Source of the DNA: Pseudomonas fluorescens
GTDB lineage: Bacteria; Pseudomonadota; Gammaproteobacteria; Pseudomonadales; Pseudomonadaceae
Assembly: GCF_001623525.1 (NCBI RefSeq)
Contig: NZ_CP015225.1
Span: 6,398,501 to 6,462,500 of the forward strand
DNA: 64,000 nucleotides
Direction: 5' to 3'
Shown here one piece after another: positions 1-64,000 of the stretch (the stretch's first letter is position 1; the number at the start of each line of letters is the position of its first letter). A program made the position numbers and the translations under genes. The notes under the pieces are model-generated. The model was not told where the DNA came from. It saw nothing but the letters and a program-made list of their open reading frames with translations, and searched no databases.

Positions 1-434
1 TGTTCGAGGAAGGTCTGCATGTCGGCCAGCAACTGGCAGGGGTGCAGGTCATCGGACAGGCCGTTGATGACGGGTACGCGGGAATGGGCTGCGAACTCGG
101 TCAGGGTGCTGTGGGCAAAGGTACGGATCATCACCGCGTCCAGCATGCCCGACATGACGATGGCGCAATCGCTGATGGGTTCGCCACGGCCCAGTTGAGT
201 GTCGCGGGGCGACAGGAAGATCGCCTGGCCGCCCAGCTGGATCATGCCAGCTTCGAAAGAGATGCGGGTGCGGGTCGATGACTTCTCGAAGATCATCCCC
301 AGCACGCGGTTTTTCAAGGGCTCGAACAGTACGCCGCGGTTACGCAGGTCCTTGAGCTCCACGCCTCGACGGATTACGCCGAGCAACTCATCGGGCGTGA
401 AATCCATCAGGGAGAGAAAGTGCCTTGCGCTCAT
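1..434 (-). CDS. argF: Ornithine carbamoyltransferase, N-terminal part (3' end outside window)
   Basis: Cytoplasmic enzyme of arginine biosynthesis that makes citrulline from ornithine and carbamoyl phosphate. About 144 residues are visible and the gene continues beyond base 1. The carbamoyl-phosphate motif STRTR is at residues 53-57 and the HPCQ motif at 131-134, both diagnostic of the carbamoyltransferase fold; the spacing and the [11 protein letters not shown] stretch fit ornithine rather than aspartate transcarbamylase. The ATG at 434 follows an AAGG Shine-Dalgarno sequence. The upstream region carries a promoter overlapped by ArgR-like half-sites, which fits an anabolic OTCase under arginine repression; argG for the next pathway step lies 8.5 kb away in the same window. 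Confidence 0.95.
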
Positions 435-837
435 GATTGACTACCTTTTTGTAACTGACCGCAGATGCTCAAAGCCTTGTTTATTCAAAAAACGGGCGAG
501 ACCTGCGGCAAAAGCCGCACGGGGCGACGAAATAGGGGAAGGCGCGATCTTATAATTAAATGTCGCGTCTTACCAATAGGGCTACGGTTTTTGGGGATTT
601 CAGCGAGGCCATCACGCGAATGCGATGGCATATTTGTGGCCGGTTTCCTGACAGCAGCGACCCATTTGTACACTGGCGTTGCTTGGATTGGCAATCGAGC
701 GCGGCGGGCGTGCCATGGATGAACGTCGTTTTGCGCCGTGGCATCCCAGCCTTTCGCCTGTCTGCGGGTGGCTGTGAAACATTTCCTAATGCAAAGGCCT
801 GGGTTATAAATGAGCCTCAGCGGCACAGGAGCCCGAA
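435..837. other. Intergenic region between divergent argF and a small hypothetical gene
   Basis: 403 bp without a convincing gene. It holds the argF promoter/ArgR site (540-576) and, near 827-831, the AGGAG Shine-Dalgarno sequence of the rightward gene. Open frames here on both strands have neither ribosome-binding sites nor plausible protein composition, so I read the rest as upstream region. Confidence 0.6.
540..576 (-). promoter_or_regulatory. argF promoter overlapped by two ArgR-type half-sites
   Basis: On the minus strand a -35 TTGGTA (571-576) and a -10 TATAAG (549-554) are 16 bp apart and point at argF. On the plus strand the same segment holds TGTCGC-N8-AA (561-576), preceded exactly 21 bp earlier by AGGCGC-N8-AA (540-555). 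The pseudomonad ArgR consensus is tandem TGTCGC-N8-AA-N5, a 21-bp period. The second unit is perfect and the first has 4/6 bases of the conserved hexamer. Overlap with -10 and -35 predicts repression when arginine is abundant. Consensus from memory; not tested. Confidence 0.6.
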
Positions 838-1125
838 ATGGATTCGAAAGAGCAACAATTGATGGAATTGCTGGGGCTGACTGCACGCTCGCTGACGCAC
901 CTGACGGCTTCGGTGACTTCCATGTCATTCGAATTGCTGCGCAGCGATGACGAGGTGACCAAGGCAGCGGGCCGTCGGATGATCGACCGCATGGCCACTA
1001 TCAGCAGCGGCCTCGACGAGCATTGGCGGCTGATTGGCGAGCTCACGGGGATGCCCATTACCCAGGAGCAGGTGGAAACCGTCGAAGAAATCCAGATGCT
1101 GGCACCGCCTTCCGATCAGCCTTGA
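838..1125 (+). CDS. Small conserved hypothetical protein, 95 aa
   Basis: I do not recognise a domain. The product is a soluble, acidic, largely helical protein with no signal peptide, membrane segment or cysteine; residues 1-80 look like a helical bundle and the tail is Pro-rich. The start is supported by AGGAG at 827-831, seven bases before the ATG. It reads away from argF and is followed 131 bp later by the molybdopterin oxidoreductase gene, with no obvious terminator between them, so cotranscription is possible. Composition matches the neighbouring Pseudomonas genes. The function is unknown. Confidence 0.7.
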   Translation: MDSKEQQLMELLGLTARSLTHLTASVTSMSFELLRSDDEVTKAAGRRMIDRMATISSGLDEHWRLIGELTGMPITQEQVETVEEIQMLAPPSDQP

Positions 1126-1256
1126 TGCCCTCTCATCGGTGGGCCTGATGCCCGGCAATTCACAGGACGAACGTCGCTGGCGCTGCCGGGAATCACGCGC
1201 CATAGTTTTGTTCCCGCGGCCGAAAGCGCCCGCCACGAATAAAACAGAGACTGGCC

Positions 1257-3365
1257 ATGACCAAGACTCTCCACCACCGTGCGTGCCACCTGTGTGAAGC
1301 CATCTGCGGCTTGACCCTCGAAACCACCGAAACCGACGGCCAGGGCCTGGCAATCACCTCGATCAAGGGCGATGCGCTGGACACCTTCAGCCGCGGTCAC
1401 ATCTGCCCCAAGGCGGTGGCCCTGCAAGATATCCAGAACGACCCGGACCGGCTGCGCCAGCCCATGCAGCGCGTTGGCAATGAATGGCAACCCATTGCCT
1501 GGGACGACGCCTTCGCGTTGGTGGCCGAGCGTCTGGCGGATATCCAGGCGCGCCACGGCCAGAACGCGGTGGCGGTCTACCAGGGCAACCCCAGCGTGCA
1601 TAACTATGGGCTGATGACCCACAGCAACTATTTCCTGGGCCTGTTGAAAACCCGCAGCCGTTTCTCGGCGACTTCGGTGGACCAACTGCCCCATCACCTG
1701 ACCAGCTACTTGATGTATGGCCACGGCCTGCTGCTGCCCATTCCGGACATCGACCACACCGACTTCATGCTGATCCTGGGCGGCAACCCGCTGGCTTCCA
1801 ACGGCAGCATCATGACCGTGCCGGACGTGGAGAAGCGCCTCAAGGCGATCCAGGCCCGTGGCGGCAAGGTGGTGGTGGTCGATCCGCGCCGCAGCGAAAC
1901 GGCGGCCATTGCCAACCAGCATGTCTTTGTACGCCCTGGCGGTGATGCTGCGCTGCTGTCTGGTTTGCTCAACACATTGTTCAGCGAAGGCCTGACCCGT
2001 GACAGCCACCTGCCGGTGGACGGCCTGGACGAGGTGCGCGAGGCCGTTGCCACGTTCACGGCTGAAGCCATGAGCCCGCTCTGTGCGGTGCCAGCAGCGC
2101 AGATCCGGCAATTGGCCCGGGACTTCGCCGCCGCGCCGTCAGCGGTGTGCTACGGGCGGATGGGGGTCTCGACCCAGGCGTTTGGCACGCTGTGCCATTG
2201 GCTGATCCAGGTGATCAACCTGGTGACCGGCAATCTGGATCGGGTGGGCGGGGCGCTGTGCACCGAGCCGGCGGTGGACTTGGTGGCGACCACTTCGGGC
2301 GGGCATTTCAACCGTTGGCAGAGCCGGGTGTCCGGGCGTCCCGAGTATTCCGGGGAGTTGCCAGTGTCGGCCCTGGCCGAGGAGATGCTCACCGAGGGCG
2401 AAGGCCAGATTCGTGCGCTGGTCACCGTGGCCGGCAACCCGGTGCTGTCCACACCCAACGGGCGGCAGTTGGAGCAGGCCCTGGACGGGCTGGAGTTCAT
2501 GGTCAGTGTCGATCTGTACATCAACGAAACCACGCGTTACGCCGACCTGATCCTGCCCTCGACCTCGGCCCTGGAAAACGATCATTACGACACCACGTTC
2601 AACCTGTTCGCGGTGCGCAACGTGACCCGTTTCAACCGGGCGATCCTGCCCAAGCCCGAGGGTGCGCTGCACGATTGGGAAATTTTCGTCGGCCTGGCCA
2701 AGGCTTTTGCCGCCCGAACCGGCAAGGAACTCAAGCCGACCATGCCGCCGGCGCAGATGATCGATTTCGGCCTGCGCAGCGGAGCGTATGGCGATGCCTC
2801 GCCGCATAAGCTGTCCCTGGCGACCCTGTTCGATCATCCCCATGGCATCGACCTCGGTGCGCTCAAGCCCAACCTGGCTGCGCGCCTGAAAACCGAAAAC
2901 CAACGTGTGCAGGCTGCGCCAGCCGTGATACTTGTCGATCTCGAGCGCTTCGCTGGGTTGCAGGCGCCAAAACCGGACGAATTGCTGATGATTGGCCGCC
3001 GCCATGTGCGCAGCAATAACTCCTGGATGCATAATTTTCATCGACTGGTGAAGGGCAAGCCGCGCCACCAATTGTTGATGCACCCGGATGACCTCGCCAG
3101 TCGCGGCCTTGTCGACGGGCAACGGGTGACCGTCAGTTCGCGGGTGGGCGTCATCGAAGTCGAGGTGCTGGGCTGCCTGGACATGATGAAAGGCGTGGTC
3201 AGCCTGCCCCACGGCTGGGGGCATGCCCGGCCGGGCGTGCAGATGACCATTGCCAGCGGACAACCGGGCTCCAGCGCCAACGACCTGACCGATGATTGTC
3301 AGCTCGATGAGTTGTCTGGCAATGCGGCGCTTAACGGCGTACCGGTGAAGGTGGCAGCTGCGTAA
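1257..3365 (+). CDS. Molybdopterin-dependent oxidoreductase with N-terminal [4Fe-4S] motif
   Basis: Cytoplasmic 702-residue protein of the DMSO reductase/formate dehydrogenase superfamily. The N-terminal Fe4S4 motif is C10-x2-C13-x3-C17 with C50 in a GHICPKA context. Central regions carry the usual molybdopterin domain signatures (GGNPLASNGS, VVVDPRRSETA, YGRMGVST) and the C-terminal 110 residues are the molydopterin-binding domain with SRVGVIEVEV and LPHGWGH. No Tat signal is present. There is no electron-transfer subunit next to it, so its redox partner and substrate cannot be read from the context. It is followed 89 bp later by grxD. Closest family description: anaerobic-selenocysteine-containing-dehydrogenase-like (BisC family); position 17 is Cys, not selenocysteine. 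Confidence 0.85.
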   Translation: MTKTLHHRACHLCEAICGLTLETTETDGQGLAITSIKGDALDTFSRGHICPKAVALQDIQNDPDRLRQPMQRVGNEWQPIAWDDAFALVAERLADIQARHGQNAVAVYQGNPSVHNYGLMTHSNYFLGLLKTRSRFSATSVDQLPHHLTSYLMYGHGLLLPIPDIDHTDFMLILGGNPLASNGSIMTVPDVEKRLKAIQARGGKVVVVDPRRSETAAIANQHVFVRPGGDAALLSGLLNTLFSEGLTRDSHLPVDGLDEVREAVATFTAEAMSPLCAVPAAQIRQLARDFAAAPSAVCYGRMGVSTQAFGTLCHWLIQVINLVTGNLDRVGGALCTEPAVDLVATTSGGHFNRWQSRVSGRPEYSGELPVSALAEEMLTEGEGQIRALVTVAGNPVLSTPNGRQLEQALDGLEFMVSVDLYINETTRYADLILPSTSALENDHYDTTFNLFAVRNVTRFNRAILPKPEGALHDWEIFVGLAKAFAARTGKELKPTMPPAQMIDFGLRSGAYGDASPHKLSLATLFDHPHGIDLGALKPNLAARLKTENQRVQAAPAVILVDLERFAGLQAPKPDELLMIGRRHVRSNNSWMHNFHRLVKGKPRHQLLMHPDDLASRGLVDGQRVTVSSRVGVIEVEVLGCLDMMKGVVSLPHGWGHARPGVQMTIASGQPGSSANDLTDDCQLDELSGNAALNGVPVKVAAA

Positions 3366-3454
3366 AATTGTCTCTGGAGCAGGTTCGGCTTTCCGTTACA
3401 ATGCGTCACCGTGTCGACAACTTAAGTCGCAAAAGTTTTAAGCCGAGGTGCTCC

Positions 3455-3796
3455 ATGGATATCATCGAAACGATTAAAGACCAGATTGCCAACAACACCA
3501 TCCTGCTTTACATGAAAGGCTCGCCGAACGCGCCACAGTGCGGTTTCTCGGCAAAGGCTGCTCAGGCTGTGATGGCGTGTGGCGAGAAGTTTGCCTACGT
3601 GGACATCCTGCAGAACCCGGAAATCCGCGCCAACCTGCCCAAGTACGCCAACTGGCCAACCTTCCCACAGCTGTGGGTGGGTGGTGAACTGATCGGCGGT
3701 AGCGACATCATGACCGAGATGGCCGCCGACGGCTCTCTGCAGGCCACGATCAAGGAAGCGGTAGAAAAAGCGGCGGCGAACAAGACCGAAGCCTGA
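3455..3796 (+). CDS. grxD: Monothiol glutaredoxin, Grx4 family
   Basis: 113-residue cytoplasmic glutaredoxin with the monothiol active site CGFS at residues 29-32 and the downstream WPTFPQLWV and GGSDI glutathione-binding segments. Proteins of this family bind a [2Fe-2S] cluster as a homodimer or with BolA and deliver it to client proteins. I chose the ATG at 3455 because GAGGTG lies just upstream; an in-frame earlier start would add 29 residues with no family match. The gene sits in an iron-handling neighbourhood, convergent with bfr and separated from it by a strong bidirectional terminator. Confidence 0.95.
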   Translation: MDIIETIKDQIANNTILLYMKGSPNAPQCGFSAKAAQAVMACGEKFAYVDILQNPEIRANLPKYANWPTFPQLWVGGELIGGSDIMTEMAADGSLQATIKEAVEKAAANKTEA

Positions 3797-3843
3797 TTCA
3801 TGGATGTATGTTCACCGCATCCGTCGTGGTGAACGGGAAACCT

Positions 3844-3871
3844 TGTGGGAGCGAGCAAGCTCGCTCCCACA
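3844..3871. repeat. REP-type palindrome (GTGGGAGCGAGC class)
   Basis: Perfect 13-bp inverted repeat around a 2-bp centre: TGTGGGAGCGAGC and its complement. It is a single short member of the REP families scattered in P. fluorescens-group genomes, placed just after grxD and before its terminator. Related arms appear at 24691-24781 and 45600-45691. Confidence 0.75.
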
Positions 3872-3905
3872 GTGGTTTTCGGTGTGGCCTGGAATTCAGG
3901 TAATA

Positions 3906-3940
3906 AAAAGCCCCGCCTCTCGAAAGAGGGCGGGGCTTTT
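3906..3940. terminator. Bidirectional rho-independent terminator, grxD/bfr
   Basis: GC-rich stem GCCCCGCCTC/GAGGGCGGGGC with a TCGAAA-type loop, flanked by AAAA on the left and TTTT on the right, so it can act on both strands. It lies between convergent grxD (+) and bfr (-). Confidence 0.9.
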
Positions 3941-3963
3941 TAGTGGCTGGCTTTCGGGGAAGC

Positions 3964-4437
3964 TTACTCTTCACCCATCTGCGATTGCAGATAGTTCTCA
4001 AGACCGACTTTGTCGATCAAGCCCAATTGGGTTTCCAGCCAGTCGATGTGCTCTTCCTCGGATTCGAGAATGTCTTCCAGCAGTTCGCGGCTACCGAAGT
4101 CGCCAACGCTTTCGCAATGGGCGATAGCGGCTTTCAGGTCGGCGTGGCCGGTGCGCTCGATACGCAGGTCGCACTCGAGCATCTCGCGGGTATGTTCGCC
4201 GATGTGCAGCTTGCCCAGGTCCTGGACGTTCGGCAGGCCTTCGAGGAACAGGATGCGCTTGATCAGCTTGTCCGCGTGCTTCATCTCGTCGATGGATTCG
4301 TGGTACTCGTGCTTGCCCAGCTTGTTCAGGCCCCAATCCTCGTACATGCGCGCATGCAGGAAGTATTGGTTGATCGCGACCAGCTCATTGGCAAGGATCT
4401 TGTTGAGATGCTGGATGACTGTAATGTCGCCTTTCAT
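3964..4437 (-). CDS. bfr: Bacterioferritin (heme-containing ferritin, BfrB type)
   Basis: 157-residue subunit of the 24-mer iron-storage cage in the cytoplasm; oxidises Fe2+ and stores it as a mineral. All ferroxidase ligands are present: E18, E51, H54, E94, E127 and H130, together with M52, the inter-subunit heme ligand. The length equals the family norm. The ATG at 4437 was chosen because the longer in-frame reading has no family match upstream. Its partner ferredoxin bfd lies 198 bp upstream on the same strand, with a terminator between them, so the two genes probably have separate promoters. The upstream 120 bp is AT-rich. Confidence 0.96.
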
Positions 4438-4593
4438 GATGAGGCCTGCCCTGTAATAGCTGTGTATAAGGCAGAGTTTGAGCCGCGTATTTACGAGTGT
4501 CAAACCTAAGTTATTGAATAATAAATGAAAATTAATCGGAATAAGAATGTTTGTGTTCCGCGTCTGGAGGCTAAGCGCTTGATTTACAGGCAT

Positions 4594-4620
4594 AAAAAAA
4601 CCGGACATTGAGTCCGGTTC
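4594..4620 (-). terminator. Rho-independent terminator of bfd
   Basis: On the minus strand the stem AACCGGACT/AGTCCGGTT is followed by a run of seven T. It lies 16 bp after the bfd stop and upstream of bfr. Confidence 0.85.
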
Positions 4621-4635
4621 TTCAAAAAGCTGGTT

Positions 4636-4854
4636 TCAAGCGGCAGTAAATTCTACCGGATAGGGAATCGAGGCTTGGGCCGTTTGCACTTTGGCGAGGG
4701 TTTCACGAACCACTTCCTTGGCCAGGCAGGCACATTTGCCGCATTGGCTGGCTACGCCGGTGGCCTGGCGGACTTCGCGATAGCTGCAGCAACCTTCGTA
4801 GATCGCTTCGCGGATTTGCCCGTCGGTGACGCCAGTGCAGAGGCATACATACAT
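4636..4854 (-). CDS. bfd: Bacterioferritin-associated ferredoxin
   Basis: 72-residue [2Fe-2S] protein that reduces the ferric core of bacterioferritin so stored iron can be released. The four cluster ligands C4, C6, C38 and C41 are spaced as in the Bfd family (CxC then CxxC). The ATG at 4854 gives the normal MYVCLC start; the longer frame adds ten unrelated residues. A Fur-box-like sequence 48 bp upstream predicts induction under iron starvation, the reverse of what storage needs and consistent with its role in mobilisation. Confidence 0.95.
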   Translation of the reverse strand: MYVCLCTGVTDGQIREAIYEGCCSYREVRQATGVASQCGKCACLAKEVVRETLAKVQTAQASIPYPVEFTAA

Positions 4855-4901
4855 AAGTGAGAACCGTCGCTGGTTGTGACTCAATTGGGACGGATCTTAA
4901 T

Positions 4902-4920
4902 GTTAACGAGAATGATTGTC
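4902..4920 (-). promoter_or_regulatory. Fur box upstream of bfd
   Basis: The 19-bp segment matches the Fur consensus GATAATGATAATCATTATC at 14 of 19 positions. It lies 48-66 bp upstream of the bfd start, where a Fur repressor would overlap the promoter. Match counted by eye. Confidence 0.65.
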
Positions 4921-5168
4921 AAAGTGGTTTCTCAAGGTCTTGCGCCAGAGCGTTGCCAGGCTGACGAACGGTTTGTTCAGGACGACTGATGCGGCATGCA
5001 ACCGGACGGCGATTTTTTCGATGTCGCCGAAAAACCGTTGAAGACAGCCCAAATGCGCGGTGTATGATGATCGGCCCTTGCAAGCGGGTTCGTGTCACAG
5101 GGCTGTCGCCTGAGGGTGGCAGGCTGGCCCGGACCTTGTTTTCACGCTATTACATCAGGAGATATCCA

Positions 5169-5771
5169 ATGAGCGTACTCGTAGGCAAACAAGCCCCAGA
5201 CTTCACCGTTCCAGCCGTCCTCGGCAACGGCGAAATCGTCGACAGCTTCACCCTGTCCTCGGCCATCAAAGGCAAATACGGCCTGGTGTTCTTCTATCCA
5301 CTGGACTTCACCTTCGTCTGCCCGTCCGAGCTGATCGCACTGGATCACCGCATGGATGATTTCAAGGCGCGCAACGTCGAAGTGGTCGCTGTTTCGATCG
5401 ACTCGCACTTCACCCACAACGCCTGGCGCAACACCCCGATCAACAATGGCGGTATCGGTCAGGTGAAATACACCATGGCTGCCGACATGAAGCACGAAAT
5501 CGCCAAGGCCTATGACGTTGAGTCCGAAGGCGGCGTGGCCTTCCGTGGCGCGTTCCTGATCGACGACAAAGGTGTTGTCCGTTCGCAGATCATCAACGAC
5601 CTGCCACTGGGCCGTAACATGGAAGAACTGATCCGTCTGGTCGACGCGCTGCAATTCCACGAAGAGCACGGCGAAGTCTGCCCGGCCAACTGGAAAAAAG
5701 GCGACAAGGGCATGGACGCATCGCCTGAAGGTGTGGCCGCTTACCTGACCGAGCACGGCGGCAAGCTGTAA
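5169..5771 (+). CDS. Typical 2-Cys peroxiredoxin (AhpC/Tsa family)
   Basis: 200-residue cytoplasmic thiol peroxidase reducing H2O2 and organic hydroperoxides. The peroxidatic cysteine is C51 in FTFVCPSE and the resolving cysteine is C171 in GEVCPANW. The ATG at 5169 is preceded by AGGAG (5157-5161); a longer frame upstream lacks family similarity. It stands alone between divergent bfd and convergent rnt, terminated by a strong hairpin. The position next to bacterioferritin genes is conserved in Pseudomonas and fits a job in limiting Fenton chemistry, which is inference. Confidence 0.93.
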   Translation: MSVLVGKQAPDFTVPAVLGNGEIVDSFTLSSAIKGKYGLVFFYPLDFTFVCPSELIALDHRMDDFKARNVEVVAVSIDSHFTHNAWRNTPINNGGIGQVKYTMAADMKHEIAKAYDVESEGGVAFRGAFLIDDKGVVRSQIINDLPLGRNMEELIRLVDALQFHEEHGEVCPANWKKGDKGMDASPEGVAAYLTEHGGKL

Positions 5772-5783
5772 GCGCGCAAGGCA

Positions 5784-5817
5784 TAAAAAAACCGGCCCTC
5801 GACAGGCCGGTTTTTTT
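5784..5817. terminator. Rho-independent terminator after the peroxiredoxin gene
   Basis: Stem AACCGGCC/GGCCGGTT with A-run on the left and T-run on the right; can serve both the peroxiredoxin (+) and rnt (-) transcripts. Confidence 0.88.
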
Positions 5818-5847
5818 ATGGGGGTTCTAAAGCAGAACCCAGACCCC

Positions 5848-5940
5848 GTGGCGAGGGAGCTTGCTCCCGCTGGGTGGCGCAGCCGCCCCAAGATCTTGTG
5901 AGCGCTGCGCACTCAAGCGGGAGCAAGCTCCCTCGCCACA
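5848..5940. repeat. REPIN (paired REP, GTGGCGAGGGAGC class)
   Basis: Two inverted REP arms: GTGGCGAGGGAGCTTGCTCC at the left and its complement at the right, separated by a variable GC-rich spacer. First of seven such paired elements in the window, all intergenic (others at 18814, 29520, 37772, 39940, 50910, 58613). Confidence 0.85.
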
Positions 5941-5958
5941 CAAAGAGCCAGGCCGATG

Positions 5959-6636
5959 TCAGTCGTCGAAATCCTGCCAGCCACCCATCTGCTTCCACCG
6001 ATTGACGATGCCGCAGAACAGCTCGGCGGTCTTCTCGGTGTCGTAGCGGGCCGAGTGGGCTTCACGGCCATCGAAATCGATGTCGGCCGCCTGGCACGCC
6101 TTGGCCAGGACGGTCTGGCCGTACGCCAGGCCAGCCAGGGTCGCGGTGTCGAAGCTGGAGAACGGGTGGAACGGGTTGCGCTTCATGTCCAGGCGCGCGA
6201 CGGCGGCGTTGAGGAAGCCCAGGTCGAAGCTGCTGTTGTGGCCGACCAGGATCGCTCGCTTGCAACCATTGGCCTTGAGCGCCTTGCGCACGCCACGGAA
6301 GATGTCGGTCAGGGCCGTTTCTTCGCTGACAGCCATGCGCAACGGGTGATCGAGCTTGATCCCGGTGAACTCCAGGGCCGCCGCTTCGACGTTGGCGCCT
6401 TCGAACGGTTCGACACGGAAGAAGTAGGTGTGGTCAGGGAACACGAAGCCTTTTTCGTCCATGCCAATGGTGGTCGCGGCGATTTCGAGCAAAGCGTCGG
6501 TGGCGGAGTTGAAACCGCCGGTTTCTACGTCGACGACGACCGGCAGGTAGCCACGGAACCGAGCTGCCATGGGGTGACGGGCGCCGCCCGAACCACCGTT
6601 GCCGTCCAGTTCGTCGTCGAAATGATCTTCACTCAC
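5959..6636 (-). CDS. rnt: Ribonuclease T
   Basis: 225-residue DEDDh-family 3'-5' exonuclease that trims the CCA ends of tRNA and 3' ends of stable RNAs. Catalytic residues visible: D36 and E38 in [11 protein letters not shown], the NSSFDLGFL motif, and the H-x4-D pair in [10 protein letters not shown] near the C-terminus. The N-terminal 22 residues (acidic and Gly-rich) are a lineage-specific extension. Its ATG overlaps the pyrC stop by 4 bp, indicating translational coupling in a pyrC-rnt operon. Confidence 0.95.
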
Positions 6637-7679
6637 GCGTTTTCCTCCAGCAGGCGCCAGCGCAGTTTTTCACCGGCGCGCAGCGGGATGACAGCCAGAT
6701 CGCCGAAAGGCAGGCTGGCGGGGGCGGTCCACTCATCGCGAACCAGGGTAATACGATCAGTGTTCACCGGCAGGCCATAGAAACGTGGGCCATGCAGGCT
6801 GGCGAAGCCTTCGAGCTTGTCCAGCGCGTTGCGCTGTTCGAAGGCTTCGGCGTACATCTCGATGGCGGCATAGGCGGTGTAGCAACCGGCGCAACCGCAG
6901 GCCGCTTCCTTGGCATGCTGGGCGTGGGGTGCCGAGTCGGTGCCGAGGAAAAACTTGGCGCTGCCGCTGGTGGCGGCGTCCAGCAAGGCTTCCTGGTGGG
7001 TATTGCGCTTGAGGATCGGCAGGCAATAGAAGTGCGGCCGGATCCCGCCCACCAGCATGTGGTTGCGGTTGTACAGCAGGTGATGGGCGGTAATGGTCGC
7101 GCCGACGTTGGCCGGGGCCTCGTTGACGAACTGCACGGCATCGCCGGTGGTGATGTGTTCGAACACCACCTTGAGGGTCGGGAAGCGCTCCACGACGCGG
7201 CGCATGTGCTCGTCGATGAAGATTTTCTCGCGGTCGAACACGTCGACGTCGCCCCGGGTGACTTCACCATGGATCAACAACGGCATGCCGACTTCGGCCA
7301 TGGCCTCCAGCGCCGGGAAGATCTTGTCGATGCTGGTGACGCCGGAATCGGAGTTGGTGGTCGCGCCGGCCGGGTACAGCTTGGCGGCATGGACGAAGCC
7401 GCTGGCCTTGGCCTCGCGGATTTCTTCGGGCTGGGTGCGGTCGGTGAGGTAAAGCACCATCAACGGTTCGAAGCGGCTGCCAGCCGGGCGTGCGGCGAGG
7501 ATGCGCTGGCGATAGCCGTCGGCTTCGGCGGCGTTGCGCACTGGCGGAACCAGGTTAGGCATGATGATTGCGCGCCCGAAGGTGCGCGCGACATCGGCGA
7601 CGGTATGGGTCAACACAGCACCATCGCGAAGATGAATATGCCAGTCGTCGGGACGCAGCAGGGTCAGGCGGTCGGACAT
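6633..7679 (-). CDS. pyrC: Dihydroorotase, class II (E. coli PyrC type)
   Basis: 348-residue zinc amidohydrolase of pyrimidine synthesis, interconverting carbamoyl aspartate and dihydroorotate. Metal ligands are H14 and H16 in the HIHLRDG motif, the carboxylated lysine K100 in AAKLYPAG, H137, H175 and the catalytic D248 in FLGTDSAPH. The length matches the E. coli enzyme. It is the first gene of a pyrC-rnt pair, divergent from motY. Confidence 0.97.
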
Positions 7680-7869
7680 TGGGGGGCTTCCAGGCGGGTC
7701 AAACTGTGGGAATGCTACCGGAAAAGACCGATTCAGGCACCCGCTATCAAGTTCTGGCGCAACTTACCGATAGCTCCTACAGGTGTGCCACGAATCCGTT
7801 CAGTGCCCCGGACAGGCGTCATGCCCTCGGCATGCGTCGATCTTTGTATAAAAGTCAGTGGAGCCTCCC

Positions 7870-8847
7870 GTGCGCCAGCGTTATCTAGCCTTGCTCAGTG
7901 TGTTTGCCAGCCTTCCTGCCATGGCGCTCACTTTCCAGACCCGTCTGGAGAGCATTGAGTGGACGGTCGAAGGCGACAAGTTCGAGTGCCGGCTGAGCCA
8001 GCCGATCACTGATTTTGGCAGTGGCGAATTCGTGCGCCGGGCGGGTGAGCAGGCCACCTTCAGGCTCAAGGCCTATAATCCGATGCTCGGCGGCGGTTCC
8101 GCGACCTTGTTGGCGGCGGCCGCGCCATGGCAACCGGGGCGAGGCGATATCAACCTGGGCTCGGTCAGCATTGGCAGTGGCGATGTGTTGTTCAACAGCT
8201 CCCAGGTCCAGGCTGGTCGCTTGATCAGCGGCCTGATGGACGGTCGCAGCCCTGTGGTACGGCGCAATACCGAGGACGGTCGAGTGTCGGAAGTCCGGTT
8301 GCTGCCGGTGCGTTTCAACAAAGCCTTCAGCGACTATCAGAGCTGCGTGGCCAAGTTGCTGCCGAAGAATTTCGAACAGGTGAAGCAGACCCAGATCGGC
8401 TTCCCTGGCGAGGAAGTCGAGCTCGATGCGCGGGCCAAGGCCCAGTTGCAGGTGATGCTCGACTTCATCAAGGCCGACCCGAGCGTCAATCATGTCGAAC
8501 TCGATGGTCACTCCGACAACAGTGGCAATCGCCTGACCAACCGTGAACTGTCGCGCCGTCGGGCCCTGGCGGTCCAGGATTTCTTCAAGGCCAATGGCTT
8601 CCAGGAATCGCAGATCACCCTGCGTTTCCACGGCGAGCGTTATCCCCTGGTGCCCAATACCAACGCCGCCAACCGGGCCAAGAATCGTCGCGTGGTCGTG
8701 CGCCTGGAGCGTGTGGCGCCGACCGAAGCACCGGCCCCGCAGCCGACAACCCCGGCGCCAGCCCCAGCAGCAGCCCCCGCCAAGGTTCCGGCACCGGCTG
8801 CGGCACCGGCCAAGGTTCCCGCTGCCGCCACTGCACGCACGTCCTGA
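7870..8847 (+). CDS. motY: OmpA-family flagellar stator-associated protein MotY
   Basis: About 325 residues: N-terminal signal peptide (LALLSVFASLPAMA), an N-terminal beta domain, and a C-terminal OmpA/MotB peptidoglycan-binding domain with the HSDNSGN and NRELSRRRA signatures. MotY forms the T-ring that anchors polar-flagellum stators, and the slot between pyrC and argG is where motY sits in P. aeruginosa. The last 40 residues are a low-complexity Ala/Pro tail with a repeated AAPAKVPA unit. I prefer the GTG at 7870, preceded by GTGGAG, over the GTG at 7858. Confidence 0.85.
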   Translation: MRQRYLALLSVFASLPAMALTFQTRLESIEWTVEGDKFECRLSQPITDFGSGEFVRRAGEQATFRLKAYNPMLGGGSATLLAAAAPWQPGRGDINLGSVSIGSGDVLFNSSQVQAGRLISGLMDGRSPVVRRNTEDGRVSEVRLLPVRFNKAFSDYQSCVAKLLPKNFEQVKQTQIGFPGEEVELDARAKAQLQVMLDFIKADPSVNHVELDGHSDNSGNRLTNRELSRRRALAVQDFFKANGFQESQITLRFHGERYPLVPNTNAANRAKNRRVVVRLERVAPTEAPAPQPTTPAPAPAAAPAKVPAPAAAPAKVPAAATARTS

Positions 8848-8860
8848 TCCCAAGGGCGGC

Positions 8861-8918
8861 CGTCGCTCAATCGACATAATCTGTCGCTTCGTCGTCATAA
8901 GCTGTCGCGCCTCTGTAA
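8861..8918 (+). promoter_or_regulatory. Three ArgR-type half-sites phased at 21 bp upstream of argG
   Basis: CGTCGC at 8861, TGTCGC at 8882 and TGTCGC at 8903 lie exactly 21 bp apart and run in the same direction. Eight bases after each hexamer comes CA, CA and AA. The pseudomonad ArgR consensus as I recall it is TGTCGC-N8-AA-N5 in tandem, which also has a 21-bp period. The array lies 59-116 bp before the argG start. By position and enzyme class this should be an arginine-responsive operator. Confidence 0.65.
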
Positions 8919-8976
8919 ATTATCCGCATTGGACGTTAGACTTCCCGGCTTTCCGTACAACCCGTGGAGTGATGGC

Positions 8977-10194
8977 ATGGCGGACGTAAACAAGGTCGTT
9001 CTGGCGTATTCCGGCGGCCTGGACACTTCGGTGATCCTCAAGTGGCTGCAGGACACTTATAACTGCGAGGTGGTGACCTTCACCGCTGACCTGGGGCAGG
9101 GCGAAGAAGTCGAGCCTGCACGCGCCAAGGCCCAGGCCATGGGCGTCAAAGAGATCTACATCGATGACCTGCGCGAAGAATTCGTCCGCGACTTCGTGTT
9201 CCCGATGTTCCGCGCCAACACCGTTTACGAAGGCGAGTACCTGCTGGGTACCTCCATCGCCCGTCCGCTGATCGCCAAGCGCCTGATCGAAATCGCCAAC
9301 GAAACCGGCGCCGATGCCATTTCCCATGGCGCCACCGGCAAAGGCAACGACCAGGTGCGTTTCGAGCTGGGTGCCTATGCCCTCAAGCCGGGCGTGAAAG
9401 TCATTGCCCCGTGGCGTGAATGGGACTTGCTGTCCCGTGAAAAACTGATGGACTACGCCGAGAAGCACGCGATTCCGATCGAGCGCCACGGCAAGAAGAA
9501 ATCCCCGTACTCGATGGATGCCAACCTGCTGCACATCTCCTATGAAGGCGGCGTGCTGGAAGACACCTGGACCGAGCACGAAGAAGACATGTGGCGCTGG
9601 ACCGTCTCCCCGGAGAAGGCTCCTGATACTCCGCAATACCTGGAACTGACCTATCGCAACGGCGATATCGTCGCGCTGGACGGCGTTGAGATGAGCCCGG
9701 CCACCGTGCTGGCAACCCTGAACCGCATCGGTGGCGAACACGGCATCGGTCGTCTGGACATCGTCGAAAACCGCTATGTGGGCATGAAGTCCCGCGGTTG
9801 CTACGAGACCCCGGGCGGCACCATCATGCTGCGCGCCCACCGGGCGATCGAGTCGATCACCCTGGACCGCGAAGTGGCTCACCTCAAGGATGAGCTGATG
9901 CCCAAGTACGCCAGCCTGATCTACACCGGCTACTGGTGGAGCCCAGAGCGCCTGATGCTGCAACAGATGATCGACGCCTCCCAGGCTCACGTGAATGGCG
10001 TGGTACGCCTGAAGCTGTACAAGGGCAACGTGATCGTCACCGGGCGCAAGTCCGACGAGTCGTTGTTCGATGCCAACATCGCGACTTTCGAAGAAGACGG
10101 CGGTGCCTACAACCAGGCTGACGCGGCCGGCTTCATCAAGCTCAACGCCCTGCGCATGCGCATCGCGGCGAACAAGGGTCGCAAGTTGTTCTGA
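8977..10194 (+). CDS. argG: Argininosuccinate synthase
   Basis: 405-residue cytoplasmic enzyme joining citrulline and aspartate with ATP, the penultimate step of arginine synthesis. The N-terminal ATP-binding loop [10 protein letters not shown] is at residues 8-17, followed by GQGEEVEPA and the [14 protein letters not shown] segment typical of the family. The ATG at 8977 is preceded by GGAG; a longer in-frame start lacks family support. It has its own terminator and an upstream ArgR-like array, so it is a single-gene transcription unit. Confidence 0.98.
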
Positions 10195-10207
10195 CCCTGG
10201 TGATCTG

Positions 10208-10240
10208 AAAACGGCCTGCCATGAGCAGGCCGTTTTTTTA
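10208..10240 (+). terminator. Rho-independent terminator of argG
   Basis: Stem AACGGCCTGC/GCAGGCCGTT with a short loop, then a run of T. Confidence 0.9.
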
Positions 10241-10284
10241 CCCTTTTTTTGTGTGGCTTTTGTTGCGGCGCTGCCCCGGCTCGC

Positions 10285-10767
10285 TCATTCATCCTGCCCG
10301 CGCGTTGCCAGGTCTGCGCTGCTGTAGATGACGTACACGACGATGCTGGTTTGCTTCAAATGTCTTGATCGACAAGTCTCGATCGGGCGTTTCGATTGGC
10401 TGCATACGATACAAAGGGTATCTGGTCCGCGCCTGCGTCGATGAAGACGTATCACCAGCAGTTCCTTGACGTCGTCGGCCCGACGTAGCTGTCGTTTGCG
10501 TCGACAGGGCGAATCATCCATGGTCTTTATGAAGTGTTTGCTCTTGCGGAAATCCGAAGGTGAATACAACGAACGATAATTGAAGTTGAGCGTTATGAAA
10601 AAAAGCAGCAATAGATAAAAAGGAAAGCTGATCAGGAACCACAGATAATACTCACGATCCTGGTCATCCAGAAAGGGCAGGGAAATCGCCGCGGAAGTTT
10701 CGGATAAAGTGGCAAATATGGCGATGAGGGTCATGGGGTTGGTTATGGTCTTCAAAGGTTTGTTCAT
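10285..10767 (-). CDS. Small membrane protein of unknown function
   Basis: 160 residues. The first 75 residues look like a real protein: a hydrophobic segment near residues 12-30, then a strong membrane helix (WFLISFPFYLLLLFFITLNF, about 43-62). From residue about 85 the composition changes to Arg/Cys/Ser-rich and is less convincing; the reading frame may have been extended by a mutation. No good Shine-Dalgarno sequence is visible and an overlapping frame starts 13 bp upstream. I do not recognise a family. It sits in a patch of less typical composition between argG and the response regulator. Confidence 0.5.
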   Translation of the reverse strand: MNKPLKTITNPMTLIAIFATLSETSAAISLPFLDDQDREYYLWFLISFPFYLLLLFFITLNFNYRSLYSPSDFRKSKHFIKTMDDSPCRRKRQLRRADDVKELLVIRLHRRRRGPDTLCIVCSQSKRPIETCRSRHLKQTSIVVYVIYSSADLATRGQDE

Positions 10768-11236
10768 GGTTAATGCTCATGGAGTACTTGTGCTCGGTAT
10801 GTGGGTTGGAAAGTGGTTGTCCATGCCGAATGAAATATAGGCATGGTCGCAATGGCTGCCGATGCTGGATGTCAGGCGCCTGAATATGTTTTATATAGGA
10901 TTCCCCTTCCTTAAGTGAGTGGAAGGTAGTTTTAACAGTAAATAATTCAGTTACTTTCTATGAGTGAAGAACTTTCCAGTGGGCTGTCCATAGGTGGGTG
11001 GGCCGCTGAAAAAGCGCATTGTTCACAGGGTTACCGAATTGTTAAGAAAGCTCATTCCTTCTCTGTAAAAAAATCCATGACACATTTTTTCTGCGGCGAT
11101 TTGTAGGACTTTTCTGTATAGCTTGTAGGTTCTGTCTCTCGGTGCGAGCGTTCAGGGGGGGGCGGCATGCCAAGGTAGAAATGACTAGGCTATTGTGCGT
11201 GCTCTAAAAATTCGAACAGCGAAGTTGGATTTGCCC
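10768..11236. other. AT-richer intergenic region before the response regulator
   Basis: 469 bp without a supported gene, AT-richer than its surroundings. It must carry the divergent promoters of the membrane protein and of the response regulator. A 48-codon frame starting at 10959 has no ribosome-binding site and was not accepted. Confidence 0.5.
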
Positions 11237-11863
11237 ATGAATAAAGTGCTGATCGTGGATGATCATCCCGTCATTCGTCTTGCTGTACGTTTGCTGATGG
11301 AACGTCATGGTTATGAAGTCGTTGCCGAAACCGATAATGGCGTCGATGCGTTACAGTTTGCTCGCGAACTTATGCCCGATATCGTCATTCTCGATATCGG
11401 TATTCCGAAGCTGGACGGATTGGAAGTCATTGCTCGCCTGACGGCCATTCCTTCACCCATGAAGGTGTTGGTGCTGACTTCCCAGGCGCCGGGACATTTT
11501 TCAATGCGCTGCATGCAGACGGGGGCGGCCGGGTATGTATGCAAGCAACAGGATCTTACCGAGTTACTAAGTGCAATAAAGGCGGTACTGTCCGGTTACA
11601 GTTACTTTCCCAACCAGGCATTGCATACGGTGCGGTCGAGTCTGGGTAATGCCAGTGAGTCCGATATGGTCGATCGATTATCGGGGCGGGAAATGATGGT
11701 CTTGCAGCAACTGGCGCGCGGAAAGACCAACAAGGAGATCGCCGATGGAATGTTCTTGAGCAACAAGACCGTCAGTACCTACAAGACGCGCCTGTTATTG
11801 AAGCTCAATGCCCGTTCGCTGGTCGACCTGATCGAACTGGCGCAGCGCAATGGCTTGGTGTGA
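11237..11863 (+). CDS. NarL/LuxR-type response regulator (BvgA/EvgA-like)
   Basis: 208 residues: N-terminal receiver domain with the acidic pocket (D8, D9), phospho-acceptor D53 in IVILDIGIPK and the conserved K near 105 (VCKQQ), then a LuxR-type HTH with LSGREMMVLQQLARG and NKEIADGMFLSNKTVSTYKTRLL. The KTVSTYKTRLL recognition helix is typical of BvgA/EvgA/RcsB-like regulators, which often control adhesins and biofilm. No histidine kinase is encoded nearby, so it is an orphan here. The start at 11237 has only a weak GTTGGA upstream. Codon use is more AT-rich than in the flanking metabolic genes. Confidence 0.85.
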   Translation: MNKVLIVDDHPVIRLAVRLLMERHGYEVVAETDNGVDALQFARELMPDIVILDIGIPKLDGLEVIARLTAIPSPMKVLVLTSQAPGHFSMRCMQTGAAGYVCKQQDLTELLSAIKAVLSGYSYFPNQALHTVRSSLGNASESDMVDRLSGREMMVLQQLARGKTNKEIADGMFLSNKTVSTYKTRLLLKLNARSLVDLIELAQRNGLV

Positions 11864-11887
11864 GTTTTCGGGTCACGCGTACTCAGT

Positions 11888-11914
11888 AAAAAGCCTCCAT
11901 CAGGGAGGCTTTTA
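11888..11914. terminator. Bidirectional terminator between the response regulator and the PA3496-like gene
   Basis: Stem AAAGCCTCC/GGAGGCTTT with A- and T-rich flanks, located between two convergent genes. Confidence 0.85.
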
Positions 11915-11918
11915 CGTG

Positions 11919-12101
11919 TCAGAGGTCAAAATCATAATCGGCCAGTTGTTTCTGCAGGCGACGCTCTTCCAGCAGGTTATCGATGGTGCGGCGCTTGCTC
12001 AGGTTGGTTTTCGCCACTTCCACGACCACAGGTTCGACGTCGTCGCCCTCAGCGGCGATGAATTCGTCTTCTACATCCAGTTGTTCTTTGCCAGCACTCA
12101 T
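11919..12101 (-). CDS. PA3496-family small protein, 60 aa
   Basis: Small acidic, soluble protein found next to nth in Pseudomonas; I match it to the P. aeruginosa PA3496 family by position and by the KRRTIDNLLEERRLQKQLADYD tail, recalled rather than searched. N-terminal half is Glu/Asp-rich, C-terminal half is a basic then amphipathic helix. No signal peptide despite the proposed link of this family to envelope integrity. GGAG lies nine bases upstream of the ATG at 12101. It is downstream of nth on the same strand, with a 107-bp gap. Confidence 0.75.
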   Translation of the reverse strand: MSAGKEQLDVEDEFIAAEGDDVEPVVVEVAKTNLSKRRTIDNLLEERRLQKQLADYDFDL

Positions 12102-12208
12102 GGGTTCGACTCCAGGCTAAGACTGCCATTGGCGCTCCTTATATCGATAAACCGCGGGCGGGTAAAAAAGATTTTTTCAATCGATGGATCGATAAAAGCA
12201 ATAGCACC

Positions 12209-12847
12209 TCAATCGTCGGAGGTCTTGTGCTTGTACTCGCATAAATCTTCGATTCGGCAGCTGCCGCAGCGAGGCTTGCGTGCCAGGCAAACGTAGCGGC
12301 CGTGAAGGATGAGCCAGTGATGGGAGTCCAGCAGGAATTCCTTGGGAACAAATTTCATCAATTTCTTCTCGACCTCCACCACGTTTTTGCCGGGGGCCAG
12401 CCCGGTGCGGTTGCTGACGCGGAAAATGTGGGTGTCGACCGCCATGGTCAACTGCCGAAACGCGGTATTGAGCACGACGTTGGCGGTTTTGCGGCCGACC
12501 CCCGGGAGGGCTTCCAGCGCTTCGCGAGTCTGCGGGACTTCACTGCCATGGCGCTCGATCAGCAGGCGGCAGGTCTCGATCACGTTTTTGGCCTTGCTGT
12601 TGAACAGCCCGATGGTCTTGATGTATTCGGACAGTCCTTCGACGCCCAGGGCATAGATCGCCTCTGGCGTATTGGCCACCGGGAACAGTTTGGCCGTGGC
12701 TTTGTTGACGCCGACATCGGTGGACTGGGCTGACAGAATGACCGCGATCAGCAACTCGAACGGCGAGGAATAGGCCAGTTCGGTTTTCGGTTCCGGGTTG
12801 TCCTCGTGAAGGCGACGAAATATTTCCAGGCGTTTTGCGGCGTTCAT
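12209..12847 (-). CDS. nth: Endonuclease III (DNA glycosylase/AP lyase)
   Basis: 212-residue base-excision repair enzyme removing oxidised pyrimidines. The helix-hairpin-helix LPGVGRKTA contains the catalytic lysine (about residue 120), the catalytic aspartate lies in VDTHIFRVSNR, and the C-terminal [4Fe-4S] cluster ligands follow the exact C-x6-C-x2-C-x5-C pattern. Its ATG overlaps the rnfE stop by 4 bp, so it is the last gene of the rnf operon, an arrangement common in gammaproteobacteria. Confidence 0.97.
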   Translation of the reverse strand: MNAAKRLEIFRRLHEDNPEPKTELAYSSPFELLIAVILSAQSTDVGVNKATAKLFPVANTPEAIYALGVEGLSEYIKTIGLFNSKAKNVIETCRLLIERHGSEVPQTREALEALPGVGRKTANVVLNTAFRQLTMAVDTHIFRVSNRTGLAPGKNVVEVEKKLMKFVPKEFLLDSHHWLILHGRYVCLARKPRCGSCRIEDLCEYKHKTSDD

Positions 12848-13377
12848 GGGCGCGGCGTTTCCTCAACGGATGAATGGGGTCTGGCGGCCGTCCAGGCCTG
12901 TCGGGCCGCCAACAGCAGCCCGAGCAGAATGAACCCGCCAGGGGCGAGCAGGGCCAGGGGCAGGCCGTTGCCGATCAACTCACGCACGGCGCCCAGGCTG
13001 ATCATCAAAAGGCCAAACAGCCCGGCCAGCCTGAGGCGTCCGGGCCAGCGAGAATCAACGAAGAAGCCCTCATGCTCCAGCGCTACGCAGCTCAGGGCGA
13101 CCCAGCCAACGTAAAGGCTCAACGGTCGATACAATTCCAGTGCCCAGGCCTGGAGGACAAGGCCAATGCAGGTGCTCAGGGTAGCGGCCAACACGATAGA
13201 GGCGAGCAGCCGTTGACAGGCTGCCAGGTGTTGGCGCACAAGCCCCATTGCCAAGCCATGGCTGCAAAGAACCAGGGCCCAGGCCAGCCATAACCCCAGC
13301 GCGCCAACCAGCGAATCGCTCGCGCCGACCAATGGGACGAGCAGCAGGCCGTGTGTCAGTCCCCAAGACTTATTCAT
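12844..13377 (-). CDS. rnfE: Rnf complex membrane subunit RnfE, divergent and short
   Basis: 178 residues against roughly 200-240 for the family, with about five or six membrane helices. It is recognisable from its place between rnfG and nth and from segments such as ALGLWLAWALVL and the LIGNG motif. The conserved LGLCP loop near the N-terminus, which carries one cysteine of the intramembrane iron-sulfur site in canonical RnfE, is missing (short deletion, no Cys). The second site is kept as ALSCVALE. Start overlaps the rnfG stop by 8 bp. Function in electron transfer is therefore uncertain. Confidence 0.75.
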   Translation of the reverse strand: MNKSWGLTHGLLLVPLVGASDSLVGALGLWLAWALVLCSHGLAMGLVRQHLAACQRLLASIVLAATLSTCIGLVLQAWALELYRPLSLYVGWVALSCVALEHEGFFVDSRWPGRLRLAGLFGLLMISLGAVRELIGNGLPLALLAPGGFILLGLLLAARQAWTAARPHSSVEETPRP

Positions 13378-13981
13378 TGGCCGCCACCCCCGTCAACTGA
13401 GCCTTGTGCTCGTCGAAGTAACGCAGCGCATCGTGAACAGCCTGGAGGACCGCCCGGGACGTCACTGTCGCGCCAGCCAGTTGATCGAACTGGCCCTGGT
13501 CCTTTTTCAAGGCCCAGCCGCTGTCATCAGGTGCCTGGCGTGATTTACCCGTGAAGGTCTGCAACCAGGCGTTCGGCCAGCCGGCAATTGCTGCGCCCAA
13601 TCCGGGTGTCTCGGATTGGCGCAGGGTCTTGACGCCCAGCAACCGGCCCTGTGGATCGATGGCGACCAGCAATTCGATGCTGCCTTCATAGCCCAGCGCC
13701 TGGCTACGCAGCAGCACGGCGCTGGGTTGGCCGCTGCGAGTCGCCAGGTAGCCGCCCAGCAGCGTGCTATGGGCCAGGGGCTCTGAGGCTGTGACAACGG
13801 GGTGCGCCAACGGCTGGTTATCATAGTGGTCGGTGGGCAGCACCTCGAGCAAGGCCCTGTTCGCCAGCGCTTGCTGCTGGGCCTCGATGCGCCCGGCCGT
13901 GCCGAGGTGCGTGAGGTAAGTGGCACCGAGCCCCAGGCCGATCAACAAGGTCAGGATTGCCACGCCGACGGGGTTGTTCAT
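13370..13981 (-). CDS. rnfG: Rnf complex flavoprotein subunit RnfG
   Basis: 203 residues with a single N-terminal membrane anchor (about 5-25) and a periplasmic FMN-binding domain. The covalent flavin attachment motif is DQLAGAT, with T172 as the expected FMN-bearing residue; the usual Ser of SGAT is Ala, but D166, GA and T are kept, as ApbE-type flavin transfer requires. Also present is ETPGLGA. The ATG overlaps the rnfD stop by 4 bp. It takes electrons within the Rnf chain in canonical systems. Confidence 0.88.
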   Translation of the reverse strand: MNNPVGVAILTLLIGLGLGATYLTHLGTAGRIEAQQQALANRALLEVLPTDHYDNQPLAHPVVTASEPLAHSTLLGGYLATRSGQPSAVLLRSQALGYEGSIELLVAIDPQGRLLGVKTLRQSETPGLGAAIAGWPNAWLQTFTGKSRQAPDDSGWALKKDQGQFDQLAGATVTSRAVLQAVHDALRYFDEHKAQLTGVAANE

Positions 13982-14964
13982 GTCAGTGGCCGCCGTTGTC
14001 GCGCCTCGGCAAACCGGTCCAGTGCCGGCACGCCGAGGTTCATCAACAACACTGCGAACGCCACGCCGTCGGGATAGCCACCCCAGGTGCGTATCAGATA
14101 GACCAGCAATCCCATGCCCGCGCCAAACAGCAGGCGGGCGAGAGGAGCCTTGGCACCTGAGACCGGTTCGGTCGCGATAAAAAACGCGCCGAGCATGGTT
14201 GCGCCGCTGAACAGATGAAACAGCGGCGAGCCATGGGAGTCGGAGCCCGAACCGTTCCAGCACAGCAGGCTGACGACGGATAGGCTCAGCAGCATGCCCA
14301 CGGGGGCATGCCAACTGAACACCCGTTGCTGCAGCAGAAACAGACCGCCCGCCAGGAAGGCCAGGTTGACCCATTCGCCACCCCGGCCGCCGAAACGCCC
14401 GAACGCCGGATCGTTGGCGAACAGTTCATCGATGGTCAGGCTCGCGTTGATTCGCAGGCTGTCCAGTGCGGTCGCCCCGGCCCAGGCATCGGGCGCCGGA
14501 TGAGCGCCGAATACCTGCTGCAAGCCTTCAGACAGGCCCATGCCGTGGAGCGCCGGCCAGTGACTCATCTGGGAAGGAAAGGCCACCAGTACCAGGGCGT
14601 ACCCGAGCATGGCCGGGTTGAACGGGTTACTGCCGACGCCGCCCCACAGGTGCTTGCCGAACAGCAAGGCGCAGGCGGCCGCCGTGACGGTCAGCCACCA
14701 GGGGCAATAGGCCGGTAAGGCCAGGGCCAGCAGCGTGGCGCTGACCAGCGCGCTGCCATCGTTCAGGTCGCGCCTGAGTGGCTGGCGTCGCAAACGCAGC
14801 ACCAACGCCTCCACTGCCAGCGCAGTGACGCCGGACAACAGCAGGTTGAGCGCCACGCCCCAGCCTTGGAACCACAGCAACGCCAGCACGCCGGGCAGCG
14901 TCGCCAGCAACACTCGCGTCATTGCTTGGCGCAGCCGTTCGTCCACTGGCTCAAGAGGCGGCAT
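13978..14964 (-). CDS. rnfD: Rnf complex membrane flavoprotein subunit RnfD
   Basis: 328 residues and about nine membrane helices. The NqrB/RnfD signatures [13 protein letters not shown] and [18 protein letters not shown] are well preserved. The likely covalent FMN site is DAWAGAT, with Thr at residue 165; as in RnfG here, the usual Ser before GAT is Ala. I chose the ATG at 14964 because AGGTGG lies six bases upstream; an ATG at 14988 would add eight residues. It overlaps the end of rnfB by 14 bp. In canonical operons rnfC lies between rnfB and rnfD; here it is absent. Confidence 0.88.
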
Positions 14965-15970
14965 GGGCGTCCACCTGGCGTTCGGCATCCTTCACCGCTT
15001 GTTCCAATGCCTGCAGTTGTTCATCCGATGCCGTAGCTGCCCGGGCTTTGCTGAGTTCGGCGCGGCGCATCGCCAGTTGGATCTTGGCCCGCTTCAGCTC
15101 GGCGTTTTGCGTCGGTGCTGGGGCTGGCGCGGCCGCGGGCGCGGCGTTTTCCAGCTGGTTCAGCGCCTGTTCGGCCGCTTCGAACTGGCGTTGCAGCACG
15201 ATCAGTTGCGACTGCTGCTCGAAGGTTGGCGGGTGGCCGAACGCTTTCAAGGATTTGTTCAACTGTGCCCGGCTCATGGCCAGGTCGACCTTGGCTTTTT
15301 TCAAGGCGGCATCGGCGGTGGCGGCTTTTTGCGCGCGCACGCGCTCCAGCGCGGCTTGCACGGGGTCGAGTGCCGGGGCCTGGGTTTGAGCCTGGACCTG
15401 CGCCGCCCGTTGGGTCCGAGCCAGGCGCTCGGCCTGGCGCTGCTCATCTTCGCGGCGCAGGCGTGCATTGCGTTGTTCGAAGCGGCGCCGGGCATGATTG
15501 CGCTTGGCGGTTCGCGCCTGTTGCTCTTCGGTGCTGAAGGCCAGGCCGCCGACGATCGGCAGCACGTTTGCCGTCAGCAGAGGACGCATTTCGATGCAAT
15601 CGACCGGGCAGGGCGCCACGCACAGGTCGCAGCCTGTGCATTCGTCGATGAGGACGGTGTGCATCAGCTTGGCGGCGCCGACAATCGCATCCACCGGACA
15701 GGCCTGGATGCACTTGGTGCAACCGATGCATTCGGCTTCCCGGATAAAGGCGATTTGCGCCGGGGCCACGCCGCGGCTGGTGTCCAGCTCCAACACCGGT
15801 ATTTTCATCAGTTCGGCCAGGGCCGCGATGGTTTCGCGCCCCCCGGGCGGACATTTATTGATCGGCTCGCCCTGGGCGATGCCTTCGGCGTAGGGTTTGC
15901 ACCCGGGATGGCCGCACTTGCCGCATTGGGTCTGCGGCAGCAGGGCGTCGATACGTTGAATCAGGCTCAT
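14951..15970 (-). CDS. rnfB: Rnf complex ferredoxin subunit RnfB, soluble, with long coiled-coil tail
   Basis: 339 residues against about 190 for typical RnfB. The first 130 residues hold the iron-sulfur part: C16, C19, C24 and C40 (domain [4Fe-4S]) and two ferredoxin clusters with C81/84/87/91 and C111/114/117/121. The membrane-anchoring N-terminal helix of canonical RnfB is missing; the protein starts directly at [14 protein letters not shown]. Residues 135-339 are an Ala/Gln/Lys/Glu-rich coiled coil with two related blocks ([17 protein letters not shown] and [17 protein letters not shown]), resembling the Ala-rich tails usually found on RnfC. Start overlaps rnfA by 4 bp. Confidence 0.9.
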
Positions 15971-16539
15971 GTTTTGACCAGCCCGCGTAATCCGAGAAAG
16001 GCCACCGCCATCAGGCCGGCGCTGATCAACTGAATCGGCAGGCCCCGAAAGGGCAGGGGAATATCGTTATTGAAAGTGCGCTGGCGCAAATCGTCGAACA
16101 GGCCCAGCACCAGCCAGAACCCCAGCCCGGCACCCAGGCTCAGGGCGATGGCGTGGCCCAGGCCCCGGTCATCCTGGCCGTTGAGCAGTGTGACGCCCAG
16201 TATGCCGGCATTGCCGAGCAACAGCGGCCACAACCCCTCGAACGACATTGCCGGCCGCCAGCGTGCCAGCAGGCGCAGCAAGGGGCCGATCAGCAACACG
16301 CTCAAGGACAGCCAGGCCAACAAGCGCAGCGAGACCAGGTTGCTCGGCGCAAGCAGATAATGATCGATCAGGTAGCCCAGGGTGCCGACGATCAGCATCA
16401 GGCACGCCGTCGCCAGGCCCAAGGCGTGCACCTGCTTTCGACCATTGGCCGCCAGCAGCGGATCGACGCCCAGCGGCCAGTGCAACACCAGGTTGTTGAT
16501 CAGGGCAGCGCTGAACAGCGTGAGGACGATTTCGGTCAT
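15967..16539 (-). CDS. rnfA: Rnf complex membrane subunit RnfA, divergent
   Basis: 190 residues and about six membrane helices, the usual RnfA size. Family features remain (LINNLVL near residue 15, [14 protein letters not shown] near 105). However the two cysteines that ligate the intramembrane [2Fe-2S] cluster in canonical RnfA are gone: LGLCP reads LGVDP (residue 26 is Asp) and the TNCAVLG motif reads GNAGILG. First gene of the operon rnfA-B-D-G-E-nth, with all junctions overlapping. No clear terminator follows nth. Confidence 0.8.
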
Positions 16540-16617
16540 GGGTGCGTTGGCGACAAAGGGCCTGTTACAAGATTAGGCATTATCCGGCACGCCGGGAGCG
16601 TGGGCCAGATATGAAAA

Positions 16618-16648
16618 TCCCACAGCCACCTGCAAGGCGACTGTGGGA
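16618..16648 (-). terminator. Terminator of metG
   Basis: On the minus strand an imperfect stem TCCCACAGTCGCC/GGTGGCTGTGGGA is followed by TTTTCAT, about 20 bp past the metG stop. Confidence 0.7.
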
Positions 16649-16669
16649 TCGGTGCAGCAAGCGGTCGCG

Positions 16670-18715
16670 TTACTTGATTCGCTGGCCCGGCTTGGCGCCG
16701 CTGTCAGGGCTCAACAGGTAGATTTCCTCGCCGCCGGGGCCTGCCGCCATCACCATGCCTTCGGAGATGCCAAAGCGCATTTTGCGCGGCTTGAGGTTGG
16801 CGATCATCATCGTCAACCGACCTTCGAGCTTGGCCGGGTCCGGGTAGGCACTCTTGATACCGGAGAACACGTTGCGTTGCTCGTCGCCGATGTCCAGGGT
16901 CAGGCGCAGCAGCTTGTCGGCGCCTTCGACGGCCTCGGCCTTGACGATCAGCGCCACGCGCAGGTCAACGGCGGCGAAAGTGTCGAAGTCGATTTCCGGC
17001 GACAGCGGGTCCTTGGCCAGTTCGCCGTTCCCGGCAGGTGCACCGGTGTCGGTCTGGCTGGCGGCCAGGTCTTCCTTGGAGGCGTCGGTCATGGCTTGCA
17101 CCTTGGTCGCGTCGATACGGGTCATCAACGGTTTGAACGCGTTCAACTGATGGTTGCTCAGCAGCGTCTGGTGATCGTTCCAGGTCAGCGGTGCGACGTT
17201 GAGGAACGCCTCGGCATCGGCGGCCAGCAGCGGCAGCACCGGCTTGAGGAAAATCACCAGTTGGCGGAACAGGTTGATGCCCAAGGCGCAGATCGCCTGG
17301 ACTTCGTCCTGCTTGCCTTCCTGCTTGGCCAGGGACCAGGGCGCCTTGTCGGCGATCCAGGCATTGGCGCGGTCGGCCAGGGCCATGATTTCGCGCATGG
17401 CGCGGGCAAAGTCGCGGCTCTCGTAGGCGTCGGCGATGCTTGGCGCCGCGGCCAGGAAGGCGTCGGTCAGCTCCGGCGCGGCGTTGCCGGCTACCAGAAC
17501 ACCGGCGTTGCCTTTGTGGATAAAACCGGCGCAGCGGCTGGCAATGTTGACCACCTTGCCCACCAGGTCGGAGTTGACCTTCTGCACGAAGTCTTCGAGA
17601 TTCAGGTCCAGGTCGTCGACGCCACGGCCGAGCTTGGCCGCGTAGTAGTAGCGCAGGTATTCCGGCGACAGGTGGTCCAGGTAGGTCCGGGCCTTGATGA
17701 AGGTGCCGCGGGACTTGGACATTTTCTGGCCGTTGACGGTCAGGTAGCCGTGGACATTGATGCCGGTCGGCTTGCGGAAGCCGGCGCCTTCGAGCATGGC
17801 TGGCCAGAACAAGGCGTGGAAGTTGACGATGTCCTTGCCGATGAAGTGATACAGCTCGGCAGTGGAGTCCTTGCCCCAGAACGCGTCGAAGTCCAGCTCC
17901 GGTGTGCGGTTGCAGAGGTTCTTGAAACTCGCCATGTAGCCGATCGGTGCGTCCAGCCACACGTAGAAATACTTGCCAGGCTCGTCGGGGATCTCGAAGC
18001 CGAAGTACGGCGCATCGCGGGAAATGTCCCACTGCTGCAGGCCGGCATCGAGCCATTCGGCGATCTTGTTGGCGACGGCGTCCTGCAGGGTGCCGCTGCG
18101 GGTCCAGGCTTGCAGCATCTGCTGGAAGTCCGGCAGCTTGAAGAAGAAATGCTGGGAGTCCTTGAGCACCGGCGTCGCCCCGGAAATCGCCGATTTCGGG
18201 TCCTTCAGGTCGGTCGGTGCGTAGGTGGCGCCGCATTTTTCGCAGTTGTCGCCGTACTGGTCTTCAGTGCCGCATTTCGGACAGGTGCCCTTGATGAAGC
18301 GGTCGGCCAGGAACATTTTCTTTTCCGGGTCGAAATACTGGGTGATCGAACGGGTAGCGATGTGCCCGGCGTCACGCAGCTTCAGGTAGATCTGGCTCGA
18401 CAGCTCACGGTTTTCTTCGGCGTGGGTGGAGTGGAAGTTGTCGAAATCCACCAGGAACTCGGCAAAGTCGGCGCTGTGTTCAGCCTGGACGTTGGCGATC
18501 AGTTGTTCCGGGGTGATGCCTTCCTTTTCCGCACGCAGCATGATGGCCGAGCCGTGGGCGTCGTCGGCGCAGACATAAATACATTGGTTGCCGCGATGCT
18601 TCTGGAAGCGCACCCACATATCGGTCTGGATGTATTCCAGCATATGGCCGAGGTGAATCGAACCATTGGCATAGGGCAGGGCGCTGGTGACGAGGATCTT
18701 GCGTGGCTCGGACAT
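16670..18715 (-). CDS. metG: Methionyl-tRNA synthetase
   Basis: 681-residue class I synthetase charging tRNA-Met. Visible are HLGH at residues 21-24 (HIGH motif), a zinc knuckle with two C-x2-C pairs (CPKCG and CEKCG), the KMSKS loop, and a C-terminal tRNA-binding/dimerisation domain ([11 protein letters not shown] to the end) joined through a linker. Length and domain order equal the E. coli enzyme. It is divergent from mrp with a REPIN between them, the conserved Pseudomonas arrangement. Confidence 0.98.
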
Positions 18716-18813
18716 GGGGCTCGGCTACTTGATGAAACGGAGGTCGGCCACTATAAAGCGCTGGCGGCTTTTTTTCACCCTGTGAGCCTGTTTCCAGATG
18801 CTGGCAGGGCCTC

Positions 18814-18932
18814 TGTGGCGAGGGAGCTTGCTCCCGCTGGGTGGCGCAGCCGCCCGCAAACGCTCAACCCGACCTCTCATGGCCTCATTGCGACTGCTGC
18901 GCAGTCGAGCGGGAGCAAGCTCCCTCGCCACA
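18814..18932. repeat. REPIN (paired REP, GTGGCGAGGGAGC class)
   Basis: Inverted arms GTGGCGAGGGAGCTTGCTCC (left) and complement (right) flank a spacer longer than in the other copies. Lies between divergent metG and mrp, close to the mrp start. Confidence 0.83.
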
Positions 18933-18990
18933 CAAGCAGGTGGGGCGTAGGATAGCGGCCTGTTTTCAAGTCTTGCTATCGGAGTTGCCC

Positions 18991-20085
18991 ATGAGCGCCG
19001 TCAATCGCGCAGCGGTGGAAGCCGTCCTTCGCCAGTACACCGACCCCTACCTGAACCAAGACCCAGTCAGCGCCGGATGTGTGCGCACCATCGACATCCA
19101 GGGTGATCGCGTCAGCGTCCAGCTGGAAATCGGCTACGCCGCCGACCTGTTCAAGGGTGGTTGGGCGCAGATGCTGCAAATGGCGATCGAGGCCCTGGAC
19201 GGGGTGAGCGCCGCCAAAGTCGACATCACCAGTGTGATCGCCGCCCACAAGGCCCAGGCGCAGGTGCCGGGGCTGGCGAACGTCAAGAACGTGATCGCCG
19301 TGGCCTCGGGCAAGGGCGGCGTGGGCAAGTCCACCACCGCCGCCAACCTGGCCCTGGCCCTGGCCCGTGAAGGGGCGAAGGTCGGGATTCTCGATGCAGA
19401 CATCTACGGCCCGAGCCAGGGCATCATGTTCGGTGTTGCCGAGGGCACCCGACCGCAGGTCAAGGACCAGAAGTGGTTTGTGCCGATCCAGTCCCATGGC
19501 GTGGAAGTCATGTCCATGGCCTTCCTCACCGACGACAACACGCCGATGGTCTGGCGCGGGCCGATGGTGTCCGGTGCCTTGTTGCAACTGGTCACGCAAA
19601 CCGCCTGGGGCGACCTGGATTACCTGGTGATCGACATGCCACCAGGCACCGGCGATATCCAACTGACCCTGGCGCAGAAAGTCCCGGTGGCCGGTGCGGT
19701 GATCGTCACCACGCCTCAAGACCTGGCCTTGCTGGACGCGCGCAAGGGTGTGGAGATGTTCCGCAAGGTCAACATCCCGGTGCTGGGCGTGGTGGAGAAC
19801 ATGGCCGTGCACATCTGTTCGAACTGCGGGCATGCCGAGCACCTGTTCGGCGAAGGTGGCGGGGAAAAACTGGCGAGCCAGTACGGCGTCGAATTGTTGG
19901 CTTCGCTGCCGCTGTCGATGCTGATCCGCGAACAGGCCGACGGCGGCAAGCCGACGGTCATCGCCGAACCGGACAGCCAGATCGCCATGGTCTATCAGGA
20001 ACTGGCCCGCCACGTGGGCGCGCGGATCGTGTTGCAAGAGGCCGCTTCACCGATGATGCCGAACATCACGGTCAGTGACGATTGA
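18991..20085 (+). CDS. mrp: Iron-sulfur cluster carrier protein Mrp/ApbC
   Basis: 364-residue cytoplasmic P-loop ATPase that carries and transfers [4Fe-4S] clusters. N-terminal MIP18-like (DUF59) domain at about 1-85, deviant Walker A SGKGGVGKST at 106-115, and the cluster-binding CSNC pair in the C-terminal third. The ATG at 18991 follows GGAG and gives the family-typical start; the reading frame extends upstream through the REPIN, which is not coding. Followed by a palindromic element and the convergent SDR gene. Confidence 0.96.
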   Translation: MSAVNRAAVEAVLRQYTDPYLNQDPVSAGCVRTIDIQGDRVSVQLEIGYAADLFKGGWAQMLQMAIEALDGVSAAKVDITSVIAAHKAQAQVPGLANVKNVIAVASGKGGVGKSTTAANLALALAREGAKVGILDADIYGPSQGIMFGVAEGTRPQVKDQKWFVPIQSHGVEVMSMAFLTDDNTPMVWRGPMVSGALLQLVTQTAWGDLDYLVIDMPPGTGDIQLTLAQKVPVAGAVIVTTPQDLALLDARKGVEMFRKVNIPVLGVVENMAVHICSNCGHAEHLFGEGGGEKLASQYGVELLASLPLSMLIREQADGGKPTVIAEPDSQIAMVYQELARHVGARIVLQEAASPMMPNITVSDD

Positions 20086-20101
20086 CAGACTGAGCCATCC
20101 G

Positions 20102-20127
20102 CTGTGGGAGAGAGCTGGCTCCCACAG
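20102..20127. repeat. REP-like palindrome after mrp
   Basis: CTGTGGGAG and its complement CTCCCACAG flank an 8-bp centre. It is a degenerate single REP of the TGTGGGAG class between convergent mrp and the SDR gene and could also serve as a weak transcription stop. Confidence 0.6.
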
Positions 20128-20144
20128 TGGCTGTGTGCGGGCGC

Positions 20145-20909
20145 TTAGATCCGCAACCCGCCATCCATCTCCAGGATCCGACCGGTGTAGTAGTCGTTCT
20201 CGAAGATATACGCCGCCGAATGAGCAATCTCCTCGGGCTTGCCCATGCGCTTGAGCGGAATCCCCGAGGTCATTTTTTCCAGGGCCTCGGGCTTCATGCC
20301 CAGGGTCATCTCGGTTTCGATGAAGCCCGGGGCGATGCCGGCGACACGGATGCCGTAGCGCGCCAGCTCCTTGGCCCAGGTCACAGTGGCGGCGGCCACA
20401 CCGGCCTTGGCGGCCGAGTAGTTGGTCTGGCCGACGTTGCCGGCGCGGGAGATCGACGAAATGTTGATGATCGCGCCGCTGTTCTTCAGTTCGACCATTT
20501 TCGCCGCCACTTCACGGGTGCACAGGAATACCCCGGTGAGGTTGACGTCGATCACGGCCTGCCACTGGGCCAGGCTCATCTTGGTCATTTCGCCGTCCTT
20601 GACCTTGAGCAGCAGGCCGTCACGCAGGATCCCGGCGTTGTTGATCAGGCCGTGGATCGCGCCGAAGTCCTCGGCGACCCGGGCGACCATGTCGCTGACC
20701 TGCTCCTCATTGGCAACGTTGCACAGGTACGCCCGGGCTTCGACGCCCTTGGCTGCACACGCGGCAACCGCCTGGTCGAGTTTTTCCTGGTTGAGGTCCA
20801 CCAGGGCGAGTTTCGCGCCTTTGCCCGCGAGATACTCGGCCATGGAGCGGCCCAGGCCCTGGCAACCGCCGGTGATAATGATTACTTTGTCAGTGAGTTG
20901 CATGCTCAT
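20145..20909 (-). CDS. Short-chain dehydrogenase/reductase, FabG-like
   Basis: 254-residue classical SDR. Cofactor motif TGGCQGLG at residues 13-20, NNAG at 90-93, active-site Ser at 151-152, and Y164-x3-K168 in YSAAKAG; basic residues for NADPH are not obvious and D38 in LVDLN suggests NAD. Substrate cannot be told from sequence; FabG-type acyl reduction or a hydroxy-acid oxidation are both possible. ATG at 20909 or 20903 (MSMQL) both fit and the Shine-Dalgarno is weak. Divergent from the HugZ-like gene. Confidence 0.85.
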
Positions 20910-21067
20910 GTCCAGGTGGCGCAGCGATGGAGGGGACCTTTTGGAACGTCTCTCGATTGGCGACGGTGTAGCCCGGTTGCACACGAGAACTGTCCTATCG
21001 GTGTATCGGAACATTACTCCAGTCGCCTGACCGTTTTCTAGACGGATTTCATTAAAGGAGTCATAAG

Positions 21068-21799
21068 TTGAGCGTTGAAGCTGCCAAGCATGCCCGGGAA
21101 CTGCTGCTCAAGGAATACCGTGGAGTGCTCTCCACTCATTCCAAATCCATGCCCGGTTTTCCGTTCGGTTCCGTGGTGCCCTATTGCCTGGACGAACAAG
21201 GCCGGCCACTGATCCTGATCAGCCGTATCGCCCAGCACACTCACAATCTGCAGAAAGACCCCAAGTGTTCGATGCTGGTGGGCGAGCGGGGAGCCGAGGA
21301 TGTGCAGGCCGTGGGGCGCCTGACCTACCTGGCCGAGGCCCGCAAACTCGAAGACAGCGCCGTCATCGAGGCTGCCGCCGAGCGTTACTACCGCTATTTC
21401 CCTGACTCGCAGAACTACCACAAGGCCCATGATTTCGATTTCTGGGTGCTCGAGCCGGTGCGCCATCGCTACATTGGCGGCTTTGGCGCCATCCACTGGA
21501 TAGACCAGCTCACCCTGGCCAACCCCTTCGCCGGCAAAGCCGAAGCCAGCATGGTCGAGCACATGAATGCCGATCACGCCAAGGCCATTGCCCATTACGT
21601 GGAACTGACCGGCCTGCCGAAAAGCGAACCGGCACAACTGGCGGGCATCGACAGCGAGGGCATGCACTTGCGCATTGGCCAGGGCCTGCACTGGCTGGCG
21701 TTTCCGACGCCTTGCAACACCCCGACACAAGTGCGCGAAGCCTTGGTTTATCTGGCTCACGCCGAGCAATGGCCGAAAAATGCCGAGGTCGACGCTTGA
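21068..21799 (+). CDS. HugZ-family heme/flavin split-barrel protein
   Basis: 243 residues: N-terminal pyridoxamine-phosphate-oxidase-like split barrel (about 10-150) and C-terminal DUF2470 domain with the [10 protein letters not shown] motif. Relatives (HugZ, HutZ) bind and can degrade heme; others are flavin binders, so the activity is inferred from family only. The start is a TTG, well supported by AAAGGAG ending six bases upstream; no ATG is available near the N-terminus. Followed 66 bp later by fxsA on the same strand. Confidence 0.82.
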
Positions 21800-21865
21800 A
21801 TTCACGAAAGGGCGACGTCATTTAGGGTTTCATAGCAAGGCATTCTTGCGTTGAGGAACCATTTG

Positions 21866-22342
21866 ATGCGCCCTTTTTTGTTGCTCTTTCTGCTGTTCCC
21901 GGTGTTGGAGCTGTTCGTATTCGTCAAGGTCAGCGGTGCGATCGGGTTTTTCCCGGCCCTGCTGCTGGTCATTCTCGGCTCGATGCTCGGCGTGTTCGTG
22001 CTGCGTATCGCCGGCCTCGCCACGGCATTGCGTGCCCGTGAAAGCCTGAACCGCGGCGAGCTGCCCGCCCAGACCATGCTCGAAGGCCTGATGCTGGCCC
22101 TGGGTGGCGGTCTGTTGATCCTGCCAGGCTTTATCAGCGACGTGTTGGGCCTGGTCATGCTGTTGCCGTTCACCCGTAGGCTGCTGGCCAATAAAATGCG
22201 CCAGCGTGCCGAAGAGCAGGCGATGCGTCAGCGCGCCTTCGCCGATGACCTCCAACCCCGTGGCGGCCCGGCTCCGCGAGAGCCTATGGGCCGCGAGCCC
22301 AATGTGATCGAAGGCGAATTCGAACACCGGGATTCCAAGTAA
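21866..22342 (+). CDS. fxsA: FxsA-family membrane protein
   Basis: 158 residues with two or three hydrophobic segments at 1-20, 25-47 and about 70-100, then a basic and Gln/Arg/Pro-rich cytoplasmic tail. The N-terminus (RPFLLLFLLFPVLELFVFVKV) and LPGFISDVLGLVMLLP are hallmarks of FxsA, which in E. coli relieves F-plasmid exclusion of phage T7. I chose the ATG at 21866, preceded by GAGG; an in-frame TTG at 21851 is less likely. It lies just before groESL, as in other Pseudomonas, but has its own terminator. Confidence 0.9.
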   Translation: MRPFLLLFLLFPVLELFVFVKVSGAIGFFPALLLVILGSMLGVFVLRIAGLATALRARESLNRGELPAQTMLEGLMLALGGGLLILPGFISDVLGLVMLLPFTRRLLANKMRQRAEEQAMRQRAFADDLQPRGGPAPREPMGREPNVIEGEFEHRDSK

Positions 22343-22349
22343 AACCTTC

Positions 22350-22383
22350 AGCACGGCGCCTTCGGGCGCCGTGCTCGTTTTGG
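22350..22383 (+). terminator. Rho-independent terminator of fxsA
   Basis: Very stable stem AGCACGGCGCC-TTCG-GGCGCCGTGCT followed by CGTTTT. Confidence 0.88.
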
Positions 22384-22415
22384 TGGCGCGGAGCAAAAAA
22401 ATTTCTGTCCCCGCC

Positions 22416-22443
22416 CTTGTAATCCACTTGTGCGCCCTTATGT
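22416..22443 (+). promoter_or_regulatory. Sigma-32 (RpoH) type promoter of groESL
   Basis: CTTGTA (22416-22421) and CCCTTATGT (22435-22443) are separated by 13 bp, close to the heat-shock consensus CTTGAA-N13-CCCCATNT. It lies about 145 bp upstream of groES, leaving a long 5' leader. Confidence 0.65.
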
Positions 22444-22449
22444 AACGGT

Positions 22450-22586
22450 CACCGCAAGGTTTCCGGTGGTGACACCGGGCAGACTTCCGCGGTTCGACTG
22501 ACGAACCGCACCCGGCTCCGCCGGCTTTGTTAAACCCGCCGGGACTACACCGGCCGATGAAAACCAAAAATTAGGAGAGATCGACA
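22450..22586 (+). ncRNA. Structured groES 5' leader (Pseudomon-groES motif candidate)
   Basis: The leader between the promoter and groES can form several GC-rich hairpins, for example GCGGTTCG-N5-CGAACCGC around 22489-22509, and later CGGCTCCGCCGG- and CCCGCCGGG-type stems. A conserved 5' UTR motif called Pseudomon-groES is known upstream of groES in pseudomonads and this is the right place for it. Assignment is by position and foldability; boundaries are approximate. Confidence 0.5.
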
Positions 22587-22880
22587 ATGAAGCTTCGTCC
22601 TCTGCATGACCGCGTCGTCATCCGTCGCAGCGAAGAAGAGAAGAAAACCGCTGGCGGTATCGTCCTGCCAGGTTCGGCTGCTGAAAAAGCCAACCACGGT
22701 GAAGTTCTCGCTGTAGGCCCAGGCAAGGCACTGGAAAACGGTGAAGTACGTGCGCTGGCCGTGAAAGTGGGTGACAAGGTTGTGTTCGGCCCTTACTCCG
22801 GCAGCAACACAGTGAAAGTCGACGGCGAAGACCTGCTGGTAATGAGCGAGAACGAAATCCTCGCTGTTCTCGAAGGCTGA
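22587..22880 (+). CDS. groES: Co-chaperonin GroES
   Basis: 97-residue heptameric lid of the GroEL chaperonin. Contains the mobile loop ([15 protein letters not shown], about residues 15-30) and the conserved KLRPLHDRV start and NEILAVLE end. The Shine-Dalgarno AGGAGAG lies upstream of the ATG. First gene of the groES-groEL operon. Confidence 0.98.
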
Positions 22881-22918
22881 TTCCCCCGCCCATTTTCCCG
22901 TTACTACAAAGTATTTAA

Positions 22919-24574
<1,656 letters not shown>

Positions 24575-24595
24575 GCCAGCCTTACCCCTGTAGCG

Positions 24596-24632
24596 AAAAA
24601 CCCCGCCTGCGAAAGCAAGCGGGGTTTTTTAT
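24596..24632 (+). terminator. Rho-independent terminator of groESL
   Basis: Stem AACCCCGC-CTGCGAAAGCAA-GCGGGGTT with A-run before and T6 after. Confidence 0.9.
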
Positions 24633-24690
24633 TGCCTTGGATTTATCCCGGCATTGAGCTGGGCCCAGCTGTCTCTGTGCCAGCTGTTTC

Positions 24691-24781
24691 TGTGGGAGCA
24701 AAGCTTGCTCGCGATCACGGTGGGTCGGCTTGTCAGGATGCTGAAGCTGCCCTCGCAATCGCGAGCAGCTTTGCTCCCACA
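24691..24781. repeat. Paired REP element (TGTGGGAGCAAAGC class)
   Basis: Left arm TGTGGGAGCAAAGCTTGCTC and right arm with its near-complement GAGCAGCTTTGCTCCCACA enclose a spacer of about 50 bp including ATCGCGAGC-type sequence. Intergenic between groEL and the PAP2 gene (convergent). Same family as 45600-45691. Confidence 0.75.
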
Positions 24782-24800
24782 GGGTTTGTCCGGGGGGCTT

Positions 24801-25544
24801 TCAGGTATTGGCGGGACTGGTTACAGCTACACGATCAGCCGTGGCGGCCGGTCGGTACAGGATGTAGGAGTAACACCCCAGGCAGATCAGCCAACAGAAC
24901 ACCGCCGTCCACACGTTATGGGAAAAGAAGTGCGCCCCTTGCATCATCCGCCCCAGGGAAAACACCGTTCCCAGCGTAAAGGCGAGTACCAGGGCTTGAC
25001 GGGCCAGGCGTGGACGGCGGTCGCGTAGCACAAAAAACAGCGCAAACAACGTGAACCCAGTGGCGGCGTGACCGCCGGGCCAGCATCGACCGGGTTTGTC
25101 CGTGGCCGGCCGTGGGCTGAGCAGTTCGCTATAGGTTTCCTTGCCACCGAATTCCTTCAGGCTCCAGGGGCATTGCACTGCTGTCACCGCTTTCATCGGC
25201 GTGACGAAGGACGTCGCCAGTGCCAGGGACAGCACCAGGCAACCGAGCTCGCGCTTGAGCGGTTTGAGCCGGGCGATGAAGAACGAGCTGATGAATCCCA
25301 GGACCGCCAGCATGGAAAATACGATCACCACCTCTTTGGCCCGGTCGTGCAGGATGTCCTCCAGGAAAAAGCTGTGTCGACCGATAAATCCACCCGCCAT
25401 CGGGTCGTAAAACAGCTTCGCCAGGTCCATGTCCAACGTGGTCAGTTCCAGTAACACCAGAATCGCTGCGACAAAGGCAGGCAGGCCGAGGGCAATCCAG
25501 AAATTCAGGGGCCTGGAAGCGGGGCGGATGGCGGTGGAAACCAT
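24801..25544 (-). CDS. PAP2-family membrane phosphatase
   Basis: 247 residues, about six membrane helices. PAP2 motifs are present in variant form: K-x6-CP (the usual RP is CP), PGGHAATGF for PSGH, and GRMMQGAHFFSHN in place of SR-x5-H-x3-D. This variant (QGAHFxSHxxW) is a known proteobacterial subfamily whose members act on lipid A phosphates or undecaprenyl pyrophosphate; substrate here is not determined. A ColR-box-like sequence lies about 82 bp upstream in the correct orientation and colRS is divergent from it, so a role in envelope charge control by ColRS is plausible (inference). Confidence 0.82.
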   Translation of the reverse strand: MVSTAIRPASRPLNFWIALGLPAFVAAILVLLELTTLDMDLAKLFYDPMAGGFIGRHSFFLEDILHDRAKEVVIVFSMLAVLGFISSFFIARLKPLKRELGCLVLSLALATSFVTPMKAVTAVQCPWSLKEFGGKETYSELLSPRPATDKPGRCWPGGHAATGFTLFALFFVLRDRRPRLARQALVLAFTLGTVFSLGRMMQGAHFFSHNVWTAVFCWLICLGCYSYILYRPAATADRVAVTSPANT

Positions 25545-25625
25545 GGCAGTACCTTTGGTGGTGGGGGCGTAAGCAGCGCGATGCGCAGTCTGGTCTGTGT
25601 TGCGTCGGGACGGTGTGAATGTTGG

Positions 25626-25641
25626 GTGAAAAACTCGTCAA
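25626..25641 (-). promoter_or_regulatory. ColR-box-like site upstream of the PAP2 gene
   Basis: Read on the minus strand: TTGACGAGTTTTTCAC. It fits the published P. putida ColR consensus as I recall it (YYNASNNYTTTTTSAC) with one mismatch, G at the eighth position. Oriented toward the PAP2 gene, 82 bp from its start. Confidence 0.5.
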
Positions 25642-25762
25642 TGCCTTGCAGTCTGGCTGTGGGTCCAGGCTGCCACAGCCGATACAATCCTAGCCGTCAG
25701 CCAAACTTGGCCGTAAGCTGCGCGGGCCAAGATGGCCGTTAACTGTGTACGCAGAGGTGCCC

Positions 25763-26446
25763 ATGCGAATTCTATTGGTCGAAGACAACCGCGATATCCT
25801 GGCCAATCTGGCCGATTACCTGGGGCTCAAGGGTTACACCGTCGATTGTGCCCAGGACGGTTTGTCGGGGTTGCACCTGGCCGCGACCGAACACTACGAC
25901 CTGATCGTGCTCGACATCATGCTGCCGGGCATCGACGGCTACACCTTGTGCAAGCGCCTGCGCGAAGACGCCCGACGCGATACACCGGTGATCATGCTCA
26001 CCGCCCGGGATCAGTTGGACGATCGTTTGCAGGGCTTCAAGTCCGGGGCCGATGACTACCTGATCAAACCGTTTGCCCTGTCGGAACTGGCCGCACGGAT
26101 CGAAGCTGTCATGCGTCGGGCCCAGGGCGGTGGCCGCCGTGCCTTGCAGGTTGGCGACCTGAGCTACGACCTCGACACCCTGGAAGTGACCCGTGAAGGC
26201 AAGCTGCTCAAGCTCAACCCCGTAGGCCTCAAGCTGCTGGCGGTACTGATGCAGAAAAGCCCCCACGTGCTGCGCCGCGAAATCCTCGAAGAAGCCTTGT
26301 GGGGCGATGACTGCCCGGACAGCGACAGCCTGCGCAGCCACGTTCATCAACTGCGCCAGGTGATCGACAAACCGTTCGACAAACCGTTGTTGCACACCGT
26401 ACATGGCGTCGGCTATCGCTTGGCCGAGGGCCGCGATGGAGTTTAA
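25763..26446 (+). CDS. colR: Response regulator ColR (OmpR family)
   Basis: 227 residues: receiver domain with phospho-acceptor D51 (VLDIMLPG) and conserved K in YLIKPF, and a C-terminal winged helix ending in HTVHGVGYRLAE. Assigned to ColR by the cognate kinase that follows (see colS) and by the downstream methyltransferase and LPS-kinase genes, which is the colRS neighbourhood described in P. fluorescens and P. putida. GAGGTG precedes the ATG at 25763. Overlaps colS by 11 bp. Confidence 0.92.
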   Translation: MRILLVEDNRDILANLADYLGLKGYTVDCAQDGLSGLHLAATEHYDLIVLDIMLPGIDGYTLCKRLREDARRDTPVIMLTARDQLDDRLQGFKSGADDYLIKPFALSELAARIEAVMRRAQGGGRRALQVGDLSYDLDTLEVTREGKLLKLNPVGLKLLAVLMQKSPHVLRREILEEALWGDDCPDSDSLRSHVHQLRQVIDKPFDKPLLHTVHGVGYRLAEGRDGV

Positions 26447-27713
26447 GCAGAGCCTCGCCCAACGGATCATCATCGCCTTTGCGCTGATGAGCGCACTGGT
26501 GGCAGGCGCTTTCGCCATGGGCATCGTGGCGACGGTCCACCTGGTGGAAGAGAAGCTGATTTCCGCCGGGCTTGGCGGTGATTTGCAACGCCTGCTGTTG
26601 ATGGACAGTGTCTCGGACTGGAACCATCGGCCGGAACCCGACCAGTTGTTTTATTTCAGCGGCGGCCCGGGGGACTTCGAGTTGCCCAAGGATCTGCGCC
26701 ATCTGGAGCGCGGTTTCCACGAGGTGTTTCGCGAGCAGTTGTCCTATCACGCCATGGTAGAGATCGTTGATGGGCGGCACTACGTGTTGCTGCAGGACCA
26801 GAGCGATTTCGAAGAGCGCGAACGGGTGCTGTTCGCCGTGGTGCTGGTGGGTTTCGTGCTCAGCCTGGCACTGGCGGTATTTTTGGGCTGGGTCTTGGCA
26901 CGCCGGGTAATGGCGCCCGTGGTTCGCCTGGCCCGGCAAGTGCGTCATCGCGACCAACTGCTGGGACTCGCGCCGCCGCTGGCCCCGGATTATGCCGCCG
27001 ATGAGGTGGGTGAACTGGCGGTGGCGTTCGATGCCACATTGGGGCGTTTACGCCAGGCCTTGACCCGCGAGCGGTTGTTTACCAGCGACGTGAGCCACGA
27101 GTTGCGCACCCCGTTGATGGTCCTGGCGACCTCTTGTGAGTTGCTGTTGGAAAACCCGGCGCTGGACCCGCGCGGTCGTACCCAGGTCGAGCGCATCAAT
27201 CGGGCCAGTGAAGAGATGCGCGAGCTGGTGCAGACCTTCCTGATGCTCGCCAGGGCCGAGCGTGAAGACAACGGCATGTCGCCTCGACTGACCTTGGGGC
27301 AGGTGGCCGAGAACCTCCTTGGCGTGTGGCGTGCCCCCATCGAATCCAAAGGTCTGACGCTGATCTTCGAACCTGGGCAACCCGTCGACACCCTGTATAA
27401 CGCCACGTTCCTGACGGCCGTGATGGGCAATCTATTGCGTAACGCCCTGCACTACACTGACCAGGGTTTTATCCGCCTTTCGCTGACCACCACCGGATTC
27501 GTGGTCGAGGACAGCGGCGTGGGGATTCCAGAGGAGAAGCGCGAGGCGATGTTCGAGCCGTTCGTGCGCGGAAACGAAAAACGCGGTGAGGGATTGGGAT
27601 TGGGCTTGTCGCTGGTGCAGCGCATCTGCGAGAACCAGGCTTGGACAGTCAGCCTCAGTACGATGGAGCCCAATGGTTGCCACTTCGAGGTGGAATTGAA
27701 TCCAGAGGGCTAA
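26436..27713 (+). CDS. colS: Sensor histidine kinase ColS
   Basis: 425 residues: two membrane helices (about 10-32 and 133-155) enclosing a periplasmic loop of about 100 residues, HAMP, HisKA with DVSHELRTPL, and HATPase with NLLRNAL, GVGIP and GEGLGLGLSLV. The loop has E126-x-x-E129, H95, E96, H105 and E38, exactly the metal-sensing residues reported for P. putida ColS, which responds to Zn2+ and Fe3+ excess; these positions are from memory. The protein controls LPS and membrane-protective genes. Translationally coupled to colR. Confidence 0.93.
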   Translation: MEFKQSLAQRIIIAFALMSALVAGAFAMGIVATVHLVEEKLISAGLGGDLQRLLLMDSVSDWNHRPEPDQLFYFSGGPGDFELPKDLRHLERGFHEVFREQLSYHAMVEIVDGRHYVLLQDQSDFEERERVLFAVVLVGFVLSLALAVFLGWVLARRVMAPVVRLARQVRHRDQLLGLAPPLAPDYAADEVGELAVAFDATLGRLRQALTRERLFTSDVSHELRTPLMVLATSCELLLENPALDPRGRTQVERINRASEEMRELVQTFLMLARAEREDNGMSPRLTLGQVAENLLGVWRAPIESKGLTLIFEPGQPVDTLYNATFLTAVMGNLLRNALHYTDQGFIRLSLTTTGFVVEDSGVGIPEEKREAMFEPFVRGNEKRGEGLGLGLSLVQRICENQAWTVSLSTMEPNGCHFEVELNPEG

Positions 27714-27754
27714 ACCTCCATGCCGAAAAGTCTTGTAAACATTGGAGCGTTTAC

Positions 27755-27770
27755 CTGACTTTATTTTCAC
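27755..27770 (+). promoter_or_regulatory. ColR-box-like site upstream of the methyltransferase gene
   Basis: CTGACTTTATTTTCAC fits the ColR consensus YYNASNNYTTTTTSAC with one mismatch (A at the ninth position). It is in the same orientation as the downstream gene, 58 bp before its start. Confidence 0.55.
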
Positions 27771-27827
27771 AAAGGCATGACATTCCGATCCATAAGGTGG
27801 GGCCGATCAGTCATCGAGACCCGCCTA

Positions 27828-28496
27828 ATGTCCAAACCCATCAAGCTGGAATTTTCTGAAAAATACGACGAGCAGCACGCCAGGGAATATTTTCATAAGC
27901 ACCGCCGTGGCTTGAGTCGCCGTCTTTCCAATCAGCGAGATCAACAACTGGCCCGGCGTGCATTGGCCCTCGTCGGAGACCCCGGCCTGGTCCTGGACCT
28001 GCCCTGCGGTGCCGGGCGCTTCTGGTCTTTGTTAGCCGAAAAGCCGAATCGAGTCATCATCGGCGCGGACAATTCCGAGGCCATGCTCAAGACCGCAATG
28101 GAGGCTCAACCGACCGATGTGGTGAAACGGGTACAACCCTTGCACACTTCTGCGTTCGACATCGCGTTGCCTGATAACGCCGTCGATAGCATTTTTTGCA
28201 TGCGTCTGTTGCACCACATCGGTGAACCCGCGCACCGACTGGCGATTCTGAAGGAATTCGAGCGTGTCAGCCGCGACAGCGTGATCGTTTCATTGTGGGT
28301 TGATGGCAATTTCAAGGCCTGGAAACGCAAGCGTCTGGAGCGCACTCGTGCGCAGAAAAACTACCAGAATCGATTTGTGTTACCGACAGATACAGTAGAA
28401 GAAGAGTTTCGGCAGTCTGGGTTTCGCATTCAGGAACGGCTGGATTTCCTACCGCTCTATGCCATGTGGCGAGTTTATGTATTACGCAAGAGGTAA
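27828..28496 (+). CDS. Class I SAM methyltransferase (ORF222 of the colRS locus)
   Basis: 222 residues. SAM motif I is VLDLPCGAGRFW (about 63-74), followed by ADNSEAML and a motif near DSIFCMRLLHHI. Downstream of colS the P. fluorescens colRS locus has a 222-residue methyltransferase; the length here is identical, so I take it as the same gene, also described as involved in LPS O-antigen formation. I prefer the ATG at 27828 over 27777, which would overlap the ColR-like site region. First gene of a three-gene set with the InaA kinase and a small protein. Confidence 0.87.
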   Translation: MSKPIKLEFSEKYDEQHAREYFHKHRRGLSRRLSNQRDQQLARRALALVGDPGLVLDLPCGAGRFWSLLAEKPNRVIIGADNSEAMLKTAMEAQPTDVVKRVQPLHTSAFDIALPDNAVDSIFCMRLLHHIGEPAHRLAILKEFERVSRDSVIVSLWVDGNFKAWKRKRLERTRAQKNYQNRFVLPTDTVEEEFRQSGFRIQERLDFLPLYAMWRVYVLRKR

Positions 28497-28500
28497 GGGC

Positions 28501-29211
28501 ATGGGTGTACAGGCAGCAGAACCATCAATGTTTCTTCTCGACGACTTTGAACATTTCTGGAGTCAGCAGGGTGATTGGGTGGAAGAACCTAATGTACGTC
28601 GCGGCGGTGAAAGCGGCGTGCAGCGGATCAAGAGCAAGGATGGCAAGCTGCTTTATGCCAAGCGTCAGACCGGACATATTTATCGCAGCTGGCTGCACCC
28701 ATTCGGTAGACCGACCGTGCTGCGCGAGCAAGACGCACTCCTGGCGTTGACCCGACTGGATGTTCGCGTCCCTCAGCTCATTTTCTGTGGCGCCCAATGG
28801 GACCCGGTTCACCAGTGGCGTGCGCTGCTGGTAACCCAGGCGCTGGAAGGTTTTGAAGAGATCGAGCACTGGTATGCCGGGGGTGGCCGCGAGCGCCATG
28901 GCGAAGCCGTGCATGATCAAATCCTCCTGGCACTGGCTGAAAACCTGGCTCGCATGCACAAGGGCCGTTGGCAACATGGCTGTATCTACATCAAGCATGT
29001 CTTTGTGCGTGTGAGCGGGGAGGGCGAGGCGGCCAAGGCCGAAGTGGCTTTGCTCGATTTTGAAAAGTGTCGCCAGCGTCTGACCGCCCAACGTGCGGCA
29101 TCCCATGACCTGAAGCAGCTGCGGCGCCACTCGTCGTTCAGCGAGGTTGACTGGAAAAAACTGGTCTATTTTTACGAGGCGGCGTTTGGCAGCGCTATCA
29201 AAGGTTTATAG
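28501..29211 (+). CDS. inaA: InaA/WapQ-type lipopolysaccharide kinase
   Basis: 236 residues of the LPS-kinase (Kdo/WaaP-like) fold: lysine-containing KRQTG strand, HKGRWQHGCIYIKHVFV catalytic loop and the ALLDFEK metal-binding motif. The family phosphorylates inner-core heptose, adding negative charge to LPS; the colRS-linked copy is called wapQ in P. fluorescens and inaA in P. aeruginosa. Four bases after the methyltransferase stop, with AGAGG as Shine-Dalgarno. Membership of the ColR-controlled operon is inferred from the upstream box. Confidence 0.87.
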   Translation: MGVQAAEPSMFLLDDFEHFWSQQGDWVEEPNVRRGGESGVQRIKSKDGKLLYAKRQTGHIYRSWLHPFGRPTVLREQDALLALTRLDVRVPQLIFCGAQWDPVHQWRALLVTQALEGFEEIEHWYAGGGRERHGEAVHDQILLALAENLARMHKGRWQHGCIYIKHVFVRVSGEGEAAKAEVALLDFEKCRQRLTAQRAASHDLKQLRRHSSFSEVDWKKLVYFYEAAFGSAIKGL

Positions 29212-29213
29212 CG

Positions 29214-29441
29214 ATGAAACTAGAAATTGCTAGAGGTTTGTTTTTAGTCGGAGCCCTGGCAGTTGCGTCGATGGCGTTGGCTGTCTGGGAACAGCCTCGT
29301 TCGCAGATCCTCAGTGCGTCCAGTGCGGGTGCGTATTGTCCGCTGCCGCGTGTGGCAAAGACGAGTGAGGCGATCCGACCGGACGATGATCTGTTGCTGT
29401 TCATGTTCAGCCTGTCCCAAGGGATGAGGCCGCAGAGTTGA
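29214..29441 (+). CDS. Small secreted or membrane-anchored hypothetical protein, 75 aa
   Basis: Begins two bases after the inaA stop, so it is almost certainly the last gene of the operon. Residues 1-24 form a signal peptide or anchor (LFLVGALAVASMALAVW); the mature part is short, with one cysteine (C42) and a hydrophobic LLLFMFSL stretch near the C-terminus. No family recognised. A strong terminator follows 15 bp after its stop. Its position suggests an envelope-related role together with the LPS genes. Confidence 0.75.
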   Translation: MKLEIARGLFLVGALAVASMALAVWEQPRSQILSASSAGAYCPLPRVAKTSEAIRPDDDLLLFMFSLSQGMRPQS

Positions 29442-29455
29442 ACATCACGAAGCCC

Positions 29456-29488
29456 AAAAGGCCTCGCTTGTGCGAGGCCTTTTTTTTC
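29456..29488 (+). terminator. Rho-independent terminator of the colRS-linked LPS operon
   Basis: Stem AAAAGGCCTCGC/GCGAGGCCTTTT followed by a run of T. Confidence 0.9.
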
Positions 29489-29519
29489 CTGCCGCAATCT
29501 CCAGTCGAGCACTGAAACC

Positions 29520-29636
29520 TGTGGCGAGGGAGCTTGCTCCCGCTGGACCGTGAAGCGGTCCCAATCGATTGCTCAGGTAGCCTTGGTGCATTGACGACTG
29601 CTTCGCAGCCGAGCGGGAGCAAGCTCCCTCGCCACA
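29520..29636. repeat. REPIN (paired REP, GTGGCGAGGGAGC class)
   Basis: Inverted arms TGTGGCGAGGGAGCTTGCTC and complement around a spacer of about 70 bp, between the convergent LPS operon and the RND pump genes. Confidence 0.85.
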
Positions 29637-29665
29637 AAAAAACTCCTGTTCCCTTCTGGCCGCCT

Positions 29666-32600
29666 TCAGGGTTTATCGGGCTTGGCCAGCAGCGTGTAGA
29701 CGCAAGGCAACACGAACAGCGTGAACAAGGTGCCAATCGACATCCCGGTGGCGATCACCGTGCCAATGTCGAAGCGGCTCACCGCCCCGGCGCCTGTGGC
29801 GAAGATGAGCGGCACCATGCCGAACACCATCGCAGCGGTGGTCATCAGCACCGGCCGCAGACGAATCGATGCGGCTTGTTCCACGGCTTCCCGCGGTGTC
29901 AGGTTCTGTTCCCTGCGCAGCTGGTTGGCGAATTCGACAATCAGGATCCCATGCTTGCTGATCAGGCCAATCAACGTCACCAGCCCCACCTGGGTATAGA
30001 TGTTCATGCTCGACCAGCCGAGGAACAACGGAATCAAGGCGCCGCAAATAGACAACGGCACGGTCACCAGGATCACCAGCGGGTCCCGGAAACTCTCGAA
30101 CTGCGCGGCCAGCACCAGGAAGATAATCGCCAGGGCCAGGGCAAAGGTCACCCACAACGCGCTGCCTTCCTGTACGAATTGGCGTGAAGCCCCGGCGTAA
30201 TCGAAGGCGAACCCCGCTGGGGCTTCCTCCCGGGCGATCTGGCGGACGGTCTCGATCGCCTCGCCCATGCTTACGACGGGAAAGCCTGAAATGGTCACCG
30301 CATTGAGCTGCTGGAACTGGTTCAGCTGTCGCGGTCGCGCCCGGTCGCTGACCTTGATAAGGGTCGACAGCGGGAGTGATTCACCCTTGGCATTTTTCAC
30401 GTAGTAGTTGTTCAACCAGTCCGGGTTGTCCCGGAAGGGGCGTTCGACCTGGGCAATGACCTTATAGCTGCGCCCCTCGAGGGTGAAGCGGTTGATCTCG
30501 GCTTCACCCAGCAGTGTCGCCAGGGTACCGCCCAGATCCTGCATCGAGACGCCCATCTGGGCGGCCTTGGCGCGATCGATATCCACCACGACTTCGGGTT
30601 TGTCGAACGCCAGGTCAATGTCCATGAAGGCGAACTTGCCGGATTCCAACGCGCGCTTTTTGACACGCTCGGCAATCTCCAGCAGCGTCGCATAATCCTT
30701 CGGCGAGTTGATGACGAACGCAAATGGCAAGCCTTCGCCAGTGCCCGGCAGTGAGGGCAGGTTGAAACCGAAGATCTGCAAACCAGGCACGCTTTCGAGC
30801 TTGGCCTGGACCTCTGGCAGGATTTCCATCTGGGTGCGGCTGCGTTCGTTCCAGGGCTTGAGCAGGAAGCCGCCGATGCCCGACTGTACGCCGTTGTAGC
30901 CGTTGATCTGGAACGAGGAGTAGTACTCCGGGAACTCCTTGAAGATGGTAATGAAGTGATCGGTGTAGGTGTTCAGGTAGTCGAGGTTGGTTGGCTGCGG
31001 GGCGTTGGCCATCATGAAGATGATGCCCTGGTCCTCGTCGGGGGCCAGTTCGGACTTGGTGAACATGATCAGCACCGGGATCAGCAGCAGTACGATCACG
31101 GCGAATACCAGTACCACCGGCCGGGTGTTGAGCGTGCCGTGAAGCATGCGCTGGTAACGGCTCTTCAGACGCTCGAAAACCATGTCCAGCCGATGGGCCA
31201 GCCCCGAGGGGTTCTCATCGTGGCGCAGGAGCATGGCGCACATCATCGGTGACAAGGTCAGGGCGACGATGCCGGAGATCACCACCGCCCCGGCCAGGGT
31301 CAATGCGAACTCCTTGAACAAAGCGCCCGTCAGGCCCTGCAGCAGGCCGATCGGCGCGTACACCGCCGCCAGGGTGATGGTCATCGAGACCACCGGCATG
31401 GCGATTTCCCGGGCACCTTCTATCGCGGCGTCGAATGGTGTCTTGCCTTCCTCGATGTGCCGGTGAATGTTCTCCACCACCACGATGGCGTCGTCCACTA
31501 CCAGGCCGATGGCGAGCACCATGGCCAGCAGGGTCAGGAGGTTCATCGAGTAGCCCATCAACTGCATGAAGAACATCACGCCGATCATCGACAGCGGGAT
31601 GGTCACCACCGGGATGACCACCGAACGCAGGGCACCGAGGAACAGGAACACGACGACGATGACGATCAGCACCGCCTCGAACAGGGTTTTCACCACTTCG
31701 TCGATCGAGGCCTGGATGAACAGGGTGGCGTCGTAGGCAATCTCGGCCTTGAGGTTGGCCGGGAGCTGGGCCTCCATGTCCGGCATGATCTTGCGTACTT
31801 CCTTGATCACATCCAGCGGGTTCGCACCGGGTGTGGCCTTGATCCCTATGTACACCGAGGGTGTGCCACCAAAGGAACTGATGGTGTCGTAGTTCTCGGC
31901 GCCCATTTCCACGCGGGCGACGTCTCGCAGCAACACCCGGCTGTCGCCGTCGGTCTTGAGCGGGATCGCGGCGAAGGCCTCGGCGGACTTGAGTTCGGTG
32001 TTGGCGTTGATGCTGGTGACGATGTATTCGCCTTTCACTTCACCGGCGGCGGAGAGGAAGTTGTGCTGGCGCACGGCATTGGTTACGTCGGCGGCAGTCA
32101 GGCCGAAGCCGGCGAGCTTGACCGGGTCCAGCCACAGGCGCATGGCGAAGACCTGGTTGCCGAGGATCTCCGCCTCGGCCATGCCGGGCAATGTCGCCAG
32201 CTTGGGCTGGATCACCCGTGACAGGTAGTCGGTGATCTGCGGGTTGTTCAGTTCCTTGCTGAAGAAGCTGATGTACATCAGTGCCGAGGCATCGGCGGCC
32301 TCGCGGCTGAGGACCGGGTCCTCGGCATCCTGGGGCAACTGGTTCTTGACCTCGTTGGCCTTGGCCAGCAGTTCGGTAAAGAGCCGGTCGCTGTTGGAGC
32401 CGATGCGGGCATAGACCGAAATCACCGAGAAGTTCTGGCGACTGACCGAGGTCATGTAGTCGATGCCCTCGGCACTGGCCAGGCTCTGTTGCATCGGTTG
32501 GGTGATGTAGCCCTGGATGGTCTCGGCGTTGGCCCCGGGGTAGGCGGTGGTCACCGTGATCAGGGCGTTTTCCATTTGTGGATACTGACGCAGGGGCAGC

Positions 32601-32692
32601 TTGCTCCAGGCCTGGAAACCCAGGAGCACGATCAACAGGCTGACCACGGTGGCGAGCACCGGACGGCGGATGAACGGATCGGTAAAAGCCAT
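29666..32692 (-). CDS. mexW: RND efflux pump inner-membrane transporter (MexW-like)
   Basis: 1008-residue HAE1-family drug/proton antiporter with twelve membrane helices in the usual 1+11 arrangement and two large periplasmic loops. The conserved N-terminus (FTDPFIRRPVLATVVSLLIV) and the helix-4 AIGLVVDDAIVVVEN motif with the paired Asp of the proton relay are intact. The position between colRS/inaA and the imelysin operon equals that of mexVW (PA4374-4375) in P. aeruginosa, which supports the name. No outer-membrane channel gene is linked, so it must borrow an OprM-type channel. Confidence 0.93.
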   Translation of the reverse strand: MAFTDPFIRRPVLATVVSLLIVLLGFQAWSKLPLRQYPQMENALITVTTAYPGANAETIQGYITQPMQQSLASAEGIDYMTSVSRQNFSVISVYARIGSNSDRLFTELLAKANEVKNQLPQDAEDPVLSREAADASALMYISFFSKELNNPQITDYLSRVIQPKLATLPGMAEAEILGNQVFAMRLWLDPVKLAGFGLTAADVTNAVRQHNFLSAAGEVKGEYIVTSINANTELKSAEAFAAIPLKTDGDSRVLLRDVARVEMGAENYDTISSFGGTPSVYIGIKATPGANPLDVIKEVRKIMPDMEAQLPANLKAEIAYDATLFIQASIDEVVKTLFEAVLIVIVVVFLFLGALRSVVIPVVTIPLSMIGVMFFMQLMGYSMNLLTLLAMVLAIGLVVDDAIVVVENIHRHIEEGKTPFDAAIEGAREIAMPVVSMTITLAAVYAPIGLLQGLTGALFKEFALTLAGAVVISGIVALTLSPMMCAMLLRHDENPSGLAHRLDMVFERLKSRYQRMLHGTLNTRPVVLVFAVIVLLLIPVLIMFTKSELAPDEDQGIIFMMANAPQPTNLDYLNTYTDHFITIFKEFPEYYSSFQINGYNGVQSGIGGFLLKPWNERSRTQMEILPEVQAKLESVPGLQIFGFNLPSLPGTGEGLPFAFVINSPKDYATLLEIAERVKKRALESGKFAFMDIDLAFDKPEVVVDIDRAKAAQMGVSMQDLGGTLATLLGEAEINRFTLEGRSYKVIAQVERPFRDNPDWLNNYYVKNAKGESLPLSTLIKVSDRARPRQLNQFQQLNAVTISGFPVVSMGEAIETVRQIAREEAPAGFAFDYAGASRQFVQEGSALWVTFALALAIIFLVLAAQFESFRDPLVILVTVPLSICGALIPLFLGWSSMNIYTQVGLVTLIGLISKHGILIVEFANQLRREQNLTPREAVEQAASIRLRPVLMTTAAMVFGMVPLIFATGAGAVSRFDIGTVIATGMSIGTLFTLFVLPCVYTLLAKPDKP

Positions 32693-32705
32693 GGGGGTTC
32701 CTTGA

Positions 32706-33854
32706 TCAGTCCGCGCGCGGCGGGCTGTTCTGTTCGGTCAGGGTCTTGTCGTCGCTGACGGCGATCGGCGTACCGTTATCGAGCTTGATCTGGCCGGCGA
32801 TCACGACTTGGTCGCCGCTCTGCACACCTTTGGTAACCAGCACCTGCCCGTCGCGTCGCTCGCCGGTTTCAACGAAACGCCGTTCAGCGATCAGGACCGG
32901 CTGGCCCTTGTCGTCTTTCTCGACTGTGCCGTCGGCGGCTTTCTTTTGCGCCACCACGTACATGGAGTTGCCGTAGAGGGTGTAGGTCACGGCGCTTTCC
33001 GGCACGACGATTCCGGCGGCCACGTCCGGCAGGATCACCTGCAGGTTGGCGAACATACCGGGCAGCAGCTTGCCGTCGGGGTTGGCCAGGGTGGCGCGCA
33101 CCAGGACGTTGCGGGTGCTGTCCTCGACCTTGGGGTTGATCGCGCTGATGGTGCCGACGAAGGTCTGCCCGGGATAGGCCGAGACGCTGACGTTGACCGG
33201 TTGGGCGACCGCGAGCCTGGGCACGGTTTGCTCAGGTACGTAGAAGTCCACATAAAGGCTGCTGAGATCCTGCAGGGTAGCGATCACCGTGCCGCTGGCC
33301 AGGTAGTCGCCGACGTCCACCTGGCGAATGCCGATGGTGCCGCTGAATGGCGCCAGAATCTGTTTTTTGGCCAGCGAAGCCTTGAGCTGGTTGACCGTGG
33401 CCTGGTTCTTCTTCAGTTGTGCCGAGAGCCGGTCGAATTCGCCCTTGGAGATCGCCTGGCTGCCCACCAGCTGTCGGCCGCGACCGAAATCCAGTTGCGC
33501 CAGGCCAAGGTCGGCCTCGGCGGTTTCCAGCAGGGCGCTTTCGACTTCACTATCCAGTTGCAGGAGCGGCTGGCCCGCCTTGACCTTCTGCCCGGACTGG
33601 AACTGCACCTTCTGCACGGTCCCGGCGATTTCCAGGCTCAGGTCCACGCCTTGCAGGGCCTTGAGGCTACCGACGGTGGGCAGGCGTGCCTGCCAGGGCT
33701 GCTCGATGGCCTTGGCCACGGCCACGCTGACGGGTGGTTTCGGTGCAGAAAACATCTGGATCTGCTGGTAGATGGAGAAGGCCTTGTAGCCGGCGAGCAA
33801 CAGCACCACCAGCAGGACAACACCCAACATGATCAGCATGCGGCGTCGCAGCAT
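32706..33854 (-). CDS. mexV: RND efflux periplasmic adaptor (MexV-like)
   Basis: 382-residue membrane-fusion protein: one N-terminal membrane segment (about 6-24, no lipobox), lipoyl half-motifs (GTVQKVQFQSGQKVKAGQPL and APFSGTIGIRQVDVGDYL), an alpha-helical hairpin between them and a C-terminal beta-barrel/membrane-proximal domain. Links the inner-membrane pump to the outer-membrane channel. Thirteen bases upstream of mexW; same operon. No regulator gene is adjacent. Confidence 0.92.
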   Translation of the reverse strand: MLRRRMLIMLGVVLLVVLLLAGYKAFSIYQQIQMFSAPKPPVSVAVAKAIEQPWQARLPTVGSLKALQGVDLSLEIAGTVQKVQFQSGQKVKAGQPLLQLDSEVESALLETAEADLGLAQLDFGRGRQLVGSQAISKGEFDRLSAQLKKNQATVNQLKASLAKKQILAPFSGTIGIRQVDVGDYLASGTVIATLQDLSSLYVDFYVPEQTVPRLAVAQPVNVSVSAYPGQTFVGTISAINPKVEDSTRNVLVRATLANPDGKLLPGMFANLQVILPDVAAGIVVPESAVTYTLYGNSMYVVAQKKAADGTVEKDDKGQPVLIAERRFVETGERRDGQVLVTKGVQSGDQVVIAGQIKLDNGTPIAVSDDKTLTEQNSPPRAD

Positions 33855-34009
33855 GTTCCACTTCCTTGGAAAAGAGCTGAGAGAAAATACAGATAGGCGG
33901 GCACATTACCCTGAGTGTGCGGGCTATTCCAGATGCTGGCGGGCTGGAGGTGCGTGGGATTTTTCCGAAAAATCAGGGAGCTCGGCGCCGATGGGCTTCG
34001 CTCCCTGGC

Positions 34010-35107
34010 TCAGGCCAGATGCAAATGGTTGTCCCAGAGCCCTGCCGGCAGATCCAGTGGCTTTGCAACCAGTTGTGTCTGCCGGCAATCGTAATAACGG
34101 CAACGCCCTTGTCCCGACGTCACGACGAAACCGTCGGCCACCGCACCCACACCGGCACAGTCCGGTAAAGGTGCATCCAGGCGCACTTCACCGCTGTCCA
34201 GGTCCCAGATGAAAAAGCGGTTGCCACGGGGAGCGGTCAGGGCCACCAGGCGCAGGTCGCTGTGCACGGCGACGCTGGCGGTGTAGTGCCCCATGGCCTG
34301 CAATTGTTCCTCAGGCAGGGGAAACGCCTGGAACGGCTGGCCCGGCCGCTTGATCGCGAGCAGTTCCGACGACTCGTGGGCTGCGCCCATGAACTGCTGG
34401 CCGGAGACGATGGTGCCGTCACTGGCGATGCCGAGGTGGCGCACGCTGTTCATCGATTGGGCGAGGGTTTCCTTGCTCAGCAGGGTGCCATCGCGTTGCA
34501 TCAGCACCAGGCTCGGCTCCATGGCGTCGAGGTTCATTTCGACCCGGCTTTCGGCCTCGGTGCGAATGCCGCCATTGGCCACCACCAGGGTTTCGCCGTC
34601 AGGCATCCATGAGACCTGGTGCGGACCGATGCCATGGGTGGATATCTCGCCGCTGTGCACCAGCCGCTCGCCTTCGAAACGGTAAACGCCCAACAGGCCG
34701 CGTCCCGGGTCGGTGGTGTCGTTCTCGGTGGCGTACAGCCATTCGCCGCTGTTATGGATGACCGCGTGGCCGTAGAAATGCCGGTTCGGCAACGAGGCGA
34801 TGGTTTGCAGCAGCGCCCCGTCGCGCAGGTCGATCAAGTAGCTTTCGGTGCCGGGGCGACGGGCGACGAACAGCGCAATCGGCTGTGTCGGATGATTGAT
34901 GATGTCATGGCAGCGTTGGCCGACCTGGGTGGCGAACACCCGGGTGCCGTCCAGTCGATAGCCGACGGCGTAGTGCTTGCCGTCGCCATCGTCCCGTGCC
35001 GAAAGCAAGAGTGGGTGCTTGTCCTTTTGCTTGAACAGCGTCCAGCCGCCCAGGGTGACGGCACCGAGCAGCAAGCTGCCCAGTGCCAGGACCTGACGTC
35101 GAAACAT
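34010..35107 (-). CDS. DUF1513 family periplasmic protein
   Basis: 365 residues. N-terminal hydrophobic segment preceded by RR (FRRQVLALGSLLLG), which may be a Tat or Sec signal. The rest is a beta-propeller-like protein with repeated GxxxxYATEND/DGxxxVxANGG segments. DUF1513 proteins accompany imelysin/di-heme peroxidase-like genes in iron-regulated operons; function unknown. Two bases after the imelysin stop, last gene of the operon. Confidence 0.88.
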   Translation of the reverse strand: MFRRQVLALGSLLLGAVTLGGWTLFKQKDKHPLLLSARDDGDGKHYAVGYRLDGTRVFATQVGQRCHDIINHPTQPIALFVARRPGTESYLIDLRDGALLQTIASLPNRHFYGHAVIHNSGEWLYATENDTTDPGRGLLGVYRFEGERLVHSGEISTHGIGPHQVSWMPDGETLVVANGGIRTEAESRVEMNLDAMEPSLVLMQRDGTLLSKETLAQSMNSVRHLGIASDGTIVSGQQFMGAAHESSELLAIKRPGQPFQAFPLPEEQLQAMGHYTASVAVHSDLRLVALTAPRGNRFFIWDLDSGEVRLDAPLPDCAGVGAVADGFVVTSGQGRCRYYDCRQTQLVAKPLDLPAGLWDNHLHLA

Positions 35108-35109
35108 GA

Positions 35110-36174
35110 TCAGTCACCATCGTTGGCATTGAAGCCCAGTTGAATGCCCAGCGCCTTGGCCAGTTCGCCTTCGTGCAGGCGATGGACGACGTTGAGGCTG
35201 TCATACAAATCGTTGAGTTGCTGGCGCCCGGCATCGTCGTTGAGCATTTCAGTCAGCGAACGCTGGCTGCTGGCGAACAACTTCAAGGAGGCATCGTAGG
35301 CTGCGTCGATCTTGTCCGCCAACGGTTTCTGGTCGCTGGGCAGCAGGCCGCGCAGACCCTTGTTGTCCACGCCGGCCCAGACAGTCCTGGCCGCGCTCAG
35401 GCTGGCCTCCAGGCCTTGCAGCGACGACTGGCTGCGCCAGGCATCGGCCTGGAACGGTTGCGGCACACCCTTGCTCTGGCGGCCCATCGGCGTGCCGAGT
35501 TTTTTCTTCAGGGTGTCGAGGGCGGTGACCTGGACCCGCAGCAGGTCAGCGATGGCTTCGTGGGAATCGGCGTAGCGCTGGTTGGGGAATTTGCTCATCT
35601 GGGCGAGCATGCCGTCGTTGGTGTTCCAGCGCGACAGGATCTCTTCGGCCAGTTGTTTCTGGCGTTCGCCAATGGCGGTGAGCAGCGGGCAATACTTGGC
35701 TTTTTGCGCACTGTCGGCCATGTCGATCTTGGCGTCGAACAGCAGGTATTCATAGGCCGAGAGGCCCTGGACCACGACGCTGGACTTGGCCAGGCCGGCG
35801 GCGTCGATCTGTGGCTCGCTGTTGACCAATTGCTCGACCTGACGGCCCACCAGGTTTTTCTTGTCCGGCCAGAACTGCACCTGCCAGGCGCGGTTGCCCT
35901 CGGCCAGCGGACCGATCAACAGCGGTTGCAATTCGGCCCAGGCTTTTTGTGCCTTGAGGAAATCGGCGCGGGCGGTTTCCAGGTTTTCCTTGCCTTGGCA
36001 GAAAGCCAGGGCGCTGGTCGCCAGTTGCCGGTCGGCGTCGACCCAGCGGCTATAGGTCGGCAGGATCACTTGCTTGGCGATGGCGGCCGAGGTTACGGCT
36101 TGTGGATCCTGGGGCGAGCAGGCACCGAGGGCGATGGCGGCGAGGCTGGTGAACAACAGCTTGGGACGGAACAT
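35110..36174 (-). CDS. Imelysin-family lipoprotein (peptidase M75/EfeO-like)
   Basis: 354 residues with lipobox ALGAC (Cys19) and a mostly helical imelysin domain. The family includes iron-regulated periplasmic proteins (IrpA, EfeO/EfeM-related); peptidase activity is doubtful for most members. Sits between the di-heme protein and DUF1513 genes with 28- and 2-bp gaps, so it is cotranscribed. In P. aeruginosa a second imelysin gene (icmP) begins the operon; that one is not found here. Confidence 0.9.
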   Translation of the reverse strand: MFRPKLLFTSLAAIALGACSPQDPQAVTSAAIAKQVILPTYSRWVDADRQLATSALAFCQGKENLETARADFLKAQKAWAELQPLLIGPLAEGNRAWQVQFWPDKKNLVGRQVEQLVNSEPQIDAAGLAKSSVVVQGLSAYEYLLFDAKIDMADSAQKAKYCPLLTAIGERQKQLAEEILSRWNTNDGMLAQMSKFPNQRYADSHEAIADLLRVQVTALDTLKKKLGTPMGRQSKGVPQPFQADAWRSQSSLQGLEASLSAARTVWAGVDNKGLRGLLPSDQKPLADKIDAAYDASLKLFASSQRSLTEMLNDDAGRQQLNDLYDSLNVVHRLHEGELAKALGIQLGFNANDGD

Positions 36175-36202
36175 GTCGTGCTCCCACTTCTGGAAAAGGC
36201 AT

Positions 36203-37630
36203 TTAAAGGGAATTCAGGAAGGCCAGCAACGCAGTGCGCTGCTCGGCATTGAACGCTAAAACCTGACGCTGCGCCGCTTGTGCTTCGCCGCCATGCCACA
36301 GCACGGCTTCGAGCAGGTTGCGGGCCCGGCCGTCATGCAGGAACTGGGTGTGGCCGTTGACGGTTTCGGTCAGGCCGATGCCCCACAGCGGCGGGGTTCG
36401 CCAGTCACGGCCGCTGGCCTTGAATTCGCTGCGGTTGTCCGCCAGGCCTTCGCCCATGTCGTGCAACAGCAGGTCGGTGTAAGGGCGGATGACCTGGTTC
36501 GCCAACTCCGGTTCGGCGGCGTTGGCGGAGGTGGTGTATTTCGGGGTGTGGCAGGACTGGCAACCGGCCTGGAAGAACAGATTCTTGCCCGCCAGCACCT
36601 GGGGTGAATTCACCTCGCGCCGGGCCGGTACGGCGAGGTTGCGGCTATAGAACAGCACCAGTCGCAGGATGTTGTCGCTGACTTCCGGTTCGCCATCGGG
36701 GCCGTTGCCGCTGGGCGCACGCTTGCAGTCGGCCTGGGTCTGGGTGCAGTCGTCGAAGGGTCGCAGGCTTGTCGTCAGGCCCATGTCGCCGGAGAACGCG
36801 TGGACGTTCTGCTGGTTGAGGTTGGGCTGTCCGGCCTTCCAGCCGAACCTTCCCAGGACGGTTTTTTGCTGGGCATCGTCCCAGACCTCGTTGGGACGCC
36901 CGGCGATGCCGTTTTTCTCCCGGGCCTGGGCTTCGGCGTTTGCGAGGATGGCTTCGTCGGGGATCGCCTCAAGCAGTCCCAGGCCGATCATCGGCGGGGC
37001 GACGCGGGCGGAAAAACGCGTGTCCGGGTGCATCGGCCCATAGGCCAGTTGGGTAATCTGCAGGTCCGGCTTGCGTAGTTCCACCACGGTGCCGTCCTTG
37101 AAACGCACGGGGACCGGCGTGTAATCGACCCGCACCTTGCCTTCGGGGGCGACGCCGGGCACGGACATGTCCTGTAATTGCCCGCCGTAAACCGGTTCCG
37201 GCACGACGCCCAATTGTTCGATGACCTTGGCGTATGGCGGTGTGTCGGGGATCGACAGGCGTACCAGCATCGATACCGCGGTGGTCGCGTCCGGCGCAGG
37301 TGGGTGGCCGCGGCCGTCCTTGATGTGGCAGTTCTGGCAGGCGTTGGTGTTGAACAAGGGCCCGAGGCCGTCGCGAGCGGTGGTGGTCGAGGGGGCGATC
37401 ACCCAGGGGCTGCGGAAGAAACTGTTGCCGACGCTGAAATCCACGCGCCGTGAGGGCGGCAGGTTGGCCGAGGGCAGGGAAAAGGCGTTCTGGTCCGTCT
37501 TGCGTACTGTCGCGGCGCCACCGGAACGGGCTTCACCCGGCTCGGCCTGGGTAAAGCGCGGGGCATCATCGCAGGCGCTCAGGCCCAGGGCCATGAACAG
37601 CGCACATAAACGAAGAGGCAACGACGGCAT
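36203..37630 (-). CDS. Di-heme cytochrome c (thiol oxidoreductase-like, DUF1111 family) lipoprotein
   Basis: 475 residues with lipobox GLSAC (Cys20) and two c-type heme motifs CQNCH (N-terminal third) and CQSCH (central to C-terminal). Related to the di-heme oxidoreductases linked with imelysins; presumed periplasmic, anchored to a membrane. First gene of the three-gene operon with imelysin and DUF1513. A weak Fur-box-like sequence lies 59-77 bp upstream (37689-37707, about 11 of 19). Confidence 0.88.
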   Translation of the reverse strand: MPSLPLRLCALFMALGLSACDDAPRFTQAEPGEARSGGAATVRKTDQNAFSLPSANLPPSRRVDFSVGNSFFRSPWVIAPSTTTARDGLGPLFNTNACQNCHIKDGRGHPPAPDATTAVSMLVRLSIPDTPPYAKVIEQLGVVPEPVYGGQLQDMSVPGVAPEGKVRVDYTPVPVRFKDGTVVELRKPDLQITQLAYGPMHPDTRFSARVAPPMIGLGLLEAIPDEAILANAEAQAREKNGIAGRPNEVWDDAQQKTVLGRFGWKAGQPNLNQQNVHAFSGDMGLTTSLRPFDDCTQTQADCKRAPSGNGPDGEPEVSDNILRLVLFYSRNLAVPARREVNSPQVLAGKNLFFQAGCQSCHTPKYTTSANAAEPELANQVIRPYTDLLLHDMGEGLADNRSEFKASGRDWRTPPLWGIGLTETVNGHTQFLHDGRARNLLEAVLWHGGEAQAAQRQVLAFNAEQRTALLAFLNSL

Positions 37631-37771
37631 CGGGCGTCCTGGGAGATGAGTGAAAACGAGGGCGCAAAGTCTAACAGGGCGGGGCTGTTTGAATAAGAGG
37701 AATTATCGTTTGGTTGAGGGGGTCGCGCTTGCCTGGCGGCAACACTGCTCACTCAGGCTTGCTCGATTCCC

Positions 37772-37865
37772 TGTGGCGAGGGAGCTTGCTCCCGCTCGGT
37801 TGCGCAGCAACCGCAAAATCTTGGGGCCGCTTCGCAGCCCAGCGGGAGCAAGCTCCCTCGCCACA
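37772..37865. repeat. REPIN, 94 bp, identical to the copy at 39940-40033
   Basis: Inverted arms TGTGGCGAGGGAGCTTGCTC and complement with the spacer CGGTTGCGCAGCAACCG. Comparison by eye shows all 94 bases equal to the element 2.1 kb away. The rest of the 283-bp gap 37631-37913 shows no gene. Confidence 0.88.
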
Positions 37866-37913
37866 GGGTGCAGCGTTGCCCTGGAGTCAACGGATCAACT
37901 GTTCATTTGCAGG

Positions 37914-39254
37914 TTACGGCTGGACGACCGCCCCCGGCACCAACGGCAACTCCAGCGTCGCGATGAACCCGCCGCCAGGATGATTGCCCAGCACCAGCGT
38001 GCCGCCGTGGCGTTCGGCGGCACGGCGCGCGATGGCCAGGCCCAGGCCATGGCCGGCGGCGGTCTGGCCGGGCGCGCGGTAGAACGGCTCGCCCAATTGT
38101 CCCAGGTGTTCGGCATCCACGCCTGGCCCGTGGTCGCGCACGCTGATCAGGATCCGTTCACCCTGGCGCATCGCGTGCATCTCGATCGATTGCCCGGCCG
38201 GATTGAAGCGCTGGGCGTTGCGCAGCAGGTTGTCCACTGCTCGCTCGATCATGGTCGGCCAGCCCTTGAGGGTCAGGTCCGCCTCGGTTTCGAGCTGCAC
38301 GGTTTGTTCCGGTGAGGCCAGTTGCGCATCTTTTTGCAGGGTGACCAGCAAACCGTTGAGTTCCACCTCTTCGGCGCTGGCGTTGTCGGCATCGACCCGG
38401 GCCAACACCAGGATTTCACTGATCAGCGCTTCCAGGCGATCGCATTCGCGGGTCAGGCGTGGCCAGAGCCTTTCACGCTCCTCGGGGCTGGCCCGTTCAG
38501 CCAAGGCCAAGGCAATGCGCAGCCGGGCCAGGGGCGAGCGCAGTTCGTGGGACACGTCGCGCAGCAGTTGTCGCTGGCTGGTGATCAAGCTTTGCAGGCG
38601 CGCACCCATGCGGTTGAAGTCAGTGGCCAGTACGCCGAACTCATCTCGCCGGTTGGCCAGCTTGGCGAGGCTGTTCTGCTGATAGGCGGCCTGGCCCAAG
38701 TCATGCACCGCGCCACGCAGGCGACTCAGCGGGCGAGTGATGGAAAGCGTCACCAACAGGCTGAACAAGGTCAGCACCACCAGCGCGATCCCCAGCGCAC
38801 TGAGGGGCCAGAGCAGGCTGTCGCGGTGCCAGGCGTCCAGTTCGGGATGGGGGATGCGGTAGATGAACAGATACGTGTCGCCGGTTTTGGCGCTGGTGAA
38901 TTCGTCGGTCAGTCGCCGCCAGGGTAGGCGTCGCTCGTTGTTGTTCTGCCGAGCCTCGAAGGCCGCGGCGCGATGTGGGAAGGTGCCGCGCACCACCGGG
39001 TCGCCGCTTTCATTGAACACTTGGACGTCGATGTGATACTGACGCTTGCGCTGTTGCAGGATGTCCTGCGCGGCGTCCTCGCCCTGGCTTTCGTAGGTTT
39101 GTGTCCACTCTTCGGGCAGGGTGTTGAGACCCGGATGGCGGCTGAGGATCCAGGCGTCCTGATTGAGCATGTGGCCCATCAGGAGCGAAAGTCCTGCAAC
39201 CAGAGCGATGGCCAGCCAGAAACTGGCCAGGATGCGCCAGAACAATGAACGCAC
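37914..39254 (-). CDS. cpxA: Sensor histidine kinase, CpxA-like
   Basis: 446 residues: two membrane helices (about 5-25 and 155-178) flanking a periplasmic domain, HAMP, HisKA with DVSHELRSPL and HATPase with NLLRNAQ, GPGVD and GHGLGLAI. Paired with the CpxR-like regulator and the spy-like gene just upstream, so it belongs to the Cpx envelope-stress system. I chose the GTG at 39254 (RSLFWRILASF) because CGAGG lies nine bases upstream; earlier starts have no site. A hairpin separates it from spy and may lower its expression. Confidence 0.9.
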   Translation of the reverse strand: MRSLFWRILASFWLAIALVAGLSLLMGHMLNQDAWILSRHPGLNTLPEEWTQTYESQGEDAAQDILQQRKRQYHIDVQVFNESGDPVVRGTFPHRAAAFEARQNNNERRLPWRRLTDEFTSAKTGDTYLFIYRIPHPELDAWHRDSLLWPLSALGIALVVLTLFSLLVTLSITRPLSRLRGAVHDLGQAAYQQNSLAKLANRRDEFGVLATDFNRMGARLQSLITSQRQLLRDVSHELRSPLARLRIALALAERASPEERERLWPRLTRECDRLEALISEILVLARVDADNASAEEVELNGLLVTLQKDAQLASPEQTVQLETEADLTLKGWPTMIERAVDNLLRNAQRFNPAGQSIEMHAMRQGERILISVRDHGPGVDAEHLGQLGEPFYRAPGQTAAGHGLGLAIARRAAERHGGTLVLGNHPGGGFIATLELPLVPGAVVQP

Positions 39255-39277
39255 GGTAAATCCTCGAAAACAAAGAA

Positions 39278-39304
39278 AGCCCAACGGCGACTTGCCGTTG
39301 GGCT
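39278..39304 (-). terminator. Hairpin between spy and cpxA (possible attenuator)
   Basis: On the minus strand the stem AGCCCAACGGC/GCCGTTGGGCT is followed by TTCTTTGTTTT. It lies 17 bp past the spy stop and 24 bp before the cpxA start, so it would terminate part of the transcripts entering cpxA. Confidence 0.7.
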
Positions 39305-39320
39305 GGGGGGCTTCAGTGCA

Positions 39321-39758
39321 TTATTGCGCTTTTTGCGGCTGTTGCGCTTTCCAGGCCTTGAACTCAGCCCACTCGGCGCGACGCTCGGCCTGTTTCTTCT
39401 GGATCGCGTCGAACTCTTTCTGCTGCTCAGGCTTCAACAGCCCGCGGATCTGGGCATCGATCTTCTGATGCCGGGCGTCCATTTCGTCTTGCATGGCTTT
39501 CTGGTCGGCTGGCGACAGCTTGGCCAGGTACTTGTCTACCAGTTCGCGTTGTTCGTGGCGCTGTTCGCCCATGATCCGGCGAATTTGCTGGCGCTGTTCG
39601 CGGCTCAGGTCCAGATCGCTGAAGGGACCTTTGTCATGCATCATGCCGCCGTGGCGCGGGCCATCCATCGGACCCATCGGGCCGGCGTCTCCAGGCATGG
39701 CCATGGCGACGGTCGGCAGGGCAGCAGCGAACATCAGAGCGATAAGGGTCTTGCGCAT
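39321..39758 (-). CDS. spy: Spy/CpxP-family periplasmic chaperone
   Basis: 145 residues: signal peptide (MRKTLIALMFAAALPTVAMA), Met/Gly-rich N-terminal segment after cleavage, and a helical domain with two LTxxQ-like motifs (LSREQRQQI and LKPEQQKEF), the family hallmark. CpxP binds CpxA to keep it quiet; Spy is an ATP-independent chaperone. Lies between cpxR and cpxA and has its own upstream region with a CpxR-like site, indicating stress induction and feedback. Confidence 0.88.
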   Translation of the reverse strand: MRKTLIALMFAAALPTVAMAMPGDAGPMGPMDGPRHGGMMHDKGPFSDLDLSREQRQQIRRIMGEQRHEQRELVDKYLAKLSPADQKAMQDEMDARHQKIDAQIRGLLKPEQQKEFDAIQKKQAERRAEWAEFKAWKAQQPQKAQ

Positions 39759-39840
39759 GGTGTGTCTCCTTGTCTCATTCCCGGTCAGTTCCGGATGAGT
39801 GCAGATTACGGAGATCAAGGTCAGCGGCGGTCAGGGGTGG

Positions 39841-39856
39841 GTAAAGCTTGGGTAAA
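39841..39856. promoter_or_regulatory. CpxR-like box upstream of spy
   Basis: GTAAA-GCTTGG-GTAAA: two perfect GTAAA half-sites in tandem, six bases apart (consensus GTAAA-N5 with small variation). It lies 83 bp upstream of the spy start in the 336-bp gap 39759-40094, which otherwise holds only a REPIN. Confidence 0.6.
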
Positions 39857-39939
39857 GAGGTTTTGGTACGGACCTGACAAACAGCCTGCACAAAACCCCG
39901 TGGGGCATGCAATGGGAAGGAGGAGGGCTCTTGGTTCAT

Positions 39940-40033
39940 TGTGGCGAGGGAGCTTGCTCCCGCTCGGTTGCGCAGCAACCGCAAAATCTTGGGGCCGCTT
40001 CGCAGCCCAGCGGGAGCAAGCTCCCTCGCCACA
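39940..40033. repeat. REPIN, 94 bp, identical to the copy at 37772-37865
   Basis: Same 94 bases as the element on the other side of the spy-cpxA pair, in the same orientation. It lies between cpxR and spy. Confidence 0.88.
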
Positions 40034-40094
40034 AAAGCCTCCAGGGGCTGTAATAGCAATTACAGTCTCTAGGGCGTAATAGCAGCCACAACCT

Positions 40095-40772
40095 TTAGAG
40101 GCTGTAGTAATAGCCACGGCTACGCAGCGCTACGATGCGCGGGCGGCCGTCGGGGTGGGGACCGATCTTCTTGCGCAGGTTGCTCACGTGCATATCGAGG
40201 CTGCGGTCGTACAGGGTCAGCTTGCGGCCCAGGGCGATCTGCGCCAGTTCCTGCTTGTCCAGCGGCTCGCCTGGCTGCTTGAGCAACGCTTCGAGCAGGC
40301 GGCTTTCGGAAATGGTGAGGGCCTGTTCCTGTTCATCGATGCTGACCACGCCACGCACCGGGCTGAAAGTCAGGTCACCCAGTTCGATCTGGGTGGACAC
40401 GGCCGTCGGGTGGCTGCGCCGTAGCACGGCGCGCAGGCGGGCGGTCAGTTCGCGTGGGTCGCAGGGCTTGGCCAGGTAATCATCGGCGCCCAGTTCCAGG
40501 CCGAGGATACGGTCCAGCGGTTCACCCCGGGCCGACAGCATCAGCACCGGCAGCTCCGGGTGATCGCTGCGCAATTGCTTGAGCAGTTCCAGGCCACTGC
40601 CGTCGGGCAGCATCACGTCCAGTACCACGGCTGCCGGGGCGGTTTCGGCCAGGGCCTTGCGGGCACTTTGGCCATCGTGACAGGCCCGGACCTGAAAACC
40701 TTCCTGGCTCAACCAGCTAACGAGGAGCTCGCACAGCTCCTGGTCATCGTCTATCAGTAACAGCTCGCTCAT
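40095..40772 (-). CDS. cpxR: Response regulator, CpxR-like (OmpR family)
   Basis: 225 residues: receiver with acidic pocket D8-D10 and phospho-acceptor D52 (VVLDVMLPDGSG), conserved K in YLAKPC, and winged helix ending in IVALRSRGYYYSL. The DMHVSNLRKKIGP segment is typical of CpxR. Begins seven bases after the stop of the upstream coiled-coil gene, so the two are cotranscribed. Cognate kinase is cpxA, separated from it by spy. Confidence 0.92.
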   Translation of the reverse strand: MSELLLIDDDQELCELLVSWLSQEGFQVRACHDGQSARKALAETAPAAVVLDVMLPDGSGLELLKQLRSDHPELPVLMLSARGEPLDRILGLELGADDYLAKPCDPRELTARLRAVLRRSHPTAVSTQIELGDLTFSPVRGVVSIDEQEQALTISESRLLEALLKQPGEPLDKQELAQIALGRKLTLYDRSLDMHVSNLRKKIGPHPDGRPRIVALRSRGYYYSL

Positions 40773-40779
40773 GACTCAC

Positions 40780-41190
40780 TCAATTTAGCCATTGCCGACG
40801 TTGTCTACGTCCACCGCTGGCAAAGATACCGCACAGCAGGGCCAATAGCGCTACCCCGGCACCGATGACAAACCATTGCTGTTGATCGGTCAACAGGCGT
40901 GGCAGGGGGCTGGCCTGGGCTTCCTTGAGTTGCAGCTTCAGGCGCTGGTTCTCCTGGCGCAACCGGGCCAGCAATGCGCTCTCGCGTTCGCTGTCAGCGT
41001 TTTGCAACTGCTTGCTCAGTTCTTCGCGCTGGCGTTCGCTGTCTTTCAAGCGTTGCTGCAGTTCGGCGATCTGGCTGCCGGCACTCAGGGACAAAGGCGT
41101 CGAATGACTGCCCTCGGTGTTCTCCTCGCCATGGGCGGGTGCCCCGATCGCCAACGTGACCAATAACAGGCACAACGGACCTTTGCGCAT
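40780..41190 (-). CDS. Periplasmic coiled-coil protein with C-terminal membrane anchor
   Basis: 136 residues: signal peptide (about 1-20), a coiled coil of about 55 residues (QIAELQQRLKDSERQREELS...), a membrane helix near 108-126 and a short basic cytoplasmic tail (GGRRQRRQWLN). This is the arrangement of SH3/YgiM-like envelope proteins, but without an SH3 domain. Relatives in Pseudomonas are often misannotated as translation initiation factor 2. Good AGGAG before the ATG at 41190. Immediately upstream of cpxR; function unknown, envelope sensing is a guess. Confidence 0.78.
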   Translation of the reverse strand: MRKGPLCLLLVTLAIGAPAHGEENTEGSHSTPLSLSAGSQIAELQQRLKDSERQREELSKQLQNADSERESALLARLRQENQRLKLQLKEAQASPLPRLLTDQQQWFVIGAGVALLALLCGIFASGGRRQRRQWLN

Positions 41191-41297
41191 TGCAACTCCT
41201 GAATTCCAATCGAGATTAGACAGGTTGTCGGCAGGCAAACGAGAACAATGAGCAATTGAACGCAATGAGCCGCGAAGGCTCATCGCGCCAGGGGCAT

Positions 41298-41597
41298 TTA
41301 CGGCATGACTTGCTTGAATGGCTTGACCACGACATTGGCATAGACGCCGGCCGCAACGAACGGATCGGCCTCGGCCCATTGCTGCGCAGCGGACAGCGAG
41401 TCGAATTCGACCACCATCAGGCTGCCACTGAAGCCCGCGGCGCCCGGGTCATTGCTGTCCACCGCCGGATGCGGTCCAGCCAGCACTACGCGGCCTTCGT
41501 CCTGGAGTTTTTGCAGGCGCTCCAGGTGCGCGGGACGAGCGGCCTGGCGTTTTTCCAGGGAGTTGGCGACGTCGGTAGCAATGATTGCGTAGAGCAT
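41298..41597 (-). CDS. YciI family protein
   Basis: 99-residue small ferredoxin-like alpha/beta-barrel protein. The MLYAIIATD start, the conserved H36-x... GP pattern (LAGPHPAVD) and the [18 protein letters not shown] segment identify it. Related to muconolactone isomerase and dehydrochlorinase folds; physiological substrate unknown. Starts one base past the yciB stop, so these two are in one operon. Confidence 0.9.
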
Positions 41598-41598
41598 G

Positions 41599-42195
41599 TC
41601 AGTCCTCGGTTTTTGGCGTAGTGGGGTCGGCATCATGCAGATGACGGGACAGGTAGATACCCTGGCCAATCAGGAACAACAGCGTCAAGCCCAGGCTACC
41701 GAAGACCTTGAAGTCGACCCAGTAGTCCTGGAACGTGAACGCAACAAACAGGTTGGCGGCGCCGCAGAACAGGAAGAACGCGATCCAGGCGATGTTCAGC
41801 CGGGTCCAGATCAGTTCTGGCAGGTTGATGGCATGGCCCATGATGCGCTTGATCAGCAAGCGGTCACCGACAAAGTGGCTGCCGATGAAGGCGAGGGCGA
41901 ACAACCAGTTGACCACCGGGGCCTTCCATTTGAGGAAGGTTTCGCTGTGGAACGCCAGGGTCAGGCTGCCGAACACGAGGCAGGCGATCAGGGTCAGCCA
42001 CTGGCTCTTCTCCAGCTTGCGCTGGGACACGAACAATGCGCCGTAGACCACCAGGGAACTGATGATCAGCACTGCGGTGGCGCTGTAAATACCGCCTACA
42101 GTCAAGGAATGACCGGCGAAGTCGACGGCCCGGGGATCAAGTTTGTAGACGATGAAAAACAGCAGGAGCGGGATGAAGTCGATGAATTGTTTCAC
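41599..42195 (-). CDS. yciB: Inner membrane-spanning protein YciB (septation protein A homologue)
   Basis: 198 residues and five membrane helices. The family signature [20 protein letters not shown] and the C-terminal [18 protein letters not shown] are intact. In E. coli YciB interacts with division and elongation proteins and affects envelope integrity. The start is GTG at 42195 (KQFIDF), matching the family start; no clear Shine-Dalgarno. Divergent from the PHP-domain gene. Confidence 0.93.
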
Positions 42196-42282
42196 AGTGG
42201 CAGCCAGAAGCAGGATGTGGCGGCATAATAACAAACATCCTTGGCCGCGATAGGGCCAGCTGATTTGAGGTAACAAACTCTC

Positions 42283-43146
42283 GTGAATGTTGATTTGCAC
42301 TGCCATAGCACGGCCTCCGATGGCGCCCTGGCGCCTGCGGTTCTGGTGGCGCGGGCGTTCGAGCACGGCGTGCGAGTCCTGGCCCTGACCGATCACGACA
42401 CCCTCGAAGGCCTCGACGAGGCCCGCAGCGCCGCCACGGCACTGGGCATGCAACTGGTCAATGGGGTCGAGTTGTCCTGTACCTGGGGCGGGGCGACCAT
42501 CCATGTGCTGGGCTATGGTTTCGATGTGAATGCGCCCGCGTTGGTCCAGGCCATCGCGCAGTTGCGCGACGGGCGCTGGCTGCGTTCCGAAGAGATCAGC
42601 CGCAAGCTGGCCCTCAAGGGCATGCCCGGTGCGCTGGACGGCGCCCGGCAGATCCAGCAGGAACTGGGCGACAGCGGCAACGCACCGGCCCGGCCACACT
42701 TTGCCGACTGGATGGTGCGCGAGGGGTTCGTCAAGGACCGCGCCGAAGCGTTCCGCAAATGGCTGGGGGCCGGCAAGCTGGGGGATGTCAAGCAGCACTG
42801 GCCGACGCTGGAAGAAACCGTCCAGACCCTGCGGGCCGCTGGCGCCTGGGTCAGCCTGGCACATCCATGGCATTATGATTTCACTCGCAGCAAGCGCCGT
42901 CGCCTGGTCGCCGACTATATTCAAGCGGGGGGCCATGCCATTGAGGTGGTCAACGGCCATCAGCCTGCCGAGCAGGTCGGCAGCCTGGCGATCCTGGCCC
43001 GTGAGTTCGGCCTGCTGGTCACCGCCGGCAGTGATTTCCATGGCCCTGGGGGCTGGTCCGAGATTGGCGAATACCGCCCGTTGCCGGAAGATCTGCCACC
43101 ACTATGGTGTAGATTCAAACATGATCCCGTTACCGCCGCCGTCTGA
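42283..43146 (+). CDS. PHP-domain phosphoesterase (RNase AM/YciV family)
   Basis: 287 residues. N-terminal metal-binding [17 protein letters not shown] near residue 36, the GVELSC motif, AHPWHYD and C-terminal GSDFHGP give the complete PHP trinuclear-site ligand set. E. coli YciV (RNase AM) removes nucleotides 5'-3' from RNA and pAp; activity here is by family. Starts with GTG at 42283, GAGG upstream. Followed by yciO with a small overlap, as in enterobacteria. Confidence 0.9.
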
Positions 43147-43159
43147 ACAGGTAGAACAC

Positions 43160-43789
43160 GTGAGTCAATTTTTCCAGATTCATCCGGAAAACCCGCAAGC
43201 GCGCCTGATCAAACAGGCCGTGGAGATTATTCGTAGCGGTGGCGTGGTGGTCTATCCCACCGACTCGTCCTATGCCATCGGTTGCCAGATCGGCGACAAG
43301 AATGCCGTGGAGCGTGTCAGACGCCTGCGTCAACTGGATGACAAGCACAACTTCGCGCTCATCTGCAGCGACCTGTCGCAGTTGGGCCTGTTCGCCAAGA
43401 TCGACACCGGCACCTTCCGCCTGCTCAAGGCGCATTTGCCGGGGCCATACACCTTTATTCTCAATGCTACGCGGGAAGTCCCGCGGCTGTTGCTGCACCC
43501 GAAAAAGCGCACCATCGGCCTGCGGGTGCCAAGCCATCCCATTGCCCTGGCGCTGCTGGCGGAACTGGGTGAGCCGCTGATGAGCGTGACGCTGATCATG
43601 CCCGGCGAGACCGATCCATTGACCGATCCCTATGAGATGCGCCAGATCCTCGAGCATCAGGTGGACCTGATCATCGACGGCGGTTTCGGCGGCATGTCGG
43701 CGTCCACGGTGATCAACCTGGCCGATGGCGAGCCCCAGGTGGTGCGCGTCGGTTGTGGCGATCCGACGCCGTTCATGGTCGAGGCCTGA
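43160..43789 (+). CDS. yciO: YciO/Sua5/YrdC family protein
   Basis: 209 residues of the YrdC-like fold. The SQFFQIHPENPQARLI start matches E. coli YciO closely, followed by VVVYPTDSSYAIGC and the LPGPYTFIL segment. YrdC/Sua5 make threonylcarbamoyl-AMP; YciO lacks some of their conserved residues and has weak or unknown activity. Starts GTG at 43160, 14 bases after the preceding stop, with AGGTA upstream; ends right at scpA. Confidence 0.92.
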   Translation: MSQFFQIHPENPQARLIKQAVEIIRSGGVVVYPTDSSYAIGCQIGDKNAVERVRRLRQLDDKHNFALICSDLSQLGLFAKIDTGTFRLLKAHLPGPYTFILNATREVPRLLLHPKKRTIGLRVPSHPIALALLAELGEPLMSVTLIMPGETDPLTDPYEMRQILEHQVDLIIDGGFGGMSASTVINLADGEPQVVRVGCGDPTPFMVEA

Positions 43790-44620
43790 ATGTCCGCCGT
43801 GGAAACCGCCGTGGAGCGTACAGACAGCCAGGCCGGCGCGCAGCAGGAGCTGCCGTTCGCCATGGTCTATGGCCAGGCGGTCATGGAAATGCCCCTGGAC
43901 CTGTACATTCCGCCGGATGCGCTGGAAGTGTTCCTCGAAGCCTTCGAGGGCCCGCTTGACTTGCTGCTGTACCTGATTCGCAAACAGAACATCAACATCC
44001 TCGACATCCCCGTGGCGGAAATCACCCGCCAGTACATGGGCTACGTCGAGTTGATGCAGTCGGTGCGCCTGGAACTGGCGGCCGAGTACCTGGTGATGGC
44101 CGCCATGCTGGCCGAGATCAAGTCGCGGATGCTGCTGCCGCGCTCGGCTGAGGTCGAAGCGGAAGAGGACGACCCGCGGGCCGAACTGATCCGTCGTTTG
44201 CAGGAGTACGAACGCTTCAAGGTCGCAGCCGAAGGCCTCGATGGTTTGAACCGGGTCGGGCGCGATGTGGTGGTGCCCAAACTCGATGCCCCCGAGGCGC
44301 GGGCGCGCAAGTTGCTGCCGGATGTGAGCCTGGAAGAGTTGCTGATGTCCATGGCTGAGGTCCTGCGCCGGGGCGATATGTTTGAAAGTCATCAGGTCAG
44401 CCGCGAAGCGCTGTCCACCCGCGAGCGCATGAGCGATGTGCTGGAGCGGCTCAAGGGCGGCGGTTTTGTGCCGTTCGTCGAGCTGTTCACCGCCGAGGAA
44501 GGGCGCCTGGGGGTCGTTGTGACGTTTATGGCGGTCTTGGAATTGGTCAAGGAATCCTTGGTCGAGCTGGTACAGAATGAGCCGTTCGCAGCGATCCATG
44601 TGCGGGCACGAGCCGAATAA
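43790..44620 (+). CDS. scpA: Segregation and condensation protein A
   Basis: 276-residue kleisin subunit of the Smc-ScpAB condensin. N-terminal EVFLEAFEGPLDLLLYLIRKQ motif after a 45-residue lineage extension, central acidic EEEDDPRAELIRRL and C-terminal winged helix. The ATG directly follows the yciO stop. The smc gene is not in this window. Cotranscribed with scpB 11 bp downstream. Confidence 0.94.
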   Translation: MSAVETAVERTDSQAGAQQELPFAMVYGQAVMEMPLDLYIPPDALEVFLEAFEGPLDLLLYLIRKQNINILDIPVAEITRQYMGYVELMQSVRLELAAEYLVMAAMLAEIKSRMLLPRSAEVEAEEDDPRAELIRRLQEYERFKVAAEGLDGLNRVGRDVVVPKLDAPEARARKLLPDVSLEELLMSMAEVLRRGDMFESHQVSREALSTRERMSDVLERLKGGGFVPFVELFTAEEGRLGVVVTFMAVLELVKESLVELVQNEPFAAIHVRARAE

Positions 44621-44631
44621 CGAGCAAATCA

Positions 44632-45573
44632 ATGAATCTGACTGAACCCCGCGAGCTGGCCCCCTTGCTTGAAGCTTTCCTGTTGGCCTCGGGAAAGCCG
44701 CAATCGATGGAGCGCCTGTTCGAACTCTTCGAAGAAGGCGAGCGACCTGAGCCGGCCGTGTTCAAGAAAGCCCTGACGCTGCTGGGCAAATCCTGCGAGG
44801 GACGGGCCTTCGAGCTCAAGGAAGTGGCGTCCGGTTATCGCCTGCAGATCCGCGAGAAGTTCGCGCCATGGGTCGGGCGCCTGTGGGAGGAGCGGCCGCA
44901 GCGCTACTCCCGCGCCATGCTCGAAACCATGGCATTGATTGCCTATCGTCAACCGATCACCCGGGGCGAGATCGAAGATGTGCGCGGCGTGGCGGTCAAC
45001 AGCCATATCGTCAAGACGCTGTTGGAGCGCGAGTGGATCCGCGTCGTCGGCTATCGCGATGTGCCCGGCAAACCGGCGATGTTCGCCACCACCAAGGCCT
45101 TTCTCGATCACTTCAACCTGAAGAACCTGGATGACCTGCCGCCGCTGGCCGAACTGCGGGAGCTGGAACCCGAACCGATGCTGGAATTCGACGACGCCCC
45201 GGTGCCCCAGGGCCTGCAGGAATTGGCCGACGCCAGTGCCGAGCCTGAGGAGCCGAAGGAAGAGACCAGTTTCCACTCGTTGTTGCTGGAGCTGGACACC
45301 ATGGAGGAGGGCTTGAAGACCGATTTCGACGACCTGCTGCGTGAGGGGCCGGGGCCTGAAGGCGAGACGGATGAGTTGCCGGAGCCTGACAGCGAGTCGG
45401 AGCCTGAACCTGAGCCGGAAGAGGACATCCTCGGCGTTGCCGAAGCCCGGGAAAAACTGCTGGCCGCCGTCGCCGCCCTCCAACCGCCGGAACCCGAACT
45501 GAGCGACGAGGAAGCCGAAGCCCGCGCCCTGGCCGAAGCGATCGAAAACGAACGGCGCCAGTTCGACGATTGA
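44632..45573 (+). CDS. scpB: Segregation and condensation protein B
   Basis: 313 residues. The first 180 form the tandem winged-helix ScpB core (LEAFLLASGKPQSMERLFEL start, AYRQPITRGEIEDVRGV, GYRDVPGKPAMFATT). The remaining 130 residues are a long acidic Glu/Asp/Pro-rich tail (PEPDSESEPEPEPEED) common in pseudomonads. Partner of ScpA in condensin; bound in a 1:2 ratio in known complexes. Confidence 0.94.
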   Translation: MNLTEPRELAPLLEAFLLASGKPQSMERLFELFEEGERPEPAVFKKALTLLGKSCEGRAFELKEVASGYRLQIREKFAPWVGRLWEERPQRYSRAMLETMALIAYRQPITRGEIEDVRGVAVNSHIVKTLLEREWIRVVGYRDVPGKPAMFATTKAFLDHFNLKNLDDLPPLAELRELEPEPMLEFDDAPVPQGLQELADASAEPEEPKEETSFHSLLLELDTMEEGLKTDFDDLLREGPGPEGETDELPEPDSESEPEPEPEEDILGVAEAREKLLAAVAALQPPEPELSDEEAEARALAEAIENERRQFDD

Positions 45574-45599
45574 TTCAACTGGTTTGGAACGCGGTCGCC

Positions 45600-45691
45600 T
45601 GTGGGAGCCGAGCTTGCTCGCGATGACAGAGGAACATTCAGCATCAATGCAAGCTGACCCACCGCTATCGCGAGCAAGCTCGGCTCCCACA
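45600..45691. repeat. Paired REP element (TGTGGGAGCCGAGC class)
   Basis: Left arm TGTGGGAGCCGAGCTTGCTC and right arm GAGCAAGCTCGGCTCCCACA are exact complements, with a spacer of about 50 bp. It fills most of the 297-bp gap between scpB and rluB. Confidence 0.82.
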
Positions 45692-45870
45692 GGGGACTTC
45701 AGCCACCGGTCGGCGGAAAAAGCGCTGAGCCTGGGTTGATCAGCTAGTCTCAGATGCGCAATTGCCTCAACAGGCGTATGATTCGCGACCCTTTGGCGAT
45801 CCCTTCGTCCAAGACCCGTTTTCAAAGCGTCAGGCCAAGCCTGACCCGACCACACCGGGAGGTGCCCAGA

Positions 45871-47106
45871 ATGAAAGACCAAGACCAGAACGACAGCCAG
45901 GAAATCGGCCCAGCAGGCGAGAAGCTGCAAAAAGTCCTCGCCCGTATCGGCGTCGGTTCGCGCCGTGACGTGGAAGCCTGGATCACTCAGGGCCGGATCA
46001 AGGTCAATGGCAAAGATGCCATCTTGGGCCTGCGTGTCGACATGCACGACGCCATCACCATCGATGGCAAGGTGATCAAGCGCGAAGAGGCCGCCGAAAC
46101 GGTGCGCCGCGTGATCATGTACAACAAGCCCGACGGCGAGATCTGCACCCGCGACGATCCGGAAGGCCGTCCGACCGTGTTCGACAAGATGCCGCGTCCG
46201 AAAGAAGGCCGCTGGATCAACATCGGTCGCCTGGACATCAACACCACCGGTTTGCTGATGTTCACCACCGACGGTGAGCTGGCCAACCGTTTGATGCACC
46301 CGTCCTACGAGATGGACCGCGAATACGCCGTGCGTGTGCGTGGCGAAGTCGACGACGAGATGATCGAGCGCCTCAAGGCCGGCGTTGTGCTGGAAGACGG
46401 CCCGGCGCGTTTCACCGACATCAAGCAGGCGCCCGGCGGTGAAGGCTTCAACCACTGGTATCACTGCGTGGTGATGGAAGGCCGTAACCGTGAAGTACGG
46501 CGTTTGTGGGAATCCCAGGGGCTGGTGGTCAGCCGCCTCAAGCGCGTGCGTTTCGGCCCGGTGTTCCTCAACTCCGACCTGCCGATGGGCCGCTGGCGCG
46601 AAATGAGCCAGTACGAAGTCGACATCCTGGCGGCCGAAGTGGGTCTCAAGCCGGTGGCGATGCCGCAGATGACCGCCAAGAGCAAGGACAAGCTGGAGCG
46701 GATGCAGCGTAAATCCTCGCGCCCGATGGGCAAGACCGAGCGCGTGCGTACGCTGCGTCCGGCTGCTGAAGGCGCACCGACGGGGCCGCGTCCTTCACGC
46801 GAGCCGCAGATCGAAGGCGAGCGCCCGGCCCGCAAGCCTGCACCTCGCCAGGACGGCGAGCGTGGCCCACGTACGCCGCGTCCGGCCAATGGTCGGACTG
46901 AACGTGGTGAGGGGCGCGGTGCTCCGGCTGGCCGCGGTACGCCAGTCGCCGATCGCCCGGCCGACACCAAGCGTCCGGCCAAGCCCGCGCCGAAAAAGCG
47001 CCCGGGTATCGTCCTGGCCGATCGCGATGCGCCATCGGGCAAGCGCCGTGGTGCACCGGCAGGTTCGGGACAGCGTCCGGGGTTCGGGCGTCGTAAGCCG
47101 GAGTGA
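45871..47106 (+). CDS. rluB: 23S rRNA pseudouridine-2605 synthase RluB
   Basis: 411 residues: N-terminal S4 RNA-binding domain (about 17-75), catalytic core with GRLDINTTGLL where D122 is the nucleophile, and RNREVRRLWE. The last 110 residues are a basic, Pro/Gly/Arg-rich disordered tail typical of Pseudomonas RluB. Start at 45871 is supported by GGGAGGTG; the longer frame through 45754 is not. Ends with a strong terminator. Confidence 0.93.
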   Translation: MKDQDQNDSQEIGPAGEKLQKVLARIGVGSRRDVEAWITQGRIKVNGKDAILGLRVDMHDAITIDGKVIKREEAAETVRRVIMYNKPDGEICTRDDPEGRPTVFDKMPRPKEGRWINIGRLDINTTGLLMFTTDGELANRLMHPSYEMDREYAVRVRGEVDDEMIERLKAGVVLEDGPARFTDIKQAPGGEGFNHWYHCVVMEGRNREVRRLWESQGLVVSRLKRVRFGPVFLNSDLPMGRWREMSQYEVDILAAEVGLKPVAMPQMTAKSKDKLERMQRKSSRPMGKTERVRTLRPAAEGAPTGPRPSREPQIEGERPARKPAPRQDGERGPRTPRPANGRTERGEGRGAPAGRGTPVADRPADTKRPAKPAPKKRPGIVLADRDAPSGKRRGAPAGSGQRPGFGRRKPE

Positions 47107-47139
47107 GGCAGCCATGAGCTTCTAGCTGCAAGCTGCAAG

Positions 47140-47170
47140 AAAAAACGGCAACCACTAGGTTGCCGTTTTT
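47140..47170 (+). terminator. Rho-independent terminator of rluB
   Basis: Stem AAAACGGCAACC-ACTA-GGTTGCCGTTTT with flanking A- and T-runs. Confidence 0.9.
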
Positions 47171-47287
47171 GTGTCTGGCGTTATTGATACGCTGCCGGTG
47201 CGGCCGTCTTCGCGAGCAGCTCCACACCACGATCCAGAGGCTGCTCGCTCTTTCTTGCCGCTTGAAGCTCGCCGCTTGCAACTGCCC

Positions 47288-48253
47288 CTAAAGCACAAAC
47301 CGCCCATCAAACATCGGCTCGTTATCCAGCGCCAATACGCCGCTCTCGAAAATCAGGTCCAGGTGATGGCTGCCCTTGGCCCCGCCACCGAGTCCCAGGT
47401 GCAGGCCGCAATGGCGCTCCTCGAAACCGGCGTTGCGTGCATAAAGACTCTTGACCCCTTCATTGGTGCCGATTCCCAGTTCCTCGATGCGGCGATTGGA
47501 CGGGTTGGCGTCCAGGTACTTGTTGAAGTCGTGCTCCAGGCCCGGTACGTCGGTGGCGATTTTCTGGATGGTGGAGTCTTCGATCCACAGCTCCAGCGGC
47601 GATTGCAGCACGCCGTATTTACGTGCGAACGGGATGGTGCTCAGGAAGGTGCCGACGAAATTCACCCGACCATTGATGGTGTCGCTGTGAGTGGCGATTT
47701 CGCCGGGCGCCAGGTCGTAGTTGCCGAGGCCGTTGATGTCGGTCCACTTCTTCACGCCGCCCAGGACTGTGTCGAAATATGAACCGTGGTCATCCTGGAA
47801 ACTCAGGGTCGCCGCCTGGGACATGCGTCGGATCAGGTGACTGTTGAGCCCGGCGATACGCTGGGGAATCACGCTGAAGGTGTCGTAGAAGTAGTCGCCG
47901 TAGTCCTTGAACAGCAGCGATTTCTTCCAGTTGTCGGCCATCACGCCTTGCAGTGCGCGGACAAAGTCCGGGCCGTCGGGACGAGGGTTGGGCAGGGTGG
48001 AGGAGTCGTAGAAGAAAATATACAGATCGCTGTCGGCAATGGCCTTGGACAGGCGCTCCGTGGGTTCGAGGTCCAGGCGCATGGCACTGAACCGGAAAGG
48101 CGAGCCGCTGCCCGCCTGTTCGGCGATGGCGCCGGTCAGCGCTTCGTAGTCAGCGGTATGGCCGAGCAACACCTTGGCGGGCTGGATGCCGGCCAGGGCG
48201 GGATGGTGTTCGAGGTAGTAAAGGAAATGTGAGATGGCTCGTTGCGTGTCCAT
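47288..48253 (-). CDS. M29-family-like metallopeptidase
   Basis: 321 residues, no signal peptide. The C-terminal half matches the M29 aminopeptidase (AmpS/PepS) fold: the glutamate ligand in PGEIATHSD, the second glutamate in RRIEELGIGTNEG, and the histidines and aspartate in CGLHLGLGGG and SHHLDLIF. The catalytic Tyr between the two His segments of M29 enzymes is not evident. The N-terminal half follows the M29 layout. A 45-codon ORF lies 92 bp upstream, same strand. Function and substrate unknown; aminopeptidase activity or peptide maturation are possible. Confidence 0.75.
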   Translation of the reverse strand: MDTQRAISHFLYYLEHHPALAGIQPAKVLLGHTADYEALTGAIAEQAGSGSPFRFSAMRLDLEPTERLSKAIADSDLYIFFYDSSTLPNPRPDGPDFVRALQGVMADNWKKSLLFKDYGDYFYDTFSVIPQRIAGLNSHLIRRMSQAATLSFQDDHGSYFDTVLGGVKKWTDINGLGNYDLAPGEIATHSDTINGRVNFVGTFLSTIPFARKYGVLQSPLELWIEDSTIQKIATDVPGLEHDFNKYLDANPSNRRIEELGIGTNEGVKSLYARNAGFEERHCGLHLGLGGGAKGSHHLDLIFESGVLALDNEPMFDGRFVL

Positions 48254-48345
48254 GCTTATTCTTCCCTGACAAGTTCATTAAACGTCCCTGACAACCGGCA
48301 AAAGTGGCGGAGTCGACCGGCCGGATCGCCTCCGCCGGGCGGTGC

Positions 48346-48483
48346 CTACAGAGGCCACATCGCCGTGCCGAATGGAACGACGGCATCGGCCTGCATCATT
48401 TCAACGGCGGCTTCATGGGTTGGGGCTTCAAACCATTCGTCCAGTTGCAGTTCGGTTTCCAAGTCTTTGTCCAGTGCTTGCAT
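48346..48483 (-). CDS. Short acidic peptide, 45 aa, upstream of the M29-like gene
   Basis: A clean ORF with AGGAG six bases before its ATG and Pseudomonas-like codon use. N-terminal two thirds are acidic and helical (MQALDKDLETELQLDEWFEA), the C-terminus is hydrophobic and Pro/Gly/Trp-containing (DAVVPFGTAMWPL). The leader/core appearance resembles RiPP precursors, but no known modifying enzyme (radical SAM, YcaO, lanthionine synthase) is nearby; only the M29-like gene follows. I do not recognise the family. It could also be a small regulatory or binding protein. Confidence 0.6.
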   Translation of the reverse strand: MQALDKDLETELQLDEWFEAPTHEAAVEMMQADAVVPFGTAMWPL

Positions 48484-48985
48484 AGTGAATCTCCTAGATG
48501 ACTTTTACGGAAATAAGCGGCTCGCTTCGGCGAGTGGAAACAGGCCGGCGACGGCACCGCAGAACTTGTCGGCACGATGCCTTGGCAAGTCGCTGAAAAC
48601 CTAGTCGAGGGAATTTTGGATTGCAAAAAAATAATTTATTTTTTTTCGTTTGAACTTTTTGTTCCATTTTTAGCGACGACATTACTCATTCAAAAACAGC
48701 CGCCTGGGTGTTTTTTTAAATAGGTAGCTACCTACCGTCAATTTGCAGTCAGCTTACGGAAATTTCCTACTTGGAAAGTTTGCGTGACGGGCTGTAAAGA
48801 AATGTTGACGTAAAAGGCCGGCCGAGAGGGGCTGAAACGTGGTTTTCCCAAAGCGTAAGAAAAAACTTCCGTAAGCCCCGCCCTGCAGGGGGTTGCGAGG
48901 CTCTGGCCCGCTTGTTTCGAATCGATGGGCAGGGTGAGATGCGCCCCATGCCTGTCGTGCAGGTGAATAACAAGAAGGAGGCGCA
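48484..48985. other. Intergenic region with AT-rich tract and inverted repeats
   Basis: 502 bp without a supported gene. It holds a TTCG-loop hairpin at 48521-48534, a poly-A/T tract near 48623-48648, the palindrome at 48721, and a 13-bp inverted repeat (48753-48765 and 48863-48875, 12 of 13 paired). Likely divergent promoters for the 45-aa gene and for the rightward transcript that leads to aroP. Confidence 0.5.
48721..48734. promoter_or_regulatory. 14-bp perfect palindrome in the upstream region of the 45-aa gene
   Basis: TAGGTAGCTACCTA reads the same on both strands. It lies 238 bp upstream of the 45-aa gene start, next to an AT-rich tract, and looks like a dimeric repressor site. The binding protein is unknown. 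Confidence 0.4.
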
Positions 48986-49132
48986 ATGAACGCCGCAGCT
49001 CAAGTGCATTTCTCCCGTCGTAGCGTTTTTAGCGCTACACCCTTCAGGGGCTCGCAAGGGCCTGGACACTTTTTTGCAGCCGCCCGGCCTGTTCGGGGCG
49101 GCCCCATGCAATCCCGGCAAACGACACGCTGA
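48986..49132 (+). CDS. Possible 48-aa upstream ORF with strong Shine-Dalgarno
   Basis: AAGGAGG sits six bases before an ATG that opens a 48-codon frame (MNAAAQVHFSRRSVFS...). The product would be basic, with no recognisable domain. The strong ribosome-binding site is the only support; composition is not clearly protein-like. It may be a translated leader in the long region before aroP. Confidence 0.35.
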   Translation: MNAAAQVHFSRRSVFSATPFRGSQGPGHFFAAARPVRGGPMQSRQTTR

Positions 49133-49298
49133 TCCGGTGGTGTCTGGCAGCAGGGGGTCAGCGGTGTACAATGCGCCGCGTTTTACTGTGACCCTTCGCG
49201 TACCCACGCACTTTCAAGGTTATCCGCCTTGTTCACTCCGTCACGCCACAAGCGTGTCGGGTTCGATTTCGTCACAGATAAAAACAAACAGGTGACGC

Positions 49299-49361
49299 AT
49301 GACCGTTGTAAAAACGCTGAATTCCTGGTGCCTGCGCTGGGGTTTGATCGGCGCTGCTTGA
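49299..49361 (+). CDS. 20-codon leader ORF with two Trp codons upstream of aroP
   Basis: A 20-residue ORF (MTVVKTLNSWCLRWGLIGAA), with AGGTG before its ATG. Trp codons at positions 10 and 14 fit a regulatory leader peptide sensing charged tRNA-Trp or free tryptophan. It ends 60 bp before the permease. No obvious rho-independent terminator follows; the segment after its stop is C-rich and G-poor (AACATCATCAAACC), which would fit Rho-dependent attenuation as in tnaC. Confidence 0.5.
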   Translation: MTVVKTLNSWCLRWGLIGAA

Positions 49362-49421
49362 GATCCGATTCGAGCGGCAACGTCTAACGAACATCATCAA
49401 ACCTTGCGTGAGACCCTTTTC

Positions 49422-50840
49422 ATGAGTGGACAAAACTCGCATTCGGGCGAGCTGAAACGCGGCCTGAAAAATCGCCACATTCAACTGATCGCCCTCGGTG
49501 GCGCGATCGGCACTGGCTTGTTTCTCGGCTCGGCGGGGGTGCTGAAATCAGCCGGCCCGTCGATGATCCTTGGCTACGCCATCTGCGGCTTCATCGCCTT
49601 CATGATCATGCGCCAGTTGGGCGAAATGATCGTCGAAGAGCCAGTCGCCGGGTCCTTCAGCCATTTCGCCCACAAGTACTGGGGCGGTTTCGCCGGGTTC
49701 CTGTCGGGTTGGAACTGCTGGATTCTCTACATCCTGGTGGGCATGTCCGAACTGACCGCAGTGGGCAAGTACATCCATTACTGGGCGCCGGATATCCCGA
49801 CCTGGGTGTCGGCGGCGGCGTTTTTCATCCTGATCAACGTCATCAACCTGGCCAACGTCAAAGTCTTCGGCGAGGCCGAGTTCTGGTTCGCGATCATCAA
49901 GGTCGTGGCGATTGTCGGCATGATTGCCCTGGGCAGCTATTTGCTGGTCAGTGGCCACGGCGGCCCGCAAGCGTCGGTGACCAACCTGTGGTCCCATGGT
50001 GGGTTTTTCCCCAACGGCGTCAGCGGCCTGGTGATGGCCATGGCGATCATCATGTTCTCTTTTGGTGGCCTGGAAATGCTCGGTTTCACCGCCGCTGAGG
50101 CCGACAAACCGAAAACCGTGATCCCCAAGGCCATTAACCAGGTGATCTACCGGATCCTGATTTTCTACATCGGTGCGCTCGTGGTGCTGCTGTCCCTGAC
50201 GCCCTGGGACAGCCTGCTGAGCACGCTCAACGCCTCCGGCGATGCCTACAGCGGCAGCCCGTTCGTGCAGGTGTTCTCGATGCTGGGCAGCAACACCGCG
50301 GCGCATATCCTCAACTTCGTGGTGCTGACCGCCGCGCTGTCGGTGTACAACAGCGGCACCTATTGCAACAGCCGTATGTTGCTGGGCATGGCCGAGCAGG
50401 GCGATGCGCCCAAGGTCTTGTCCAAGATCGACAAGCGCGGCGTGCCGGTGCGTTCGATCCTCGCGTCGGCGGCGGTCACGCTGGTGGCGGTGCTGTTGAA
50501 TTACCTGATCCCGCAACATGCGCTGGAGTTGCTGATGTCGCTGGTGGTCGCGACCCTGGTGATCAACTGGGCGATGATCAGCTACTCGCACTTCAAGTTC
50601 CGCCAGCACATGAACCAGACCCATCAGACGCCGCTGTTCAAGGCGCTGTGGTACCCGTACGGCAACTACATCTGCCTGGCGTTCGTGGTGTTCATCCTGG
50701 GCGTGATGTTGTTGATCCCGGGCATCCAGGTATCGGTCTATGCGATTCCGGTGTGGGTGGTGTTCATGGCCGTGTGCTATTGGATCAAGAACAAGCGCAG
50801 TGCGCGGCAGGAACTGGCTGTGGCGGCTGCAGCCAAGTAA
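49422..50840 (+). CDS. aroP: Aromatic amino-acid permease, AroP type
   Basis: 472-residue amino-acid/proton symporter of the APC/AAT family with twelve membrane helices. Helix 1 carries the family signature ALGGAIGTGLFLGSAG; FSFGGLEMLGFTAAEA is the helix-6 motif. The sequence resembles the AroP/PheP/ProY group; preference for Trp, Tyr or Phe is inferred from similarity and from the Trp-containing leader ORF. I chose the ATG at 49422. Followed by a REPIN. Confidence 0.85.
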   Translation: MSGQNSHSGELKRGLKNRHIQLIALGGAIGTGLFLGSAGVLKSAGPSMILGYAICGFIAFMIMRQLGEMIVEEPVAGSFSHFAHKYWGGFAGFLSGWNCWILYILVGMSELTAVGKYIHYWAPDIPTWVSAAAFFILINVINLANVKVFGEAEFWFAIIKVVAIVGMIALGSYLLVSGHGGPQASVTNLWSHGGFFPNGVSGLVMAMAIIMFSFGGLEMLGFTAAEADKPKTVIPKAINQVIYRILIFYIGALVVLLSLTPWDSLLSTLNASGDAYSGSPFVQVFSMLGSNTAAHILNFVVLTAALSVYNSGTYCNSRMLLGMAEQGDAPKVLSKIDKRGVPVRSILASAAVTLVAVLLNYLIPQHALELLMSLVVATLVINWAMISYSHFKFRQHMNQTHQTPLFKALWYPYGNYICLAFVVFILGVMLLIPGIQVSVYAIPVWVVFMAVCYWIKNKRSARQELAVAAAAK

Positions 50841-50909
50841 TCCATCTTGAAAATACAACAAACCCGGCGAAGTGCCGTAATGCGGTTCACTCAAGGCAAT
50901 CGACAAACC

Positions 50910-51042
50910 CGTGGCGAGGGAGCTTGCTCCCGCTGGGCCGCGAAGCGGCCCCAAAACCTGCCAGATGCGGAGCATCAGACATACCGCACCCGCCGGTTTA
51001 CGCCTGCTTCGCAGCCGAACGGGAGCAAGCTCCCTCGCCACA
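50910..51042. repeat. REPIN (paired REP, GTGGCGAGGGAGC class)
   Basis: Inverted arms GTGGCGAGGGAGCTTGCTCC and complement with a long spacer; lies in the 338-bp gap between aroP and arfB. I see no gene in the rest of that gap. Confidence 0.83.
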
Positions 51043-51178
51043 GGTCCATCATTTTTCTTGAATGAACCGCATTAGGCCAAGTGCCGGGTTTGTCGTTTCC
51101 GGCTCACACCTCCCACAGGGTTAGGCGTTGCCGGGGGGATTCGCGGTATCCTGTGGGGCCTGATACCGGACACTTTCC

Positions 51179-51592
51179 ATGCTGGCGATTTCCAACACCG
51201 TGCACATCCCGGATGCCGAGATCGAGTTGACGGCCATCCGCGCCCAGGGGGCCGGGGGGCAGAACGTCAACAAGGTCTCCAGTGCCGTGCATTTGCGCTT
51301 CGACATTCCGGCCTCGTCGCTGCCCGAGTTCTACAAGGAGCGGCTGCTGGCCCTGCGTGACAGTCGCATTACCAGCGACGGTGTATTGATCATCAAGGCC
51401 CAGCAGTACCGCACCCAGGAACAGAACCGGGCCGATGCCCTGGAGCGCCTGCTCGAGCTGATCCTCAGCGCCACCAAGGTCGAGAAGAAGCGCCGTCCGA
51501 CCAAACCGACCCTGGGTTCGAAAAAGCGTCGCCTGGAATCCAAGACCAAGCGCGGCTCGATCAAGGCCGGCCGCGGCAAGGTGGACTTCTAG
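51179..51592 (+). CDS. arfB: Alternative ribosome-rescue factor B (peptidyl-tRNA hydrolase ArfB)
   Basis: 137 residues: RF-like domain with GGQ at residues 26-28 (the hydrolysis motif) and a basic C-terminal tail (KKRRPTKPT...[10 protein letters not shown]) that enters the empty mRNA channel of stalled ribosomes. Standard length. Its stop overlaps the yfcJ stop in a shared CTAG, so the two convergent genes end within four bases. Confidence 0.95.
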
Positions 51593-52788
51593 CTTTTCTC
51601 CCGTTCCTGGCGATGCCTCGGCGCCTGTCGGTACAGATAGACACTCAATGCCAACCCGCCCAGGGCCGCGAATGCGGCGAACAGAAAGATCGAGGCAAAG
51701 CCGAAGCCCGCAGCAATCGCACCGGCCAGCGGTCCGGTGATCCCCAGCGACAAATCAATGAACAGTGAATAAGCCCCCACCGCCGCCCCACGGCTGGAGG
51801 CCGGCACCAGGTTGACCGCTTCCACGCCCAGCGCAGGAAACACCAGGGAGAAGCCGAAACCGCTCAACGCCGCGCCCGCCAGGGCCCAGTGGGCATCCGG
51901 TGCGAGCCACAACAGCAACAGGCCCAGGGTTTCCACCGACAGGCAGGCAATGGCGACGCGGAAGCCGCCCATTCGGTTGATCAGGTTGCCAAAGAGCAAG
52001 CGCGCGCCGATGAAGCTGGCGCCGAACAGGCTCAGGCACAACACCGCGTTGTCCCAATGCTGGGTTGCGTAGTACAGGGTGATGAACGTGGCGATGGTGC
52101 CAAACCCGATGGAGCCCAGGGCCAGGCCGCAGCCGTGGGGCAGGACGCGCCCCAGCACGTGCATGAACGGCAGGCGTTCGCCAGTGACGATGGGCGCGGC
52201 GGTTTTGCGCCAGGCCAATGCCAACCCCAGCAAACCGAGCAAGATAATGCTAACGCCCATGCTCCACAGCCCCAGCGCATTGACCAGCCACACCCCCAGC
52301 GGTGCGCCGATCGCCAGCGCGCCGTAACTGGCGATACCGTTCCAGGAAATCACCTTGGCGGTATTCGCCGCGCCGACCCGGCCGATGCCCCAGCCAATCG
52401 AACCGGAGCCCACCAGGCTTTCCGCGCTGCCGAGCACCAGACGACCGATCAGCAGGCTGATCAGGCTGAACGTGGGCAGGTGGGGCGTCCAGGCAGAGAC
52501 CAGCATGAACACGCCGCTCAGTCCGCAGCCGGCGAGGCCGAACATCACCGCGCGCTTGCTCCCCAGGTTATCGATGATTCGCCCGGCGTAAGGACGACTG
52601 AGCAGGGTGGCCAGGTATTGCACGCTGATCACCAACCCGGCGATCACCGCGCCGAAGCCCAGTTCGCCGTGGACGAACCCGGGCAGCACGGCCAGGGGAA
52701 TGCCGATATTCAGGTAGCCGATGAAGGTGAACAGGACGATGGAAACGACTTGCAGCGTGACCGCCAGGGGGCGCTGGGAATCTGACAT
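51589..52788 (-). CDS. Major facilitator transporter, YhhS/YfcJ family
   Basis: 399 residues and twelve membrane helices. The pattern SYLTIGLPLAVLPGYV-like (here [15 protein letters not shown]), [18 protein letters not shown] and [12 protein letters not shown] follow E. coli YhhS/YfcJ. Substrate unknown; YhhS has been linked to drug export. I chose the ATG at 52788 (MSDSQRP). Convergent overlap with arfB. Confidence 0.9.
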
Positions 52789-52890
52789 GGGGTAAAGGTC
52801 CACGGAGCAGCAGGATAGATAGGCTGCTTATGATAACGGCGACCGTGGGGTCAGGGCGCAGAAAAGTAAAACTATTTGCCCAATGGTGGT

Positions 52891-53085
52891 TCAGTTGCCG
52901 CTCTCACCGCTGAGCAGGCGTGTGGTGACCAGTGCGGCGATGGCGTTTTCTTCGCTGCCAAAACGCGCCAGCAGGGCCGCTCGTTTCTCGGCAGGAAGGC
53001 GGGTCCAGATATCGACCATTTTTTCGGCAGTGCCGATCAGCACGCTGGCCTGGGCTTCGCTGAATGGAGGGGTGTCATCGGTCAT
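52891..53085 (-). CDS. Small soluble hypothetical protein, 64 aa
   Basis: Helical protein without membrane segments or cysteines (MTDDTPPFSEAQASVLIG...). The conserved-looking core KMVDIWTRLPAEKRAALLARFG is amphipathic. The start at 53085 gives a compact protein but has no clear Shine-Dalgarno. Located 73 bp downstream of the 47-aa gene, with a perfect 13-bp hairpin between them. Function unknown. Confidence 0.65.
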   Translation of the reverse strand: MTDDTPPFSEAQASVLIGTAEKMVDIWTRLPAEKRAALLARFGSEENAIAALVTTRLLSGESGN

Positions 53086-53106
53086 GGAGGGCTCGGGGTT
53101 CAGGCG

Positions 53107-53138
53107 GTGTGGAAAGCGCATCTTAGCGCTTTCCACAC
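53107..53138. other. Perfect 13-bp stem-loop between two small genes
   Basis: GTGTGGAAAGCGC and its exact complement around a 6-base loop. No T-tract follows on the minus strand, so it is not a classical terminator; it may be an mRNA-processing or stability element between the 47-aa and 64-aa genes, or a regulator site. Confidence 0.55.
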
Positions 53139-53158
53139 GGTCTGGTGGTGCGGGTCAA

Positions 53159-53302
53159 TCAGTCTTCGCTGTCGGCCTGGCGGCGTTCAGTGGCTTCTTT
53201 TGGCTCGGGTTGCTGGGCGTCTGCTTGCCCCCCGGCTTGTAGCGTGGTCGTCTGCTCAGTGTCGTGCAGGCTTGGGAAGGGGAGATTAGGGATCTCGTGC
53301 AT
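53159..53302 (-). CDS. Small acidic Gln-rich hypothetical protein, 47 aa
   Basis: ORF with GAGGAG eight bases before its ATG and good codon use: MHEIPNLPFPSLHDTEQ at the start, then a hydrophilic, Gln/Glu/Pro-rich, probably disordered tail ending in QADSED. No signal or membrane segment. Function unknown. Upstream of the 64-aa gene on the same strand; both may be one transcription unit. Confidence 0.6.
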   Translation of the reverse strand: MHEIPNLPFPSLHDTEQTTTLQAGGQADAQQPEPKEATERRQADSED

Positions 53303-53444
53303 ATCGCGCTCCTCGCAAGGTCTGTGGATAGATCTGGTAGATCCGCGCTTTTACAAAGCCTGGGCAGGATACAGCAGGAGAAATGACAAAAAGACTTTTA
53401 AATCCCGTCGGGCCGACAAAAGGGATTGTCTAGACACGTCATGT

Positions 53445-54467
53445 TCAATAGTCACCTCGCTTGCGAAATGCCCAGCGGCCGGCAATCAGCGTGAAGGTTG
53501 CCACCAGTGCCACCAGGATCCAGAAGCCTTCGGGATCGCTGGCAAGCGGCACGCCACCGACGTTCATGCCAAAGAACCCGGCAATGATGTTGATGGGCAA
53601 CGCCAATACCGTGACCACCGTCAGGGTGAACAGGGTGCGGTTGCTTTGTTCGTTGAGATTGGCGGCGATTTCTTCCTGGAGCAGCTTGATCCGTTCACTC
53701 AACGCGGTGAGGTCGTTGATGATCAGGGCGAACTCCTCGGTGGATTTGCGCAGCTCCTTGACGTCTTCTTTCTGCAACCATTGCGGCGGGCGGTTGAGCA
53801 GACGTAGCAATGAACCCGGCTCCAGGGCCAGCAAGCGCTGCAAGCGCACCAGCACCCGGCGGTTGCTGCCCAGCTCGGCGCGGTTGGTGGACAGCCGCGA
53901 GGACAGCAATTGATCTTCGACCTGGTCGACGCTCAGGCTGGTCTTGCGCACGATCTGGGTCAGCACTTCGCCCTGGTCGCGCAGCAAGTGCACGAGTAAT
54001 TCCACTGGCGAGCGAAAGCACTCGCCGGCCTTCACCGACGAGCGCAGCTTGTCGACCGAGTGCAAGGGTTGCAGGCGCGCGCTGACGATCAATCGGCTGT
54101 GCACGCAAACCCACAAGGTGGAGACATCCGAGGACACCATATTGCTGAGGTTGAACACGACATCGTTCACTACGGCCAGCAACGCCGAGTCGACATGCTC
54201 GATGCGGGTCGAGCGCGAGCCTTCGTGCAAGGCTTCGAAAAATTCCTGGGGCAGGGCCAGGTGACCTTTCATCCAGCGCTCGCACGCAGCGTGGGCCAGG
54301 TTCAGGTGCAGCCAGAGGAACTCATCCGAGTCTTGCGGGTGTTGCAGGCTCCGTAAGGCCTGGGCCGAATCGATTTCCTGCCCGCGTTCGCCGGGGCGGA
54401 AACGGAACCCGTAAAGCAGGCCGAACAGGTCCGGATCACGGTGGCTTTGATCAAGGCTGTGGTTCAT
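53445..54467 (-). CDS. CorA/ZntB family divalent-cation transporter
   Basis: 340 residues: large cytoplasmic N-terminal domain, a long helix (about 230-280) and two C-terminal membrane helices with the GMN signature (FFGMNVGG) in the loop between them. Overall it looks like the ZntB branch, which moves Zn2+; Mg2+, Co2+ or Ni2+ remain possible. I chose the ATG at 54467. The preceding in-frame residues lack support. Divergent from the chemoreceptor gene. Confidence 0.88.
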   Translation of the reverse strand: MNHSLDQSHRDPDLFGLLYGFRFRPGERGQEIDSAQALRSLQHPQDSDEFLWLHLNLAHAACERWMKGHLALPQEFFEALHEGSRSTRIEHVDSALLAVVNDVVFNLSNMVSSDVSTLWVCVHSRLIVSARLQPLHSVDKLRSSVKAGECFRSPVELLVHLLRDQGEVLTQIVRKTSLSVDQVEDQLLSSRLSTNRAELGSNRRVLVRLQRLLALEPGSLLRLLNRPPQWLQKEDVKELRKSTEEFALIINDLTALSERIKLLQEEIAANLNEQSNRTLFTLTVVTVLALPINIIAGFFGMNVGGVPLASDPEGFWILVALVATFTLIAGRWAFRKRGDY

Positions 54468-54711
54468 GAAGTCTCGCTGGCGGGAAGTGCCTGTCGCGGC
54501 TACAGGTTCACTTGAACGCCATCTTCGCAAGCTTTCTTGATGGTTTTGTGACAGTTCCATCCGCACCGCCAAGCTGGCGCTACCGGCAGTCGCCTAGTTT
54601 CAAGAATGCCCCGGGCAGGCCGATGTCGTGTACATATCCCCCGTATTCGCTGTGTTGCGGACATGGGGGCGGGACATCGTTCCTGTTCCTCTTGCTTAGA
54701 GATTGCTCCCC

Positions 54712-56337
54712 ATGATTCTACAAAAATCCCTTCGAGCCCAGATTCTCGCCCTGTTGAGCGGCAGCCTGCTGGCGATGTTGCTGATCGCCCTGGCGTCCTT
54801 TCATTTCCTTTCCAATGGTGTCCAGAACTATCGCAACCTGATCGATGGACCGTTGCGTGCCTCGCAATTGATCGACGAGGCCAACCTGCAGTTCAAGGTG
54901 CAGGTGCAGGAATGGAAAAACGTCCTGCTGCGCGGCAAGCAGCCGGCGGACCTGGATAAATACTGGAAGCAGTTCGAGGAACGTCAGCGTGAGGTCCAAG
55001 ACATCCTTGGCCAATTGAGCGGGCATGAAGGTGTGCCGGCGCCAATCAAGACCCGCATCGTGGCCCTGCGCGATGAACATCGTCAGTTGGGTGCTGCCTA
55101 CCAAAAGGGCCGTGACGCATTTGTCGCCTCCGGTGGCGATTCGGCGGCGGGCGATGCGGCGGTCAAGGGCGTGGACCGTGCGGCCAGTGAGCAAATGAGT
55201 GCGCTGGTGGTGGAGCTGCGCAAGCTGGGCACCGAGCAATCGACGCTGATCAGTGCCGGCGCCGATCGCACGATTATGCTGGGCACCGTGATCATGCTGG
55301 TGTCGGGCGTGCTGATTGGGCTGTTCAGCCTGTGGCTGGTCAATCGCAACCTGGTTCAACCGATCCGTAACCTGATCGACTACGTGACCCGACTCAGCCA
55401 TGGGCGTTTCGCCGAGCGTGTGACGAGCAACCGTCAGGACGAGTTGGGCAATCTGGCGGTAGCGGCCAACACATTGCGCGATTTCCTTGCCGAAACCTTT
55501 ACCCGCCTGCAACGCAGTGCCACGGAACTGGACAGTGCCAGCGGTGAGCTCAATGCCATCGCCAGCCTGATGAGCCAGGGCACCAGCGAGCAATTCGAAC
55601 GCACCGATCAGGTGGCGACGGCGATGAACGAAATGTCCGCCACGGCCCAGGAAGTGGCCCGCCATGCGGCTGACGCTGCAAGGGCGGCCGATGACGCCGA
55701 TCAATCGGCGCAACAGGGCGAGAAGGTCATGCAAGGGACCATTCACACCATCACCCGGATGCGCGGCGAGATCGCCAACACGGCCACGGTCATCCGTCAG
55801 TTGGAAACCGACAGCGGGCGCATCGGCAAGGTGCTGGAGGTGATCCGCGGGATCGCCGAACAGACCAACCTGCTGGCCCTCAATGCTGCCATCGAAGCCG
55901 CGCGAGCCGGGGAGGCGGGGCGCGGTTTCGCGGTGGTCGCCGATGAGGTCCGCAGCCTGGCCCAGCGTACGGCTTCGTCAATCATCGAGATCAACCAGAT
56001 TATCCAGACTGTACAAACGGGAGCGGTGGACGCGGCCCACGCCATTGAGAGTGGGCAATCGCGCAGCGAAGAAAGTGTGGAGCAAGTGACCCAGGCCGGT
56101 GTGATGCTCGAACGCATCACCCAGGCTGTCGAAGCGATTCGCGACATGAACCGCCAGATCGCCACCGCAGCCGAAGAGCAGACTTCCGTGGCCGAAGACA
56201 TTTCCCGCAACCTGACGGAAATCACCTGCATTGCCAGCACTAACCTGGACAATGTGCAGCGCACCGAAGCCGCCAGTCGGGATTTGCACGGTTTGTCGGG
56301 ACAGTTGAATGAAGTGACGGCGCGGTTAAGTGCCTGA
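54712..56337 (+). CDS. Methyl-accepting chemotaxis protein
   Basis: 541 residues: N-terminal membrane helix (about 11-33), periplasmic four-helix-bundle-type sensor (about 34-185), second membrane helix (187-210), HAMP, and cytoplasmic signalling domain with the hairpin tip [35 protein letters not shown]. The ligand cannot be deduced. ATG at 54712 in preference to an upstream TTG. Single gene with its own terminator. Confidence 0.93.
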
Positions 56338-56366
56338 CGGTCGTTCGCGACAGGTATCGATAAACG

Positions 56367-56408
56367 CAAAAGAGCCGCGCAACCCCAAGGTTGCGCGGCT
56401 CTTTTTTT
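56367..56408. terminator. Bidirectional terminator between the chemoreceptor and PepSY genes
   Basis: Stem AGAGCCGCGCAACC-CCAA-GGTTGCGCGGCTCT with flanking A- and T-runs; the genes on either side converge. Confidence 0.92.
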
Positions 56409-56417
56409 GCAGATGGA

Positions 56418-56723
56418 TCAAGTGTCTTGCTTGTTGCTCAAGACTTTGCCGGTCGTGGCATCGAAATCAACATCAAACTCTTTGCCGTCGGCGGTTTTCA
56501 ATTCGACTTCATATTCATAACCGTTGAAGTGGTTATCCAGGTCGGTGTCGGTGATGGTCGCGCCCGGGTGCAACTTCAGGGCTTCGTCGTTCATCGACTC
56601 AAGGGACTTGATCTTGCCTTCCTTGACCAGTTGGGGAATCTGATCGACGCGAACATCTGCCTGGGCCAGGCCAGCAGTCAGGGTCAGGGCAGCGGCGGTA
56701 AACAGGGCAGTCAATGTTTTCAT
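56418..56723 (-). CDS. Secreted PepSY-domain protein, 101 aa
   Basis: Signal peptide (1-22, LFTAAALTLTAGLAQA) followed by a single PepSY domain (YEYEVELKTADGKEFDVDFDATTGKV). PepSY proteins are periplasmic inhibitors or modulators of proteases and often lie near sensor kinases; no such partner is visible here. A good candidate for envelope stress or two-component output. Shine-Dalgarno GGAAAG-type upstream of 56723. Confidence 0.88.
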   Translation of the reverse strand: MKTLTALFTAAALTLTAGLAQADVRVDQIPQLVKEGKIKSLESMNDEALKLHPGATITDTDLDNHFNGYEYEVELKTADGKEFDVDFDATTGKVLSNKQDT

Positions 56724-56846
56724 GAGTTCTTTCCTTGGTGTCGTTAAGGGTGAGTCGTTTAAGTGAGCTCAGATTAACTGTGGCAACTTAATTCACCCTT
56801 AATTCGAAAAAACCTGAAGCAAGTTGCCTGGCAACCGTCTTGCGAC

Positions 56847-57974
56847 TCAGTAGCCATTGTTTTCCAATAGTTGCGCCACGCTGCCTGTCTCGGGACGCTG
56901 GAAGTACTTGAGCAACTCATTGGCACGGTTGGTGAAGATGCCATCGACACCGGCATCCATCACTTTCTTGAAGTCCACCGCTTCATCCACGGTGTAGACA
57001 TGCACCAGCAGACCCTGGTCATGGGTGTACTGGTTCATCCACGGTTGCACCAGGTCCGCGTAACTCTGGCTGCCGCCATGGGTCAACGCCGCGGATGGCC
57101 CGGTACCAACGGCGCCCTGGGCCTTGGCGTACTGAATCCACTTTTCGAATTCAGCCTTGTCCTTGGGTTCCTGCTTGGCGTAATAGGCGGCCTTGTCCGT
57201 TTCGCCGGACTCGGCAAAAGGCACCTTGGATTTGGGCTCGATGTTGCCTTCGCCCACCCACAACAGCAGGATCTTCGGCACCTTCGGCATCTCTTTGTGC
57301 AGCAGTTCGAGACTGCTCTTTTCAAAGGTCTGCAAGACGACTTTGCCCTTGCCCTGGCCGACCCCCGTGGCCCGCTTGGCCAGTTTCGACCCGGCCGGGC
57401 TCAGCCAACCGCGGTCTTGCAGTTTGTCCTTCAGGTCGCGCTCGATGCCGGGGAACAGTTTCGGCTCTTTGGTTTCGATGTACAGCCCGGGCTTTTGCTG
57501 CGGATTGCCCTCGGCGATATTGATCACTTCATCGAGGGTCAGGATCTTCAGGCCGGCGAACGAAGGGCGCGCGCGATCCGGGTAAGCGGTGTTGAACCAA
57601 CTGCCGGCATCGAGGGTTTTGAGCTCCGCCATGGTGAATTCGTTGGCGGTGCTGTCCTTACGCTCGGGGAATTTGACCGCGACATCCGTGGTGCGCAGCA
57701 GGCTGTCGTCATGCAGGACGAACAACACGCCGTCCTTGCTGCGTTGCAGGTCCAGTTCCAGGTAATCGGCGCCCAGGTCGCGGGCCAGCTTGTAGGCGGC
57801 AGCGGTAGATTCCGGCGCGTCGAACGAGGCCCCGCGGTGGGCGATCACGGCGGGGTGCGGAATGCCTTGGAGGCTTGCCAGGGCCTTGGGGTTCGGGTTC
57901 TCGGACGCTTGGGTCTGGCCGAAGCCGAGCAACAGGCTCAGCATCAAGGCGGTGCGGGTGAAGGTGACAGGCAT
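56847..57974 (-). CDS. glpQ: Periplasmic glycerophosphodiester phosphodiesterase
   Basis: 375 residues: signal peptide (about 1-24), then the GDPD TIM barrel with AHRGASFDAPESTAAAY, LELDLQRSKDGVLFVLHDDSL and the C-terminal VDGIFTN motif. It releases glycerol-3-phosphate from deacylated phospholipids. Active-site pairs HR and E-x-D are present. Start at 57974 follows AAAGGA. Followed by the PepSY gene 120 bp away. Confidence 0.93.
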   Translation of the reverse strand: MPVTFTRTALMLSLLLGFGQTQASENPNPKALASLQGIPHPAVIAHRGASFDAPESTAAAYKLARDLGADYLELDLQRSKDGVLFVLHDDSLLRTTDVAVKFPERKDSTANEFTMAELKTLDAGSWFNTAYPDRARPSFAGLKILTLDEVINIAEGNPQQKPGLYIETKEPKLFPGIERDLKDKLQDRGWLSPAGSKLAKRATGVGQGKGKVVLQTFEKSSLELLHKEMPKVPKILLLWVGEGNIEPKSKVPFAESGETDKAAYYAKQEPKDKAEFEKWIQYAKAQGAVGTGPSAALTHGGSQSYADLVQPWMNQYTHDQGLLVHVYTVDEAVDFKKVMDAGVDGIFTNRANELLKYFQRPETGSVAQLLENNGY

Positions 57975-58205
57975 GCTCGAAATCCTTTCGTCGGTGTGCA
58001 AAAAACTATCTTTTAACAACTGAACGCGGTCGGCGCTATCGCCATACCGACATAAAGCTGTGCAAAGAAGATTTTTCCCACGCATTTCCAGGCCGCTTTG
58101 CAGTACCCTTGCCGCATCAGTTTCCCCGGCAGAGGGAAACCTTAAATCCTGTGTCCGCTTGCCCTGCGTGTAAACCATTGATCAGACGTCCTGAGGGACG
58201 CATCC

Positions 58206-58544
58206 ATGAGGTTTACCATGCGCACCACTTCGACATTCATCTGCCAGGCCGCCGACCAGCTCAAGGGTTTTGTCGGCTTGAACCGCAAGACTGGCCAGTA
58301 CATCGTGCGTTTCAGCGAAGACGCTTTCGGCATGGACGTGGCCGACGACGGCATCATCCCCACCTGCGAATTTGTCTGGGCCCCCGTGGCAGACGGCACC
58401 ATGGCCCTCAAGCGCGAGCGGATCCAGTTGCTGCTAGACCAGCACATCGACGACCGGATCAACCTCACCGAACCCTTGCGGGTGTACATGGCCCGCAGTG
58501 ATTTGCCAGAGATCGTGGCGGTGCGGCAGTTGGTGGAGGGCTGA
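58206..58544 (+). CDS. Hypothetical protein, 112 aa
   Basis: Soluble alpha/beta protein with no recognised domain. The first 55 residues (FICQAADQLKGFVGLNRKTGQYIVRFSEDAF) look beta-rich and the rest helical. Starts at 58206 (GAGGG eight bases upstream) or at 58218 (GAGG seven bases upstream); I cannot decide. No clear neighbours in the pathway sense: glpQ is divergent. Confidence 0.7.
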   Translation: MRFTMRTTSTFICQAADQLKGFVGLNRKTGQYIVRFSEDAFGMDVADDGIIPTCEFVWAPVADGTMALKRERIQLLLDQHIDDRINLTEPLRVYMARSDLPEIVAVRQLVEG

Positions 58545-58612
58545 AGCCCTCGATCTTGCGTTGAACAGAGATCCTGTGGGAGCCCACAAGGATTTTTGGA
58601 ATGGCACGGTCC

Positions 58613-58708
58613 TGTGGCGAGGGAGCTTGCTCCCGCCGGGTCGCGCAGCGGCCCGCAAAAAAGCGATGAGCGCTGCGCACTCAAGCCGGAGAAGGCTCCC
58701 TCGCCACA
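58613..58708. repeat. REPIN (degenerate, GTGGCGAGGGAGC class)
   Basis: Left arm TGTGGCGAGGGAGCTTGCTC is intact; the right arm is mutated (GGAGAAGGCTCCCTCGCCACA instead of GGGAGCAAGCTCC...). Between the 112-aa gene and the monooxygenase-like gene. Confidence 0.8.
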
Positions 58709-58760
58709 AAAGCTTCCCTGCTATCACGCTACAGATTGATCAACGGTAAACACTGTGACA

Positions 58761-59075
58761 TTAGATTGGGCGTTGGAAGGCATAGTCGCGTTCGACCTTG
58801 CACACCCTCGTATGGCAATGGCTATACCAGGTGGAGCGGCCGCGCTCACGGATCGCGCGGTGTTCGGGATGCTGCTTCCAGGCCAGGATCGCGGCTTCAT
58901 CGCTCCAATAGGACACGGTAATCCCCAGGCCATCTTCGCCACGCGCCGATTCGACACCGAGAAACCCCGGCTGCTCTCGAGCCAAGGCCAGCATGTGCTC
59001 GGCGGCTTCGGCGTATCCTTGGTTCCCCTCGGTGCGCAGGGAGGTGAAAATCACTGCGTAGTAGTGGGCGTTCAT
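58761..59075 (-). CDS. Antibiotic biosynthesis monooxygenase (ABM) domain protein
   Basis: 104 residues of the dimeric alpha+beta-barrel fold: FTSLRTEGNQGYAEAAEHML, QPGFLGVESARGEDG and SYWSDEAAILAWKQHPEH are family landmarks. Members are quinone or small-molecule monooxygenases or merely stress proteins, so the activity is uncertain. Its ATG overlaps the upstream amidotransferase stop by 4 bp, so the two are coupled. Confidence 0.88.
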   Translation of the reverse strand: MNAHYYAVIFTSLRTEGNQGYAEAAEHMLALAREQPGFLGVESARGEDGLGITVSYWSDEAAILAWKQHPEHRAIRERGRSTWYSHCHTRVCKVERDYAFQRPI

Positions 59076-59782
59076 GGCGTTGTCCTGGCGCAGGCTTGGA
59101 CAAACGCGCTGACCAGCGGCGGCACGCGCCCTTCCAATGCGGCACGTTCAGGCTGGAACAGCGTGGCGACGAAGAACGGATGGTCCTGCAGCTCCACCGC
59201 TCGCAGGCCGCCGGCCGAGTCTCGGGCCACGGGATGCAGGCGCTGATTGAGCAAGTCTTCTTCAAAGTTCGGGTTGACCCCGAAGCGGCAATGGTAGCCC
59301 TCGAATACCATCTGGCGACCATAAGCCTTGGCAATCAACGAGTCCGCATCGAGCTGAAGGCTATCGATGGTTTCGATCAAGGCACAGCTCAGCGGCGTCA
59401 ACAGCGCGCGTTTAGCTTCGGGATCGGTTTCGCCATGGGCGGCATCGGCCCAACCCATCACATTGCGCGCGTATTCCAGCACGGCATGCTGAAAACCACC
59501 GCAGGTGCCGAGGAAAGGGCGATGCTGTTCGCGGGCAAAACGAATCGCTTGCACGGCGCCGTCTTCACTTCGGTAAGGACTGCCGGGCACGCACCAGACG
59601 CCGTTGAAGTCATTTAGAACGCTGTTGTCAGCGATGGAGTCGGTTGCCAACCATTGGAAGTGAATGTCTTGGCCGGTTTGTCTGGTGATGAGCTCAAGGG
59701 CGATGGGGATTGCCCGATGAGCCGTTATCTGGGGGGCATGGTCGCCGACCAGGGCGATGTGTAAAGGACGCTGTTTTTCCAT
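59072..59782 (-). CDS. Class I glutamine amidotransferase-like protein related to CTP synthase
   Basis: 236 residues. Nucleophile elbow GTCGGFQ with C94 and flanking oxyanion motif GVWCVPGSPY are typical of the CTP synthase glutaminase domain. The terminal catalytic H-P-E is Q210-P-E212 (LFQPE), so the triad is incomplete. It lacks the synthetase domain of PyrG. Probably a hydrolase or a transferase on an unknown acceptor. Divergently transcribed from the LysR gene; operon with the ABM protein. Confidence 0.82.
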   Translation of the reverse strand: MEKQRPLHIALVGDHAPQITAHRAIPIALELITRQTGQDIHFQWLATDSIADNSVLNDFNGVWCVPGSPYRSEDGAVQAIRFAREQHRPFLGTCGGFQHAVLEYARNVMGWADAAHGETDPEAKRALLTPLSCALIETIDSLQLDADSLIAKAYGRQMVFEGYHCRFGVNPNFEEDLLNQRLHPVARDSAGGLRAVELQDHPFFVATLFQPERAALEGRVPPLVSAFVQACARTTP

Positions 59783-59822
59783 GGGAGAGTCGCCGCTTGT
59801 TGATTCCTGGTCGCCACTATAG

Positions 59823-59859
59823 ATTGGCGTTCACGCAATCAATATTGGCGTTTATACAA
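59823..59859. promoter_or_regulatory. Tandem repeat in the divergent LysR/amidotransferase promoter
   Basis: ATTGGCGTTCACGCAA (59823-59838) and ATTGGCGTTTATACAA (59844-59859), 13 of 16 bases identical, starts 21 bp apart (two helical turns). Located between the divergent starts; likely binding site of the LysR regulator. Confidence 0.45.
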
Positions 59860-60744
59860 GTGATCAATGCAGCAGCGCACTATCGTTTGGACTATCCCGA
59901 CCTGTCCCTGATCCTCGCACTGGTCCGTGGCGGCTCACTGGCCCGGGCCGCTCGATTGCTGCAGGTGGATGTGTCCACGGTGTTTCGTTCGGTACGTCGG
60001 CTGGAGGCGGCCCTGGGCCAGCCCTTGTTCGAAAAAAGCCGTTCCGGGTACTTGCCCACGAGCCTGGCCCAGGCGCTGGCCGAGCAAGCCGAGCGCGCCG
60101 AACAGGCCTTGGAGGCGGCGCGGGTGGGGGTGGAGCAGGGCGGCGAGGTCATCAGCGGGACGGTACGCTTGACGTGCAGCGACTCGGTCCTGCAAGCGTT
60201 GCTGCTGCCTGCGCTGGCGCGTTTCATGCCCGCGTATCCGGCGTTGACCCTTGAGCTGAGCACCTCGAACGACTTCGCCAACCTGAGCCGCCGCGATGCC
60301 GACATCGCGTTACGCCTGACCCGTACGCCGCCGGAACACCTGGTCGGTCGAAATCTGGGCGATGTGGCATACCGGGTATGCGCCAGCGCCACCTACCTGC
60401 GCTTGGCGAATACGGATGACCTGGCTTCCATGACCTGGATCGCGTCGGACGATTTCCTCCCGGATCACCCCACCGTGGCCTGGCGCCGCCAACATCTACC
60501 CGCCGTGGTGCCCGCCTATCGCTGCAACAGCATGCTCTCGGTCACCGAACTGGTGCGAGCCGGCTTGGGTGTGGCGGCGTTGCCGGACTTTCTGATCGAT
60601 GAACACCAGGGCCTGATACCCCTTGGCGAACCGCTGGAGGGGTATGACACCGCCCTGTGGCTCCTGACTCGCCCTGACTGCCGGGCCTTGCGCTCGGTGG
60701 TGAGCTTGTTCGATGAGCTGGGGCGCAATCTGCGCTGGCTCTGA
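59860..60744 (+). CDS. LysR-type transcriptional regulator
   Basis: 294 residues if started from the GTG at 59860. N-terminal winged helix (LSLILALVRGGSLARAARLLQVDVSTVFRSVRRLEAALGQPLFEK), then a two-lobed substrate-binding domain. The start is uncertain because no Shine-Dalgarno is visible and no ATG precedes the HTH; other starts would lie inside the tandem repeat. By divergence it probably controls the amidotransferase/ABM pair. Inducer unknown. Confidence 0.83.
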   Translation: MINAAAHYRLDYPDLSLILALVRGGSLARAARLLQVDVSTVFRSVRRLEAALGQPLFEKSRSGYLPTSLAQALAEQAERAEQALEAARVGVEQGGEVISGTVRLTCSDSVLQALLLPALARFMPAYPALTLELSTSNDFANLSRRDADIALRLTRTPPEHLVGRNLGDVAYRVCASATYLRLANTDDLASMTWIASDDFLPDHPTVAWRRQHLPAVVPAYRCNSMLSVTELVRAGLGVAALPDFLIDEHQGLIPLGEPLEGYDTALWLLTRPDCRALRSVVSLFDELGRNLRWL

Positions 60745-60836
60745 CTTTTAACGAGTAGGGTGTGCATGACTCAATGGACGATGGTCCCCAACGGTTATAG
60801 TGCCTCAAGCACCCGCCCTTGGCAGAGAACATCACG

Positions 60837-61370
60837 ATGACGAAGTCTTCCCAACCCACTCCCGCCGCACCCGTTGACCACTTGCGTTTTCATCGCCCCC
60901 ACGCGCATCTGGCGCCGACCTTCGGCAATGACCGCTTTGCGCTGAGAGCGGAGGCGTTCGCGCGTTTTTTCGGGACGCCGATGTTCCTCGGCGCGCAAAC
61001 CTTGATCGTGCTGATATGGGTCAGCCTGAACCTGGTGGGGGTCTTTCATTTCGATGCTTACCCATTCATTTTGCTGAACCTGGCGTTCAGCCTGCAGTCA
61101 GCCTATGCCGCGCCGCTGATTTTGCTGGCACAAACCCGTCAGGCTGCTCGGGACAAAGCCCAGGCGGAAGCCGATGCCCAGCATCGTGAAGCCTTGGCCA
61201 TCGCCAACAGCGAGCGCCAGGCCCAGTCCGCGCAGAATACGGCGCAGTTGCTTGAGTTGTTGGAACAGAACACCCGCCTGACGGAAATGACCAAGGCATT
61301 GACCGAGCGCATCGACAACTTGACCACTGAAATGCACCAGAAGGTCGTGCACAACCCATCGGTGCAGTAG
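60837..61370 (+). CDS. DUF1003 membrane protein
   Basis: 177 residues: N-terminal soluble part, two membrane helices at about 56-75 and 80-104 with the family motif WVSLN and FDAYPFILLNLAFSLQSAYAAPLIL, and a C-terminal coiled coil (about 110-165). Function unknown in the family. ATG at 60837 with an AGAG upstream. Convergent with the TetR gene. Confidence 0.87.
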   Translation: MTKSSQPTPAAPVDHLRFHRPHAHLAPTFGNDRFALRAEAFARFFGTPMFLGAQTLIVLIWVSLNLVGVFHFDAYPFILLNLAFSLQSAYAAPLILLAQTRQAARDKAQAEADAQHREALAIANSERQAQSAQNTAQLLELLEQNTRLTEMTKALTERIDNLTTEMHQKVVHNPSVQ

Positions 61371-61393
61371 TCCTTCACGCCAGGACTTCTTGA

Positions 61394-62008
61394 TCAAGCC
61401 TGGTAACGGCTCAGGAACATGTCGAGGGCCGATTCGATCACCTGGGCTTGCTCCTCCTGGGTCAGGCTGGGTTGCCCCATCGAGACCTGCGGCCAGAAGG
61501 CGAACGTCTTGAGCAGCCCATGCATTTGCTGGGCGGCAAATGCCGGTTCCACGGGTTTCAACCGGCCATCGGCCTGGGCTTGGCGAATCCAGGCCGTCAG
61601 GCCTTCTTCCCGCTGGCCCATGCGCGACACCATGTCCCGGGCCCGCTCCGGGGAATGAATGGTTGCGGCGATGGCGATGCGCGCCAGGTCAAGGAAGTTC
61701 TCATCCGCCAGCATGTGCAGTTTGGCTTGCAGCAACGTTTGCAGCTGCTCCCGTAGCGGCTTTCGCGGGCTGTAGGGCATGTCCTGTTCCGCGGTAATGC
61801 TGTTCCATAACCGATTCAGAATTTCGGCAAACAATTCTTCCTTGCTCGGAAAATGGTTATACACCGTGCGCTTCGATACGCCGGCAGTCGCCGCAATCTT
61901 GTCCATGCTGGTGATCTCGAAACCGCTGCTACGGAATTCAGCAATCGCGGCCTGGAGGATGGCTTCGCGTTTTCGCTCGGTAAGGCGCTGCGGTACGGTC
62001 ATGGGCAA
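61394..62008 (-). CDS. TetR-family transcriptional regulator
   Basis: 204 residues. HTH at about 26-50 (ITSMDKIAATAGVSKRTVYNHF); C-terminal ligand-binding domain of the TetR_C type. Divergent from a metallo-beta-lactamase-fold gene with an intergenic perfect palindrome at 62079-62094; it most likely represses itself and that gene. Ligand unknown. Confidence 0.9.
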   Translation of the reverse strand: MPMTVPQRLTERKREAILQAAIAEFRSSGFEITSMDKIAATAGVSKRTVYNHFPSKEELFAEILNRLWNSITAEQDMPYSPRKPLREQLQTLLQAKLHMLADENFLDLARIAIAATIHSPERARDMVSRMGQREEGLTAWIRQAQADGRLKPVEPAFAAQQMHGLLKTFAFWPQVSMGQPSLTQEEQAQVIESALDMFLSRYQA

Positions 62009-62078
62009 TTCGTCGGTGAGATGAGAGAACTTACACTCGGCAGTTTACTTGCTACCGGGATTCATGCAATCTAGAAAG

Positions 62079-62094
62079 TACACCGAGTGGTGTA
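62079..62094. promoter_or_regulatory. TetR-type operator, perfect inverted repeat
   Basis: TACACC-GAGT-GGTGTA: two exact six-base arms. It lies between the divergent TetR and metallo-beta-lactamase-fold genes, 71 bp from the TetR start and 98 bp from the other. Confidence 0.65.
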
Positions 62095-62192
62095 GTTTTT
62101 TGAGTCAAGCGGCTGAGCGTGCATGCAACGGCCATCCAGCGTCCCACAACGGCGAAGCGCAATTGCGCCGACGCCCTTGGAGTTATCGCACC

Positions 62193-63251
62193 ATGACCAT
62201 TCCCTCTCTTTCGACCGACAATCCGTCCGCCCAAAACGCATCCCGGCGTGAACAGGGCAAGTATCGCAATCATGCCTTCACGCCTCGGGAAGGCTTTGGC
62301 ACCACCCTGCGTATCATCTGGAACATGATCTTCCACAAGCCGCGCACCACTCGGCCTTCGGGCGCCATCGAGGTTCAACCGCTGTCGCGCGACACCCTGC
62401 TGGCCGCGCCGAACAACAGTGTCTGGCGCCTCGGCCATTCCACCGTGCTGCTCAAGCTGCGGGACAAGTTCTGGCTGACCGACCCGGTTTTCTCCGAACG
62501 TGCCTCACCCGTGCAATGGGTCGGTCCCAAGCGTTTTCATCAGCCACCCATCAGCCTGGAAGAACTGCCGCCGATCGAAGCAGTGATCCTTTCCCATGAT
62601 CATTACGATCACCTCGACCATCAGGCCATTCTCAAACTGGCTGCCAAGACTCGCCACTTCCTGGCTCCCTTGGGCGTGGGCGACACCCTGATCAAATGGG
62701 GCATCGACGCCAGCAAGGTCCGTCAGTTGGACTGGTGGCAAGGCACCGAAGTGGACGGTATCGAGTTCATTGCCACGCCATCCCAGCATTTTTCCGGTCG
62801 CGGCCTGTTCGACAGCAACGGCACGTTATGGGCCTCGTGGGTGATGATCGACGCCGGTACCCGGATTTTCTTCAGCGGCGACACTGGTTATTTCGATGGT
62901 TTCAAACGCATCGGCGAGCAATACGGCCCCTTTGATCTGACGCTGATGGAAACTGGTGCCTATAACGTCGACTGGCCGCATGTCCACATGCAGCCGGAGC
63001 AAACCCTGCAAGCTCATATCGATCTCAAGGGCCGTTGGCTACTGCCGATCCACAACGGCACATTCGACCTGGCGATGCATGCCTGGTATGAACCCTTCGA
63101 TCGCATCCTGGCGCTGGCCTGGGAGCGCAACGTCAGCATCGCTACGCCGCAAATGGGCGAAGCATTCACCCTGACGCAGCCGAAACGTGGCCGCGCCTGG
63201 TGGCTGGACGTGGAGCCCTCGGCTTATCAGGACCAGCCCGACATGGCCTGA
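62193..63251 (+). CDS. Metallo-beta-lactamase-fold hydrolase (NAPE-PLD/UlaG-like)
   Basis: 352 residues. Zinc motif HDHYDHLDH with H135, H137, D139 and H140, then a third histidine region (ATPSQHFSGRG), SGDTGYFDG and a final IHNGTFDL. Related to lipid hydrolases of the NAPE-PLD type; substrate is unknown. The ATG at 62193 follows GGAG; the reading frame extends to 62049 across the operator, which is non-coding. Predicted target of the divergent TetR. Confidence 0.9.
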   Translation: MTIPSLSTDNPSAQNASRREQGKYRNHAFTPREGFGTTLRIIWNMIFHKPRTTRPSGAIEVQPLSRDTLLAAPNNSVWRLGHSTVLLKLRDKFWLTDPVFSERASPVQWVGPKRFHQPPISLEELPPIEAVILSHDHYDHLDHQAILKLAAKTRHFLAPLGVGDTLIKWGIDASKVRQLDWWQGTEVDGIEFIATPSQHFSGRGLFDSNGTLWASWVMIDAGTRIFFSGDTGYFDGFKRIGEQYGPFDLTLMETGAYNVDWPHVHMQPEQTLQAHIDLKGRWLLPIHNGTFDLAMHAWYEPFDRILALAWERNVSIATPQMGEAFTLTQPKRGRAWWLDVEPSAYQDQPDMA

Positions 63252-63266
63252 CTCCCGACGCATCGA

Positions 63267-63584
63267 TCATTCGATCATTGCGTAGTCTGGGCGCTCCATC
63301 GGATCCGGCGTGGCGCCCTTGATGTTCATGCCGCGCCCCGGTGCGAAGCCGGGGAAGAACACCAGGCCCTCGGCCTCCAGCCGAAAGGCCAGGGCCAGGC
63401 GGGTCACATCGAGCAACTCGCCCCCAGCCTCGAAGCGGCGGATGGCCTGGACCGAGACGCCGGATTGGCGGGACAGCTCCTCGACACTCCAACCGAGCAT
63501 GGCTCGCGCCTGTGCACTGTGAGCAGGGGTGAATTGATAGACAGCGATGCGTTGCAGGGTGGTTTTGATTGCGAGAGAGGCCAT
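63267..63584 (-). CDS. XRE-family helix-turn-helix protein, 105 aa
   Basis: HTH at about 27-55 (RAMLGWSVEELSRQSGVSVQAIRRFEAGG), after an N-terminal segment of 25 residues and before a tail with GLVFFPGFAPG. The start at 63584 follows GGAG nine bases upstream. The GLVFFPGF tail is typical of small XRE regulators in Pseudomonas. Target unknown; convergent to the metallo-beta-lactamase-fold gene. Confidence 0.78.
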   Translation of the reverse strand: MASLAIKTTLQRIAVYQFTPAHSAQARAMLGWSVEELSRQSGVSVQAIRRFEAGGELLDVTRLALAFRLEAEGLVFFPGFAPGRGMNIKGATPDPMERPDYAMIE

Positions 63585-63667
63585 GGGGGGGCTCCAAAGC
63601 TGTGGGATAAAAAAACACTGTGTTTTTGTACAGTTGTTTTGAATCCCGATCAATCTCATTTTTTTGA

Positions 63668-64000
63668 TCAATGACCAGCGGTCTTTTCCAGCCAGGCACT
63701 CGGCGCGTGTCCCAGTACCCGGCGGAACATGGTGGAGAACGCGGCGGGGCTGTCGTAGCCCAGATCCAGGGCAATGCGGGTTACCGAATCGCCTACGGCC
63801 AATCGGGACAATGCCGACATCACACACGCCTGTTGCCGCCATTGGCTGAAACTTGCCCCGGTTTGCTGGCTGAACAGGCGATTGAACGAGCGCAAGCTGA
63901 TATGTAACTGCGCCGCCCATTGCACGGGCGAGACGTGGGCGTTGGGGTGTTTCAGAAATCCCTGGCACAGGCCTAGCAGACGCGGGTCCTTGGGCAGTGG
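63668..64000 (-). CDS. AraC-family regulator, C-terminal part (5' end outside window)
   Basis: Read on the minus strand from base 64000 in frame, giving 110 visible residues. Two HTH motifs of the AraC domain: VSPVQWAAQLHISLRSFNRLFSQQTG and AVGDSVTRIALDLGYDSPAAFSTMFRRVLGHAPSAW. The N-terminal cupin-like or other domain lies beyond the window edge. Stop at 63668-63670. Confidence 0.88.
   Translation of the reverse strand, partial: PLPKDPRLLGLCQGFLKHPNAHVSPVQWAAQLHISLRSFNRLFSQQTGASFSQWRQQACVMSALSRLAVGDSVTRIALDLGYDSPAAFSTMFRRVLGHAPSAWLEKTAGH

Follow-up and report, generated by a model that had tools for sequence, protein, structure and literature searches.

The window, by which we mean the whole 64,000-nucleotide stretch of Pseudomonas fluorescens DNA analysed here, carries on its minus strand a run of genes in the order rnfA-B-D-G-E-nth (Table 1). 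As the original prediction had described, every junction overlaps, by 4 nt between A and B, 38 nt between B and D, 4 nt between D and G, 8 nt between G and E and 4 nt between E and nth, which leaves no room for rnfC between rnfB and rnfD. The upstream neighbour, which we take to be metG on our own reading of it and not on a family scan, is matched beside the locus in 25 of the 26 loci L182-L207 (L199 gave no match). At the loci inspected, whether fused, RnfB-only or lacking RnfB, nth adjoins the rnf genes. Among RNA families, Pseudomon-groES alone exceeded its threshold; it is unrelated to rnf.

Table 1. Genes of the overlapping run, the RnfC-like segment within it and the upstream anchor (positions in the window).
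Feature	Position	Strand	Evidence
rnfA-type gene (190 aa)	15967..16539	-	TIGR01943, 103.5 bits against a cut-off of 229.3; alignment to RnfA of 7zc6, 9eri and 8ahx
rnfB::rnfC-tail fusion (339 aa)	14951..15970	-	TIGR01944, 214.7 bits against a cut-off of 68.7; tail homology to RnfC
RnfC-tail homologous part of RnfB (residues 145-339)	14954..15538	-	Similarity to RnfC of locus L120
rnfD (336 aa)	13978..14988	-	TIGR01946, 359.7 bits, above cut-off; alignment to RnfD of 8ahx, 9eri and 7zc6
rnfG (203 aa)	13370..13981	-	TIGR01947, 159.5 bits, above cut-off
rnfE-type gene (177 aa)	12844..13377	-	TIGR01948, 60.2 bits against a cut-off of 213.4; alignment
nth, endonuclease III (212 aa)	12209..12847	-	TIGR01083, 284.4 bits, above cut-off; final gene of the overlapping run
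metG (presumed), upstream neighbour and locus anchor, outside the complex	16670..18715	-	Match to the window gene beside the locus in relatives

RnfA and RnfE both score below their family cut-offs. Where the solved RnfA chains 7zc6, 9eri and 8ahx carry the cysteine motifs LGICP/LGLCP and TTNCAVLG, the window protein reads LGVDP and GNAGILG, as predicted, placing D26 and A111 at the [2Fe-2S] ligand positions in place of cysteine. In RnfE, whose N-terminus is shortened, the first ligand cysteine has become V14 and the second survives as C97. On one point the original prediction needs correcting: the LGLCP loop of RnfE, thought to be deleted, is present as LLLVP when aligned with LALCP of 8ahx_E, its cysteine changed to valine, and it is a 12-column stretch preceding the loop that is missing in 75 of 75 loci (start residues set to Met). 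With that exception its observations are confirmed, including the loss of three of the four ligands. Exactly one ligand cysteine is left in each of the 75 loci, comprising the window and 74 relatives that were gathered by RnfA similarity and are hence weighted toward near kin, against four of four in all 20 RnfC-bearing canonical loci, two of which (L137 and L138) are of another Rnf type; the alignments of RnfA and RnfE revealed no cysteines that were shifted but present. The retained RnfE cysteine is itself gone in two of 16 further, divergent loci. Thirteen RnfA residues, W21, W142 and D150 among them, never vary across the 75 loci and occur in none of the 18 canonical RnfAs used for comparison; RnfE has acquired no new invariant residue. 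The alignments demonstrate or strongly imply that the intramembrane site has been abandoned.

The flavin-bearing threonines of RnfD and RnfG had been expected to be kept, and they are: the covalent-FMN site of RnfD, T173, is Thr in 74 of the 75 loci and Ser in one, and that of RnfG, Thr172 within GATVTS, is Thr in all 75. The riboflavin contacts of RnfD are N124 and E274, the latter an Asp in canonical proteins; the Asp-to-Glu change is fixed, E274 and the flavin sites being kept in 75 of 75 loci save for the single Ser, and all 16 further loci retain N124, E274 and both FMN threonines. Pfam recognizes PF03116 alone in window RnfD, with no C-terminal NAD-binding domain (PF00175). The conserved flavin sites show or strongly imply that the flavin arm, made up of riboflavin and covalent FMN in RnfD and covalent FMN in RnfG, has been kept with one riboflavin-contact residue changed.

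RnfB has been remodelled at both ends, which the original prediction had not noticed. Its residues 1 to about 132 are a soluble RnfB ferredoxin domain with 12 ligand cysteines, retained in 74 or 75 of the 75 loci. The N-terminal membrane anchor is missing: counted from the last Met preceding the domain match, 74 of the 75 loci have two residues ahead of the ferredoxin domain, and 18 of 20 canonical ones have 35. The tail (residues 145-339) matches RnfC of locus L120 at 45% identity and 86.7 bits, or at 51% and 83.2 bits in a second comparison; the best of 200 local shuffles scored 26.9 bits and the reversed tail 24.3 bits, which rules out an artefact of composition. At locus L265 the tail matches RnfC through a non-repetitive C-terminal block. 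A search of the tail against solved structures returned nothing useful (best E 0.32). Since the C-terminal half of RnfB is the tail of RnfC, the evidence shows or strongly implies that rnfC lost its core and that its tail ended on RnfB, the anchor of which was lost as well.

Searching the one-contig genome with the RnfC family TIGR01945 gave no match above the cut-off, and no RnfC encoded elsewhere was found; the three matches below it, the best at 53.7 against 245.95 bits, we take for NuoF, a formate-dehydrogenase-like subunit and NuoI, judging by size and position. The Rnf-Nqr family PF02508 matched the two window genes only, so that neither a second RnfA/E-type pair nor a second rnf operon was found and, the family being shared with Nqr, there is no NqrD/E pair.

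How widespread is this arrangement? Thresholded profile and protein hits divide 298 Pseudomonas genomes into 38 with canonical Rnf (one of them, G022, scored so via a second-type Rnf though it also bears a fusion-type RnfB), 153 of the window type (in five of which the best RnfA-profile match is NqrE), 69 with RnfB but without RnfA, 25 with RnfA but without RnfB and 13 with neither, loci having been read for 12 of the 69 and six of the 25. An RnfA above the TIGR01943 cut-off and a strong RnfC_N match (E < 1e-30) occur in the identical 38 genomes. In 12 of the 20 RnfB loci fetched, all 12 from RnfA-less genomes, the stretch from metG to nth has RnfB and no other intact rnf gene, and the order metG-A-D-G-E-nth was found at six of six loci picked from genomes with RnfA but without RnfB; as loci were fetched by RnfA and RnfB status, these proportions are no sample of the genus. 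The one weak RnfB match in the RnfB-less loci (at L202, lying across rnfA in a different frame, 38 bits, with stop-to-stop query frames) we take for read-through of a query. When 293 genomes of the order were searched with the degenerate RnfA, about 335 bits were reached only in the window genome and in G083, of the same genus, followed at 138 bits by G028, a fusion-type genome also of this genus; the matches listed outside the genus reached at most 136 bits. At all 17 loci inspected there the first RnfA cysteine motif is present, and the second was matched in 12, the pattern not fitting in five. Titles and abstract openings in the open-access literature yielded no report of an RnfC-less Rnf in Pseudomonas.

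Constraint on the five proteins is uneven. Columns invariant among 20 canonical proteins are kept in at least 95% of the 75 loci at 49 of 63 positions in RnfB, 77 of 104 in RnfD, 35 of 59 in RnfG, 30 of 87 in RnfA and 16 of 75 in RnfE; within 18 canonical loci A is the most conserved subunit (96% mean identity). dN/dS is at most 0.43 for every rnf gene, indicating purifying selection on all five, with RnfB in the lowest range (0.08-0.17) and RnfE evolving fast (0.20-0.43). In a tree of the RnfB domain, built on few columns and with bootstrap values not settled, the fusion proteins group with the RnfB-only ones in a single clade (34 rows, 100/99) that is sister to canonical Pseudomonas RnfB (52 rows jointly, 97/92). 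We regard it as shown or strongly implied that the ancestor of this operon was an ordinary Pseudomonas rnfABCDGE-nth operon occupying the same site between metG and nth.

The lack of an RnfC core and the survival of one in four intramembrane ligands, across a clade, argue against an ordinary NADH:ferredoxin oxidoreductase. The original prediction said as much, the sequence supports it well, and the complex has probably ceased to be a Rnf pump of the ordinary kind; neither NAD+ reduction nor Rnf-style ion pumping would be expected of it. Our preferred reading, which we consider evenly balanced between right and wrong, is a flavin-only transmembrane relay built on a redox-silent RnfA/RnfE scaffold, together with a soluble, separable RnfB ferredoxin. 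Transmembrane electron flow would be one-way and would use only riboflavin and FMN of RnfD and FMN of RnfG, one-way relays of the Nqr/Rnf-like kind having been proposed in PMC8238504. RnfB, where present, would be the likely cytosolic partner, and its tail is assumed to correspond to the helix by which RnfC touches RnfB in the Rnf of Azotobacter and Acetobacterium (PMC12174285 and PMC11889175); where a species lacks RnfB, its part would have to fall to a different cytosolic donor or to a quinone. Conservation of the flavin sites fits the suggestion that RnfB may pass electrons to covalent flavins. A fixed path from RnfB to RnfD is not general, however, since 69 of the 298 genomes have RnfB without RnfA and 25 the reverse. 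A bolder version we offer only tentatively: a new Rnf-derived electron-transfer machine of the membrane, present in about half of the sampled Pseudomonas genomes, flavin-only and one-way, with its Fe-S arm abandoned, RnfB standing where RnfC stood through having acquired the docking tail of RnfC, and the fixed Asp-to-Glu change retuning riboflavin.

The same separability would suit two unrelated functions that share an operon by history, RnfB with its tail serving cytosolic Fe-S or flavin proteins as an independent soluble ferredoxin relay, and A-D-G-E as a separate quinone-linked flavin module, without electron exchange between them. Judged by hits, 94 of the 298 genomes have just one of the two, both kinds of solitary locus were read (12 and six), and RnfB has the lowest dN/dS of the five. 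However, the two stand together in 153 of the 298 genomes, and the overlapping frames of the window suggest coupled synthesis; we consider this account rather unlikely.

Alternatively, the operon might be a decaying relic, a former Rnf undergoing slow loss. RnfB-only rows lie scattered within the fusion clade, implying repeated loss of the membrane genes, which suggests a dispensable function; moreover, only a fragment of rnfE remains at L184, RnfA is split over two frames at L207, and dN/dS of RnfE reaches the upper bound given above. Against decay stand purifying selection on all five genes, the conservation of flavin sites and E274 throughout the 75 and 16 loci (the one Ser in RnfD aside), and the 13 RnfA residues peculiar to this type, and we judge a relic improbable.

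Very improbable, in our estimate, is reduction of SoxR, a role proposed for E. coli Rsx and described in PMC12174285: homology to Rsx and the SoxR found in this genome speak for it, but among 36 genomes tested SoxR exceeds its cut-off in 15 of 25 with fusion RnfB compared with eight of nine without RnfB (and neither of two canonical ones), so that co-occurrence lends no support to SoxR reduction as a conserved role. A normal Rnf with its RnfC encoded elsewhere can be dismissed almost entirely, for although a few relatives have another RnfC-like protein beside an RnfD-like one, this genome has none above the cut-off and the [2Fe-2S] ligands are gone regardless. The original interpretation is partly upheld: its denial of an ordinary oxidoreductase is well supported, a fixed relay from RnfB to the flavins is weakened, and a SoxR role gains no support from co-occurrence.

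The genes recognized as rnfA, B, D, G and E across much of Pseudomonas probably do not make up a Rnf enzyme, so that models crediting these species with a ferredoxin:NAD+ pump would be wrong. The canonical, fused, RnfB-only and ADGE-only series between metG and nth amounts to a natural dissection of Rnf that shows which half lives alone, and it offers a system without the [2Fe-2S] site in which to probe what the flavins and the RnfC tail do.

Among known systems, RsxB NF005415 (PRK06991) is likewise an RnfB-like ferredoxin with a C-terminal extension, and nth was adjacent in three of four loci inspected for orphan RnfBs of other families. Window RnfB, in contrast, scores 246.9 bits against that family's cut-off of 281 and groups with Pseudomonas RnfB. 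For the tails of the other lineages an origin from RnfC is not clear: in seven of nine orphan RnfBs the real score was no higher than the best of 100 shuffles, L209 being marginal (26.2 against 23.5) and L241 clearer (35.8 against 26.9), and we make no claim of repeated fusion. Na+-Nqr (NqrABCDEF) has a homologous membrane core, in which riboflavin hands electrons straight to quinone according to PMC12174285, but by the shared PF02508 family, the sole basis of this comparison, the genome holds no pair beyond that of the window. The Nqr/Rnf-like one-way clusters of Meheust et al. 2021 (PMC8238504) share a single electron path and RnfD- and RnfG-type proteins; according to PMC10979944 they have two subunits, with RnfD joined to an NAD-binding domain and its flavin Thr not conserved, whereas window RnfD has the Thr but no such domain, and subunits A and E are retained. 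With the Rnf complex itself (RnfABCDGE, ferredoxin:NAD+ oxidoreductase; Rsx in E. coli) the locus shares gene order and place, the nth neighbour, the ferredoxin domain of RnfB, the flavin-attachment threonines of RnfD and RnfG and homologues of RnfA and RnfE. It differs from that complex in having lost the RnfC core (NAD/FMN and two [4Fe-4S]), the RnfB anchor and three of four [2Fe-2S] ligands, in bearing the RnfC tail on RnfB, and in the Asp-to-Glu change at the riboflavin contact.

Every junction from rnfA to nth in the window is an overlap, of 4 to 38 nt (see table), and the host genome is a single contig of 6.92 Mb. Among the named loci returned, P. kilonensis (96% RnfA identity) and P. 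brassicacearum (95%) come closest. The NCBIfam subfamily cut-offs are exceeded by RnfB, RnfD and RnfG, but not by RnfA (103.5 bits against 229.3) or RnfE (60.2 against 213.4). All six genes recur in each of 74 relatives found by RnfA similarity, none of which has space for rnfC between rnfB and rnfD. One simple explanation might be an Rnf whose RnfC is encoded elsewhere, but a whole-genome search found no recognisable RnfC over the cut-off, and we reject this model for this genome. Close RnfB relatives shown are mostly named 'electron transport complex subunit RsxB' or RnfB at source, so that the change is invisible from names; a search of the open-access literature found no earlier account of an RnfC-less Rnf of Pseudomonas. 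The window also holds an ordinary Pseudomon-groES regulatory RNA (22442-22554, 97.2 bits).

Genes of the rnf operon and its upstream neighbour in the window
Gene	Position	Strand	Remark
metG		minus	upstream of rnfA
rnfA	15967-16539	minus	
rnfB	14951-15970	minus	
rnfD	13978-14988	minus	
rnfG	13370-13981	minus	
rnfE	12844-13377	minus	
nth	12209-12847	minus	

The original prediction that three of the four cysteines of the intramembrane [2Fe-2S] site are missing is borne out: exactly one ligand is left in all 75 loci (window plus relatives), and all four are present in 20/20 RnfC-bearing (canonical) loci. The cysteines of solved RnfA chains align with D26 (Asp in 73 loci, Asn in 2) and A111 (Ala 73, Val 1, Gly 1). 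The RnfE loop had been thought deleted; it is not, as V14 aligns with the first cysteine of 8ahx RnfE (Ala 28, Thr 23, Val 19, Pro 4, Ser 1), the second being retained as C97. In 16 further, more divergent loci, RnfA has cysteine at neither place (position 26 is a gap in two) and C97 is retained in 14.

The flavin arm is kept, again as predicted. By motif and alignment, RnfD Thr173 (Thr in 74 of 75 loci, Ser in one) and RnfG Thr172 (75/75) are the covalent-FMN sites. ApbE is the enzyme that attaches flavin, and the genome has two ApbE genes. According to PMC11889175, N123 and D249 of A. woodii RnfD contact riboflavin. N123 aligns with window N124, kept in 75/75 loci, and D249 with E274, which is Glu in 75/75 and 16/16 further loci and Asp in 20/20 canonical loci and the four solved chains shown.

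Of the columns that never vary among the 20 canonical proteins, those kept at the 95% level in the 75 loci number 49 of 63 in RnfB, 77 of 104 in RnfD, 35 of 59 in RnfG, 30 of 87 in RnfA and 16 of 75 in RnfE. Within 18 canonical metG-nth loci RnfA has the highest mean identity (A 96%, B 91, D 86, E 85, G 73); across canonical versus fusion type (the RnfC-less operon), identity is 36% for A, 34 for E, 43 for G, 60 for D and 64 for B. RnfA has 13 new residues invariant in the 75 loci and absent from those 18, RnfE none. Between the window and 12 close relatives, dN/dS is 0.15-0.40 (rnfA), 0.08-0.17 (rnfB), 0.12-0.19 (rnfD), 0.09-0.20 (rnfG), 0.20-0.43 (rnfE) and 0-0.04 (nth). Together, these sequence comparisons indicate that much constraint has been lost on the [2Fe-2S] pair RnfA/RnfE and less on the flavin subunits, and none of the genes looks neutral.

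Canonical Pseudomonas RnfB has ~35 residues ahead of the ferredoxin domain; window RnfB lacks these and starts at the domain itself. Its Fe-S ligand cysteines are present in 74 or 75 of 75 loci, one row (probably L071) being without the first part in its frame. From residue ~145 on, the protein resembles the part of RnfC that starts directly after RnfC's last [4Fe-4S] domain and runs across its C-terminal repeats (up to 86.7 bits). Against RnfC tails alone the score is 83.2 bits; the best of 200 local shuffles reaches 26.9 and the reversed tail 24.3. An ALKKAK-D-AM-RAQL-KS-KAFG stretch is common to window RnfB and the RnfC encoded by G660, a same-family genome. The RnfB tail of locus L265 matches RnfC with up to 128 bits, across a C-terminal block that is not repetitive. 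In an RnfB-domain tree of few columns and unsettled bootstrap, the Pseudomonas fusion and RnfB-only proteins included form one clade (34 rows, including the long-branched L241 of another family; support 100/99), with canonical Pseudomonas RnfB as sister (jointly 52 rows, 97/92). On the strength of tail matches and tree, we read the fusion as a single event in the Pseudomonas lineage.

Nine loci (L035, L062, L065, L077, L080, L081, L083, L085, L086) have RnfBs of 401-408 aa, ~65 residues over the usual ~335, which may be a further tail repeat. Basic C-terminal extensions also occur on RnfB of other gammaproteobacterial families (L208-L210, L212, L214, L216, L217, L235, L241-L244), some adjoining nth.

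Among 298 Pseudomonas genomes, RnfA exceeds its cut-off in 38, the same 38 with strong RnfC_N (E under 1e-30), and RnfB reaches E 1e-30 or better in 260. By hits, 38 genomes have canonical Rnf, 153 combine RnfB with an RnfA under its cut-off, 69 have RnfB but no RnfA, 25 RnfA but no RnfB, and 13 neither. Twenty RnfB loci were fetched, selected on RnfA status: in 12/12 from RnfA-less genomes the metG-nth interval holds no intact rnf gene other than rnfB (one retains an rnfE fragment), and the other eight carry a fuller set. All six loci selected from genomes with RnfA and without RnfB read metG-A-D-G-E-nth. RnfB can thus be absent while the rest is kept, and the reverse, which argues for two modules rather than an obligate RnfB-to-membrane path. 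A role in SoxR reduction is not supported by co-occurrence: SoxR exceeds its cut-off in 15/25 fusion-RnfB and 8/9 RnfB-less genomes (0/2 canonical).

Across 293 genomes of the order, a degenerate-RnfA profile gives ~335-bit matches only in the window's genome and in the congeneric G083; next is G028 (138 bits, same genus, fusion type), and matches listed from outside the genus reach at most 136 bits. Medium RnfC_N matches occur in 11 of the 298 Pseudomonas genomes. Genome G022 (L138, contig 62) has a second-type Rnf with RnfC plus a match to fusion-type RnfB. Loci L238 (G103), L239 (G021) and L240 (G057) encode a second RnfC-like protein of ~460 aa; an RnfD-like protein carrying a GAT motif of the FMN type follows, and an ApbE-like gene lies close by. 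These genes, named by eye, may form a minimal RnfC-RnfD system.

PMC12174285 and PMC11889175 describe the C-terminal helix of RnfC touching RnfB in Azotobacter and Acetobacterium Rnf. Assuming that the Pseudomonas tail is this helix, the fusion may have converted an intermolecular contact into an intramolecular one, and may bring RnfB near RnfD. In Rnf, as PMC12174285 has it, electrons pass from RnfB through the [2Fe-2S] of RnfA/E, the FMN of RnfG, and the FMN and riboflavin of RnfD to RnfC and NAD+; the window complex, by contrast, has neither the initial membrane step nor the exit, but retains the middle. Given this pattern, the simplest working machine is most likely a one-way relay, in which electrons would move between RnfD, on its cytosolic side, and the periplasmic FMN carried by RnfG, much as PMC8238504 proposes for Nqr/Rnf-like clusters. 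For the origin of Nqr, loss of RnfB and a change of RnfC into NqrA have been discussed (PMC4014512), which is a parallel but different case.
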